From positions 125,817 to 189,816 of the forward strand of contig JAMYWO010000021.1 in the NCBI GenBank assembly GCA_024220525.1: a stretch of DNA of 64,000 bases. Direction: 5' to 3'. Position 1 is the first letter of the stretch; the number at the start of each line of letters is the position of its first letter. The notes beneath the pieces were generated by a model, which did not search any database, was not told where the DNA came from, and was given only the letters and a program-made list of their open reading frames with translations. The DNA comes from Cochliopodium minus (taxonomy: Eukaryota > Discosea > Himatismenida > Cochliopodiidae). Below, in pieces: positions 1 through 64,000 of the stretch. The translations under genes were made by a program, and so were the position numbers.

Positions 1-1555
1 TGGCTTTATTTTTGAGTAAAATTTCAACTAATTCGAGTTTAGTGGGGTTATATTGAATTGCCAATCCAACAAGATTGTCAAAGGAATCTGTTTTACATTT
101 CTTAGAGAGAAGAAATTGAACAAATTCAAAGGAGCGAGAGGTATTGATAATTGCTTTTCTGACTGGGTTGTCATAAATATCATAAGAAGAAAAATCGGGT
201 GATCTCTTGTAGATTTCTTCCAACATTTCGAGAGAAATATTTGGGTTGGAAACAGCAGAAGAAATACTTCCTTTTATGTTTGTTTTTTCATGGAAATATT
301 GAATGATTTCGCTTGTGGCATTGCTATTCAAGTAAAGAATACTCAAGCTGTTGATGTATTTTGATTCGTATTCAAATTTATGAATGTTGTCAATAAAATA
401 TTTGATTATTTGAAAAGATATGTTCTTAGATTTACATGCAATATCAAGAGCATATCTGAGTTCAATTTTTGTACCAAGGTTCACACTAGCGTTATTCTCA
501 ATCAAAAAATCGATTATTTCCAAATTTTTTCCATATTCAATAGCAAAATGTAAAGGAGAACAACCTCCGTCTCTAATTTCTGATCTCTGATTTAAATCAC
601 AACCACTATCTATCAAAAGTTTTATGATTTCTTTGGTTATTTTGCTATTTTTACAAGCATAATGAAGAAAATTCTTGTCATTTATTTTTTCGTTGTGCAA
701 ATCTGAAAACATTTTAATAACTGTAAAACATGGATTTTTTTTTTTTAGGCAATAATTCAAAGTATTCTTTCCAAAATTTATTCCAATTTTCTTTACTTTC
801 AAATTAATATCCGCTTTCTTCTCAAAAAGAAATTCTGTATATTGTCTTGAAAGTTCCATGTTTTCATTCTTTGATGCAATCATCAAAAAAGTTTCATATT
901 GTTCATTTTTCGAATTGATATCAACATTGAATCTTTTTAAAATTTCATTCAAAATATTTTTTGGTATCAACTTGTCTTTAAAAGCATATTCGTTCCCAAA
1001 TATATCGAACATCTTTTCTTTCCAATCAAAATCAATATTTTTGGAAGAAATAGTGTCAAAAATAAATTGCAACACCTCTTCATCAAGGTTTTTTCTTTTG
1101 AATAACTTTTTAATTTTGAAATTAGGAGTAATATCCTTGGAAATTAATAATCTCAATATTTTGATGTTGAAATTTTTGTTATCAAGAAGAAGATTGAATG
1201 CACTGTTCCCAAATATATCTTTTTTATTCAAATCTGCTCTACTATCCAGACATAAGTAGAGAATCTCTTCATTCAAAAGAGTTTTCGAACAAAGATGATG
1301 GAAAGGTGTTTTCCCATTGGAATCTTGTTTGTTCAAATCTCCTCCATTCTCTAATATCAATTTAATAATTTCAAAATTAATTTTCCTATTCCAACAGATT
1401 TTATGGAAAAGAGTTTTCTCATTGATTGATTTGAATTTATTGATATCTCCCTTCTTTTCAAAAAATTTGGAAAGAAATTCAAACTTCAAAAATTCTTTAT
1501 CTAATTTCTCATCCTTTATATTTCCAATATTAATTTCTTTATTTCCAATATTCAT
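1..1555 (-). CDS. Ankyrin-repeat protein, copy 1 (3' part beyond the window)
   Basis: One open frame of 518 codons runs from an ATG at 1555-1553 to the window start without a stop. It begins MNIGNKEINIGNIKDEKLDK. The body holds degenerate ankyrin-like units, for example NGGDLNKQDSNGKTPFHHLC and ADLNKKDIFGNSAFNLLLDN. It is a clear paralogue of the gene at 36649-38822: both share the N-terminal NIGNIKDEKLDKEFLK stretch and the same order of repeats, and the last visible residues match that gene's LVGLAI...VEILLKN segment near residue 510. Expected missing parts are about 80 residues of repeats plus a second exon with the family's C-terminal module. Ankyrin repeats bind other proteins; no enzymatic motif is visible and the partner is unknown. 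The long intronless first exon is unusual for this window but shared with the sister gene. Confidence 0.8.
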   Translation of the reverse strand, partial: MNIGNKEINIGNIKDEKLDKEFLKFEFLSKFFEKKGDINKFKSINEKTLFHKICWNRKINFEIIKLILENGGDLNKQDSNGKTPFHHLCSKTLLNEEILYLCLDSRADLNKKDIFGNSAFNLLLDNKNFNIKILRLLISKDITPNFKIKKLFKRKNLDEEVLQFIFDTISSKNIDFDWKEKMFDIFGNEYAFKDKLIPKNILNEILKRFNVDINSKNEQYETFLMIASKNENMELSRQYTEFLFEKKADINLKVKKIGINFGKNTLNYCLKKKNPCFTVIKMFSDLHNEKINDKNFLHYACKNSKITKEIIKLLIDSGCDLNQRSEIRDGGCSPLHFAIEYGKNLEIIDFLIENNASVNLGTKIELRYALDIACKSKNISFQIIKYFIDNIHKFEYESKYINSLSILYLNSNATSEIIQYFHEKTNIKGSISSAVSNPNISLEMLEEIYKRSPDFSSYDIYDNPVRKAIINTSRSFEFVQFLLSKKCKTDSFDNLVGLAIQYNPTKLELVEILLKNKA

Positions 1556-1816
1556 TGATAAATGAAGTTTATATCAAAGATCAATCTATTTTTTTTTATT
1601 TATTTCTTAATTTTTTAACTCTATTTTGCTATAAAAAATTCAATCAAACAAATCAAAATTTTGAAAGAAGAGGAGTTGTTAAACTTTATGAATAATTGAT
1701 ATATGCTTTTTAAATTATTTAAAATAATTAATGGAAATTTTTTATATCTTTTAACAATCTTTATAATAACAATCTTATAAATAACATTTTCATAAAATCA
1801 AAAAAATTTGAGAGGA

Positions 1817-4488
1817 ATGCAAAAGAAATATGTTCAAACAACATTATCATTTATACAAACAGATTCAAATGGGTAAATATCAGATTTATTATCCAAATAT
1901 AACCCTTTTATATAACTATTATTCTTAAAATAGAAATGAGAAATTGATAGAAAAAAAGAATGATTCAACAAAATTGACCGCAAAGCAAACAGATGAAAAA
2001 TTTGGTCAAAAAATGTCTCAGATATTAAAAGAAACATTCAATCATGATAATTTTAGACCCACCCAAAAGAATATTATACTCTCTATTCTTTCTGGCAATG
2101 ATACATTTGTCCTTATGCCAACTGGTGCAGGAAAATCTCTTTGTTTCCAATTGCCAGCATTAGTGAAAGAAGGATTATGTATAGTTGGTAAAATAAATAT
2201 AATCATTAATACTCATATAGAAAGAAAATATGAAATTGGGATCAGATTTATTTCTTTATTAAAATTATAAAGCTCATTATTGTTAAATCTGATATTTTTC
2301 AAAATTAATTTATTTAAAAAGTATCCCCACTTATTGCATTGATGCAAAATCAATTGGAACAATTATTGAAATTGGGAGTAAAAGCAGAGCTGTTAAACAG
2401 TACTTTAAAAACAAAAGATAGAAACAGAATAAATAATGATCTTGATTCCAAAAACCCTGTAAATAAAAATAAAGATTCATTTTAAATTTGTTGATCATAA
2501 AACAACTTTTAGAAAACAAAATTACTTTATGTTACACCTGAATTGATGAAAACAAAACCATTCAAAGAGAAACTCCACAAGCTAGCAAATTCTGATCTCC
2601 TCTCTTTTTTTGTGATAGATGAGGCTCATTGCATTTCATCATGGGGGCATGACTTCAGACCTGCATTCTTGGAATTATCTTCTTTTAAAAAAAACTTCCC
2701 TTCAATACCTTGCATTGCTCTCACTGCTACAGCCACAGATAAAGTGCAAAAAGATATAATTAGTATTTTAGGTTTAAAAAATCCAAAAATTTTCACAGCA
2801 AGTTTCAATAGACCCAACATTCACTACCAAGTAAGATACAAAAAGGCTTATGAGAATGGTTACTTGAATGACGTCGTTTCTTTAATCGAATCAAAATTCA
2901 AGGATCAAGTAGGGATAATATATTGTAACACACGAGAAAACTGTGAGACAGTTTCTCAAAATTTGAAAAATGAAAATATTTCAGTGGAAGGTTTATTTCA
3001 AAATAATAACTAAAATTATTTTTATTTATTTAAATCTTTTATTTTTTAAAAGCTTACCATGCAGGGATGGGAAACAATGATAGAGAAAAAGTGCTTTCTG
3101 ACTGGCAAAACGAAAATGTAAAAATTGTTTGTGCTACTATTGCATTTGGAATGGGTAATTCTTAAAAGTTCATCTTTACACTCTTTTTTTTTTTCTTTGA
3201 ATAAATTGTTTAATTATATTCTCTCTTTTGCTTATTCCTTTGCATCTTGACACTCTTTTTTTTATTTATTCTTATAAAGGAATTGATAAATCTAATGTTA
3301 GATTTGTCATTCATTGTAACATTTCTAAGAGCATGGAAGCTTTTTATCAGGAGAGTGGGAGAGCAGGAAGAGATGGAAAGCAATCTTGGAGTATTCTTTA
3401 TTACTCTGATGATGACCAGTCCATGATTCAATTTCTTATTGACAAAACTTTAGGAGGAGAAGAAAACAAAAAACAAAAAGAAAAATCAATCAAAATCTTT
3501 GAAAAGGTAATTCATTTTATTTTTAAGTTCTATTTTGGTAATGTTTTTTTAGTTAGTGAATTATTGTAAAGAAAAAAATTGCAGAAGAAAGTGCATTCTC
3601 AATTATTTTGGAGAACTACCCACCACTGACATTTGCAAAAAAACTTGTGACTATTGTGAAAACCCTCATGCAGTAGAAATTGAAATGAACAGTTTGTACA
3701 AGTCCAACATTCAATACGTTTCAAAAGATGAAAATAACACCAATAACAGCTTTGGATATTACAAAAAGAAAGGATCCAAATTCAACAATAATGTTGACGA
3801 TTATGACATTGATATTGATGAAAATACAAGTGTGGATCAAATGTTCAAAGCTTACAACAGTGTAGAGAAATATGGAAAGTTTTCTTCTTATGCCAAACAA
3901 AATAATAATTTGCCCAAAGTTTACAAGAACATGGACAAGGATAGCATAGAAAACTTGACTAAAGAAAAAGTGGAAACTGGCAACGTATCTGATCTTCTCA
4001 AAAATAAACTCAAGAAAGAATTGAGGGCTGCCATGGAAAAGAACTTCAAGACAGTGAAAGACTTTGAAAAGTTGAAGAACTTGAACACTATCTTTAAAGA
4101 ACATGAAGGAAAAATCTCTGACAATTTTCCTCTCCTTTCTGATTATTCCAAGAAAGCACAACAGTTGATAGATATGATCAACAGAATGACTGATTTTGGA
4201 AATGTTTTTGAATTAAAAAAAAGAAAAATTAATGATACTTCACCAAACAATACGAATAACAAGAATGTTTTGCCTCCTGTCAAAAATTCTACTCCTTCTT
4301 CTTCAGGTGGATTCATTACTGCAAAGAGCTTTATGAAAAAAGATAATAACACTAACTCTGATTCTTTCAGAAAACCTTTCAAAAAAACAAACTACAACAC
4401 CAAAAATGACAACACTTGCGATAAAGATTCCAATTTTGGTTTCACCACTGCCAATCAAATTAATAAAAAAAAGAAAATGGATAAATAA
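1817..4488 (+). CDS. RecQ-family ATP-dependent DNA helicase
   Basis: Seven exons (1817-1872, 1934-2187, 2322-2458, 2513-2990, 3053-3154, 3280-3506, 3553-4488) join in frame to 729 residues. RecQ helicases unwind DNA 3' to 5' during recombination and fork repair in the nucleus. Visible in order: motif 0 ([13 protein letters not shown]), Walker A (PTGAGKS) with [23 protein letters not shown], the DEAH box with WGHDFRP (near residue 190), SAT-like LTATAT, the YHAGM and IAFGMG motifs, ESGRAGRDG with an arginine finger, then a four-cysteine zinc cluster (CKEKNC...CKKTCDYC, residues 420-455). The last 270 residues are Asn/Lys-rich with no recognisable HRDC domain. The start is an ATG in a 56-nt first exon; without it the frame would begin just before motif 0. 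Length and layout fit short RecQ types (RecQ1/RecQ5-like); the exact orthologue is unresolved. Confidence 0.92.
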
Positions 4489-4656
4489 ATAATAAAAATA
4501 TATTTAAAATTATATATTCTCCTACTTTCTTTCCAAAATGTATAAATAGATTCTCATATTCAGTGCCTTTTTTGCCATACTATCTAAATTAATTATAGAA
4601 TAAATGAAAATATAAAAAAAAAAAAATCTAAGCGCATAAATTTAAATATCAATTAT

Positions 4657-7290
4657 ATGAAGCCAAATAATTGTAAACAAGATCAAACCAAAAATCATAA
4701 ATATTTCTCGTATTTATAAAATAAATTTTTCTTCCCCCTTTTTATAAAATTTATAGTAAGGAAATCAGACAGGAAAAAGACTCAATCAAAAAAATATTCA
4801 CCAAATGCAAATTTGACTCAAAATTGGAAAAAAAGCGAATTGGAATTAATGATAAAGGGTATATCTATATTAAAAAAAAAAAAAAATTCTTTTTTTGCTG
4901 AATAAAAATATTTATATAAAAAAAAACAAAGGATACATCAAATACAAAAAGGATTGGGAGAAATATGAAAACACATTCCAAAATAAGAATAAAGAGATGA
5001 TGATCTCTTTATACAATGAATACAAAGAAATTTTTGAATCTGTAAATATAGACACGGATACATTATATAAAGCGATAAAGGAGAAAAAGAAGAAAAAAAC
5101 TGAAAAAAAAATAAATAATAAGAAAAGAAAGCTTGAAGAAAAAGATAATAATGGGTAAAATTAAAAATTTTATCAAAATATAATGGTTATTTGAGTATTA
5201 TATTTTAACTATATACAATATCATAAAATAAAATTTCATAATACGGTATATTTGATCATTATTTAAGTTTATTTATATTATTTTTAAAAGCAAACCTATA
5301 TTATTCTTCATTCATCAATTTATCTTTTATAATTTTTAAAAATATCAAATTTAATTCCGATCATCAGGAGCCAAAGCGCCCAAACAACACCAACAGCACC
5401 GAACAAAACACTAGGAGACTCAGGACTTACCCACCTAACATCCTCTTTGCCTCTCAAGAAAAGAATTTTGGAATTTGAAGAAAAGCTCAAGGACGAAAAA
5501 GACAAGATTGAAAAAGAAAAGGAGAAAGAAAAGGAAAGGGAGAAAAAGGATCTGAAGGAAAGAATGGTCAACAGATTCTCCAAGTATGAGTTTTTCACTT
5601 CGGACATTGATTCCCACTTTTTCATAAAGAATGATTTTGAGTTGCTTTGTCCTAACATTGAAACTCTTACCAAGAAGGAATTTTCTTTGTTGAAATACAA
5701 GATTTTCAAGGTTTATGGAAAACCCAAGAGGTTTTCGCTAAAGTTTGTCGAGGATGAGAGATTAAAGCTAAGAAAGTATCGTGAAGATGTAAGATCTATC
5801 AGAAAAAATAAAATACAAGGTAAATCCTTTAATCAAAATTTTTAATTTCTTTCTTTTCATTAAATTGAACTCATTTCTTTTATTTTTATTTGTTTTTAAA
5901 GCCAACCCTCCGAATAGTCATAATGTCTCTCTGGAGAGTATCCCTGCTCAACTTATGGTCGGACAAAAGGTTTTGGCGATAAGGCCCAAAGACGAGAACT
6001 TGATTAAAAACCCCAAAAACATTATCAATTTGAATTTCTCTAAATCTTTCAACAACAATAATAATAATAACAATAAAAATAATAATAAAAACCACAATTC
6101 TAACTTTAGTATCAATTTCAATACTAACAACTTTGTTAATAATAACAGTAATAATGATAGGGTAATAAATGTTTTAACGGAAGATATAACTATTAGCAAT
6201 AGCAACAATAACGAGAATAACTTTAATGAGAACAAAATGAACAACAATGAAATAAGTGAAATAAGTGAAAATAATGTGAATAAAAATAATAACAACAACA
6301 AAAATATTCAAGAAAACAGCGAAGATGATTATGTACCCGTTAAAAAAATAAGAAACACAATAGATTTCACAAAGGTGGAAGACTTGATAGAGATGGGGGA
6401 GATCCTTGAGGTGAGGGATGAGGGTTATTTCATCAGATTCAAGAACAAAGCTATGTACATCAAGGACTACCGCGTAATGTCTCTTCCTTCCATCAATTCA
6501 ACCCCAAAGAGAGTTTACAAGTTAACCACTCCTGACAAACCAAAGTTTGAAGCAAAATATAATTTCTCTAGTCTTTTAATCGATCAAAATAAACAAAAGG
6601 GTAAAAAAAAAAACTCCTTGATAAAATTTTTTAATTTTAATTTTTATTATTTTCAAAAAGAACAAGTTGTAGAAAAGTCTAAAATTCTTCCCCATTATTC
6701 TGTGAAACAATTAAAAGCAGTTATTCAAATTCAAACACTCATAGACCAGAAAGAATACCTCTTGGGTCGTTTGCACAAAAAGAATCAAGAAATCTCACTA
6801 AAGCAAGCCACCATCGATCCTAATTATCAACAAAAGTATGCCCAAATTGTTTTAAAGCTTAAGAGAATCAATGAAGAACTCAAAATTCATTTCAACGAAG
6901 TCAATCCTACCTATAACTCTATTCATCATTTAAAGTCTTATTCATCTTCTGAAATAAATTATAACGCAAACGAAATTTATAAAAGAGAAACAAAAGTAAA
7001 AAAAATAATTTTAAATTTTAAAATAACTTAAATTTATTTCCAATTTATTTTTAATATAAAAGAATAAACCTAGATTAAACAGAAAAATGGAATTTTTGAT
7101 CACTCAAAGTCTTTCTTTGGTAGAGTCTATCAAAGAAGCTTCTCGTAACAAAGAATGGGATCTTTCTACTGCTCAATTAATCATCAATCAATTTTTGGTT
7201 CAACTCAAACCTAGATATATGAGAAACATGGAATTATTTTTGAAAATTGAGAACACAATCAACGAAATTTTGAACAAGTTCTGCAAATAA
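4657..7290 (+). CDS. LIN9: LIN9/ALWAYS EARLY (MuvB/DREAM-type) protein with SANT and DIRP domains
   Basis: Seven exons (4657-4672, 4757-4858, 4932-5154, 5368-5819, 5902-6600, 6661-6995, 7063-7290) give 684 residues. LIN9/ALY proteins are scaffolds of the MuvB/DREAM complex that controls cell-cycle and differentiation genes. An N-terminal SANT/Myb-like segment (NWKKSELELM...YKKDWEKYENTF...EMMISLYNEY, residues 24-85) resembles the one in plant ALY proteins. It is followed by a DIRP domain (residues 185-262) with the hallmark LTKKEFSLL..KVYGKPKRFS...ERLKLRKYREDVR. Next comes a Tudor-like part split by a poly-Asn insert, then the conserved helical C-terminus (RLHKKNQEI...; LVQLKPRYM). The first exon is only 16 nt and is inferred from phase and the match at its junction. 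The 60-nt intron 6601-6660 is a multiple of three without a stop, so an unspliced reading would also stay open. Confidence 0.88.
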
Positions 7291-7356
7291 TAAATTTATT
7301 AAAATTTTTTTTTTGAATTTATTTATATTAATTATATTTTAATATTAAAAACATAT

Positions 7357-9611
7357 TTATTTTTTGTTGGTTTTCTTTTTGTTTTTCTTGTCATCCTTGT
7401 TGTTAGTAGATGAAGATCTTCTTGGAGTAAGAAAAGAAGGAGGAGACATGGATATTCTAATAATTTCTCCTTCAACAGGTGTCCTATCATTTGCAACAAA
7501 AGTAGCAGATCTTCTATTGTCAATATATGAATCTAACCTTGTTGATGAAAAATTTTCAGTTAGTTTGAGCTTCATTGCAGGGTATGCGTCAAAAAACAGT
7601 GAGCAAGTGGTCAACCAAGCTTCTTTTTTCTTCTCGTCTATTGATGACAAAAGGATGTTCTCTCTTTTGTTAGATTTTACACAATCAAAGACAATTTCAA
7701 AAGCATTTTTAATGTTTGATCCATCCTTAATATTGTTCACTAATTGAAAAAAAGTAAAATAAAAAAAAAGAGAAAATAAATCATTTTACATAAAAACCCG
7801 TGTTGAAAGTCCCAATGCTCTTTTTAAATGAAAACACTTTAATGAAAATTTTTTTTTAAAAAAATAAAATATAACATTACTCAAGTATTCTAGTTTGTTA
7901 TTCCTTTTCTTGTTTGTAACTACCAAAAGATTATTGAAAAGAATATAATAAGAAGATTTGTTTTCATTGAAACTAAAAGCATTCGAAAGTTTTCCTTTCC
8001 AAATATACCTACAAAAATTGATAAAAATTTTTAAACTTTTTTAAAAAAAAATTTAACAATTATTTTACATTCTAGAAGAGGACATTAATTTGAAAGGTAA
8101 ATTGGATAAAACTGTTTGAAGTTCTGCCATTTCCTTGATGCTTGCATCCTTTCTTCTCATTTGATTAATTTCCAAAGCTACTAATTTAATCTTCTCCAAT
8201 GATTGGCTCAAATCCTGAAAATCAACTTTTTAAATTTTTTTGAGGAAAATATTTTAAAACAAAAAAAAAAAATAAAAGTTTTTGATTTACCATGACTCTC
8301 TGGAGTATATTGAAGTAAAGACTTGACTAACATTTCGTACCTCTAAAAAAAATAAAAAATACAATTAAAAAATAAAAAATTAAAAAATAAAAAATAAAAA
8401 ATAAAAAATAAAAAATAAAAAATAAAAAATAAAATTAAATACAAAATAAAACAAAATGAAAAAAAATGTTTTACAGGTAATCTTTGGACAGGCATGATTA
8501 GAAAAGATTGGAGTTTATCACCTTTTGATTCTAAATTAGTGATGAACATGTTGAAAGCAGTGGAGTTTTCTAGTTTTTCTTTCAACACAGATTGTGCTTT
8601 GTCAAAATTTCTCAAGTAAAAGCTGTAGATTCTTAACACTGGAACCAATCTCAAGAAAATGTCTCCGAAAGTCGAAAATCTAAGCGATATTTCTGACAAT
8701 CTCGACTTTAAATCTGCTCTATAAAATAATAAAAATAAAAAATGAAATAAAAAACAAATTTGGTTGGAAAATTAAATCAAAATTCAATAAAAAATAAAAT
8801 TAAATTAAATTACAAGTAACCAGATCCTAAATTCTCCAATATTTCCATCGTTGAAAAAATATCCAATATTTCTTGTCTACTAATAAAATTCGTTTTCTGC
8901 TTTTCGCCTTTATAAAAAATGAAAAAATTTTAATTTAAAAAAAACGAAAAAATAAATTTTTTTATTATTTTTTTATTTTTTACATTCAATTAACAAAGGG
9001 AAATAGAAATTTTTGAGACATTTCCTTAGACTGTCCAAATAAACTTTTTCTGAGGAAATTATCTCCTGAATTGTTCTCATTCTCAATCTTTGCGGCTTTG
9101 CTTTTTCATGAACGGAGTACTAAATAAAAAAAAAAAAATTATAAATAATAAATAATAAATAATAAATTAATCAATAAAATTAAAATTGAAATTATAATTT
9201 TTTTGAAAATAAAAAATAATGAACCTTTTTGATCAAGGAACGTAATGTACGTCTTAAATATGAAGAATGAATGTTTTTTTTGATTATTTTGAGAACATGT
9301 AATGGATAACCCTCCTTCTCCAACATAGATAAACTTTCGTCAACCTTTTTTAAAAAATAAAAATAAATTTCAAAATAAAAATAAAAAATATTTCAAAAAA
9401 AATAAAAAATATAAAAAATATTCAAAAAATATTTTTTTTTACATGTTTTTCTTCACTATCATTATTTTGTAATTCTCTTAGCTTTTGGGAGATTTCTCTA
9501 TTTTTCTTGAGTGCTTCATTAAGTTGATTTTTCTTTTTGGTGAGCTTTCTGTTGAGTTCCACGTTTTGTATTTTGAGGGATTTCAAAGTCTTTTTTTAAA
9601 ATTAAATAAAA

Positions 9612-9643
<32 letters not shown>

Positions 9644-11620
9644 AATAAAAAAAATAAAAAAATAAAAAAACAAAAAAATAAAAATAAATGAAAACTCTAT
9701 TTATTACAGATTCAAACTTGAGCTGTTCTACTTTTTCTTCTCCTAACTTTTCTACTAGTTTGATGTCACACGTTACGAAAGATAACGCAGGGACATATCC
9801 TCTTTTCTTTTTTTCTATGGTAGATTCAACAAACCAATAGTAACCCGTTTTATCTTTTTAAATAATAAGAGTAAAAATAAAAATAAAAATAAAATAAAAT
9901 TTATAAATAAAAATAAAAAAATAAAAATAAAAAATAAAAAATAAAAAAAATAAAAAAATAAAATAAAATTAAAATAAATAAAAAATAAAAAATAAAATAA
10001 AATATTAAAAATAAAATTAATAAATAAAATAAAATATAAAAAATAATAAAATAATTAAATAATTTTATAAACCTTTAGATCTATCCAATACTTTAACAAG
10101 ATCTCCTTTGTTTACTGGTAGTTCACCAGAATCGGAAACTTGAGGCACGACATCTTCCAAAGCAATAGCATAGGAGATGTGTTCCTTTGAATGAAGCATG
10201 AAGTTTCTGTCTAGGTTCATCGTTGATTTTCGGAGGATTCCTCTTGGAGAGATTGCATTCACTTCTTCTTTTTCCCTTGAGTTCATAGAAAATGTAATTT
10301 CTTGTTGTGTTTTTTCTGAAACTTTTTAAATATAGTAAAAAAATAATAATCAAAAATGAAAAAATAATCAAAAATGAATTAAAAACTACTTTTAAATAAA
10401 AAAAATAAAAAAATAAAAAAATATTGAAATCTTAAAATATTAAAAATATAAAAATATAAAAAAAAAATATTATTAAAATAAAAAAAATAAAAACTAAAAA
10501 AAATAAAAAAATAAAAAATTATTATTAAAATAAAAAAAGTAAATTATAAAAAATTAATTTTTTTACCAACAGTTTTAGAAATGGGATTGTTCTCAATGGG
10601 CAAAAGAGAAATGTTAAGAGAGGGAAGAGATTTGTTATTGATGAGAGGGTCTTCCTTTATCTTGGGAGTTGGAGAAGGTGTGTGAAGTAGCATAGTAGTA
10701 GGAGAGTTGTTGATATTTGATTTTTTAACACCTCCCAAAGGGGAGTACATCGGGAGGCAACTTTTTACTTTATCTAAAAATAAAAAATAAAAAAATCTTA
10801 TTCAAAATTATGAAAAAAATTATTTTAAAAAACTTAAATTAATAATAAACATAAGATATTAAATTAAACACAACAAAAATTTTAAAAATTTTTTTTGCCA
10901 TTTCTTATTGGAATGAGATATTTTGTTGGGACAAACCCAATTTTGTTATTTGCTTTTGCTCTGCACCATTCCGTGTCTACTTTGTCTATCACCTCTACTT
11001 TTGTTCCCATCTTCAAAGTCAGCATATCATCTCTCTCCGGATTGAAATCGAACATCACTAAAGCGATCTCCATTTTATCATTTGTATCATGATCTTCTTT
11101 GATTCTCACATAAGAAGAAGGGACATATCCTTTTCGAAAAAATTGAAATTTTTTTTATTTTTCAGTGAATTTCAATGTGAAAATTTGGAGATGTCCAAAA
11201 CTTTACAAGTTCAAAATTTGTTAGTTATTAATTATTATCCGCTAACAAAGTTGTAATTTTTGGACATGTCTAGTGAAAATTGAAATGTTCATTTTTCCGT
11301 TAAGATTCTCTTTTTATTTTAAACTCATAGTTTCATTTATGTATTTTTATTTACCTAATAGTCCCGAGATTTCTGCCTTCCACCACTCTATCAAATTTGA
11401 TATGAAAAATATTTTTTTAACAAAGAAGGAATTCATGAAATTACCTTGATGGGATTTATCAAAGATAAGGATTATTTGTCCTTTGTTGAATGAGAGCATC
11501 TCATTTTTTTCTGAAATGAAATCATATAAACATGTTGCTAAGAAAGGAGAAAAAATGGAATTAAAAGAAAGGTGGGAAATAAAATTGATTTTCTTTCAAT
11601 CAAATACCATATTCAGCCAT
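7357..11620 (-). CDS. Rho guanine-nucleotide exchange factor: three SH3 domains, coiled coil, DH-PH
   Basis: Seventeen exons join to 820 residues (11620-11608, 11537-11445, 11387-11355, 11129-10899, 10773-10567, 10321-10073, 9853-9708, 9589-9443, 9344-9225, 9119-8984, 8907-8814, 8718-8475, 8342-8291, 8225-8069, 8008-7881, 7819-7790, 7739-7357). It would load GTP onto Rho/Rac GTPases to drive actin. SH3-1: ATCLYDF...EWWKAEISGLLGGYVPSSYV. SH3-2: EIALVMFDF...EWCRAKANNKIGFVPTKYL. SH3-3: ISYAIALEDVVP...GYYWFV...GYVPAL. A Lys/Gln/Asn-rich coiled coil follows (325-373). The DH domain (about 425-610) has the QEIISSEKVYL start and MPVQRLPRYEMLVKSLL. The PH domain (about 632-735) has MYIWKGKLS...NNLLVVTNK and EKKKEAWL. 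The intron 10774-10898 has a GC donor. The chosen start is the ATG before SH3-1, but the frame stays open upstream into a transmembrane segment (see 11621-12635). Confidence 0.9.
8350..8445. repeat. AAAAAAT tandem repeat in a RhoGEF intron
   Basis: The intron 8343-8474 is largely a regular run of TAAAAAA units between the exons that encode MPVQRLP and RYEMLVK of the DH domain. It is a simple-sequence expansion and carries no gene. Confidence 0.75.
9880..10070. repeat. A-rich AAAAAT/AAATAAAA repeat in a RhoGEF intron
   Basis: About 190 bp of imperfect AAATA, AAAAATA and AAAATAAAA units make up most of the intron 9854-10072, which divides SH3-3. No other signal is present. Confidence 0.7.
11165..11290. 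repeat. Imperfect inverted repeat inside a RhoGEF intron
   Basis: Within the 225-bp intron 11130-11354 the left arm (about 11165-11228, containing GAGATGTCCAAAA and TTACAA, ending TTTGTTAG) is roughly the reverse complement of the right arm (about 11240-11290, containing CTAACAAA, TTGTAA, TTTTTGGACATGTC). The RNA could fold into a long hairpin. The TTGGACATGTCTA core recurs in an acid-phosphatase intron near 19955. It could be a small degraded mobile element; nothing codes here. Confidence 0.35.
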
Positions 11621-12635
11621 TCTTAAAAAATTTTTTTCTTCACAATTTTTTTTATCAATTTTAAATATAATTCTCCTTCGATTAAATAATTTTTTTTTTT
11701 TCTCATTAGTTATCATAATTTTCCCATTTTGTTTTCCTTGATGTCCTTCATTAGATTTCCAGTTTTTCTTTTCTTTTTCTTCTTTAAAAATATCGAGATT
11801 AACCTCCATTTTTTTGTTGTAATCATAATCCTTTTTCCTGATTACAAGAACTCCAACTGTAATAACAATGAAACACCCTCCAGAAACACCCAAGACAATA
11901 CCAATGATTGAACCTTTAGAAATTCCATTGCTATTTGAGTTAAAGGCAGAGGTGAGACTAACTGAAAGAGTATTTTGTTCGTTTTTGAGGGTTGATGATA
12001 TTTTGTCACATTTGTTATTTATATAAGTAAGTTTTACACTAAATTTTGAATTTTGAAAGGTTTGAATATCTCTAAAATTTATTGGTTGTGAGCAGTTGTA
12101 AGAAATCAAAATAAAACTTGAAACTCCACTTTATGGTCTCTTTTCCAACACCAGAGATATATTTCCACTTAAATTAAAACACCCTGAAACCTTAATTGCT
12201 CCTTTATAAATTTATAATAAGATTATCATGGTTGAATAAATATTTAAATACCTTGCTTGTTTGATTCTGAGAATACCATAGAAATTAAAGAAGATGAAGA
12301 TTGAATTAAGTTTCCATTTTTAAGAATACTTGTTTTGTTTAAAGTAAATTAAGTATCTATTTCTGTAATTTAGGAGTGAACGAATATTCCCATTCACTAT
12401 TTTGACTCAAAATACATTCAATATCATATAAAGTAACATTCAATATCTTTTCAAAAAAAAAATAAAAAAAAATAAAAATTTTACTGGTTTCTTTTCGATA
12501 TTTTTCACAATTAGGAACCAAATATAAACAATAATTTGGGAGAAAAGTAGAAGGTAAATCAGAAGAAGTAGGTGATATAGAAGGTGAATTCGATGAAATA
12601 ATCAAAGATATTCCAATCCATCTGAGCATTATCAA
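11621..12635 (-). pseudogene. Receptor-like transmembrane ectodomain in frame with the RhoGEF, with in-frame stops
   Basis: Upstream of the RhoGEF ATG the same frame stays open for about 170 codons. It encodes a Ser/Asn-rich extracellular stretch, one hydrophobic helix (GSIIGIVLGVSGGCFIVITV) followed by RKKDYDY, then a basic juxtamembrane region that runs straight into MAEYATCLYDF of SH3-1. Further upstream, across an intron at 12202-12251, the frame continues (VSGCFNLSGNISLVL; LNKTSILKNGNLIQ) but carries TAA at 12131-12133 and another at 12349-12351. A cysteine-containing piece at 12357-12635 (NYCLYLVPNCEKY; NVTLYDIECIL) does not splice in phase. The layout suggests an ancestral single-pass receptor with a RhoGEF tail whose ectodomain is decaying, or carries errors. 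No ATG lies between 12131 and the membrane helix, so translation today probably begins at or after the juxtamembrane region. Confidence 0.5.
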
Positions 12636-12942
12636 TCTTGAGATATCAAATAATAATTCATTTTTCCTAATAATTGGAATATTTTCTTTAGATGAGATTA
12701 AATGGTATCACCATTTTGATAATTTGAATAGATTTCCATAATTTTTTGAATGATTTGCTATATCTTAATTATTCTAAAAATATATTATGAATTTTTAAAA
12801 ATAGGTTTTAATTTTGAGAAATTACAGTATAAAGTATTATAATATTCATTTTGATTAGAATAAATACACGTAGCTTCAGTATTATTTTTTATTTTCAAAT
12901 AATTTCTTAATTTTCCCTAATTATTTTAATTTATAAAAAAAA
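12636..12942. other. Intergenic, AT-rich, no gene seen
   Basis: The 307 bp lie between the decayed receptor segment (minus) and the GPR107-like gene (plus). No open frame, RNA gene or recognisable domain was found. The last 40 bp before the ATG at 12943 are A/T-rich leader. Confidence 0.5.
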
Positions 12943-15344
12943 ATGAAAGGATTGAATGTGTGCATATTTTTGATAGTTTCTCTATTTGTATTGGGAAGCT
13001 ATTCGATGATAAATACAATGAATGCGATTAAAGATGACAGATCGCATTTTTTGATAGAGACCTTTGGATTCAATAAGGGAGGGATATTGGAATTCAATGT
13101 CACCAATTTTAGTGTATGAAAATTCTCAAAAAAAATAATTAATTATAATAGGAAGAAATCAATCCTATTGTAAAAATATAATTGATCATAATTTTTATTA
13201 TTCGATCTATTGACATAAATCCATCTATCCATTCAATCCACAATCAAAAATAATCAATTTATAAAATATTATTCTCTTTTCAATGATTTTCACTAAATAT
13301 ATATTAATTTTGAAACGATATAGTTGTTAGGAAAGCAGGGAAAATTCAAAACTCCTGGCTCTGTAAATTTATGTTTCATCATAACAGTCACAGAGGTAGA
13401 TGAGAGCAATTTCAACGATGAAGAACAGATCTATGAGTGTAATATGACAAATACCTTGGCATCTATCAAAGAAGTAAAGGTGATAAGATTGGATGATTGG
13501 AAATCATTGACTTACAGACAAGAAATTACAAGAGATGGGTTTTATAACATTTATTTCGCCAATGGAGAAAAGGTATATCCCAATTAAATCGAATTATATG
13601 AACTTAAATTCTCAAATGAGGAAGAAATAAAATGAAATCGTTCATATAATATGATTTAACATATATTTTAATGAATCAAATCACATTTCATCCTATTCTT
13701 GATGAATCTTATTTATTGGTTCTTGAATGAATTCTATTTAAACATATTCAACGTTAACATCTCTTTTTTTTTCAAATTTAACATGTTTTACTTTTTTTCT
13801 TCAAAATGTTTTCTTGGGCTATCTATTTCTAAAAATTTTTTTGTTTTTTTTTTGATTTAAATTTTTTTTTTTATTATTTTACTTTATTATCGTCACAATA
13901 AAATATTTTTTTTAAAAAAAAAAGGTTGAAAATAATCCACGTATGACAGTACCAGTGGATTTCTCAATGAGAATTGTAAACTACAACAAGGGGATGAACT
14001 ATTTGCCGATTGGAAAGCTCCCCTTACCTAAACTCTATCTCTTCTTCACTTTTATTTATATGGGTCTCGTCGGCCTTTGGGTCTTCAACTGCATCGGAAG
14101 AAAGAACGTCAAGGTCCAGCTCATTCATTGGTTGATGACTGCCCTCATTTCTCTCAAGACTCTTTCTTTATTGTTTAAATCTGTAAAAAAAAAAAAAATA
14201 TTATTTTTGTCTATTTATTTTTATTTTATTTATTTTATTTCTTTTATTTATTTTAGTTTTAGTTTTTATTTTTATTTTATTTTTAAATGTTAATTTATCC
14301 TTTTATTTTTTATTTTATTTTGAATTTTTTTTTTTTATTTTTTTTTTATATTTTATTTTTTATTTTTATTTATTTCATTAATCTATTTTTATTTTTTACT
14401 TTTATTTCATTTATTAGATTGATTACCATTATTTGAATGTGGTTGGACACCCTGGTGGATGGGCTACTATTTATTATCTCATTAATTTGTAAGAAAATTT
14501 TTTCTTAATAAAAAATAAAAAAAATAAATATAAAACAATAAAAAGATGAAAAAAATAAATAAATAAATAAAAAATAAAAAATAAAAAATAAAAATAAATA
14601 AAAAAATTAATTCATTATCAAAAATTTTAAAAAAATTATTTTTTGAACAAAAATAGTATTAAAGGGGTAACAATGTTTGCAGTAATAGCATTGATAGGAA
14701 CAGGATACCAATTCATTAAACCATATCTTTCGGAAAGAGACAAGAAAGTGTTTTTGTTTGTTGTCCCTCTTCAGATTTTGGACAACATCGCTTTGATTGT
14801 CATTGACGAAATGACTCCTGGTACTCAGGGTTGGGAGACTTGGAAGTCTATTTTCAGAGTCATTGATATTGTTTGCTGTGGTGCAATTTTAATTCCCATT
14901 ATTTGGTAATATTTTTATTATTTATTTTTAATTTTTTATTTTTTATTTTTTATTTTTTATTTTTTATTTTTTATTTTTTATTTATTTTTTTTGATAAAAA
15001 GGTCCATTAAACATCTTCAAGATGCAGCAGGTACTGACGGAAAAGCATCTAAAAACCTCAACAAACTCCAAATGTTTAGACAATACTATCTTATTGTTGT
15101 CTCATACATTTACTTCACTCGTATCATCGTCTATCTTTTTGATGCAGGTTTGCCTTATCAATATGTATGGTTAGGTGATTTGTTCAGTCAAACAGCCAAC
15201 CTCATTTTCTTTGTGGTAACTGGTTATAAGTTTCAACCAACCCCTGACAATCCTTATTTGAAAATCTCTTCAGATGATGAGGGAACCCCACTTGAGGAAG
15301 TTCTTGAAAAGGATACCTCTTTCGATGTGAATGAAGATAAATAA
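12943..15344 (+). CDS. GPR107/GPR108-like seven-transmembrane protein (GOST/lung-7TM family)
   Basis: Six exons (12943-13113, 13324-13572, 13925-14182, 14418-14488, 14657-14905, 15002-15344) give 446 residues. An N-terminal signal peptide (KGLNVCIFLIVSLFVLGSYS) precedes a luminal beta-rich domain (LEFNVTNFS; PGSVNLCFIITV). Then come the seven helices of the family: PLPKLYLFFTFIYMGLVGLW, HWLMTALISLKTLSLLF, the HPGGWATIYYL stretch, TMFAVIALIGTGYQFIKPYL, VVPLQILDNIALIV, MFRQYYLIVVSYIYFTRIIV and a final helix before YKFQPTPDNPY. The DYHYLN...G sequence and the YKFxPxxxNPY end are typical of GPR107/108 and TMEM87-type GOST proteins, which act in Golgi-endosome traffic. It is shorter than the human protein because the luminal domain is compact. 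The intron at 14183-14417 is T-rich low complexity. Confidence 0.88.
14910..14998. repeat. ATTTTTT heptamer-like microsatellite in an intron
   Basis: The intron 14906-15001 is almost entirely tandem ATTTTTT units. The same unit, in either orientation, fills introns at about 8350-8445, 9610-9690, 9890-10070, 17280-17350 and the gene-free block 58225-58440. It is simple repeat with no coding signal. Confidence 0.7.
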
Positions 15345-15462
15345 AGTACTTATTTATTTGTTTTCTTTCTTCCTTTTTGTTTAATAATACAAATAATTAT
15401 TAATTAATAAAAAAATATAAAATAAATTATTTTTTTTTTTGGAATATTTATTTTAAAAATTT

Positions 15463-17309
15463 TTAAATCAACATTTTGGACATGTAAACACCATCATTGT
15501 TGTAACCAAGCTTTCTGTAGTAATGTCTCGTACCAACACCAGCAATAACTGCAATTTTAACAGATCCATGTTCTTCTCTTGCGATACGTTCTGCTTCCTC
15601 CATCAACATGGTACCATAACCTTGATGTTGAAACTTACGAGGGTTTTGAGAGTGGATAGGAACGACACTTCCATAAACGTGAAGTTCTCTTACAATAGAT
15701 ACAGATCCCTCTTCACGAAGTAACTCTTCTCTAAATGTTAACTCGGAACCTTAATAATAATAAAAATGAATAAAAAATTATTATAAAAACCAAAAAAAAT
15801 TTTAATAAAAAACATATTACACTTTCTCAAACGCAACATTCCAATCAAAATATCTTGGTTAGCGTCTTCGTATGCCAAAAAGGTTTCCCAACCACCATTA
15901 CCATTGTAATCTCTCCTCACAAGCTCCACTTGGTCTGGTCTAATTTGATAGTGAATGTGTTGGATACCTAAAAAAATAAATAAAAAAAATAAATAAAAAA
16001 AATTAAAAAAAAAAAATATTATAAAAATATCAAAAGAAATAAATTAAAAAATTAAAAAATTAAAAATTAAAAAATCTATTCACCAACTTCCCTCGTTCGG
16101 ATATCTCTGCATTTTAAACCTAATTCTTTGTTTTTGGCCAAGACAAGCTCTCTCAAGTTACCATGTTCTACACCAGAGGTGACAAGAGGCATGGGGATAT
16201 CTCTTTGGATTCTGTAAATTCTTGTCCATGGAGGAACCAATGCCAAAATCTTTGCAATCAAGTCTACCAAAATATCAGGATGGTAGTTCTTGTATTTTCC
16301 CGTTCTCCAAAGCTCATAAAGTCCTAAATAGAGGAATTTTAATAATAAAAAATAAAAGTAAAATAAAAAATAAAAATCAATAAAATTAAATGTAAATAAA
16401 AATAAAAGAAAGAAAAAAAAATAAAAAATAAAAAATAAATATAAATAAAATTTAAATGGAGATTAATGAATTTTTTTTTACCAGTTCCTCTGATGACCAA
16501 AGTAGGATAAATCTTTTTTTTTTGAAAAAATTTGTTTGTGGTTGTTAAAGAATAGTTATTTTTTTTTTTTTTTGAGAAAATTTTTTTTTACCTTTAAACC
16601 GTCACTTCTGAAAGCAGGATTTTCGAAGAATTCTTTAAAACACTCCATATCTCTTTCAAGATTACAATTGGGCAAATCAGGCATTAAATCTTTATTTAAA
16701 AAAAATGAAATCAAAATAAAAAATCAATAAAAAAATTTAAAATAAAAAATGAAATGAATTTAATAAAATTAATAAAAATAAAATAACAAAATCAAAAAAA
16801 TAAAAATAAATTTATAAATTTTTTACGAGAAACGATTTTGTAACCACAATCTTTTGCCAAGTGAAAAGAGTCGCACACAGACTTTACACTGTGCCCTCTG
16901 TTGGTATCTCTAGCAATATCTTCATAAATACTTTGTACTCCTATCTCCAAACGAGTACATCCTTTTTTAAAATAAATAACAAAAAAAATAAAAAATAAAA
17001 TAAAAAATAAAAAATAAAAATTAAAAAAATAATAATTAAAAAATATTAATTAAACAAAATTGAAAAAATAAAATAAAATTAAAATAATTACCATATTGAA
17101 GCATTTCGCTCAAATGAGGCTTCAAACAATAATCTGGTCTTGTTTCAATGGTGATACCAACACATTTGCTTTCACTTTGTTCAGAGTATTCCACTGCCTC
17201 TTTCACCTATTTTCAAAGAAAAAAGATGAAAAAAGTTGAAAAAAAATGAACAAGTCAATAGAAGAAAATGAATCATTAAATTAAATGAAAAATAAAATAA
17301 AATAAAAAC

Positions 17310-17340
<31 letters not shown>

Positions 17341-18444
17341 TAAAAAATAATTAAAAATAAAATGTTAATTATTTTTTACGTTGTTTGAAGAGTGTCCGGA
17401 TAGAGCATCATGCAAATTACGAACAAAATAGTCTCTGTAAGAATCAGGCAAAGACATGAAAGTTCCACCCATGATGATAAACTCCACCTTGTCAACACTG
17501 TGTCCCAACTTTTGCAACTGCTCCACACGATTTCTTGTTTGCAAGTAAGGGTTGTACCTTGCTCTGATTGCTCTCATGGAGGTTGGTTCGTATCCGGTGT
17601 AGGATTGGGTGGAGTATTCAAAGTCGGAGTCGGGTCCTCCTGGACAGTAGACGCAGATGTTTCCACTTTGCGTTATGTGTGGGCATCTGTGGGGTTTGCA
17701 CATCACTGCTACTACTGCCACCTTTTAATTTAATTTTTTCGTTGAATTTGGTTTTTTTTTTTGGTCAAGATCTGATTTTCATCGAAGATCATTCTTTAAT
17801 ATATTTTTGAATTTCTCAAATATTTGATTATATCTTATCTTTAATGTTATTATCAATAAATCTAATTATATTTCTTAAAATGAATCATATATTTCGTAAA
17901 TAATAATTATATTATCCATTGTATTTGAGGATTAGTATCTATATTTTGATATTAATCTATCCATTTCATTATTATAGTTGATAAATCTTATTTCATTCCC
18001 AAATAGAACGATATCTTAAATAGTAGTTTTTCAATTCATTAAGGTTTTATATTCCAATTGTTAATGATGTAAATTTACCCCAGATGCAGTTCTAAAAGTA
18101 TTATTTTTAAAGAGAAATTAAATTTTTTATTTGTTTAAATAAAAGAAGATGATGAAGAATTACCTCACTGGTTTTTGGAGGAAATAAGGAATCAATTTCT
18201 TCTTCCATTGCTTTGGAATAGCAGCAATCAATTCGGTAGATTTTGGTTGAGATTTGAGTCTCATCTTACCACAGACTCTTTGTTTGATCATGGTAATCTT
18301 GATTGGCTTCCCTTCTGTATATAATTTGATAGATTCATTGATAATTGCAGTGATAGCCTTAATTTTTGAGTTATTATCGACAACTGGCTTCTTCTTTGAT
18401 TTGTTATGAGGATTATCAACCCTATTTTCTATTTGAATATCCAT
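15463..18444 (-). CDS. ELP3: Elongator complex catalytic subunit ELP3 (radical SAM/acetyltransferase)
   Basis: Ten exons join to 562 residues (18444-18164, 18091-18079, 17721-17380, 17206-17092, 16961-16827, 16689-16592, 16512-16482, 16323-16084, 15967-15821, 15749-15463). ELP3 installs the carboxymethyl precursor on wobble uridine 34 of tRNA. The radical-SAM cluster motif CKPHRCPHI...[12 protein letters not shown] (near residue 110) supplies the Fe-S cysteines. [32 protein letters not shown] and [12 protein letters not shown] follow, then the zinc-binding RDIRTREVG region and the C-terminal GNAT domain with [16 protein letters not shown] and [14 protein letters not shown]. Length matches the family (about 550). 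The second exon is a 13-nt microexon encoding part of RTASG, and the intron 17722-18078 is 357 bp of AT-rich sequence. The gene starts 192 bp from, and divergent to, ENY2. Confidence 0.96.
17722..18078 (-). other. Long ELP3 intron without other content
   Basis: This 357-bp GT-AG intron separates the 13-nt exon from the exon that begins [15 protein letters not shown]. It is AT-rich and no gene, repeat array or RNA was recognised in it. Confidence 0.6.
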
Positions 18445-18636
18445 AGTGATATTATAATAAGATATCTTGTTATGGATGTAGTTATTCAAACACTATTTTT
18501 TTTTTAATTATTTGAAGGAAATTTATAAGAAATTTTCATAAACACCAGACACTTTTTAAAAATAAAAATAAAAATAGTGACAAAATTTTCACTTATATAT
18601 TTGATACACAACCTCATAATAGATTTCTTCAATCAT

Positions 18637-19244
18637 ATGAATACATCCGCCCCTAATTTAACTATTAAAAATGAATCAGAAGAACATAAAGAAATTTTGA
18701 ACAAGAAGATACAGAAAATGAGATTGGCAATAGCTCAAAGATTGGAATCAACAGGAGAAAAAGAAAAGTAAATCATATAACATCTCAAAATCCAATCAAA
18801 AAAAAAACCAAATAACAAAATTTTTTTTATTCACCCAACAAATTTTTTATATGATCAAAGTTTAAAACAATTTATATCAGAAGAATTAGTGAATTGTGGA
18901 TGGAGAGATGATATAAAAAATTATACAAAAAGTAAATCCTAAAATCTTTTCAAATAAAAAAAAAAAATTCTTACATTACAACTTCTTTTGTAAGATATAA
19001 TAAAAGAAGAAGGATTTGAAAAAGTAACACCTGAATATCTTGTTACACAAGCAAATAAACATGGAAAAAGTATGTTTCTTTAACAAACTTGCTTATTACA
19101 ATCTAAACTGTCATCTTTTTTTAAATAGCTAAAGTTCCTGATAAAATAAAGAAAGATTTAATCATTAAAATAAGAAAATTTCTTGTTGATCAGTCTCAAC
19201 ATATTAATTTACAAATTGAAAACCCTACTTATGAAACCAAATAA
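18637..19244 (+). CDS. ENY2: ENY2/e(y)2, small subunit of SAGA deubiquitinase module and TREX-2
   Basis: Four exons (18637-18767, 18861-18931, 18995-19069, 19129-19244) give 130 residues. ENY2 is a short all-helical protein shared by the SAGA histone deubiquitinase module and the TREX-2 mRNA export complex. Family landmarks: RLESTGEKEKNLKQFISEEL, VNCGWRDDIK, IIKEEGFEKVTPEYLV, HGKTKVPDKIKKDLI and IRKFL. The N-terminal 25 residues before the core are poorly conserved, as usual. Phases agree at all three junctions. It shares a 192-bp divergent promoter region with ELP3, another transcription-linked factor. Confidence 0.93.
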
Positions 19245-19542
19245 ACTTTTTTGTTTTTGTACACTCTTTTTAAAATTATTTTTTAGAACAATCAACTTTT
19301 TTGCAAAGGGTAATATATTTTCAAACTATTTAACCCTTGTTATAAATTATTTCTCTTCCTATTTACTTTATAGATTGTTGTATTTCTCTTTGTTTACTAT
19401 TTCTTTTTAATTTATCGTGTTTTCTTACAACTCTTCCTTATAACAAAAGTGTTGTTTTCACAATAGTTTGTTTTATGAAGAAAGTTCTTTCAAAGAAGAA
19501 AAGATTTTTTTTTATCAAAATACAAAAAAATTTAAAAAAAAA

Positions 19543-21550
19543 ATGAAAGCTATTCTTTTTATTGCAACATTCTTTATATTCATAAACTTGGTATGCTCCT
19601 TTATTCTTTCTTTTTTTTTCATGTCTAATTAGATATGTCAAAATGCCTCCCTCCTTTATAATTGAAGATAAATTGCCAAATCCCTTATTGCAATGCAAAT
19701 CCCAATATTTTGAATACACAAGTAAATGGATACGAATTAGTATTGTTGAATTTATTTACAAGACATGGTGATCGCACACCTATTTATACCTACCCATATC
19801 CTGTTAAAAATGATGCAGTTTGGAATTGTACTGTTAATGAGGTTGAAAATTCATCTGAAGATTTTAATCCAACCGAATCAGTTGATAGATTATTCAGAAA
19901 AGTATATATCCCAAATAGGTAATACCTATCAAAGAAATATACAGAAATATCAATATTTGGACATGTCTAAATCATTGAAATTATATCTGAATAACACATC
20001 ATTTCTCAATATTAAATTAAATTTTTATTTGTCAATAACATTGAATTCAATTAATACTTGATAATACCTTTTTAATTAAATTTAACTCCCATTACCATTT
20101 TTATACTTTTCTTTTAATAAATTATTCGATTTATAGAGAAGTATTGAAGGGAAACTGCCAAATGGGACAATTGACAGGAACAGGAGCAAAACAACACAGA
20201 GAATTGGGAAGAAACATCAGATCCGTCTACGTAGACCAACTCAAATTTTTGCCCACCAACTACAACGCAAAAACAACTTATTTAAGAAGTGCTGATACAC
20301 CAAGATGCATCAAATCATTAGAAAACTTGATTTTAGTAATTCTAATTTATTGTTTTAATTTTATTTTTTTAAAGTTTTGATTTTTTTATTTTTTTAATTT
20401 TTTAAAAAATTTTTTTTTAATAGGGTTTGTATCCTACAATGAATTCAAAAAACATGTTGCTTAATAAGAACTTGGCTTCAACTCTCCCTGCTTTACAATT
20501 GAACGTTGTTGAAGATGGAGTTGACAACACATCTCCCAACCCTGGTTTGTGTCCAAGAATCACCGTAGAAATGAACAAAAGAGTGAACAGCTTCGAATAT
20601 CAAAGCTACAGAAACAGAACTTCTATCCCTCTTTTGAACAAAATGGCTTCCATTTTTAACATCGATGTTTCCAAACTTAGTATCAATGCTATTGGTGATA
20701 GCATGTTTTGTCTCATTTGCCACAATAAATCCTTGCCTAATGGATTCGACACCAATTTTGCTCTTCAAATTACTGAAGTATTTTTTTATTTGTTTTTTTT
20801 TTGTTTTTAATTATTTCTTCTTATTTTTTTTATTTGTTTGTTTTGGTTTTATTTCTTTTATTTGTTTGTTTTGGTTTATTTATTTTTTTGTTTATTTCTT
20901 TAGGCAGACACTTTTGAATGGAATTATCCAATCAATGATACTTATGTCATTTCCCTTGTTTTTTCTACTTTCTTTCAAGAATGGATAGGTCATCCTTTCT
21001 TTTCACTCGATTTTTTTTATTACAACTAAATTATTGATGAATATAATAGGCAACTTTGAAGGAGCAATCACCAAAACAAGACCTGAAAATTTTTATTTTT
21101 ACAGTGCCCATGATTCTAGTTTGGTAAATGAACAAAAAAACTTTTTTCCACGTCTTTTGATTTTTTTTTTTTCAAAAAAAAAGAGACCATTCCTCATGGC
21201 ATTAGAAGGATTAGAAAATTTTGATGGACAATGGCCACCATATGCTGCTCACATCATGTAAAATATCCTTTTTTCATTTAATAAAACTTTTTAAAGAAAC
21301 CAATAAAAACAAATTGTTAGTATGGAGCTTTGGCGTCAAACATCTACTGGAAAATACTTTGTTACTGCACAAGTAAAAATATTTTTTTGTTTAGAGTTTC
21401 TCAATTTAAATCTTTTTAAAACAGTACAATGGAAAACTTATTAAGATCAAGGGTTGTCCTTCTAATATGTTGTGCCCTTATGAAACCATCAAAAATTTGT
21501 TTAACTCTTATTATATTCCCAACTACGAAGAAGTTTGCCACCAAGAATAA
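19543..21550 (+). CDS. Secreted/lysosomal histidine acid phosphatase
   Basis: Nine exons (19543-19590, 19668-19918, 20137-20335, 20424-20777, 20904-20988, 21050-21123, 21184-21257, 21321-21372, 21425-21550) give 420 residues. The enzyme hydrolyses phosphomonoesters at low pH. A signal peptide (MKAILFIATFFIFINL) is the whole first exon. The catalytic RHGDRTP follows LLNLFT near residue 40. LTGTGAKQHRELGRNIR, YLRSADTPRCIKSLENL and GLYPTMN match the family core. The proton-donor motif is SAHDSSL (exon 6), followed by WPPYAAHI and a cysteine-containing C-terminus (GCPSNMLCPY). Potential N-glycosylation sites fit secretion. The intron 19919-20136 carries a TTTGGACATGTCTA segment also seen near 11270. 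Confidence 0.92.
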
Positions 21551-21708
21551 TAAAAATTATCCCAACAGGGCAAGTCAATCAAAGATTAAAATGACATCTA
21601 AAAAAAAAAAATTAGATCAAATTAAAAATTTTAAACAAAAATACTTTTCTGGCTTTTCCAAATTTCCTTTTCATTTTCTTTTTTCAATGAAAAATAAATC
21701 AAAAAAAA

Positions 21709-24683
21709 ATGACAGAACATTTGATTGAAGAAGAGGATCTTTATGATGAAAGAAACAATGATCTCTATGATGAAAATTTATTTGAAAAAGAAAGGAATAT
21801 TATCAAGAAAGAACAAAAAAGAGGATTAAAATTTTATTTAGTGTTTATTTTAAGGTAAAATTTTATTTTTATTTTAAATTAGAATCAGATGATTGATATA
21901 AAATCAAAAATAACTTGATTTATCCATCCATAAACAACCACAGAAAAATATTTTACGAATCTCCAAAGAAATTGAACACGTAAAAAAATAATTGAACAAT
22001 CTATTTCAATTTCATTTCTTTAAACAAAATATTTTAAAGTTATCAATTGCATGGTAAAAAAAATTATATTTCTGTGACAATTTCTATTTTCGCAGAATTA
22101 ACATAAAGAAAAAAAAAAAGTATGGGCTGTGATTTTGGGTATAGTTGGTGGAGTTCTTGCTTATGTATATCAATTTCTCCTTAGTGGCTTAGTCAAATTC
22201 ATTTGGATAATAATACCAACATTTTTGAGGTAAAAATATTTAAGTAAATCTTTCGATTCAATTCAAAAGAATTAAATCCATTGAAATTAGAAATCACACA
22301 AACATATTCAATCTCATTCCTGTATGGTAAGGTTATTTAATTTTTTGAGGATAAATTTTAAATTTCTTTTTTGGAAGGAATTATATTTGGATTACAACTA
22401 TGTTAACTTGTGTAAATTTGAAAAAATGAATAATAATTTCCCCAAATCTAATTTCATTGATTTTTTTAATAAAGGGTTTGGTGGGAGTTTTGATCAAATA
22501 TTTACCTTCTGTTGGAACAATCCCCCAAGTGATAGAATTATTACATAGGTAAATAAATAGCCTATTAAATTATATGTCACTAATTTTTCATTTAAAAGGC
22601 ACGGATGGGCTCCATACAAGTTTTTCATTCCAATGTTTATCTCTAGTATTTTGGCAATTTCATCAGGTAACAAAACTTTTTGTTAGTTTTTTTAAAATTA
22701 AGATTAATTAATTTTTGAAAAATAATTAAAGGTGCTTCAATAGGGTTTTATTATACAAAATAATAAAAAATCTAAAAAAAAGATTAATCAACAAAAAAAA
22801 ATTTTTTTTTTAGACCAGAAGCACCTATGGTGATTTTGTCAGCATGCATTGCTGGTTTTATTTCGAAATTTCTCAAACAACCTCCTTCGATTTCGAGACA
22901 ACTGACTCTCACCAGCATGAGTGCAGGTTTGTCTGCCTTTTTTTCACTTCCGATTGGTGGAGGTAAATCTTCAATAAAAATCTTTTTATTTTCCAAATTT
23001 ACTTTTTATTTTGATTAATTATAAAGCTCTTTTTGCTCTTGAACTCCCACACAGGTAATTTCTTTCAACATTTTTTTTTTACAAAAAAAAAAAAATAATA
23101 CTAGAAAAAAGAATGGGTTTGCAATATTATGAATCCATTCAACCTGCTATGGTATAAAAAAATCAAATTCAACTTTTTCTATTGAAGATAAAAATTTTAA
23201 CAAAACCACAATTAGGTTGCATCAATAATAGCTACTATTGTAAAATATGCGATCACAAGAGAAAACATTGAGCCTCTTTATAATTTGTAACCCTTAATGT
23301 TTTTTTCTTAATTTTATTTTAATTTTAATTTTAATTTTTAAACTTTTAAATAAAAGTCCTGATTTTCCTGAAAATGTGAATGCTGTTACATTCTTGGAAG
23401 CAGCTGCAATGGTAAAAATGTTTATTTATTGTTGATTATCATTTAAATGTTTTATTGACAAAAAAGGCCATCGCAGCTTCATGTCTCACTTTCATATTTA
23501 TATTCTACATCAAAATTTTGAAATACGCCGTTAAGACAACCAAAATGGCAAGTAAAGCACCTATTCTTTCTGGTTTAATAGGAGGATTCATTGTCGGGTA
23601 TTTTTTATTCGTTTTAATTTTTTTACTTTTCATTTTTAATTTCATTTTTATAATTTAATTTTTCAATTTTTTTTACTTTTTATTTTTTTATTTATTTTAT
23701 TTTTATTATTATTTCTTTTTTATTAAAAAACAGTTGGGTCGGAACTTTTTTGCCACAAACTTTGTTTTGGGGAGAAGCCGAACTTGACAATCAACTTTCT
23801 TTGGGGCAGACACCCCTGACACATTTGCCTATCTGGATGCAGGGAATAGTAAACAATGAAGTCCCCTACACTTTCTCTTTTGTTCTTATCACTGCCATTT
23901 TTAAATTCTTTACAATTGGTATCTCCATTGCCGCGGGAATGCCAGGTTAAATTTAATTTTTAATTTAAATTTTTAATTTAAATTTTTTATTTAAAAGGAG
24001 GAGTCATTTATCCCTTATTTTTTGCTGGTGCTGTTTGGGGTTTTTTAAATTCTAATAATCAATTTTGTTTAATTTCTTAATTCTTTTTTTTAAAAAAAAA
24101 AAAGGAAATGTCGCATCTCTTCTGATTCCAAGTAAAAATTTCTTTTTTTAAAAAAAAAAACAATTAATTTAACTTTATTGGTTTAAAAAAGGTTTAAATA
24201 GGGCAGCTGCAATTGTAAATTTTATGTGTGTAATAGAAGCCGCTATCACAAGAACACCTGTAAGATTAATTACTTTTTCTTTTAAATTTATTTTAATTAA
24301 AAAAAACATTTTAAACATTCTTTTTTTGTTAGTGGGGATCAACAATATCCATTCTTCTTTTTATAAGCGGAGATAAAAGCGGAATTTTGAAATACTTTGG
24401 ACCTCTAACTTGCTGTGTTTACTTTGCACTTTTCATCACAAGAAAATATCACTATTACAGTGTTACTATTCAACACAGTAGATATGATTTAACACACAAA
24501 GAAGATGATGTTTTCATTGAACCCACTTTGGAAGATGATCAAGATCTCAAAGGTTTTGCTATTGAATTGATGGGTGACAATAATGATAAACATAATGTAA
24601 TTATTAACCACGATAAAACTCGAATTAATGAGCTTCGAAATATTTTGTTGTTAGATGATATTGAAGAAAGTGAAAGTAAGTAA
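21709..24683 (+). CDS. CLC-family chloride channel/transporter without CBS domains
   Basis: Twenty exons give about 571 residues (21709-21854, 21944-21979, 22040-22053, 22109-22229, 22291-22326, 22378-22411, 22475-22548, 22599-22666, 22732-22744, 22814-22962, 23027-23054, 23112-23151, 23216-23286, 23357-23411, 23467-23597, 23734-23945, 23998-24039, 24105-24131, 24192-24259, 24333-24683). It moves chloride, probably in exchange for protons, across an internal membrane. The YESPKK N-terminus, the selectivity sequence GASIGPEAPM with the gating glutamate, LPIGGALFALELPHR and ISIAAGMPGGVIYP mark the CLC pore. Exons of 13, 14 and 27-42 nt cut through these motifs. The C-terminus is about 70 charged residues instead of paired CBS domains, which makes it simpler than animal CLCs. 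The start of exon 4 is uncertain by 12 nt (22109 or 22121). Confidence 0.9.
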
Positions 24684-24761
24684 ATAAAATTTGTAATTTG
24701 TGGGAAAAAGTTTTTTTTTTTTGTGAAATTTTTTTTTATTAGTAGAAATGTTTTTTTTTTT

Positions 24762-26154
24762 TCAATCAAAATTGGATAGATTAGTAGAAAAGTTTGTTTT
24801 GATTGATAAAGAGTCCACAGAATCAAAATCCAAAGAAAGGTTTTTGGCAACAACATTGACTTCAGTGCTCCTATTTTCACTGTCAATACTGAAAGAGTGA
24901 GACTTTTTAGAAGAAAACAACTTTGTTTCTGTTACTTCTTCAACAGAGTCACTTCTATCCAAATGATCATAGTAAAAAGAAAGATCCTTCACTGCTTTTG
25001 AATTGTTAGGAACGAAGAATCCTTTTTTCTTTATTGGGCTTGGAGTAGCATTGTCACTGGAAACAGAAAAATCTGAAAAGCCCGACAAGGAAGAAGGATG
25101 TCTCGTTTTAAAGTTTTCCAAGAATGTATTGTTTGATGTACTAATCTTTTCTGATGTTATTGGTGGAGAATGGACGTCGATGAAAGGAACAGGAGAGTAA
25201 GTGTATTCAGAGCTGAAAGGATTGAAAGGAAGAATTTTGGGAATATTTATTTGTCCAGTCATCTCTTTGTATGGTGCTTCCTTGTGAATAAAGTAGACAG
25301 CTGTCACCTTGTTTATGTTGTCGGAAGGTTCTTTTAGACTCAAGAATTTTCTCACTTCCTTTCTTTCACCCTCATGCAACGGAGTTTCTTCTTTATCTGA
25401 AGAAAACGAATCTTCAGTGAAAAAAGAAACATCAGTAGATTGACCAGTATATCCTAAAGAATTCCCTTCCTCTCCTTCATTATTCGATGAGCAAGATGAT
25501 ACTTTTAATGGGGTTTCCCTTTTTCTCTCCATGTCTTCACACGAACTCTCAGTACTGAAAAAACTCTTTGAGTTTGAGAACAGAGTGAATTTGACTTGTT
25601 CACTTAAATTTTCCTTGGATATTTCACATTCTGATCTTTCTTCGAAAGAAATCAAATTCTTTTCTTCTTCCTCTTTTAATTGTTTGAATGTTTTTGCTTG
25701 CGAATTTTCCTTTTTAAATTTAATTATTATTTAATTTGAAAAGGAAAAAAAAAAATATGTAAAAAAAAAAATTTTCGTATTTACCTTATAATCTGGTAAT
25801 CTGTTTTTAGATTCAATTTGTTCATTCTGAAGATAAATCAATTTGGTGATAAATTGATTTTTGGCCAAGATCTCCTGATCGTTGAGAGATATCACTCTAT
25901 CTTTCTCCTTGATACAATCTCTCAACTCAACCATCTCTGCTATTGCCCTTGGATCGCTGAATCCTTTGTTGATGTATTCCAAAATAAGATCAACCAAACC
26001 TTCAGTTTTTTTCACTTTCAGATATCCATTCACCAACCTTATCTTTTCAATCAATCCCAAATCTTGAAAGAGATTTTCCTTTTTTGTATAAATTAAGATA
26101 TATCAACACCCAAAATTTAAATCTTTTTATAAAAAAAAAGTTTCTTGCCTCCAT
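24762..26154 (-). CDS. Unknown Ser-rich protein with N-terminal helical region
   Basis: Three exons (26154-26149, 26078-25785, 25709-24762) give 415 residues. I do not recognise the family. The first 100 residues look helical (LGLIEKIRLVNGYLKVKK; AIAEMVELRDCIKEKDR; QFITKLIYLQNEQIESKN) and could form a coiled coil. The remaining 300 residues are Ser/Thr/Glu/Lys-rich, with short proline-containing stretches (LPFNPFSSEYTYSPVPFID; HSPPITSEK), typical of a disordered phosphorylated tail. The first exon is inferred as only ATG GAG, joined through an intron with donor GAG|GCAAGA, a good GC-AG splice consensus; the phase agrees. If that splice is wrong the start is unknown. It is tail-to-tail with the CLC gene, 78 bp away. 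Confidence 0.6.
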
Positions 26155-26468
26155 TGTTGTTATTTAGAAGAATCAATTCTTTTTTTTTTTCCCAAATTAA
26201 TTTTTCTTTTAAATTATTCTTTAAATTAAAATTTAATTGAGAAGAAAGATAATTTTTCAACAAAAAAATGATATTTTTGAAAGCTTTCAAAAGATTTTAT
26301 AACTTACCTTTTACTAAAAAGTTTGAAAAGATAATGTTTTTGAAGAATGTTTACTTTGAAAAACAATCTTTCCTGAGTGAAAAGCAAGAAACAACAAAAA
26401 AAAGATTGAGAAGAAAAATCTTTCACTGAAAAAAAAAAAAAAATATAAAAAAAAAAAAATTGAAATAA
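26155..26468. promoter_or_regulatory. Divergent intergenic region before VPS15 copy A, with CACTGAA motif
   Basis: These 314 bp separate two divergent genes. A TTTCACTGAA element at about 26420, followed by a long A run, ends about 45 bp before the VPS15 ATG at 26469. A similar CACTGA plus A/T-run element lies about 60 bp before the ATGs at 60771 (+) and 32610 (minus). This may be a core promoter element; the role is inferred from position only. Confidence 0.3.
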
Positions 26469-29400
26469 ATGGGACAACACTTAGATAAAAATCCCACCAA
26501 AAGTACTGATCTACAAGTAGCAATATATAATTCAATAAAACAAGATGGATATCAAATCAAAGTCCCCATCCCAACCGAAAACAGCAGATTTTTGAAAACC
26601 TATATTTGCTCACATGATACCAAACCTGGATCTTTCTTGGTCAAATTATTCATAAAGAGTGGGAATATAGATCTTCAAAAACATGCAAATGAAGTGATAC
26701 GTGATTATTTTTCTTTTCAAATAACCTTTTCTTTTTTAACCTTTCTTTATAATTTCACCAAAATATTTAAAATCTATCCATAATTCAATATCTATTATAA
26801 TCAACTTTGTTAAAATAATATTGAATATATCTTGATTATTATTGAACTATTAAATTTATGATGTATTATAGAACATATCATCAAATAAATTTGATATAAA
26901 ACTGTATTGAAGAATCATATAACTTTGATATATTTAAAATTATCACTCAATTAAAGTGATCAGAGACAATTTCATTGATAGAATCAATACCAAAAATGTG
27001 TTTCCTTTTCAAATCGCCAAAATAAATGAGAAAAGTGGAGTGGCATATCTTGTGAGACAATATTTCACTCATAATCTTGTGGATAGGCTTGGGTAAAGAT
27101 TTATTTAAAATACATCACCTTTCAAACATTCTAAATACATTCAAAAAATAAGAACGAGACCATTTCTTGATAAAATTGAAAAGAAATGGATAACTTTCCA
27201 ATTGATAAATGCATTGAATGAAGCACAATTCAAAGGAATATCACATGGAGATATAAAATCAGAAAATGTAATTGAAATTTCTTTTTCATTAAAAAATAAA
27301 ACAAAAAATCGTTCCAAATTGACAACTTTGATTTTTAAAAAATAATAGGTAATGTTGACAAGTTGGCATTGGGTATATCTCACTGACTTTGCAAGTTACA
27401 AACCAACATACTTAACAGACGACATATCAGATTGGTCCTACTTCTTCAAAACTAGTGGTAGAACGTGCTACTTGGCACCAGAAAGGTTCCAAACGAAAGT
27501 CCCAGAGAAAGGAGAGTTGACACCTGCTATGGATGTTTTCAGTATTGGTTGTGTCATTGCCGAACTTTTTTTTGACGAAAGAGTTTTGTTTGATCACAGT
27601 AACTTGTTGAAATACAAAAGAGGAAAATATGACCCAAATTCCATCATCAAATTGATTGAAGATGAGGGAATCCAACAACTTGTAACTGACTGTATAAAGT
27701 TAAACCCAGAAGATAGACCTACTACAAGGGAAATATTAGATAAATGGTATTTTTTTTTAACAAAAACGTTTTGTATTTAATTATTTATTACTTTTCTTCA
27801 GGGATACAGTTTATAGTGGTCAATCATATTTTCCATTTCTCCATGAATATATGAAGCAAATCGCCAATAAAAATTTTTCTGAACGATTGGAGATGATTGA
27901 AAAGGATTTTGAAATGCTCCTTTCAAAAATAATACCCAACTACAACCCTAAAATCGGAAACGAGGTCGAAATACCTGAACATTCAAGTATGAATAAAAAA
28001 AAAAAACAATCTTTAAAAATAAAAATCAATATTTTTATTCAAAGTGCAAACTGAGGAACCAGAGTCGACAGAGGTTTTGAACTTTAAAGAAAAATTGAAT
28101 GAAATGAATCTCTACACAATATCTTCTGAAACAGAAAATTTTGTTTTGGAGCTCCAAAAAAAAATATTTCCGGTATACGAAGAAAATCAAGTGAAAGATG
28201 AAAACTTGGAAACGAAACCAAAAAAGAAAGAAAACACAGTGATTAACTACTCAAACACTTATTTAAGTAATGACTTGGACACATTTGAAGAAGAAACCCA
28301 AAATAATGAAATATTGGATAGTGAGGGTGTTGTTTTGCTTTTGACTGTTGTTTGTTCTTCTATGAGGAATGTCACTGAAACAAGAAAGTCTAAGCTCACC
28401 GCTGCTAGGTTACTTGTCAAAATGGCCAGATTTTTGAGCGACGAGTGCAGGCTCCAAAGAATTGTTCCTTACTTGTTCAGCTTGTTGCCTGCAGAAGATG
28501 AACCTCTCATTAGAGCCACAGTAATTATTGGAGTAACTGAAGTTGTAAGTTTTTCCAAAAAAAAAATATATATAACATTTAAAATATTTTTTATTTTAAT
28601 TTCAATTTTTTTAATTTCAATTTATTTAAAAAAAGTTGGAGATGATTAATGACTTTCCTAGAAGTGATTCACATGTTTTTCCAAACTATATCATTCCTAA
28701 AATCTCTGATTACTCAAAAGACAGAAGCGAAATCGTACTGGAAGCATTCGCGTCTTGTCTTTCTCGGTTGGCAAAGACTTCCAAGAAATTTCTTGAAATC
28801 TCACAAAGATTCAAAACCAAGAACAGAAAAGTGAGCAAAACTATGTCCAATAATGAAGTCGAACAGCCCAGTTTGGACTCAGAACTGGACAATCTCAGAA
28901 AAACTTTCTACAGCTTTTGGGGAGATCTCATTTCATGTGATTATACTTCTGTCAAGAAAAGATTATTGATTGTAAAAAAACTCTTTCACTTTCTAAATTT
29001 TACAATCTCTCTTTTTTTTTTTACAAAGGATCTGGATACAATCTGCAACTTTTTTGAAAGAAAAATATCAATTGACAAAATTATTCCGTTCTTACCTACT
29101 TTTTTGAACCCCATCGCAAACTGGGAGCTAAGAGCAGCTACATTCACCAAAATAGTACCAGTGATGGTGTTTGTGGGATCAAAACCACTCGAAAACATGT
29201 TCGAAATATTCCTCCAAACCGTTTACGACGAACAAGAAACAGTTGTAGAAAAATCGATAAACACACTCGCCTCCTTTTGTAGAGAAGGACTCATCAACAA
29301 ACAAAGAGTTCTCACAAAACTTTTAAAGATTTGCATCCCCTTGATTTGTCATCCTAATCAATGGGTAAGATTCGGTGTGATCTCTTTGATTTCGGGAATT

Positions 29401-31314
29401 TGCGAAAACAAAAAGAACACTTTCTCAAAGGTGGATGTGAATTGCTTTCTTTTAACTCATTTGAAAGAATTTTTGGTTTACCCCATCACCAAGTTCAACC
29501 AGAATACTCTCCTTGATGCTACGAAGAGGCCAATACCCAGAGAAGACTTTGAGGAGGCTTGTAAAGTTGCAAAGGAGAGTTTTGAAATCTCCTCCACTTC
29601 AGAACACCTCAAAAACTTTAAAAACGAATTCGTCACCTTTTTGAAAGAAAGATTTAGAGATACCTCTGAAGAGAAGAAGGAAACAATAGAAACTATTATT
29701 TTGATGACCGACTACTTTAAAGAATACCAAAAGAATATCAAGACATCCAAGTATGATTCGGATGGAAGAGTACAGAACATTTTCAAAAACATTTCGGTCA
29801 ACACTCCTGTTTACAGTGAAAAATCAGGTGATTCTATGAAAGATATCCCCAAAGAAATTTCAGTGAAAGATTTTCCCAAACTCCTTTCCAAAATGGGTGA
29901 TGAAGAAAAGTATGGTGAAGAAGATTACCAGAAAAAATACAACTTTTACCCTTCAAACATCACCGTCGTTCCAGTCAACAAAGAAAAAGAAAGTATCAAC
30001 CGTGGTCCTTCTGATTATCATTCCATCGGTAGCCCCAGCGAAAGAAGGAAGTATCTCAAAGCGGATAACTTCCAAGGTACTCTCGTTGCTCATTTAAACG
30101 AACATAAAGGTTCCGTGAATCAAATATCAGTGAGTGATGATTGTCAATTCTTTGCGAGTGGATCGAGTGATGGGACTGTCAAAATATGGGATTGCCAAAG
30201 ACTCAAAACAAATGTCACCAACAGATCTCGTTTAACTTGCAAAATAAACAAAGGAAGGATTTTGAGTGTTTCCATGATTGAAAAGTCTCACACTGTTATT
30301 AGTGGTTCTGATCAAGGAAATCTCCATATTTTCAATGTTGAGTATGAAAAGAAAACGGGAAATCAATCGGGAATAATCAAGTACAACTCTATTTCTACTG
30401 CAGATTACATTGATCGTTCTGCTTTTGGTGCAATTTTGCAGATGGAACATTTCAATCACAAAGCATCTCTTTCTTCTTCTCAACAATCTGTTTTGTCTTT
30501 TGCTACAAGTAAAGGTTTTGTTTGTGGAATTGACTTGAGAACTAAAAATTACAAAAACAGTTGGCAACTCGAAAATCCTTCCAAATTTGGATTGTTAGAA
30601 TGTTATGTTGTTGATCCTCAAAGAAATTGGCTCATTTGTGGAACAGATCAAGGTTTTTACAATTTGTGGGATTTGAGATTTCAATTATTGGTGAGATCTT
30701 GGAGGGATCCTCGTGGTACCAAGATCAACAAACTTGTTTATGGTACTCGTCTCGGAGATGAAAAGATTTATTCTTGTGTTTCTGAAGAGAATCATCCTTC
30801 CATCACTTGTTGGGATATTCAAAACTTAAAATGTACTCAAATTTACAGAGCAAATCTTAATGAAAAAGAAAATCCAGAAATTAACAATGTGGATCTTTAT
30901 CAAAACCCTCCTCTCGTCTCCCAATTTGACTTTTCTATTTGTGAACCTTCAATAGAAAAAAATCTAAAGTCCAGAAACTATTTTAAAACTCTTTTGACTG
31001 ATAGAAACTCTTACATCATAACTTCAGGTACTGACAAGACAATTAGATTTTGGGATCTCAAAGAACCTAAAAATTCAAAAGTAATTTCAGGTCCTAGAAA
31101 AGAAAACAAGATCCCTATTTATTCTTCTTCTCAAACAAAAGACATTGATATCTTTCAAGAAAATTGGATAGATGAAAAAGACAAGATAAATCTTAATGTA
31201 AACAGAAATTTGGAAACAAATCATAATGATTGCATTCTTGATTTAAAGTTCCTTGAACCATACAATATGCTTGTGAGTGCTTCAAGAGATTGTACAATCA
31301 AAGTTTGGAAATGA
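26469..31314 (+). CDS. VPS15: VPS15/PIK3R4 regulatory subunit of class III PI3-kinase, copy A
   Basis: Eight exons (26469-26700, 26957-27092, 27153-27267, 27349-27746, 27802-27986, 28045-28544, 28636-28971, 29029-31314) give 1395 residues, close to human VPS15. VPS15 anchors and activates VPS34 on endosomes and autophagosomes. MGQHLDKN is a myristoylation-type N-terminus. The kinase-like domain shows YLVRQYFTHNLVDRL, TRPFLDKIEKKWI, HGDIKSENVMLTSWHWVYLT, DFASYKP and CYLAPERF. HEAT repeats follow (about 420-850), with RLLVKMARFLSDECRLQRI and NWELRAATFTKIVPVM. WD40 blades (991-1395) include FASGSSDGTVKIWD and, at the end, DCTIKVWK. Intron 28972-29028 is 57 nt, in frame and stop-free; the same position is a normal intron in copy B. 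Residues encoded by 30115-30710 are nearly identical to copy B. Confidence 0.95.
30115..30710 (+). repeat. Gene-conversion-like tract shared with VPS15 copy B
   Basis: These 596 bp are the reverse complement of 44411-45006 with only two differences (A versus G in TTGTCAATTC, G versus A in GGATCGAGTG, both within the first 50 bp). Sequence on both sides diverges sharply. Two shorter identical blocks follow: 30817-30875 (with 44254-44312) and about 31220-31318 (with about 43819-43917). Confidence 0.95.
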
Positions 31315-31490
31315 AAAATATTTTTAAAATTAAAAAGAAGAAAAAATTCAATTTTAATTTATTTTATTTAATTTATTATAATACTATATTCAAAAAAAAA
31401 AGGGAAACAAAGAAGAGAAAAAAAAGGGGATGTTTTGATGAAAACATTCTTTTTTTTTTTTCTTCAAAAGGGGAGGAATAACAAAATAAA

Positions 31491-32610
31491 TTAGTTTTCT
31501 TCTTCTTCGTTTCCAGGCTGATATTCCTCATCATCATCCTCGTTCTTCTCGGATTTAGCATGATAGTTTGAAGGATCCTGTTGTTGATGGTTCTGTTGGT
31601 AAACTTCATGGCCATATTGTTGTAAGTTGGTATATTCATGTTGTTGTTGTTGATGGCCAGTTTGATAAACATTGCCCGATTGATTGTAATGATCTTGATT
31701 GGTATTGTGATAAACATTAGGATCACTATAGGTATTCCCGTCATTACCATTGACGACTTGATATTGCTCTTGATATTGTTGATAATTATGTTCTCCTTCT
31801 CCTTGGTTTTGTTGATACATTTGTTGATGATAAAGGTGCTGTTGTTGATTCTGATAATCTTGATTTTGGTACTCCTCTGTTCCTGTTTGATAGTGATACT
31901 CTTGTTGGCCATAATCACCGTTTCCTCCAGGGTATACATTCTCGAAATTATTATTATTTTGATCTTGTTGCATATCTTGTTCTTGTTGATCTTTATCAAC
32001 ATCCTCAAAGATTGCTATTGGATGAAAAAAATATTAAAATTGCACTGAATATTAAAAAAAATATAAATTATATATAAAATATTCAGTGAATAAAAAAACA
32101 AAAAATATTAATTTATATAAATATTGATATTTCTTGAATATTTCTAATCCTTACCAATCTTTGATCTTCCATTTGATAATAGCCTGGTATATCCATTTAA
32201 TCTTCTCTTCACTTCCTTTTCTTCTTTCTTGGAGCATGGCACTTCTCCTTCTTGCAATCCAGTGAAATATCTAAATTCCCTCTTTACATCATTTACAGCA
32301 TACCATGCCCTTCCCATTTTTAATTTTGATTCTCCCTCTGCAAGTTCTGCTTTTGGTTTTTTATTTGTAGTTTTTGTGCTTCCTTTTGGGCGACCTCTTT
32401 TGCGTTTTTGAGGTGTATTATCTGTATAAAGGGAAATATTAAAAAAATTTATTTATTTATTTTAATCAAAAACCGTTATTATATTTTATATTTCTAAACA
32501 AATTGATTATAAAAATATTTATTTTATTATTTTAATTTACCATCATAAGGTTCGTCTCCATAGTTTCCATTTTGATCATCATTATATTCTTCTTCTTCTC
32601 CTCCTCTCAT
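31491..32610 (-). CDS. AT-hook protein with Gln/Tyr/Asn-rich C-terminus
   Basis: Three exons (32610-32541, 32421-32155, 32014-31491) give 286 residues. An AT-hook (KRKRGRPKGSTK, residues 28-39), preceded by an acidic N-terminus (MRGGEEEEYNDD), should bind the minor groove of AT-rich DNA in the nucleus. A middle segment of about 60 residues (MGRAWYAVNDVKREFRYFTG; EVKRRLNGYTRLLSNGR) is well structured in appearance but I do not recognise it. The last 170 residues are Gln, Tyr, Asn and His in prion-like composition, ending in an acidic EDDDEEYQPGNEEEEN. In a genome this AT-rich one AT-hook gives little specificity, so it may be an architectural chromatin or condensate-forming factor. That role is inferred from composition. 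Confidence 0.75.
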
Positions 32611-33331
32611 TTTTTATCTAAAGAAAAAAGGAAATAAATTTTTTTTTTTTAATTATTTTTTTTCTTCAGTGTTAGTGAATAAAAATATAGTTTTTGAGTA
32701 TCCATTTTCTCAAAATTTTTTTTTTCAATTAGTGGGTGTATATTTTTTTTTGAGTAATTTTTTTATTTATTCAATTGTTCATTTAAAATAAAGAAATATA
32801 ACTTTGGAAATCAAAAATTATAAGGAAGATATAGATTTAAATTTTAAAATAATGTTCAGATTTATTAAAATATTTAAAGCAATAATAATTATAATATATT
32901 TATATTTTTTTTTTTTTAAAAAATAAAATTTATATTACACAGTCAAGTTTGTTATTTTTTTAATAAATTCAAAAAGATGAGGCTTTTATTTTAAAAAAAT
33001 AATAAAAAAAAGTATTTTTTTATTTTTTTATTTTTTTTTATTTATTATTTTTTTTAATTTATATTTTTTTATATTTTATACAGTGTACACTATAAAATTA
33101 AATACAGAATAAAAATAAAAGATGCAAATAAAGAATTTAATATATTAAAGAATGAGTGTTTTTTTATTTCAATTTGATAAAATGGATAAATGAAACCATA
33201 TATTAATTTTCCTAGACTGATATATAAATAAGAAAGAAATTATTATATTTTTTGAATTGATTTTTTGTTTCAATAAACAAGATTCCTTTGTGTAAAGATA
33301 TATTTGTCAAAATAAAAAAAAGTAAATTGGA
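32611..33331. other. Intergenic region, AT-rich; small palindrome
   Basis: These 721 bp divide two divergent genes. No open frame longer than about 30 codons looks real and no RNA gene was recognised. A CTTCAGTG element at about 32665 mirrors the CACTGAA motif before other genes. Near 33080 the palindrome AGTGTACACT sits in a TATA-rich setting about 250 bp before the next ATG and could be a factor-binding site. Confidence 0.4.
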
Positions 33332-34378
33332 ATGAAGGAAATTAATAAATTGCTTTCTTTTGTGATTATTTTGATGTTTGGAGGAGAGATAATCAACAAC
33401 ATGGATATAATTGATCCTTATATTCAAGAAATATTTTATAAACTTTATCGAATTTTGGAGTAATTACCTAAATAATACTTACAATACCCAATAATTGTTA
33501 TTAACAAAAATAAAATGATAGATTTTTGAGCCTTTTTGGGATAGTTGCAACATTTAAACATGAAAATGCTTTTCATGGAGAAAAAGCATATAAATCATTA
33601 ACAATGTTATTATTTGGTGTCATTCTGAATGAAGATTTGTTCAATTTTGAATTTCAAGCTGAGGTAAAAATTTTAATATCAAATTTTCTTTTTAAATTTG
33701 AAAAAACAAGAATAAATTGATAATAACCTCCATATTCTTTTCTATTTCGTTCATGTAATCTTTTTTTATTTTAAAAAATGTTCTATTTTTAAATTTATTT
33801 CAAGCATATATGTATCAATAAATCAAAAATGTAAAAAAATATCAGAAAAATGAATTGTTTTTTTTTTTTTGATAAAAAATATTTGAAAAACTTAGACATG
33901 AATAAAAACTCCAGAGTTGCTTGTTGGTTAATGGGAGTGATATCATCCATAATAGTAATATTTATAAGTCCAACTACAACAAAAGAGAGATATTTTAAGA
34001 TGATTTTAGATTCTTTGGTCCTTTCGTTTCCTTTTTCTTTATTGTTTTCTTCTTTTTCTTTATTAAAATCAAAAGAGGACAATCTCAGTAATATAACTGG
34101 ATTTTTGGGTACTTTCTTTTCAAAAAAAAAGTTTATTAAAAGAAAAATTATTTTTTATTTAAAAAGGATTTCTACTATTTTCTGTCAATTACATTATTAC
34201 AAGTAAATCAACAACATTTTTATTATGTTTTGTTTAATAGCTTTTGAAAGGAATATTTAATTACAATGAAACGGGCCAAATAGAGAAGATTTTAGTGTGG
34301 TCTTTGTTTTTGATATCACAAGTAATGATAATTTATTCATTGTTTAATTCTGATGAAGAAAATAACAAAGAGGACTAA
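33332..34378 (+). CDS. Small multi-pass membrane protein, unknown function
   Basis: Six exons are inferred (33332-33459, 33522-33663, 33805-33811, 33896-34108, 34167-34202, 34251-34378), giving 217 residues. I do not recognise the family. Hydrophobic segments are LLSFVIILMFGGEII, LTMLLFGVIL, ACWLMGVISSIIVIFIS, LVLSFPFSLLFSSFSLL, FLLFSVNYIIT and VWSLFLISQVMIIYSLF; the last ends in an acidic DEENNKED tail. That would make five or six membrane spans. The 7-nt exon CATATAT is proposed only because it is the one splice path that restores frame between exon 2 (phase 0) and exon 4 (which needs one leading base). It yields HIYMNKNSR and needs cDNA support. Head-on intergenic distance to the glycerate kinase is 43 bp. 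Confidence 0.6.
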
Positions 34379-34421
34379 ACAATTTTTCTTTTGCAAAAAA
34401 TAATTCTAATAAAGTTTTTAT

Positions 34422-36003
34422 TTAAAGATTGGATTGAAATTGCTTAAAAATAGGGAATTTTTGTGAATAATTTTTGATTATCGATTTGATACATATTTGA
34501 GGGTTTTTCATAGACTCTTCTTCTGTGAAATAATTCAAAAAGTCAAAGACAACGTTTGAATCAATATAATTAGGAGGAATCTTTTCTTGCCTTCCACAAA
34601 TTATCACATATGGTTTTGAATATTTTTTACATAAGTTAATGATAAATCCCACTGCTTTTCCTGACAGAATAGATTGGTCATCAAAGCATCCCTCTCCAGA
34701 GAAAACAATATCACTTTTCTTAATCTTGTTTTCTAAATCAATAAACTGAGAAACAATTTCGATTCCCTTCCTCACCTTCAAATTATCTCCAAAAACTCCT
34801 GTTATAAAAATTGTTCAGTTTAAAAGTTTTTTTATAAAAAAATGTCTGTTTTAACCTAGATATCCTCCTCCCATTCCCTATTTACAAAATTTGATAAATA
34901 ATTTCCATTACAAATAAATCTTTACTCCAGCTGCTCCGGCAAATTCGAGATTAGAAATGTCTCTTCCATTTGCCTTTTTAAAAACATCAACCACATTCAT
35001 CATTCCTTTTTCTAAATTTATTTGGTCTTCTTCACTGGCCCCTTTTCTATGTTCTTATTTTTAAAATCTTGAAAATTTGTGGTGAAATATACCTTTTTGT
35101 TTGGAAAAAATAGAAACTGCACCATTTTTTCCAATAAATGGATTTTTAACATCACTCGCAATAATTAATTCAATTCCACTCATAAAGTTAATTGGAGTTT
35201 CTATAAAAATTACTTTTTTTAAAAATATATGAATTGAATTTTTAAACATTAACCAATGTCAGTAATATTTATCAAATCTCTTCCAAAAATCATTTTCTTT
35301 TCTTGTCCCCTTACAAGAATTTTGCATCCTAATGCAGACAAACTTCCCAATCCTCCGAATAAGATTTAAATAAAATCTAATAAACACTTTATTCTATTAC
35401 CTGCATCATTTGTTGCACTTCCTTTAATATTTTAATGATCTTTAAAAATTATTTTATTAAATTAATTTTTTTATTACCTCCCAAACCTATTATTATTTTT
35501 TGACATCCATTACTCAAAGCATCTTTTATTAATTGTCCCGTTCCGTATGTTGTTGTGTTGAGAGGATTTCTTTTTTCTTTTTCTACTAATACCAATCCAG
35601 ATGCATTTGCCATTTCTTTTTTAAATCATTTTTTTTTCAGTGTATTTTTATTAGAAATTAGAAATTACCTATTATTGCGAATTTATCCTTATCATTCCTC
35701 AAATAATGACTATCTATTTCATCTCCCAATGGTCCATTTATTTTCATACAAATCTTTTTCATTCCCAGAGGCTTTTGCAAGCATCTAAAAAAAAAGATGA
35801 ATCCTTGTATAGATAATATAATAGGTATAATCTCCATACTTTGTAAACCCATCTCCTCCATCAGATACTGTGATTATTTCAGATTCTATTTCCATCTTAC
35901 CATATTTTTCTTTCAAACTTTCCACAACACATTTACCTGCTTTATTTGAACTTAATGTTCCTTTGAACTTATCAAATGCACACAAAATTTTTATTTTTCT
36001 CAT
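34422..36003 (-). CDS. Glycerate kinase, bacterial GarK/GlxK type (GK-I)
   Basis: Nine exons (36003-35840, 35784-35669, 35615-35478, 35421-35401, 35352-35254, 35212-35093, 35053-34926, 34877-34856, 34798-34422) give 394 residues. The enzyme phosphorylates D-glycerate to phosphoglycerate. The N-terminal CAFDKFKGTLSSNKAG and ITVSDGGDGF, then NGPLGDEI, IIEMANASGLVLV, NTTTYGTGQLI, IIGLGGSATNDAGLG, SDVKNPFIGKNGA, AAGGMGGGYLG and SGEGCFDDQSILSGKAVGF match the GK-I family along its full length. GK-I is typical of bacteria; animals use the unrelated class II and plants class III. Eight introns, including exons of 21 and 22 nt, show that the gene is long resident in this nucleus despite a likely bacterial origin. 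No targeting peptide is evident, so cytosolic action is likely. Confidence 0.93.
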
Positions 36004-36648
36004 TTTTTTTTTTTTTTGAACTTTTTCAAACCCTCTCTATAAATTTTTAATCAAATAAAATAAAAATAAAAAAAGAGGAAGAGTATATCAGGTTTGATGG
36101 ATTTGTTGGAACAAGATGTTATAATTTAGAGAAACAAAATCTTTGTTTCTATGATTTATATCAATCATATTATTATTTTTTTGAGAATATAAAAATACGA
36201 GAATATACCATTCAAAATCAAAATCTTGAGAGATATAATGAATATTTCTTTTAATCGAAGGTATATAATTTATTTAGCATTATTTTTATATCATTCTCTA
36301 TTCCAATCTATCTATCCATAAATGAAAAGATATATCTCATTGATTTTACTATGGGATTAAAAAAGTTTAGAGTAGATATTTTCCACAATGAAATAAGTGT
36401 ATCAACCAAATACTTTTGAAATCTATCATCGATTGACAATTCTCCATGAGCATCAAATAAGATTGATTTTATCAAAGTTAGTAAATTTAAGAATGAAAAC
36501 TCAATTTATTGATTTAATTCTTACAATTTTCCCAATTGAGTCAAACCAACAATCAACTTTTGTGAAAGAAAAAAGATTAGAATTATCAAAATTTAAATTG
36601 AAAAAAAAAAAAAAAAAATTGAAAAATAGCAAACAAACCAAATAATAA
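36004..36648. other. Intergenic region between divergent genes
   Basis: These 645 bp separate the start of glycerate kinase (minus) from ankyrin copy 2 (plus). The sequence is AT-rich with no persuasive gene; a short open stretch at 36397-36645 on the plus strand has no domain signal and ends just before the ATG at 36649. Confidence 0.5.
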
Positions 36649-38822
36649 ATGAATATCACAGAAAAGAATATTGGAAATATAAAGGATGAGAAATTAGATA
36701 AAGAATTTTTGAAGCTTGAATTTCTTTCCAAATTTTTTGAAAGTAAGGGAGATATCAATAAATGCAATCCAATCAACAAGAAAACTCTTTTCCACAAAAT
36801 CTGTTTGCAAAGGAAGATTAATTTTGAAATAATCAAATTGATATTGGAGAATGGAGGAGATTTGAACAAACAAGATTTCAACGGGAAAACACCATTCCAT
36901 CATCTTTGTTCAACAACTCTTTTGAATGAAAAAATATATTCACTTTGTTTGAAAAAGAAAGCAGATTTGAACAAAAAAGATAAATTTGGGAACAATGCAA
37001 TTAATCTTCTTCTTGATAACAAGATCTTCAACATCAACATATTGAGATCACTTGTTTTGATGGATGTTACTCCAAATTTCAAGTTGGGAAAACTGTTTAA
37101 AAAAAAAAACCTTGATGCAGACCTTTTGAAATACTTTGCCGAAACTGTTACTACTAAGAACACTGATTTTTGTTGGAGAGAAAAATTATTTGATATTTTT
37201 GGAAATGAGAACGCATTCAAAGGAAGGGGGATCCCAAAGAAAACTTTAGAGGGAATAATCACCCGTTTCAATATTGACATCAACTCAACCAACAATCGTT
37301 CAGAATCTTTTTTGATGGTTGCTGCAAAGAACAAGAACAAGGATCTCGCTTTTCAATATTGTGAATTTTTGGTGGAAAAAAAAGTAAATCATATTTTAGT
37401 AGCTTCTCGTAAAAATGTAAGAAAGGATGCGTTATTTTTTAGTCTCAAAAACAAAAACCCCTGTTCAGATGTAGTGAATCTTTTGTTAAATTTGAATAAA
37501 GAAAGATTGAAAAATGGGAGTCTTCTCCATATCGCCTGCATGAACAAAAATATAACAAGAGATATTATCAAGACTTTGTTATCAAATGGCTGTGATATTA
37601 ATTACATATCTTATCAGTTTTCAAGAGCATTTGCTCCTTTGCATTATGCCATAGATTACGGAAACAGCTTGGGAATTATAAAGTACTTGATTGACAACAA
37701 AGCTAGTGTAAAACAAACTGGAAGACTCGGATACGATGCACTTTCTTTTGCTTGTAACTCTCGTTTTATTTCTTTTGGAATGATAAAATATTTTGTTCAA
37801 ATCTTCAAAGAACTAAAATTTGATTATAAGAGTGAAGTTCAACATGATAATCCTGTCAATATACTTTACAGAAATCTTAATATCACAATCGAAATTGTCA
37901 AGTATTTTCACAGAAATACAACTTTTGTTGGAAGCATATCTTTCGCAACATCTAACCCTAGTATTTCTCTTGAAATATTAGAAGAAATTTACAAGAGATC
38001 ACCTGTATTATCTGATAAATATTATAACCCAATCAAAGGAGCCATTCTTAATCCCAAACGTTCTCTTGAAATTGTACAATTTTTAATCTCCAAAAAGTGT
38101 ATTACAAAATCATATGACAACCTTGTTGGTTTAGCTATTGAACTTGGAAAAAGTAATGAAATTGTAGAAATTTTACTCAAAAATCATGTAGCTACAAAGA
38201 AAGAGGAAGATAAGTATTTAAAGAAGCCTACTATTTATTTTGCCATTCAAAAACCTTTTAATCTTCAATTGTTTCGATTACTTATTAATCATGGAACAGA
38301 TTTAAACGTCCAATATTATGATTCACACTTATACCTTTCTCCTCTTCATTATTCTATAAATCGTTCATCAAAAAATAATAATGATGATACAACCTATTTT
38401 TTGCTTGCAAATGGTTCTCATTCTAACCTTGTAAAAAACAATTAATCTTCTAAATTATTTTTTATCTAATCTTATTTTAATTTTAGCAACCTACTCCCTA
38501 CCAATATTCCCTCAATTTACACCAATATTTATCAGATGATGATTCAAAGAATCATAAAGGGGAAAAAGTTAAGAGTACAAGTCATTTGTTATTTCAACAA
38601 TTGTTCCAAGAAAAATTTTGGTCCAAAGAAAAGCATCATCTTTTCTCTAAAAACATCAGATTCAAGATTCACATTTTGTTTTTGGCCTCAAGAATTATTT
38701 CCAAACGAATCCAACTTTTGTTTCCAAAACCTCTCATTTACATCATAATCCAAAAGTTTATTTCTTATGAAATCTTATCAAACTTTGAATTTAAAGAAAA
38801 TGAGATACGAAATGGCTCCTGA
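36649..38822 (+). CDS. Ankyrin-repeat protein, copy 2 (complete)
   Basis: Two exons (36649-38430 and 38487-38822) give 705 residues. It is the only complete member of a three-gene family in the window. About 16 degenerate ankyrin units fill residues 30-590, for example NGGDLNKQDFNGKTPFHHLC, LLHIACMNKNITRDIIKTLL and GTDLNVQYYDSHLYLSPLHY. The second exon encodes a separate C-terminal module of about 110 residues (PTPYQYSLN...LFQQLFQEKFWSKE...LLFPKPLIYIIIQKFIS) that is conserved in the copy at 63507-64000. The LFPKPLIxxIIQK helix resembles the short degron-adaptor boxes (F-box or SOCS-like) found after ankyrin repeats in other proteins, so a role as a ubiquitin-ligase substrate adaptor is possible; that is inference. 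The intron is 56 bp. Confidence 0.82.
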
Positions 38823-39025
38823 ATATCATAAAAAGTTTGAAATAAAGCATAATTTTTCAGACTTTAAAATTTAAGATCAGAGGAATTTTTGGAATTTTTT
38901 TTTTCATTAATTCAAAATGGCTTCAAAAAATCAATCGATTTGAGGGAAATATTTTTAATTTTAAATATTTTCAAAAAGGAAATTTAGTGATCAAAAAGAA
39001 AAAAAACAAAACAAAAACACCTCTG

Positions 39026-40072
39026 ATGAGAAAATTAACAATGATTTTCATCACTTCCACAATGCTCATTTTTTTCATGGTTGAATACTTTCAAATGGAG
39101 AATAATAAAGGGGAAGTCACAAAAAAATTGGATTCTAAATTTGGTGAGATTGTAATCAAAATGAATGATTTGAAGGATAATTTAGATTCAGATAGATTGA
39201 ACAATAAAAAGATTGAGTATTCTTTAAAAATGATTGAAAACCAGGATTCTGCAAAGAAAGATTTTTTGATTCTCAGCTACACTTCACTAGATGATGAATT
39301 TTCCAAGATTTCAAAAAAGAATAAAATGGAATATGCCCTTTTTAATTCTCACAAAATTTTTTTGCCAGATAAAATAGGTGATTAAAGAAATTTTTTTTTT
39401 TTTTCAGTGAATTATTTTAAAATTAACCAATCAAAACTTTTTTATATTTTAGTTTTTCCTAAAATAGTTCAAGAATATTACCAAAAAGTTTTGATGATTC
39501 TTAGGTACCTGGAAAATGTAGAGGAGAATGGATGGTTATTTTGGGTTGATGATGATGTGATCTTCACCAATTTCACAATAGACATAAAGAAGGAAATCAA
39601 TTTATTAAGAGACAAGTTTGGAAAAAAGGTTTGTTTAATAGCAGCAAAAGATGCATATCCTAGTTTTTTAATAAATACCGGTGTAATGGCTATTTCAAAG
39701 CAAAAATTTTGTGTAGAATTATGGGAAAAAGTTTTCATTGAAGGTCCTGGTACCAATGAATTTGGAGATCAAGGAACTTTGAAAAGAATTTTGAAAGACA
39801 AAAATCTTACTAAAGGAGAAGATAACAAGTTTCAATTGTTAGGTGAACATATTTTAGCAACTCCCACCACTTTTTTAAATTCTTTTTGTCGGAGTCATAA
39901 GTATAGAGATGCTCCTCGTGCTGTTTGGGCTCCTGGTCATTTCACTGCTCACATTACTGGTATGAATAGACATGAGAAACTTATGCACTTGTTTGTTCTT
40001 CAAGATTATCTAAAAAACAATCTTACTACAGGTTTGTATTGCAGTAAATATTCTCAACGTATCAAAAATTAA
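39026..40072 (+). CDS. Type II membrane glycosyltransferase (GT34-like / nucleotide-diphospho-sugar transferase)
   Basis: Two exons (39026-39377, 39453-40072) give 323 residues. A short cytosolic MRKLT, one signal-anchor helix (MIFITSTMLIFFMVEYF), a Lys/Asp-rich stem and a luminal catalytic domain give the classic Golgi layout. The domain carries a DxD-type metal/nucleotide-sugar site (WLFWVDDDVIFTN), a second strand LINTGVMAISKQKF and a GDQGTLKRIL motif, as in GMA12/MNN10-like and related GT-A transferases. GHFTAHITGM near the end contains a conserved-looking histidine. The donor and acceptor sugars cannot be read from sequence. It is small for GT34, and a different GT-A family remains possible. 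The frame upstream of 39026 has no ATG, so this start is chosen because it directly precedes the anchor. Confidence 0.72.
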
Positions 40073-40257
40073 CAATTGCTCATATGAAAAATAATTAATT
40101 TTTTGTAAATAAACTTCTTTTGAAGAAAATTTAAATTGAATTTTTTTTTTATAATTTATTATTTTTGTTTGAAAGCTTGGAATTTTTTAAAATAAAATTG
40201 AAAATGAAATATTTGTAAAAAAAAAAAAAAAAATTGAAAATCTAAATAAACAAAAAC

Positions 40258-43200
40258 ATGAATATACCACCACCACCAATATATTTAACATTAAATGATC
40301 TTGGAAATAATCTATTCAAAGCAGTAGAAGGTAAATTTAATAAAAATATGAAAATAATGGCAGAGGATAGGAGCAAAGATGTTAAATTTTATAATCTTTA
40401 TTCAAAGATAAAATGAAATATATTTATTATTTACTAAATATATTAGGCTTCTTATTTGTATCATTGAATCATTTCTTATAATGATTAGATAGTATTTATA
40501 TTGTATCCTCGTGTCTCACTTTAAATATATCCTCATTTTAAAATATATAAATATAGATACAGTAGATATAAACATTACAACCACTTGCAAAAGAATTTCA
40601 AGCGAAAAAGTAAGAATAATAAAATTAGAAAATAAAATGAAATTAAAAAAAAAAATTTAATTATTCAAATCCAAAAGGTGGATTGGAGTGTAACCGTAGA
40701 ATCAAAAACTCAAAAGATCCAAAAAGTAGTCTACCATTTGCATTCTAGCTTCAACCCAAACAAGGTGGAAGTGTTGAATAGTCCATTCCAAATTTTCAGA
40801 AGTGGATGGGGATCATTCGAATTGAAAATCCAAATAGAATTTGAACAAAGTAAAAAAAAACAATTAATTATTTGTATTTTATTTTATTTTTTATTTTTAT
40901 TTTTATTTTTTCTTTTTATTTTTTAATTTATTTTTATTTTATTTTTTATTTTTTATTTTTTAATTTTTTTCATTAAATTTTTTATTTTTTAAAGATGAAA
41001 ATTTATTGGAGAGATCTTACACAGTCGGTCACTTGCTTGACTTGAACATTTCAAAGTCAACAAAGTTGGTGAAGCTTACTGTCAAAAGACCATTGAAATG
41101 TTCAGAGTATCTCCACCTAGAAATAGGGAGCAAATGGGAAAAATTTGGTCAATAAAAATAAAAAATAAAAAAAATAAAAATAAATAATAAATTAGAAAAT
41201 AATATCAATAGTAAATAAATAAATAAATTAAATAATTTTAGTTTTTACTTCATTTCAATTTAATTTTCATTGATTTATTTCAATTTTTTTTATTTAAAAA
41301 TAAAAAAGATGATTTGTATAAATACACGGTCTTTATTAATCCCAAAACCAAAAAAAAGCCCAACAACGCCAAAATAACTTTCCCAAAGAACATGAACATA
41401 ACGGAAACTTTTAAAGAGTTTCCCGTCTCCTTCGACAACATCGGAGACGGAATTCCATTCGAGATTTCCATCAAAATAAACGTTTTGACACACATGAAAA
41501 CCATCAACATTGTTCATACCGTTTCTTTCGACAAACCCCTTTCTTCTTCCCTTTATTTCCTGCCTCTCCCCAATAAATTGGAAGAATCTCTCTGTGATCT
41601 CAATTTCAACCAGAAAACCAACCAATATCTCGAAATCAACTCTGCCAATCAATTTATTGAGAATGCTTTCGACAAAGACAAAGTAAAAAAAAAAAAATTG
41701 TTTTTTTAAATAATTTAATTTATATTTAATTATAATTAATTTTTATTTTTTTATTTTTATTTTTTCAATTTTATTAATTTTAAACTTTTTAATTAAAATT
41801 TTTTTTTTAACAGAAACAAGATTTTAATCAGGCAATAATATACTTTTTGCTGATGACCAAACAAAGAATTCCGGTGCCACTCCAGATAATGAGCAAAGCA
41901 AAGAACATGTCCCTCAAGAATTATGTTGTGAAAAACAAAGCGTTGCTTCAAATAGAAGGATGGATCGAAAAAAACTGGATCAACTACATCATGGGAAAAG
42001 AATCTTTTGAGCAAATACAAAGTAAAATAACCAAACAATCTCCTGGTAATTTCTTTTATTAATTAAATTTTTTATTTTTATTTTTTATTTTTCTTTGTAA
42101 TTTTTAAATTAATTTTTTCACAATTTTTTATATCTATTATTTTAAAAAATTTCCACAAATAAATTTCAATTATTTTGAACAAATTTCCATTAATATCTTT
42201 TAAAAAAATTTCCACAATAAATTTCAATTTTTTTTCAAAAAAAAAGGTGTTGTTGCTACAAAACTCTTTACTGATAAATTTTGTAGTAGTTTGATTGAAG
42301 AAATGGACCATTTGAAAGAAGAAGTTCCATTCTGCGATCTGAACAGAAAGGGAATCAACTTGTTGGACATTGGATTTAAGGGGTTTTTCGATAAGTTACA
42401 ATATTTCGTAACTAAACTCTGCAAAACACAACATCCTTGTCTCAAATACATGGAATGTAAACAGGCCTATGTAAGAAAAAAATAAAAAATTTTTTTAAAA
42501 TTTTTTTAAATGTTTTTTTTTTTAAAATTTTATAAAAGGTTTTAAAATATGATCCTAAAGAAGAACATTCCCATGAAATTCATGTTGATGAATCTGATTT
42601 AACTTGTAAAAAAAAAAAATTTTTTTTAAAACTTTATTTAGTTTTTTCTAAATAAATCTAAAAATGAAACCACTTTTTATTGATTTAATTTTTCAAATTG
42701 AAAAAAAAAAAAAAGTGAATCTTTGTCTGGGAAAGAATTTTGAAGGTGGAGCTTTGAAAACGGTTCCAAAAGCTTTTGATGAACCAAACAACAAGTTCCC
42801 CTCCAAAAAAGAAAAGTATTTGCAAGAATTTCTCACCACTGAAGAGAGGAAGAATGTTGACAGTGTTTATATTCATCCTCAAATCCCTGGTAACCTCCTT
42901 TTTCACTCTGGTGCACTTTCTCACTTGACTGATCCTATTACAAGTGGAAATAGGTAAATAAATTTTTTTTAACATTTTTTGTCACATTTTTTATTAAAAT
43001 TTTTTTATTCAATTTATTGTAAAAGATATAATCTAATTATTTGGTTCAATGCTACTTTTGAATTGGGAAAACTTATTGACACACTTCCTTTGGATATAAC
43101 CACCCTTATATTCTCATTTTTGCAGTTCAAGGACATAAGAAACGTTTCCCTCTCTTGCAAAAAGTACAGCCAAATCACCAAAAACGAAAAGTTATGGAGA

Positions 43201-43296
43201 TTGATTTTCAATAAGAAATTTGACACTAAATCAAAAGAATTGCTCACAGAAGAAGAACAAAAAAACTTTCTTGGAGAAGTGCAAAATTTTAAATAA
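40258..43296 (+). CDS. Fusion protein: YEATS-like domain(s), 2OG-Fe(II) oxygenase, F-box
   Basis: Ten exons (40258-40330, 40557-40609, 40678-40849, 40995-41147, 41309-41682, 41814-42045, 42247-42470, 42539-42605, 42716-42953, 43026-43296) join in phase to 618 residues. Residues 25-140 form a YEATS-like fold (VVYHLHSSFNPNKVEVLNSP then RSGWGSFELKIQIEF), the reader of acylated lysines. Residues 155-290 (KITFPKNMN...FEISIKINVL) look like a second, diverged copy. Residues 350-530 are a prolyl-hydroxylase-like 2OG-Fe(II) oxygenase with HEIHVDES (HxD), LTLNLCLGKNFEGGALK, a distal His in LLFHSGALSH and TSGNRYNLIIWFN (2OG-binding Arg). Residues 533-600 are an F-box (IDTLPLDITTLIFSFLQFKD...EKLWRLIF). 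The oxygenase-F-box junction is one uninterrupted exon. The stop at 43296 may be a frameshift artefact (see findings): a further exon at 43391-43741 encodes a Met/His/Pro repeat tail. Confidence 0.85.
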
Positions 43297-43390
43297 CCCT
43301 CAATTCTCTTGGAGCAGACCTATCCAAAATAATGAAGTAAAAAAAAATAGTTTTTTAAAAATTTTTATTTCTAATTTTATTCTTTTTTAG

Positions 43391-43741
43391 GGTTTTGGTT
43401 TGTACCCTCCTTTGAACCCTCCTTATCCCATGAGAATGCCATACAATCACAACCCCATGATGAGGCATGCTCCTCCTCCAATGAATCCTAAAATGATGAG
43501 AATGCCCTATCATCATCACAACCCCATGATGAGACATGCTCCTCCTCCAATGAGAATGCCTTATCATCATCATAATCCAATGACCAGACGGATGCCTCCT
43601 CCCATGAGAGTCCCACAATACCACAACTACAGACAGATGCCTCCAAATGAACGCCCTTCTCCAAATTTGAATCAATACCCTTATTCTCCTTCTCTGAAAA
43701 TTGTTGAGAATCCAAAGGAATCAATTTGTTGGATTTTTTAA
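43391..43741 (+). CDS. Probable last exon of the YEATS-oxygenase-F-box gene (Met/His/Pro-rich tail)
   Basis: An open frame after a TTTTTTAG acceptor begins GFGLYPPLNPPYP and runs 117 codons to a TAA. It holds imperfect repeats of PMMRHAPPPM and PYHHHNPM, ending in Asn/Pro-rich sequence. Its phase (0) fits a donor at 43336|GTAAAA. The frame leading to that donor (NNPQFSWSRPIQNNE) would join the F-box frame if one A of the run 43283-43286 were absent. Met/His clusters could bind metal, but that is speculation. It could instead be a separate small gene, though no ATG opens it. Confidence 0.6.
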   Translation, partial: GFGLYPPLNPPYPMRMPYNHNPMMRHAPPPMNPKMMRMPYHHHNPMMRHAPPPMRMPYHHHNPMTRRMPPPMRVPQYHNYRQMPPNERPSPNLNQYPYSPSLKIVENPKESICWIF

Positions 43742-43821
43742 AAATAATTTTTAAAAATAATTTTTAATGTTCAAAAAAATTTATACAAAATTTTGTATTT
43801 TTTTAATTATCTTTTTCTTTT

Positions 43822-46800
43822 TCATTTCCAAACTTTGATTGTACAATCTCTTGAAGCACTCACAAGCATATTGTATGGTTCAAGGAACTTTAAATCAAGA
43901 ATGCAATCATTATGATAAACATCAGAATATTTGCTGTTATTATTTTCACCACTCTTCCAATTCTCTTGAACAACATGAAACTTTCCTTTAGGAAAAGAAT
44001 AATAAATGGGAATTCTATCATTCCTTCTGTAACCAGTGATAATCCTAGAACTCTTTGAATCTTTAAGATCCCAATACCTAATTGTCTTGTCAGAACCACC
44101 AGTAATAAGAAAAGAGTTACGATCAGTTAAAAGGGACCTGAAAGAATCTATAGGATGATGTGACTCTGTGTTCCTTGTTTGAGTCTTGTAATAAGAAGAA
44201 TCTAAATGAGAGTAGAGAGAAGGATTTTGGTATCGTTCAATGTCTGTAAAGTTAGGATTTTCTTTTTCATTAAGATTTGCTCTGTAAATTTGAGTACATT
44301 TTAAGTTTTGAATGTCCCACAGATGAATGGAAGGATTCTTTCTGTCAACAATCGAAGAGTAAATTTTATTGTTTCCTGCATAAGCCATTTTACAAATTTT
44401 GGATTTGGTAGGATCCCTCCAAGATCTCACCAATAATTGAAATCTCAAATCCCACAAATTGTAAAAACCTTGATCTGTTCCACAAATGAGCCAATTTCTT
44501 TGAGGATCAACAACATAACATTCTAACAATCCAAATTTGGAAGGATTTTCGAGTTGCCAACTGTTTTTGTAATTTTTAGTTCTCAAGTCAATTCCACAAA
44601 CAAAACCTTTACTTGTAGCAAAAGACAAAACAGATTGTTGAGAAGAAGAAAGAGATGCTTTGTGATTGAAATGTTCCATCTGCAAAATTGCACCAAAAGC
44701 AGAACGATCAATGTAATCTGCAGTAGAAATAGAGTTGTACTTGATTATTCCCGATTGATTTCCCGTTTTCTTTTCATACTCAACATTGAAAATATGGAGA
44801 TTTCCTTGATCAGAACCACTAATAACAGTGTGAGACTTTTCAATCATGGAAACACTCAAAATCCTTCCTTTGTTTATTTTGCAAGTTAAACGAGATCTGT
44901 TGGTGACATTTGTTTTGAGTCTTTGGCAATCCCATATTTTGACAGTCCCATCACTTGATCCACTCGCAAAGAACTGACAATCATCACTCACTGATATTTG
45001 ATTCACTGAATCTTTGTGTTCATCCAAATTAGTCACAAAGGTTCCACTTATTTTCTTTGGATCAAAAGTTTGAATGGTGACACTATTGTTGCTGGGTATG
45101 GATTGATAGAAAGAATACTTTTTTTTAAACTCCTCTTCATTCATCACATCCTTTATTTCATTTTCAATTGAGTACTTATTGTTTAGTTGGGTTTCTTTGT
45201 TCACATTGGTGGTTAATTTTGTAATCTCTTCAAAATCCCTTTCCTCCTCCTTTTCTTTCTCATTGAATTCTTTGAAATAGTCAAACATAAGAACCAAAGT
45301 TTCCAGGACATCTTTCTTCCCATCTCCCACTTTCTTTTTGATCAAACAGCTTTCAAACTCGGTTTTGTAATCTACCTTTTCGGAAGAGAGATGACTGATA
45401 TCATTTGCAATATTGGATGCTTTGGAGAAATCTTCCCTTGAAACAGATTTCTTTACTGCATCAAGAAGAGTGCTTTGATCAAACTTTGTGATTGGATAAA
45501 CCAAAAAAGGTTCTAGATGAGGAAGAAAAAAGCATTTGACTTGTGTGGTAGAAAATGTGTTTTTTCTATTTTCGCAGATGTTCAAAACCAAAGAGATGGC
45601 ACCGTATCTTATCCACTGATTAGGATGACAAATCAAGGGAATGCATATTTTGAGAATCTTTATGATGTTTCTTTGTTTATTGATGAGACCCTCTCTGCAA
45701 AAGGAAGACAATGCGTATATTGCTTTTTCCACAACTATTTCTTGTTCATCGTATACAGTTTGTAGGATAATTTCTATCATGTTTTCGAGTGGTTTGTGTC
45801 CTATCAGAATCATCACTGGTACTATTTTGGAAAATGTTGATACTTTGAGTTCCCATGGAGAAAAAGTGTTCAAGAAAGTTGGAATGAAAGGGATTATCTC
45901 TTCTATTGCTGTTTTTCTATCAAAAAAATCACAAAATACATTCAAGTCCTTTGTTATAATAAAAATATTAGTTATGATTTCTTTTCAAAATGATGGAAAA
46001 ATGTTTTACGTTTAAAATGCACTTTTTTACAGAAACAGATGGGTCTGATATCAGTTGAATAAAAATATTGTAAAACATATCCCTCAAAGTATTGGGTAGA
46101 GAATTTCTGGTCTCTCCTTTTTGAAATTTATCGGAAATATCCAAAAAATTGTTGGAAGACTTGATCAAGGAAGAAAGGGAAGAAGCAATGGACTCTCTGA
46201 TTATTTCATTTGGGTTTTTGATGTACTGTGCTATTTTAGGAAGAATATAACTCGAAATAACAAAAGTGTAGTCATTCTCAAAATCAACAATCATTTCCAA
46301 CTAAAGAAAATAAAAAAAAAACAATTCAAAAAAAGATATTTTTACCACTCGAGTAATACATCTTATTGTGAAAGCTATAACAAGTGGTTCTCCTCCATAA
46401 ATTGCACTGAACATATAAGGAATGACTCTATGTATTTTGTGATCATCACTGAGATGTTTAGCTAATTTTAGGAGAATTTTGGATGCAACAAAGTTTTGTT
46501 TAGAAGGAACGTTCCTGATGCAACTGTAAATGTATGTCAACAACATTATCGCTCCGCTTGTTTCCTCTTTAAAAAAAAAAAAACAAAAAAGTTAATAATT
46601 AATTATAATGATGGAGTAATTACTTTGATCTTCATTATTTTGAGAAATTTCAGATATGATTTTGTCGTAATCTTCTTCAATCAGCTTCAACTTGTTTTCA
46701 AAACTTTTTGTTGATAATTCCTTCAAGTAATAGTGAAAAAATTGGAAATAAGCAGGTCCATTATATCTCGTTGCCCTAAACCATCAATAATTTCAAAATT

Positions 46801-47906
46801 AAATTTAATTAAGAAAGAATAGAATTTAGAATACCAATTTTCCAAAATTTTAGTGACGGTTGGTCTATCTTCAGGATTTAGTTGTATACAGTCCAATATC
46901 AAATTTTTTATTCCCTCATCACTAATTAAACCAATAACAGAGCTGGGATCATAATTTCCCTTTTTGTAATCCAATATCTTTCCATACTCAAACAAAACCT
47001 GTTCATCACAAAAAATTTCAAACAAAACACATCCCAAACTAAAGACATCCATCTCATTAGTGAGTTCTTCATTTTCGTTGTTTCTAATTTCGAATCTCTC
47101 TGGTGCCAGATAGCATTTTTCTCCGTTTGTTTTGAAATAGTATGCCCAATTCAACTTGTCTTCTCCAATATAAACTGGCTTGAAGCTGGAAAAATCGGTG
47201 AGATAAACCCAGTTCCAATTTGTTAACATGATCTATTCATGTTATATTGTTAATGTTATATTATTCATCTTTTTTTTTCGTTTGAAATTAAATTTTAAAA
47301 ATTATTTACATTTTCCGTTTTAATATCTCCATGTGGCATGTTGTTTTCATGAGAATCAAACAATCCCTTGATTAATTGATATGCTATCCATTTTTTCTCG
47401 ATTTTATCAAGAAAGGGAGATGTTCTTTACAAAAAAAAAAAAAAATTTTTCATTAAAGAATTATGAAAAAGAAATTTTACCTTAATCTATCAAAGAGATT
47501 GAATGTGAAAAATTGTCTTACAACATATGCTGCTGTTGTATCATGCAATATTTTTTTATCGAATATTTTGGTGAATTGTATAGGAAAGATATTCCTCATT
47601 AAAACATTTTCTGTCATTGTATTTCTTTGCACTGCATATATATGGTATTAATACAGTATAATTTTATTATGAACTATATTTACACATTATATTCTTATCA
47701 TATCTTGTAAGATCGAAATGAGAGCCTATATTGATGAATATCTTGATTATGAATTGTCCTGGCTTCACTTTATGCTTACAATTGAATGCCAAAAGAAATC
47801 TTGCGTTATCTTTCTTTATATCTTGCAAAATATACCCTTCATTTTCTATCAAGGTTTTGATTTCGGCTAATTTGGTATAATTTGGGATTGATGATATTTG
47901 ACCCAT
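43822..47906 (-). CDS. VPS15: VPS15/PIK3R4 regulatory subunit of class III PI3-kinase, copy B
   Basis: Eight exons (47906-47684, 47631-47481, 47424-47310, 47232-46835, 46775-46624, 46566-46346, 46300-46010, 45948-43822) give 1225 residues. Exon-intron positions match copy A one for one. MGQISSIPN is again a myristoylation-type start. The kinase-like part has [54 protein letters not shown] and CYLAPERF. HEAT repeats (LLKLAKHLSDDHKIHRVIPY; WELKVSTFSKIVPVM) and WD40 blades follow, ending DCTIKVWK. It lacks about 170 residues relative to copy A, mainly in the linkers after the kinase and before the WD40 region. Outside the converted tracts the proteins are only moderately similar, so the duplication is old and both copies look intact. 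Confidence 0.94.
44411..45006 (-). repeat. Gene-conversion-like tract shared with VPS15 copy A
   Basis: Reverse complement of 30115-30710 with two differences in 596 bp. It covers the first WD40 blades, from the VNQISVSDD segment to LLVRSWRDP; identity drops abruptly at both edges (PRGTKINK in copy A versus PTKSKICK here). Confidence 0.95.
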
Positions 47907-48089
47907 TTAAATTTTTCTATCAATCAAGGTATTTTTCAGATTTATAGGAAAGAAATTCTCACAATAATTTTTTCAAACAAATTTTTTTTTTTTATTATTT
48001 TTCATAACATTAATTTTGATGATGGAAGAGTACAAATACCTTTGACAAACAATAAAAGAATACAAACAAATACTTTAATTTTTAAATTG

Positions 48090-49461
48090 TTATTTCTTGA
48101 TATCATCACTTTTTACAACATGAAAGCAAATTTTGTTGATGTTATTCCTCTTCTTTATCCCTTTGGACCAATCATAACAAACAGAGTAAGCAAAAAGAGA
48201 GTTGTCAGCACTGAAATCAGTAGAAGTAATAGAACTCTGTGCCCTTTCATATGACTTTATTTTTTTCTTGGTATCCTTATCCCAAAAAGTATAGCTACCA
48301 TCACCACCAGCAGTAGAAAAAGTACCAAACTTATTAAAAGACAAAGAATTCACTGAAAAGACTTTATTCGCCATTCTGTGACATTTGAATGCAAAATTGT
48401 TTTTTGGATAGACTTCTTCAAAGTATTGAATAGCTACTCTTCCCTCCACACTTCCCAAAGCATAACCTTTACAATCCGTGAAAAGTTCAACACAAGTACT
48501 TTGCATTTTTAATGGTGAGTTTTCCTCCTAACATTTGAAAAAAAAGTTTAAAATGCATTATGACAAGATTTTATTATTCATAACACAACTAAATTAAATT
48601 TTAGTGTAATCCACTTTAATAACTAAATTTTAACTCTGTTAATTTAGTTTTTAAAAGATTCTGTTTACCTTGAATGGTTTTCCTTGGTTTCTAATGTCAT
48701 AAATAGTGATACGGTGATTAGCAGTAGCAGCAACAAAAATATGATCTCTCATAGAAGAAGCATAAAGTTTGTCAGGCAAATTTATGTTGAGGCAAGGGTT
48801 CTGAGACTTGAAATCCCAAAACTTTATTGTCTTATCCCATGATCCTGTCACCAACATGTTGAAGGGAGTGTACCAATGTGCTGTTTTGATCGGTTGATCG
48901 TGTCCTCCGACTATTATTTCTTTGGAGCTTTGTAGATCGAAGTATCTGGCTTTGTTATCACATGCTCCCGTAAATAATTTTGATCCATCCTTTATAAAAT
49001 AATTTATTAGAATGATAAATATCATTATAATTTCAATGATTGAAATGGTTATCCTTAAATATCTAAATATATGACGTATATTTCTTTTTATAATGTATTT
49101 ATACTTTATATTTTTGATTTCCTTTTGTGGTTTATTATCTGATTCTTAAAAAAATTTGTTTTTACATTTGACCAACAACATGTGAGCACAGGAGATGGAT
49201 GTGGGAAGGCAAATCTTCCCATTGATTGTCCATTAGTATTCAAATCCCATATTCTTACCTATAATAAAAATAAGAAGAATAAATTAAGAGAACTAAGAAA
49301 ATCTTCCAAAATTTTAGTATTTAATTCTTTGATAGAAAAAATGATACATGATTATCCCAACTACTCGCTGCCAAAAGATTGGATGTTGGAGAAAAACTTA
49401 ATTTGGAGACGGAATCTGTAGGTGGAGATTGAATATCGTAATCAGAGTTAATCCCATTCAT
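48090..49461 (-). CDS. RAE1: RAE1/Gle2 mRNA export and nuclear-pore WD40 protein
   Basis: Four exons (49461-49348, 49258-49166, 48989-48669, 48527-48090) give 321 residues. RAE1 is a seven-bladed WD40 protein that docks on the GLEBS motif of NUP98 for mRNA export and acts on the spindle. Hallmarks are PPTDSVSKLSFSP, LLAASSWDNHVRIWDL, PSPVLTCCWS, KLFTGACDNKARYFDLQS, DQPIKTAHWYTP, LVTGSWDKTIKFWD, PDKLYASSMRDHIFVAATA, ALGSVEGRVAIQYFE, FAFKCHR and VNSLSFNKFGTFSTAGGDGS. All junctions are phase 0. It is slightly shorter than animal RAE1 (about 370) at both ends, as in fungi. It is head-to-head with the small gene at 49558, 96 bp away. Confidence 0.95.
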
Positions 49462-49557
49462 TTTTCAATTAATTTTAAAAAGATAGCAATGATGAATTCT
49501 TTCAATTTTTTTTTAATTATTGTTGATTTTTGTTTTTGTAAAAGATATAAATAAAAA

Positions 49558-50025
49558 ATGACAACAAGAGAAGAAAGAATTTTGAAGAGAAATCAAACCA
49601 AAGAAGATAATAGGACCAAAAGAAAAAAATCATTCAATAAGGAGAATAAGAGTTTCATCATTCCACCCCCAGAAAAAAGAATTAAGAGAGTTAGAAAATA
49701 TGAGAAGAAATGGGTAAGATAATAAAAGAGAGAAGTATTGGATAATAGTATAATTGATCATTATATAACTTAGGTAAAATGGGGGGAGATGGATATTTAT
49801 AAATGGGTATATTTTTTGAAAAGAAAATACATGTGATGAAATAATTTGTCTCATAATACGATATAGGTACCCATAGAAACAGTGGAGGCATATAATTTGG
49901 AATCTACACCACTAACCCCATCTAATTTCACACCAAACAATAATTTATTTGAGGGATTCAATGAAATAGAAGAGAAGACATTCAAATTCACCAATGATGG
50001 AGATTTGGATGATGAATTGATATGA
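49558..50025 (+). CDS. Small basic protein with BCL7-like motif
   Basis: Two exons (49558-49713, 49867-50025) give 104 residues with a TGA stop. The N-terminal half is Lys/Arg-rich (RILKRNQTKEDNRTKRKKS) and could be a nuclear localisation signal. The segment IKRVRKYEKKWVPIET recalls the KVRKWEKKWV signature of BCL7 proteins, accessory subunits of SWI/SNF chromatin remodellers. The C-terminal half is acidic and Asn/Thr-rich (NNNLFEGFNEIEEKTF), ending DGDLDDELI. The match is short and the rest of the BCL7 block is not evident, so the family call is tentative; it may be an unrelated small nuclear protein. Confidence 0.5.
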
Positions 50026-50153
50026 ATTTCCAATATTAACTTAATTAAAATTTTGTAAAATAAAAGAATTCTTATAATAGCATGTGGATTGTAACATCTC
50101 ATACCAAGATTTACTATAATAACATGTTTATTTAATTTTTTAATTTTTGGATT

Positions 50154-50855
50154 TTATAAAAGACAATCTCCATTGAGATCTCTCACACCAATGGTATGGA
50201 GGATCTCCTGGACATATTCTGCAAAATTAACATTGGATTTCTCGAGCTGCTCGATCTCCATGCACATATTGAAGGTGGATTTGTTTCCCACCAACAAAGA
50301 TTGAAGCAAATCGTTGATAACTTTATTCTCCTCAATGGACTTTGTCAATTTTTCATTTTTATCCAATTTTTCAATTTGTTCATTAGATAGTCCTTGAAAT
50401 TCCATGAAATTGGCATAGATCTTTTGATCGTTATTATTCTCTATGGAGTTGATTTTTGATCTGTTCGTAATGGGCTCTATTTTCTTCTCACAAGGAGTTT
50501 CTTTGTGTTTTTTGTAGCATTCGAGGCGGCAATACCTGATGAGACAATTAGGGCATTTGTATTTGGCATCTGTGCTGCTGCACACTTGACATTTGATAGG
50601 TTGATCCATAGCTTTGGTTCTTTTAGGTCTTTGATTGGGATAATTATTTAATCTTTTGTTGTTATTGTTATGCATTCTGTTATTATTGTTATAATTATTG
50701 TTATTGTTTCCATAATTGTTTCTTCTATTGTTGTTATTGTTGAAATTGTTTCCACCTCCCACATTATTGTTGAAATTATTATTATTGTTCCTTCTAAATC
50801 CACCACCTCTTCCTCTATTCATATTATTGTTATTTGGGAAATTATTAAAGCTCAT
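50154..50855 (-). CDS. ZNHIT3: HIT-type zinc-finger protein, ZNHIT3/Hit1-like
   Basis: One intronless frame of 233 residues. The first 80 residues are Asn/Arg/Gly-rich (NRGRGGGFRR) and could bind RNA. A zf-HIT finger follows (CQVCSSTDAKYKCPNCLIRY then CRLECYKKHKETPCE, residues 89-123), with eight Cys/His ligands and the KYKCPxCxxxYC core. The C-terminal 100 residues contain a helical segment (LLQSLLVGNKSTFNMC then YVQEILHTIGV) similar in position to the ZNHIT3/Hit1 region that binds the NUFIP/Rsa1 partner. ZNHIT3 helps assemble box C/D snoRNPs. Other zf-HIT members (ZNHIT1, ZNHIT6) remain possible. It is one of the few genes here without an intron. Confidence 0.8.
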   Translation of the reverse strand: MSFNNFPNNNNMNRGRGGGFRRNNNNNFNNNVGGGNNFNNNNNRRNNYGNNNNNYNNNNRMHNNNNKRLNNYPNQRPKRTKAMDQPIKCQVCSSTDAKYKCPNCLIRYCRLECYKKHKETPCEKKIEPITNRSKINSIENNNDQKIYANFMEFQGLSNEQIEKLDKNEKLTKSIEENKVINDLLQSLLVGNKSTFNMCMEIEQLEKSNVNFAEYVQEILHTIGVRDLNGDCLL

Positions 50856-51091
50856 TTTTCTTAATTGATGGAAAGATTAAAGCTTATTCTCTCAATTTTT
50901 TTTTTTATTTGCACTGAAAATTGATTGTTAACAAATCAAATGTATCTATTGTGATTTGATCTTAATATGAATCAGAATAACAAAGATATTTAAATATTAT
51001 AATATTTGAAAAATCATCGTATAAATGATTAATTAATTTGAATGATAGGAATAAAAGAAAGAGATGATTTAAATAATAAAAAAGGGAGGAT

Positions 51092-51627
51092 TTATTTATT
51101 TTGTTGTTGCATCTGAGTGAGTTGTTCGCCATATTTCTTCTGGATGACCCAGATGATCTGCTCCATGTTGTGCTTCTTGGTGGTGATTTCCTTACTCAAT
51201 TTCTCGATCTGAGACTTGACAAATTTGATTCTACGATCAAAGTATTTATCTGCCTTATCGGTTGTTTGTTCAACAAAATAACCTGTCCCTATTTCTATCG
51301 TCACTGTTTGTATATCTGTAAGTTGGGCAGGTACATATAAGGTTTCAGTGATGGGGATGAGACATTTATTATCGTTGTTTTCAGGGGTGATGGAGAGCAA
51401 GGATTTCTTATTCATTTGATATCTTATCACCACCTCATCTAATTGATCTATTGCATTATTTAAGGTATTCAATTCCTTTTTATTGGCTTTATATAAGATT
51501 TTTTTTTTTTTTTTTGGAAAGAATATTTTTCTCTTCTTTTTTCTTTTACATTATCCAATGATCCCTTCAAATTTTGGAGTTGTTCCAATGTTAATTCTTC
51601 GATTGGGATAGGTTTAGAATTCTCCAT
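51092..51627 (-). CDS. PFDN5: Prefoldin subunit 5
   Basis: Two exons (51627-51550, 51475-51092) give 153 residues, the usual length. Prefoldin is a six-subunit cytosolic chaperone that hands unfolded actin and tubulin to CCT. The N-terminal helix includes IEELTLEQLQNLKGSLDNEL. The beta-hairpin core has LIPITETLYVPAQLTD and EIGTGYFVEQTTDKADKYFD. The C-terminal coiled coil is RRIKFVKSQIEKLSKEI...MEQIIWVIQKKYG. IGTGYFVEKT-type sequence with YVPxxL is diagnostic for alpha-class subunit 5 rather than 3. The intron is 74 bp with a T-rich tract. Confidence 0.93.
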
Positions 51628-52413
51628 CTATGAATCTCTTCTCAATTTTTTTTTTTTTTTTTTTGCAGATAAACAAGATTGGTAGACAATTCAAGAAAAT
51701 TTCATATAAATGTGCCCATCTTTTGTATGTATCAAGGCTCATACATTGCGCATTAAGGGGCATATGTTTTTTTAGAAACTGAAGCATTTTCTTTTCATCT
51801 TCTTCTTTTTGCTCCCTTTGTTTTAGTTAGCTTATGGTTGTTTTAACATTACCAACCTTTTTCATTTCATATTCTCTTTGTATTTTGATCAATTCAAAAG
51901 CAGAGTCCCAAAAGTGAGAAATCTCGAAGCTTCAGCCAATTGAGTGTCCTTGAGGTTCAAATATTTCTTGTAATTTTATTTTCTCTTATCTATATTTTTT
52001 TTAAATTTATCGATAAAAATGAATTCATCTTTGATGAATTCAAATTACTCGAATGATTCCATTACAAAACATATTTTTCTTAAGATAATGTACATTTAAC
52101 TAGTATTGAAAAATTTCCTGAAACATTAGATCAATGTCACATAAAAAAACTTCAGTATCTGTTTCTCTCAATCCTAATTATTTTCAGATAATATAATAAA
52201 TCTCCTTTGGGGAAATACCGATCAATTATTGACTTGCATCTTTATGTTTTTTGTATCAAAAGTTTGAGTAAAAGATTGTAATCTCCACTATCCTGGTTCA
52301 GTGCACTTTTTCCATCAGTAGCTGGTGGGCTACTGCTTTAGCACGATGTCTTTTAATAAAATTATTTAATTTGAAGAAAATCTGATTAAAGTTTTAAATA
52401 GAACAAAGAGTGT
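51628..52413. other. Intergenic region with decayed coding remnant
   Basis: These 786 bp hold no intact gene. On the minus strand about 51690-51980 can be read as broken pieces (FWDSAFELIKIQREYEMKKV, then EDEKKMLQFLKKHMPLNAQC) interrupted by stops, suggesting an old pseudogene of unknown family. The rest, including a slightly GC-richer patch near 52300-52350, shows nothing recognisable; no tRNA cloverleaf could be drawn there. Confidence 0.35.
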
Positions 52414-54507
52414 TTATTTGTTATTTTCATTAATTTCTTGATTATTTTCAACTACTTGATCTTTATTGTCTTGTTGAGTAAAATTTTGCTCTGTATTATT
52501 TTCTTGGAGAGTTTCATTGGTATTATTATTAGTTTCAGGATTGCTGATAGGTTGATCTCCTTTAGATTCTTCTTCAGGTTGGATTTTAACAAAATCTTTA
52601 TCAGGAAAGAATTGTTCATCAGGAAACATCTTGGTAAAGATGTTTTTAGCTTCATTGATGTTTTGCTCAAATTGAATATCAGAAGAAGGATCTTGACAAA
52701 CAAAAATGTTCTCTGGTAAATTTGGATAATTTCTTTTAGTACTGTTGAAATATACGAACCAGCTCAATGTAGGTTTGGTTTCATGGGAAGGAGACTCAAA
52801 AGTGGGAACATGAAATACTTCAGAAACGACTTTCTCCAAGTCCTCTTTTGCCTCATTAGTCGAAATGGTTGATAAATAGAAAATATCTTTAAAAAAAGTA
52901 TAAATTGTTTTTCAAAATGAAATTTCTTTTTTTTTATCAAAATTATTTTTTACAATGATCTTTTGGTACTACGCTTGAAGAAGAATCAAATTGTTGAATA
53001 TTTACAGAGTGTTTGTTTTCAAATTTTCCTGGGGGAATAGTGAGAAGCAATGTTTTTTTTTCCGGAACAAGAGGTTTTGTAGTGATGCATATTGCACGAG
53101 AAACATTACTATTGTTTTTTTTTTTAAAAAAAAGAAAAATTATTAAATAACAAATAAATTGTATAAAAAAAATTACTTCTCAGAGTTAGATATGTAAGAA
53201 GACAAAGAATAATCATTTCCAATGAAATATTTTCCGTTGAGAGTTTGACCTTCAGAACAAACGATTCCCTCAAACTTCTTTCCCTTGTTCTCCGAGTTGG
53301 AGAAAATGAGCAGTTTGGGGCTTCTCTTCAAAATGTAAACACCTCCATAAACTGCACAAAGTCTGCAAAAAGCCTGAACGAGTTCACTAGAACCATACAA
53401 GGAAATGAGGAAAGGAGTGTTTGCATTGAATCTTCCTAATGAACTCAAAAATATCTTCATTTTTTCTAAACCTTGTTTGAGAGTCACCACATTATCTTTG
53501 TTATCTTTGCTTTGGAGCGTTTGTATTTGAGCGATGGAATAGAGAATGAAACTTTGAAGTGGTCCTTGCAATTCTTGTGAGTCGAGAAAAGAGATGAAAG
53601 AAGAATCTTCGTTGAATTCTTGAGGGATTTGAGCCTCTCCTTTGAAATAATCGATACAAAAAGTGAGAAATTTCATGAGGAATCTTTTATCTTTCAAAGA
53701 TAAAACTTTGCTTTTGAAAACATCACTTTTGGAGCAAGGTACCTCCTTTATAGGATTATCTCCCTTTTCTATTTCTAAATACATGTAGGTATTCTCTAAT
53801 GCTTTGAATTCCAAGTATTGAGATACTCCTGATCTCACCAAAATGTTTACCAACGTCCCATTTGATAGAACATATCTCGGACATAAATCGATATTGTACT
53901 TTCTTGATTCTTTATCCAATAGATCTATCCCAAACAATTCTGTTTCATTCGTCTCTGATTTTATTTTCTCACTGATCACTATATTTTTTAGGAATTTCTC
54001 TTTGCATTTTGGAATTTTTTCATATATTCTTTTATTTTCTTCTTTTATCAGATCTTCCTCTTTTTCATCTTCATCTTCTTCTTTCAATATTAATTTATTT
54101 TGATTAATATTTTTTTGGAGAAAGAAAATTTTTTGTTTTTACTTTTTATTTCTTGTTCTTTCAAGAATGTTAAGAATGGTGTGAAATTATATGATGCCCA
54201 TTCGCTTCCATAATATTCATTTTCATCCAAATGTAATACTCTTTTCCCAATTCTCGAACAAGCACTTAAATATACAACAATAAATTGATAAAGGGAAGAT
54301 AATCAATTGAAAAGAAATTAATTTACCCAGCTATTAAACTTTGATATATCAATTGACATTGAAAAAGAAAAAATTTGGGTCAATAATCCAAATATATTTG
54401 ATGATTATTTTTTTTTACCTTTGTGTAAATCCAGTGCCACATATAATCACATCAAATTCGGTATCATCCAACCAACTGTAAGGTTTATTATCTTTATTTT
54501 CTTCCAT
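52414..54507 (-). CDS. CHM: Rab escort protein (REP/CHM), GDI superfamily
   Basis: Six exons (54507-54419, 54338-54327, 54264-54143, 54080-53177, 53108-52954, 52886-52414) give 584 residues. REP presents newly made Rab GTPases to geranylgeranyl transferase II. The FAD-fold-like start FDVIICGTGFTQS plus LIAGACSRIGKRVLHLDENE and YYGSEW is typical. The central YNIDLCPRYVLSNGTLVNIL, VRSGVSQYLEFKAL, VPCSKSDVFKSKVLSL and KDKRFLMKFLTFC mark GDI/REP sequence-conserved regions. The long insert before NIDLCP (residues 75-130, Glu/Lys-rich) is the feature that separates REP from RabGDI. The Asn/Gln/Glu-rich tail of 70 residues has no prenylation motif. Exon 2 is a 12-nt microexon encoding the LIAG strand turn; without it the conserved motif breaks. 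Confidence 0.92.
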
Positions 54508-54651
54508 TAAATTGGGCTTTCTTTTTCTTTTATTTCTTGTGAATTTTTTTTCTTCCAACTTAAAAATATAAAATAAAAAATTAAAGAGAAATAATTGGGC
54601 AATTTTATTTGTTTCTCATTCTGTGGATAATTCATAATCAACAAATTTTCA

Positions 54652-57600
54652 ATGAATAAGTTATTCAAAAGAAAGATACCATTAAAAAATATATTCCTCA
54701 AAAATAAAGAGAATGTCAATTTCAAATTCAATAGATTCAAATATTGCACAAATGTTACAGAAGGTAGAAAAAATATTCACAACTACTTAATTCCATAATT
54801 TTTGATTAAAATATCAATAAGATAAGAAAATAGAAGATATGGTGAGGAATGAACAACCACATACTGTATTGATTGATTCGAGTGCAATTATATACAAGAG
54901 TTATCATTCTATAAGTGCAGATCTTCACAAAGATGGAGTGAAAACAAATGCAGTGTTCGGGTTCATCAGATCTCTTCTGAATATAATGGAAGATTTGAAA
55001 CCTATAGATTATATAGCCATAGTAGGAGATACATCAAGAAATACAAATTGGAGGAGAAAATTTCATCAGAAATATAAAGAGAATAGGGATGAAGTGCCAA
55101 GTGATTTAATTCCACAAGTAAAAAGAAAAAGATTAGACACAAAAAAATATTCAATTTAATTTTGATTTAGTTTCCCATCATTGTTGAGGGAACCAATGCT
55201 TGTGGGATAAAGTATATCAGCCAAGATACATTTGAATCAGATGATATCATAGCAACTCTTTCAAAGAATGCAGAAGAAAAAGGTCATAAAGTAACGATTG
55301 TATCTCCTGACAAAGACTTCTGTCAACTCATTACGCCCAACATCAGTTTATACGATCCAAACAAGGACGTTTATTTGAAGAGGGATGATGTAAAGACCAA
55401 ATTTGATGTTTTTCCTGAACAATTCATTGAGTTTCAATCTCTTTCTGGAGACAAATCTGACAACAGTAATTCATTTAATCATCACTATTTCTTTTTTGTT
55501 ATATACTTTTATTAGTACCTGGAGTGAAGGGTATTGGTCCTAAAAAAGCAGCCATTTTGCTTAACAAATTTGGGAACATAGAAAATATTTACAACAAAAT
55601 TGATGAAGTTGCAAAAACTGAGAAAAAAGCATTGTTAGGGTATAAAGATGATTTGGAAATTTCAAGAAAACTAGTTACATTAGTTGACAATGTTCCAATA
55701 CCAAGCACTTTAGAAGATTTAAAGTTTACCCAACTTAACAAAACAACAGTAAAAATTTTTATTAATATAATTTCTTTTATTCATTTATTTTGATTTTCCA
55801 TAGTTGTATAATTTCCTTAAAGAGTACAATTTCTATGCTATCATCAATAAGCACTTTGGAAGTTATGTAGCTCCTCCTTCTAAAAAACGTAAGTAGAAAA
55901 ATTTAATCCGTTATTAAACTAATTATTTTTTTTTTAAAAAAAAAAAGAGGAACAAAATATTACTCAAGAAATATCTAAAATGAAAGGAGTTACTATTGTT
56001 GATAGTCCTGAAACTGCAAAAATCGTCTTAGAAAAACTGATGAAGCTAAATAACGTTTATCATGCTTGTGATACTGAAACAATCGATATTGACGTAAAAA
56101 ATGAGAGTCCAGTAGGACACGGGAAAATTATTTGTGCTTCTATATATTGTGGACCAGAATTTGATTTCGGAAATGGACCAAGAATATGGATAAACAACCT
56201 TGATAAAGCAGAGGGGACAATAAATTACTTTAAAGAGTATTTTGAAGATGAATCTATAAAGAAAGTGTGGCACAATTACAGTTTTGACAAGCACATTCTT
56301 GAGAACCATGGTATCCATTGCAAGGGTTTTGGAGGAGATACTATGCACATGGCGAGATTGTGGAACTCTTCCAGAAACACCACAGGAGGATATTCTCTTG
56401 CACAGTTGTCAAAAGAACTTTTGGGAGAGAACCAAAACAAAAAGACAATGACAGAGTTGTTTGGGAGAGTCAACATGAAAATAGACGGCACTGAAGGAAA
56501 AGAAACAACTGTTCCTCCTCTCGAAGATCTTCAAAGAGACAGTGAAACAATTGAAGGCTGGATCAACTACAGTACCTTGGATACCGAAGCTACTTGGTAC
56601 TTGAGAGAAAAGTTGCATCAAATGTTGAAAGACATGCATTGGCAGAAAAACAGCAACGGAGAGTTCAACATGTGGGATTTCTACCATTCTTACTTTGTTC
56701 CTTTCGGAGAATTGTTGACGGAAATGGAAACAGAGGGTATCAAAGTGGATGTGGAGTATTTGAAGCAAATAGAGCAAGTTGCCTTGAAAGACTTGGAGAA
56801 AAATCAAAATGTTTTCAAGCTGTGGGCTTCCAAGTATTGTCCTGACGCTTTGTACATGAACACCAACTCTGCTGCTCAGAAACAACAGCTCTTTTTCGCT
56901 CCTGCTGTCAACAGTAAGACCAAAGAGCAAATGCCCATCGAAGCTTTGTTCAAAGTGCCCAATGTTGAAGGTTACATTGAAGAAGGAAAGAAAAAACCAA
57001 AGAAAAATAGGGACATCAAATTAAGAGGGTAAAAATTTCTTTTTCTTTTCTTTTTTCTTTTTCTTTTTCTTTTCTTTCTATTTCTTTTTTTTTAACCTAT
57101 TTAGTTTATTCACCTTATTTTTTTTATTAGTTTTGGTTTTCCTGTTCTGGAAACAAGCGATAGTGGTTTTCCTAGTGTTGGTGGTGATATTTTGAAAAAA
57201 TTGGCAGGATCTGATCTCAACTCTAAAAGTCCAAGATGGGGAATTGCGTAAAAAAAAAAAAACTTTTTTTATTTTGAAATTAATTTTTAATTTTTTATTG
57301 TAATTGATTTTAAAAAGAATTAAAAGGATTTTATTTTGCATTTAATTTAGATTAATTATTTTTTAAATTTAAAAAAATTATTTTAAAAGAATTTATTTGA
57401 AAAAAATTCATCCAAATTCATTTTTATTTTTTTAATTTTATTTTTTTAAAAAAGCTACAACTTCTTCGGAGGAGGAGCAGAAGGAGAAGAAGCCTGCAAA
57501 GCGATTGCCTCCCTCGTAGAAACAGCAGCAATCGACACGCTCCTCAGCAACTTCATCCTCCCTCTCCAAAGAATCGTCGACAAAAACAACAGAGTACACG

Positions 57601-58218
57601 GATCCCTCAACCTCAACACCGAAACAGGCAGACTCTCCTCTAGAAACCCCAACTTACAAAATCAGCCTGCTTTGGAGAAGGACATCTACAAGATTCGTAA
57701 GGCTTTCACTTGTGAGCCTGGCAACCTTTTGATTGGTGTTGATTATGGTCAGCTTGAACTTAGGTTGTTGGCTCATATCACTGATTGTAAGAGTATGATT
57801 GAAGCTTTCAAGAGTGGAGGTAAATTATTTTTTATTTTTTTTTATTTTTTTTTTTTAATGCAATTTTCTTTGTTTTAATTTAAATTATTTTTTTTCTTTT
57901 TTTGATAATTCTTTTTAATTTTTTTTTAAATCAATTTTTAATCAGATTGAAAAAAAAAATTTAAATTTTTATTTACCATTTTTTTTAATATTGTTTTTAT
58001 TTTAACTTTAATTTTTTTCATTCAAACTTTTTTTTTTCAAAGGTGATTTCCACTCTAGAACTGCCATTGGGATGTATCCTTACGTGTCGGAAGCTGTCAA
58101 AAATGGAGATGTATTGTTAGAATGGGATAATTCTAAAGGAGTTGCACCTAAACCTCTTTTGAAAGATATTTATGGAACTGAAAGAAGAAGAGCCAAAACC
58201 CTGAACTTTTCCATCGCT
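54652..58218 (+). CDS. Bacterial-type family A DNA polymerase (PolA) with both exonuclease domains; 3' end missing
   Basis: Nine exons (54652-54763, 54834-55117, 55171-55465, 55516-55748, 55804-55888, 55948-57028, 57131-57247, 57455-57819, 58043-58218) give 916 residues before the frame is lost. The N-terminus NKLFKRKIPLKNIFLKNKE is basic without acids until residue 20, suggesting organelle import. The 5' nuclease has TVLIDSSAIIYKSYHS, ESDDIIATLSK, SPDKDFCQL, SGDKSDN and GVKGIGPKKAA. The 3'-5' exonuclease has ACDTETIDI, VWHNYSFDKH and GDTMHMARL. The polymerase has GSLNLNTETGRLSSRNPNLQ, motif A (GVDYGQLELRLLAH) and the first half of motif B (RRRAKTLNFSIA). The rest of motif B and motif C (HDE) are absent: after GT at 58219 only repeat follows. 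The exon 2 start may be 54837 instead of 54834. Confidence 0.9.
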
Positions 58219-58459
58219 GTAAAAAAAAATAAAAAAAGACAAATAAAATAAAAAATAAAAAATAAATAAAAATAAAATAAATAAATAATAAAAATAAAAA
58301 TAAAATATTAAAAATAAAATAAAAATCAAAAATAAATTGTTATAAATAAAAAAATAAAATAAAAAATAAAAAATAAAAAATAAAAAATAAAAAATAAAAA
58401 ATAAAAAATAAAAAATAAAAAATAAAAATTAAAAATTAAAAATTATATTATTTTTTTAC
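58219..58459. repeat. AAAAAAT repeat block joining two truncated genes
   Basis: The 241 bp begin as the intron after PolA exon 9 and end, on the other strand, as the intron after TBCK exon 4. In between lie only A-rich imperfect units, becoming regular AAAAAAT heptamers near 58350-58430. No exon of either gene can be found in it. Confidence 0.85.
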
Positions 58460-60652
58460 TTTATCAAACAACTCTTTTGAAAATTTTTCAACGACAGATT
58501 GTAAACAACAAAAAGCACGAGCTTCGTTGTTAAAATTAAGAGATAACAAAGGAGCAGTGAGAGAATCAAGGCCTTGCCAATAATCTTTGTTGGGATTGGC
58601 AAATACCCACGCTTTGAGAATTCTCTTAAACTTTTGATGTCCTTCAAAAGAAGAAAGCAAATGATGGTATTGATGACACCTAGGTATATCCAATTCGATT
58701 TGGTGATCCCTAAAAAATAAAAATAAAAATTTTTTTTAAGTATTCTAATTTTTAATTTCTTATAAACATTTTTATTTTTGATTTAATTTTTTAATATTTA
58801 ATTATTTTTTTTTATTTTTTTTTACCATCTCCCTTTTGTTTCTTTGTCTAATTTGTTATATATTTCTTGTGCTTCTCTGTTTGATGGAACACCCAAAACA
58901 ATCGACCAAACATCAGCACGAATGACTGGAGGAATATCGATCTTGGCATGATTGATGATCTCAGAGGAAGAATTCGGAAGTTTTTTGAAAAGTTCCTTAA
59001 ATATAGAAACACGATATCTCTGATAATCAATGTCCCTTTCACGAACACTAATAGGAGGTAACACACCATCTTCAAAAAAAGATTCGAGATTAATAGACTG
59101 TTGATTGTCTTCCGACTTTGAAAAATGGTTTCGGAGTTTTTCGAGGGAAATCGGAACTATGTTTTCGTCGTATTGGAGAAATGGATCTATTCCGTTCTTA
59201 TATGTGATGCTCCCGTTTACTCTTACAATTAGGGGTAGTCTGAGGATGGGAGGTATCATTTGGAGTTGTTTGGGTAGTGCCTTTTCAACTGATCCTCCGT
59301 TTAATTTCCAATAATGAAATATTTCACCTATTTAAATATTTTTATTGATTTATATTTTGTTTTTTTATGTTTTATTTTTTAAATAAGTTGATTATTTTTT
59401 CATTATTTATTATTTAAATTTTATTTTTCAAAAAATTTTTTTTGTTTTTACTGATTGTTTTTCCTTGGAAAGGATCTTTGACAGAGTTTTCTTGAGTTTC
59501 TGGTTTTTCTTCAATAATTTCATCAGTGAGGGAAAGACATTTCAAGTAAGGTTTTTTGAACCACTTTCTCTTCGAAAAATCCTCTTTTTGAAAAAGTTTA
59601 AAATAACCATAAGACAAAAGTTCTTCAGAATTGATTCTCTCAGAAGGATCAACCAATAAAACCATTCTGATTATCTCTTTAAAGTTTTCACTGAAATCTT
59701 TCAATCTGTTTTCTTTTAAAATGAATTCTATGTTTTCTTTATTTCTCCTTCTTATTTCTGAAGGAGGGAGGCTTTCAAACTCCAAATTTTGGTTGGGATT
59801 ATCTTTCAACAAAAACTTCAAATCAGTTAATTCATTTTTTTCGGTAGATTGAATATGACCACAAAACTTGATAATTTTTTGCAAAATGTTTTGTTTAGGA
59901 TCCTTTGTGGTCTCTTCCGAATTCCCGAATTTATTCCAAATGACCTCTCCTTCTACCATTTCGACCATGATAACTCCAAAAGACCAAATATCAGATTTGG
60001 GAGTACTTATGTATTCCCCTGTTGAAATACTCGCTATAGATTCAGGTGATAAATAATTTGCAGATCCTATTGGAAAATTCACATTTTTTCCATTTTCTGT
60101 TAAGTAAAATAGACCGTAATCGCTTAGTTTTAGCTGTTGATCTTCTATCAGTATGTTCTCTGGTTTCAGATTTCTAATTATTATCCCTCTGTTATGAAGA
60201 TAATCCAGTGCCTTCAAGATTTCAATGTTGTATTTCATTATCTCTTCTTCCACTAAAAACTTTTTTCTTTTTTACATCAAAAAATTACATTTCATTTCTC
60301 TGAATTGATTTTATAAATTTTTACTCTTTGAATATTATATCCATCCTTGTTCTCAATGAATAAGTATAATGTTCAGATATCACAAAAAATCTATCTATCA
60401 TTCATTTATTCCAACCAAATTTGATTTAATTGGTTACAATTGTTGTAAAATATTATTATATTTGTTTAATTAATTCATACCATGCTTTCCTTTCATTATA
60501 TCCACATATTCAGTGAGATTAGGATGTGATAATTCTTTTAGATGTTGAAATTTTCCCAATATTGTGGGTGAAGGATTTTCATCTTGAAGGAAAAATGATT
60601 TAATTGGATAGAAGGTTTTAACACCAAAGCACATTCCAGGATTTGTTTTCAT
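58460..60652 (-). CDS. TBCK: TBCK-like protein: kinase-like domain plus TBC Rab-GAP domain; 3' end missing
   Basis: Four exons (60652-60481, 60252-59452, 59327-58826, 58709-58460) give 575 residues before the frame runs into repeat. TBCK proteins join a kinase-like domain, a TBC domain and a rhodanese domain and act in endolysosomal traffic and mRNA transport (FERRY complex). The start [16 protein letters not shown], then [47 protein letters not shown] and [14 protein letters not shown] form the kinase part; NLKPEN in place of the catalytic Asp motif and SDYG instead of DFG indicate a pseudokinase. [16 protein letters not shown] and [14 protein letters not shown] follow. The TBC domain starts at [18 protein letters not shown] and reaches [19 protein letters not shown], ending at KELFDK. 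The second half of TBC and the rhodanese domain are missing. Confidence 0.9.
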
Positions 60653-60770
60653 TTTTTTATTATATAAAAGAAAGGGACTTGTTAATTTTTTTTTTTCTCA
60701 AATTTTTTAATTTTCACTGATTTTTTTAAAAAAAAAAAAAAAAAATATCAAGGGCTTTTTTAGCAAAGAA

Positions 60771-63452
60771 ATGGATAATCTTCATCTTGCAATTGAAAAT
60801 GTCAAAAAAGCAGTGGAATTGGATCAACAGAATAGATATGAAGAAGCTTTGAATCAATACGAAATTTCACTAGAATATCTTTTCAAGGCATTGAGAGGTA
60901 AAAAAATAAATAAAAATGATAAGAAAATGAATAGAGCTAATAGATTTATTCATCAGATGAAAAGGTAATTTTATTTCATAGAGGTGTTCAATTTAGCCAC
61001 ATCCTAATTGTTATTTTAGGATGATATAAAGAGAAATTCAATAAAAGAAAAGACAAATGAATTATTGACAAGAGCAGAATTGATAAAGGAGGCTTTGGAG
61101 CAACAGAATGGACCAAAGTCCACTTCAAAAGAAAATCAAACAAATGATCAACCAAATTCGCCCAATTCAAACAATCAAACAAACAATCCTCAAAACAATC
61201 CTTCAAATAATCAAATTTTCTTACCAAATGCTCCCAATTCAAAAACCAATCCTATCAATAAGAATCAAAACAACAAAATCAACAATACAAACAACACCAA
61301 TAACAATAAGAATCTCATAGATTTGGATAATGGGAGGAAAATTGAAAATAACCTCATCAAATTGATGCCCATCTTTTCAAACAACAATAACAACATGAAT
61401 TCAAATCAAAATAATCAATCCAATCCTCAATACAGCTCCTCAAATCAATCCATCAATCAGAATAATCAATACAGCAGCAATAATCAATCAAGCCAAACAA
61501 ATTCGAATCAGAAGATCAGTGCATACAACTCCAATAATCAATCCAATCCAAATCAAAATCAAAGTAACACAAATCTCCCCGAAAACAATCCCAAATCAGA
61601 AAAAGCAGAAAAATCAGAGAATTCACTGTCAAACATGCTCTCCAATCTCCTCAACAAACAAGAAAAAACAGACAAAATGAGCATCTCCAACCAAATCCTC
61701 CTCCCACCCAAAGAATCAATCCTCTTTGCGATGCATCCCTCCCAATCTGACAACTACTCCTTCAAGAACAACATCATTTTGTTGAATGCCCTTTTTTCCT
61801 CTCAATCCCAGCCCCACCCCAACTTGAGGTCTTCCTCCAACTCCATTCCCAATGGTGGAGTCACTTCGAATGAGAACAATGAGTTTCTCAAAAACAAAAT
61901 CTCTACTTTACAGAAGAAGAAAAAATCTTCTTTCGAAACATACAGGTACAAAAAAAAAAAATTTTTTTTTTTAAATTTAAATTTTGGTTAATTAAAAACA
62001 TCAGAAAATAATTTATTTTTACATAAGTATTTTATTGTTTCAAGTTTTTGATTTATTGAAATTTTTATCAAAAATATTTTTAAAGTTTTTTTATTTTATT
62101 AATTTTTTATTTTTATTTATTTAAACTTTTAAACTTTTTAAATGATTTTTTGCCTTCAGTTTTTTAATGAAGAATAGAACAGACGAAAAGATGGACAACA
62201 AATGTGTGAAAAAAATTAAATCATCAAAATACAACGGAGACGTGATAGAGGAACAAATAACCATTTTGTTAACAAGCCCTCATCATACCTTTTACAAAAT
62301 CAGCGCACTTTTTGTCAATCAGCTGCAAGAGAACAATAACATTGATCCTTTTAATGAAATGACCTACAAAATAAACGAGTTCATCGAAGATTTTTCTGTT
62401 TCTATTTTATACGAATTAAGATTAGAAGATGAAGCTTTTTTGGTGAAAAAAAAAATAATTATTACTTTTTTTTTATTATTTTATTTCTTATTTATTATTT
62501 TTTTATTTATTTTTTTATTAATTTTTTATTTTCAAAACAGGCAATATCAGATCTTGTATCTAGGAAAATTACAAATCTAATTTATCCTTTCATCTTTCCT
62601 ATGTACCTCAAACAAGTAAGCCTAATTTTTTTTTTTTCTGTGTGCTTTTAACATTTATTTTTTTTTTTTCTCGAAAGTACCAAGAAAAGAACATCGAACT
62701 TTCAAAGAAAATGAAAGCATTCAAAAATATAACGCCAATACATTTGGGCATATCCAAAAAAGTAAAAAAAAATTTTTTTTTCCTCACAAAATTTTTTTTA
62801 AATAATATTTTTTAAATTTTTTTTAAAATTTTTAATGTTTTATTAAGTGTTTTTATTAAAATTTTTTTAATTTTTTTTTATCATTTTTTAAATTATATAA
62901 AGTATTTTTTTTAAAAATTTTTTTAAAATTTTGATAAGTTTTGGTTGATGGATTTGAAAACAGAGGTGGAGAATGTTTATCCTTATGAAAAAGCAATCAA
63001 CACTTTCAAAAAAATTTCAGATTCATACTCCGTTTCCGGAAAAATCCAAATTATCATCCAAACCCAAAACACCATCATAGATTGCATCAATGAATACTAC
63101 AATTACTCCAAAAGCAAACCTGAAATCATTTTGGGGACTGATGATCTCTTACCCATTTTGACTTATGTCATTTTGAAAGGAGAAACTCCCTTCTTGTACT
63201 CTGAAGCTATTTTTTGCCAAGATTTTTTGAGTGAAACAAAAAAAATTGAAAGGTCAAAAAAAAAAAATCTTCTTCTATTTATTTTATTTAAATATTTATT
63301 TTTTTATTTATTTATTTATTTATTGTTTTATCTTTTATTTTCATTTTAGGGAGGGGTTTTCTTTGGCTTTGTTTCAGTCTTCTTTGGGAGAGATAATACA
63401 GTTGGACAGTGAAAAGTTAGAGGAGTACTTTCTCAAACAAAATGATTATTAA
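60771..63452 (+). CDS. MIT-VPS9 protein (probable Rab5-type GEF)
   Basis: Eight exons (60771-60897, 60957-60964, 61020-61945, 62160-62442, 62541-62615, 62678-62761, 62939-63252, 63350-63452) give 639 residues. Residues 1-75 form an MIT three-helix bundle (DNLHLAIENVKKAVELDQQN then YEEALNQYEISLEYLFKALR and NELLTRAELIKEAL), which docks on ESCRT-III tails. About 280 residues of Asn/Gln/Ser-rich linker follow. The C-terminal 230 residues are a VPS9 domain (GDVIEEQITILL; RKITNLIYPFIFP; TEVENVYPYEKAINTFKKIS; GTDDLLPILTYVILKGETPF), the GEF module for Rab5/Rab21-type GTPases. The 8-nt second exon (ATGAAAAG) is inferred because only this path keeps frame and gives correct MIT spacing. MIT and VPS9 together resemble VPS9D1, linking ESCRT and Rab5 on endosomes. 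Confidence 0.85.
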
Positions 63453-63506
63453 AACTTTTTTTTTAAAAAAATTTTTAGAAAGCTTAATCAAAAAATATTT
63501 TATTGT

Positions 63507-64000
63507 TTATTTCTTTTCTTGTTCAACTTTTTGGTCGTAGAATTGTTTGTCTTCTTGAAAGTTTTTCAATAGTTCAGAACAAACTAATTTTTGGATGATC
63601 AAAAAAATGAGAGGTTTAGGAAACATCCTTTTCATTCTCTTCGAAAAGTTTTTTGTCAACATAATGAAGGTGTAAATTTTGTTTCTGATGAGAGGAGGGA
63701 AAAGATCGTTATTTTCTTTTGCCCAGAACTTTTCTTGGAATAAGTCTTCAAACAACAAATAACATGTGTTTTTGAAATCAGGATTCAAACCATAAGATAG
63801 TTCATGAGATTGAATTTGTGATAAAGTGAGGGAATATTGGTAGGGAGATGGTTTCTAATCAGAAATAATTAAAGTAAATTAAAAATGATTTTTTTTTTTT
63901 AGTTTTTACGAGATTTGAACGAGCCCATTTGCAATCAAAAAATAGGTTGTTTCAACACTTCGGTATCTTTGGGACAAAGTCATGGAATAATGGAGTGGTG
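63507..64000 (-). CDS. Ankyrin-repeat protein, copy 3 (5' part beyond the window; one-base shift)
   Basis: The last exon (63854-63507, 116 codons with stop) encodes the family C-terminal module: PSPYQYSLTLSQIQSHELS, LFEDLFQEKFWAKENNDLFP and MFPKPLIFLIIQKLVCSELL, clearly homologous to the second exon at 38487-38822. The preceding exon (64000-63910) begins PLHYSMTLSQRYRSVETTYF and matches the end of the copy-2 repeats (PLHYS...TTYFLLANG). Between LIANG and the donor at 63909 the copy is one base short, so the splice is out of phase. A GGG run (CCC at 63923-63925) where GGGG would restore NGARSNL suggests a homopolymer error or a real lesion. The gene continues past the window end. Confidence 0.72.

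Follow-up and report, generated by a model that had tools for sequence, protein, structure and literature searches.

A chromatin reader, a 2OG oxygenase and an F-box occur in one protein in KDM2A and KDM2B (FBXL11 and FBXL10), and the F-box of KDM2B contacts a CUL1 ligase, according to excerpts of PMC7000146. Excerpts of PMC9485057 describe JcdI/Fbxo13 of Dictyostelium as an F-box 2OG oxygenase that binds Skp1 and has relatives widespread in protists; the oxygen effect of JcdI requires catalysis and not the F-box, and less of the protein is present where Skp1 is modified. The same excerpts describe PhyA, a separate Skp1 prolyl hydroxylase that tunes F-box binding in Dictyostelium. YEATS domains are also found joined to enzymes, as in Acanthamoeba AcSir2, which carries a sirtuin and a YEATS domain (excerpts of PMC7376869).

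Here we describe a gene model from the window, i.e. the whole 64,000-nucleotide stretch of Cochliopodium minus DNA that was analysed, in which YEATS, OGFOD2-like oxygenase and F-box domains follow one another. The three domains are real, and the observation of a gene model carrying them was confirmed.

Gene model and the three domains

The in-phase join of ten exons proposed by the sequence-only reading was reproduced from the window DNA (+ strand), the phases fitting to give a 618-aa product with its stop codon at 43294-43296. The exons are as follows:

40258..40330, + strand: exon 1, with the start codon and a Pro-rich N terminus; open frame, GTAAAT donor, phase fits
40557..40609, + strand: exon 2; phase fits, GTAAGA donor, 0.86 bits per codon
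40678..40849, + strand: exon 3, the bulk of YEATS, with motif residues at 40741-40812
40995..41147, + strand: exon 4, the end of YEATS; non-consensus donor GTCAAT
41309..41682, + strand: exon 5, the middle region, without a Pfam family over cut-off
41814..42045, + strand: exon 6, where the OGFOD2-like region begins; the match spans the 6/7 junction
42247..42470, + strand: exon 7, the N-terminal part of the oxygenase; OGFOD2-like at 2.2e-7 on the surrounding open frame
42539..42605, + strand: exon 8, with the HxD iron ligands H442 and D444
42716..42953, + strand: exon 9, with the second iron ligand H519
43026..43296, + strand: exon 10, the last oxygenase strand and then the F-box (43075-43212), up to the stop

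The nine introns are 68-226 nt long, and eight of their donors begin with GTAA, the exception being donor 4 (GTCAAT). A coding score, computed in bits per codon against intron composition, was positive for all ten exons (0.47 to 1.49, exon 1 having the lowest value of 0.47), as was a separate frame score (0.08 to 0.59). The introns scored negative in all 27 readings, the background having been built from those same introns, and two intergenic stretches outside the background set were negative in six of six readings. The coding score is weak on frame, since exon 9 shifted by one base scored 1.05, with a frame score of -0.38.

The YEATS, oxygenase and F-box calls had been made from motifs; when profile searches were run, all three lay above their Pfam cut-offs, in a listing of six families at E up to 1 for the spliced protein. 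YEATS (PF03366) matched residues 44-116 at 3.2e-17 (62.7 bits against a cut-off of 22), so that the original 'YEATS-like' label can be upgraded to YEATS, and the prokaryotic pYEATS model matched the same protein less well (37.1 bits, cut-off 26.9). The unspliced open frame around exon 3 was matched at 1.7e-15, and crossing the 3/4 junction lifted the score from 57.2 to 62.7 bits, with the match reaching residue 116. Relatives in the PDB search include TAF14b, YEATS2, Taf14, YEATS4 and AF9, and the HLHSSF and GWG motifs line up with those of TAF14b and YEATS2 in the alignment. The motif residues are H64, S66, F67, W86 and G87; we take H64 and S66 to have roles in the YEATS motif. The aromatic acyl-lysine cage (Phe; Trp/Tyr then Gly or Ala) is present as judged by motif, F67, W86 and G87 aligning with identical residues in TAF14b, and by the motif too F67 and W86-G87 appear to correspond to the cage residues F62 and W81-G82 of Taf14 and F59 and Y78 of AF9 given in excerpts of PMC6212594. 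Genes resembling sirtuin plus YEATS lie on two other contigs of the genome (C9 and C114), and the nearest YEATS relative, on C9, follows a SIR2 piece at a distance of about 1 kb, an order also seen in Acanthamoeba AcSir2 and one that fits an acyl-lysine role.

The OGFOD2-like family (PF25238) matched residues 319-414 of the spliced protein at 6.9e-9 (36.2 bits, cut-off 31). On the unspliced open frame around exon 7 the match was 31.3 bits, so that spanning the 6/7 junction raised it to 36.2; in two other cuts it lay below the cut-off, at 28.9 bits (whole-genome search) and 26.3 bits (fragment from residue 353). The HxD...H...R ligands, claimed from the sequence to be intact, are present as H442/D444, H519 and R529 and are invariant in all three aligned oxygenases (alignment A1, three sequences); presumably H442, D444 and H519 form the iron triad and R529 is the 2OG-binding Arg. 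Against the PDB, the profile of these three sequences found lysyl hydroxylases (6ax6 at 7.8e-10, human LH3 at 2.6e-6), with no prolyl hydroxylase among its 18 matches. This strong match needs the profile, the window protein alone reaching a lysyl hydroxylase only at E 0.14. The oxygenase thus groups with OGFOD2 and is similar to the procollagen lysyl hydroxylases; to our knowledge, OGFOD2-like enzymes have no assigned substrate. Beyond this genome, 207 stretches of viral contigs matched a pattern and none was a relative, while 280 stretches in prokaryote genomes yielded one, from Candidatus Uabimicrobium amorphum, whose matched 204 aa are OGFOD2-like and hit no further family up to an E of 0.05.

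The F-box-like family (PF12937) matched residues 546-591 at 1.2e-9 (38.2 bits, cut-off 24.3) and the unspliced open frame around exon 10 at 1.5e-10; F-box PF00646 was also over its cut-off (29.6 bits against 20.5). As the sequence-only reading had it, the oxygenase runs into the F-box within one uninterrupted exon, for exon 10 holds both the last oxygenase strand and the F-box. The two are well joined: the exon 9/10 splice completes the split Arg codon of R529, exon 10 reads on continuously into the F-box, and another gene in this genome aligns across the boundary. This relative (contig C88; L032:6830-8403 and on) aligns with residues 499-606 in one open frame (8.8e-10, 29% identity) and carries the HxD, H and R of the oxygenase, directly after which come an F-box-like stretch and a proline-containing tail; its domains lie below the Pfam cut-offs (F-box-like 0.012, OGFOD2-like 0.0019). 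No YEATS was seen near it, so the trio of YEATS, oxygenase and F-box has been seen once. Exon 10 folded alone, from its single sequence, gave a pLDDT of 48.5, too poor for a fold search.

Proposed function and the role of the F-box

We tentatively favour the reading that this is a single gene whose product is an F-box oxygenase with a YEATS reader at its N terminus, an acyl-docked, lysyl-hydroxylase-like enzyme tied to SCF. The YEATS domain, with its cage motif in place, would most likely dock the protein on acylated lysines, probably those of histones; the 2OG-Fe(II) domain would most likely hydroxylate a protein side chain, probably a lysine, on the docked target or close to it; and the F-box would most likely bind Skp1, making the enzyme an SCF subunit. 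The tie to SCF might either pass the docked partner to the ligase or, as has been suggested for JcdI, set the level of the enzyme itself. The earlier proposal of a polypeptide that reads a mark, oxidises a residue and directs ubiquitination is reasonable to infer, because profiles support the domains and the sequence has both the acyl-binding motif and the residues that bind the metal. Target ubiquitination is not the sole reading, since the F-box of JcdI may control the level of its own enzyme (excerpts of PMC9485057).

By analogy, the F-box here could control only the oxygenase itself, through Skp1-dependent turnover or solubility, with no target ubiquitinated through it. This fits the F-box-independent oxygen effect of JcdI and its lower level where Skp1 is modified (excerpts of PMC9485057), as well as the stretch after the F-box, in which no Pfam domain was found. 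However, JcdI has an oxygenase of the JmjC class and carries its F-box at the N terminus, which makes the parallel functional, not homologous, and the YEATS domain could itself serve as substrate receptor; we consider such purely internal control somewhat unlikely.

The YEATS-to-oxygenase link and the C-terminal end

The acyl-docked SCF enzyme that we favour depends on YEATS and oxygenase sharing a transcript, which they probably do. This link is weaker than that between oxygenase and F-box because junctions 4-5 and 5-6 are unbridged by any domain and one of them has the GTCAAT donor; in the Pfam search of the spliced protein, no recognised domain spans junctions 1-2 or 2-3 either. Two adjacent genes are the alternative, a short YEATS gene (exons 1-4, with an in-frame stop at 41153-41155) and an oxygenase/F-box gene whose start lies in exon 5 or 6. 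Such a pair would account for a donor 4 that differs from the GTAA of the other eight, for the stop met right after that donor when exon 4 is read through, and for the C88 relative, which has oxygenase and F-box with no YEATS seen nearby; in-frame ATGs are available at 41392 and 41853. Yet exon 5 looks coding right from its acceptor, although its first in-frame ATG comes only 27 codons later and no ATG lies upstream in that frame; this speaks against a gene of its own beginning in exon 5. The phases also fit across the exons, and the GC content of gap 4 is 8%, like that of the other introns. Gap length cannot exclude two genes, since the upstream intergenic gap (40073-40257, 185 nt) is itself as short as an intron. 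On balance, we regard two genes as improbable.

Exon 5 scored 1.21-1.44 bits per codon, and no Pfam family exceeded its cut-off there; its single-sequence model (pLDDT 39) was not usable for a fold search. A second YEATS, which by eye could be read as a degenerate repeat at residues 151-240, is not claimed: in local alignment, 466 of 1000 shuffles did as well against the first YEATS, 187 of 1000 against the C9 YEATS and 529 of 1000 against the C114 YEATS, Pfam listed no YEATS at E up to 10, and a profile comparison was collinear with P = 0.087. Nor do we claim DUF6694, which matched a fragment covering roughly residues 240-352 at 0.008, below the cut-off.

The end of the 618-residue product is provisional because coding-like sequence continues past the stop, both in a different frame and in a stretch rich in Pro, Met and His:

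43262..43336, + strand: coding-like stretch in a frame other than that of the F-box; it passes the F-box stop and ends at a GTAAAA donor at 43337
43391..43741, + strand: possible C-terminal Pro/Met/His-rich tail exon; TTTTTTAG acceptor, 116-aa open frame

In a three-frame view, the first stretch scored 1.19 bits per codon with a frame score of 0.24, and the F-box frame at 43258-43293 scored 1.02 and 0.11. The coding score of 43297-43390 was negative in two of three readings, and the possible tail exon, at 1.44 bits per codon, matched no Pfam family up to an E of 10. The locus had earlier been drawn to 43741, an end that takes in an open stretch outside its own 618-residue product.

Possible substrates and comparison with known systems

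A bolder form of the acyl-docked reading, and a very doubtful one, is that the YEATS domain binds an acylated lysine and the enzyme oxidises that same acyl-lysine or a neighbouring lysine, coupled to SCF ubiquitination. If true, such an enzyme would be an oxygen-dependent eraser or converter of acyl marks with built-in degradation control, a non-JmjC counterpart of KDM3A, for which acetyl-lysine oxidation was recently reported (excerpts of PMC13149330). That the F-box instead serves to deliver the oxygenase to its substrate, Skp1 or some other component of SCF, has the precedent of PhyA (excerpts of PMC9485057), and a fused F-box would put the oxygenase at Skp1, but the oxygenase profile finds lysyl and no prolyl hydroxylases among its 18 PDB matches and the YEATS domain is left unexplained, making this highly improbable.

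For the favoured F-box oxygenase with a YEATS reader, the claim that no such architecture had been described does not stand as to kind, KDM2A/B and JcdI having preceded it, and may still hold for the pairing of an OGFOD2-like oxygenase with a YEATS reader: among the CC0, CC BY and CC BY-SA papers of PMC, we found none combining 'YEATS domain', 'F-box domain' and 'oxygenase', and the word 'YEATS' is absent from the main text of the JcdI paper (PMC9485057). As in the protist F-box proteins JcdI/Fbxo13 and JcdH, which are JmjD6 relatives, the F-box protein is itself a 2OG oxygenase. Going by the excerpts, however, JcdI and JcdH have a JmjC oxygenase and an F-box near the N terminus, whereas here the oxygenase is OGFOD2-like, with no JmjC among the six Pfam families at E up to 1, and the F-box follows it; oxygen dependence has been shown for JcdI (PMC9485057). 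The C88 relative shares the oxygenase ligands followed by an F-box-like stretch and, unlike the window protein, has no YEATS seen nearby. With AcSir2, as described in excerpts of its paper, the protein shares the fusion of YEATS to an enzyme in an amoeba, but AcSir2 has a SIR2 deacetylase-type enzyme with YEATS after it, and here YEATS stands in front of an oxygenase. OGFOD2-like oxygenases and procollagen lysyl hydroxylases (PLOD/LH3) have in common the Pfam and PDB-profile match and the HxD, H and R ligands; here the OGFOD2/PLOD-type domain is joined to an F-box and YEATS. If confirmed, this natural fusion to a putative acyl-lysine reader would offer a concrete candidate substrate class for OGFOD2-like enzymes.

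In layout the protein is like KDM2A/B, in which chromatin-binding domains are likewise combined with a 2OG oxygenase and, at the C-terminal end, an F-box. In the excerpts, KDM2A/B have a JmjC domain, CXXC and PHD readers and LRRs, none of which is among the six Pfam families at E up to 1 here, where an OGFOD2-like oxygenase and YEATS take their place and Pfam lists no LRR. If confirmed, the layout would have arisen from different components (YEATS plus an OGFOD2/lysyl-hydroxylase-like enzyme versus CXXC/PHD and JmjC), which would suggest convergent pressure for a single protein to connect oxygen sensing with lysine acylation and ubiquitination. What appears new here, against the papers searched, is a YEATS reader and an OGFOD2/lysyl-hydroxylase-type oxygenase in a reader/oxygenase/F-box layout that is itself known from KDM2A/B.

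Domains and key residues

Ten exons proposed by the sequence-only reading join in phase, and we reproduced from them a predicted product of 618 residues at 40258-43296 (+). The three domains that this reading had assigned from motifs were all upheld by Pfam profiles: in the spliced protein YEATS (3.2e-17), an OGFOD2-like 2OG-Fe(II) oxygenase (6.9e-9) and F-box-like (1.2e-9) each score over the cut-off, and the same families are found without splicing in open frames around three single exons. A search of solved structures supports the YEATS part further, with TAF14b at 7.3e-8 and additional matches to YEATS2, Sas5, Taf14, YEATS4, AF9 and ENL; when four YEATS sequences of the C. minus genome were combined into a profile, YEATS4 was reached at 3.9e-21. 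TAF14b aligns at the HLHSSF and GWG motifs, and by our own motif-based correspondence F67 and W86-G87 equate to the residues described as an aromatic pair and a glycine around the acyl group (Taf14 F62, W81 and G82; AF9 F59 and Y78; PMC6212594).

The HxD...H...R ligands claimed for the oxygenase are in place as H442, D444, H519 and R529; when two further oxygenases from the genome are aligned with the window sequence, none of these four positions varies. The profile of these three sequences matched lysyl hydroxylases (6ax6, 7.8e-10; human LH3, 2.6e-6); its weak matches are to a Naegleria Tet-like dioxygenase (0.03) and, from 0.053 upwards, to F-box proteins. By itself, the window protein found a lysyl hydroxylase only at E 0.14. 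Across the whole genome (44.65 Mb, 598 contigs) the OGFOD2-like search gave four matches in three places (contig C29 in two pieces, the window, which lies on contig C21, and contig C57), the window piece scoring 28.9 bits, below the cut-off of 31. Candidatus Uabimicrobium amorphum, a bacterium that engulfs other cells, has an OGFOD2-like oxygenase (L036:2001-2612, 1.9e-31; 25% identity) that was found with the protist profile.

Gene model and junctions

The introns are 68-226 nt long with 4-19% GC, against 27-38% in the exons, and eight of the nine donors begin GTAA, donor 4 being GTCAAT. A codon score was trained on nine long open frames from other parts of the window; each of the ten exons is positive by it, at 0.47 to 1.49 bits per codon relative to intron composition and at 0.08 to 0.59 relative to reading in a wrong frame. 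All 27 readings of the nine introns were negative, the score background being the composition of those same introns; two intergenic stretches outside that background were negative in 6/6 readings, and the stretch 43297-43390 in two of three. The intron-based score discriminates frame poorly: exon 9 shifted by one base still scores 1.05 (frame score -0.38). Phase agreement alone is weak evidence because the splice sites of the model were picked to fit.

The oxygenase-F-box join is firm, since the exon 9/10 splice completes the R529 codon and exon 10 then continues unbroken into the F-box, which the sequence-only reading had likewise placed in one exon with the oxygenase end. A gene on contig C88 aligns across this boundary (window residues 499-606, 8.8e-10) in one 328-residue open frame; its hand-spliced protein falls below the Pfam cut-off for both F-box-like (0.012) and OGFOD2-like (0.0019), so the case for its F-box comes mostly from how it aligns with the window gene. 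The family search of the genome gave no YEATS match on C88, and none was seen upstream of this relative. The C88 gene upstream of it (L032:4814-5500, on to 6474) begins with an F-box (1.8e-12); its later exons look small GTPase-like by eye, but Pfam finds nothing in them at E up to 0.05.

The YEATS-oxygenase join is less firm, and we consider a single gene for both quite probable. The YEATS match spans junction 3-4 and gains from it (57.2 to 62.7 bits), as does the OGFOD2-like match at junction 6-7 (31.3 to 36.2 bits); the one-exon F-box, by contrast, drops from 41.1 to 38.2 bits in the whole protein. No Pfam domain match in the spliced protein spans junctions 1-2, 2-3, 4-5 or 5-6. One gene is favoured because exon 5 has 27 coding-like codons ahead of its first in-frame ATG, with no in-frame ATG upstream; the unusual donor 4 speaks against it, as does the intergenic gap upstream of the gene, which is of intron length.

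At the 3' end the F-box frame stops at 43294-43296, its final 12 codons scoring 1.02 (frame score 0.11). A different frame, read from 43262 across this stop up to a GTAAAA donor at 43337, reaches 1.19 with a frame score of 0.24. A Pro/Met/His-rich open stretch of 116 residues with an acceptor at 43390 scores 1.44, and a weaker donor at 43279 would, by hand count, also join this tail in phase. This tail may be part of the gene, by way of donor 43279, a break of frame in this copy or a mistake in the assembly, or it may be something separate; the 618-residue length is therefore provisional. By eye, prolines also occur in the stretch that follows the F-box of the C88 relative.

Other genes of the window and the genome

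The YEATS family search returned seven matches in six places: the window and contigs C9, C114, C116 (two pieces), C146 and C271. Among the three relatives aligned, C9 is nearest to the window YEATS (38% identity), followed by C116 (32%) and C114 (30%). Two of these genes look like putative sirtuin-YEATS fusions, given the SIR2 pieces upstream of YEATS:

C9, L034:1453-3135: SIR2 piece (8.6e-6, over cut-off), then YEATS
C114, L035:4218-5750, minus strand: SIR2 piece (6.6e-4, below cut-off), then YEATS

Two further pieces between SIR2 and YEATS in these genes match no Pfam family. Such a fusion is known in Acanthamoeba AcSir2 (PMC7376869); if spliced together, the C9 and C114 genes would pair a deacylase with an acyl reader.

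Elsewhere in the window, two VPS15-like open frames with helical and WD40 parts (28630-31311, +; 43825-45984, -) lie 12.5 kb apart in opposite orientation and are 67% identical over 712 aligned residues. Frames 2-1573 (-) and 36649-38442 (+), also oppositely oriented, are 60.7% identical over 507 residues; the latter, the sole one of the pair scanned with Pfam, has ankyrin repeats. In frame 55938-57029 (+) Pfam places a 3'-5' exonuclease domain of the DNA polymerase A type (9.9e-17); the frame could encode an organellar DNA polymerase.

Proposed working and known systems

Beyond the domains, key residues and oxygenase/F-box junction, which we demonstrate here, family knowledge suggests that YEATS would dock on acyl-lysine, the oxygenase would hydroxylate a side chain (to judge by its relatives, most plausibly that of lysine) and the F-box would bind Skp1. 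An F-box serving self-regulation instead of target ubiquitination would be a strong alternative, because the oxygen effect of JcdI, an F-box JmjC oxygenase, is described as requiring catalysis and not the F-box, which may mediate its reduced level (PMC9485057). A YEATS-guided acyl-lysine oxygenase would be chemically plausible, since KDM3A is reported to hydroxylate acetyl-lysine to a product that the AF9 YEATS still binds, more weakly (PMC13149330).

The sequence-only reading knew of no description of the architecture. Our literature search, which covered openly licensed PMC papers, found none that describes YEATS, an oxygenase and an F-box together, a trio that may exist elsewhere, unannounced; as a kind, however, reader, 2OG oxygenase and F-box are already combined in KDM2A/B (PMC7000146). 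The layouts are alike, but JmjC, CXXC, PHD and LRR, the KDM2 domains, are absent from the Pfam families found in the window protein, which is therefore not a KDM2 member, although it could work like one.
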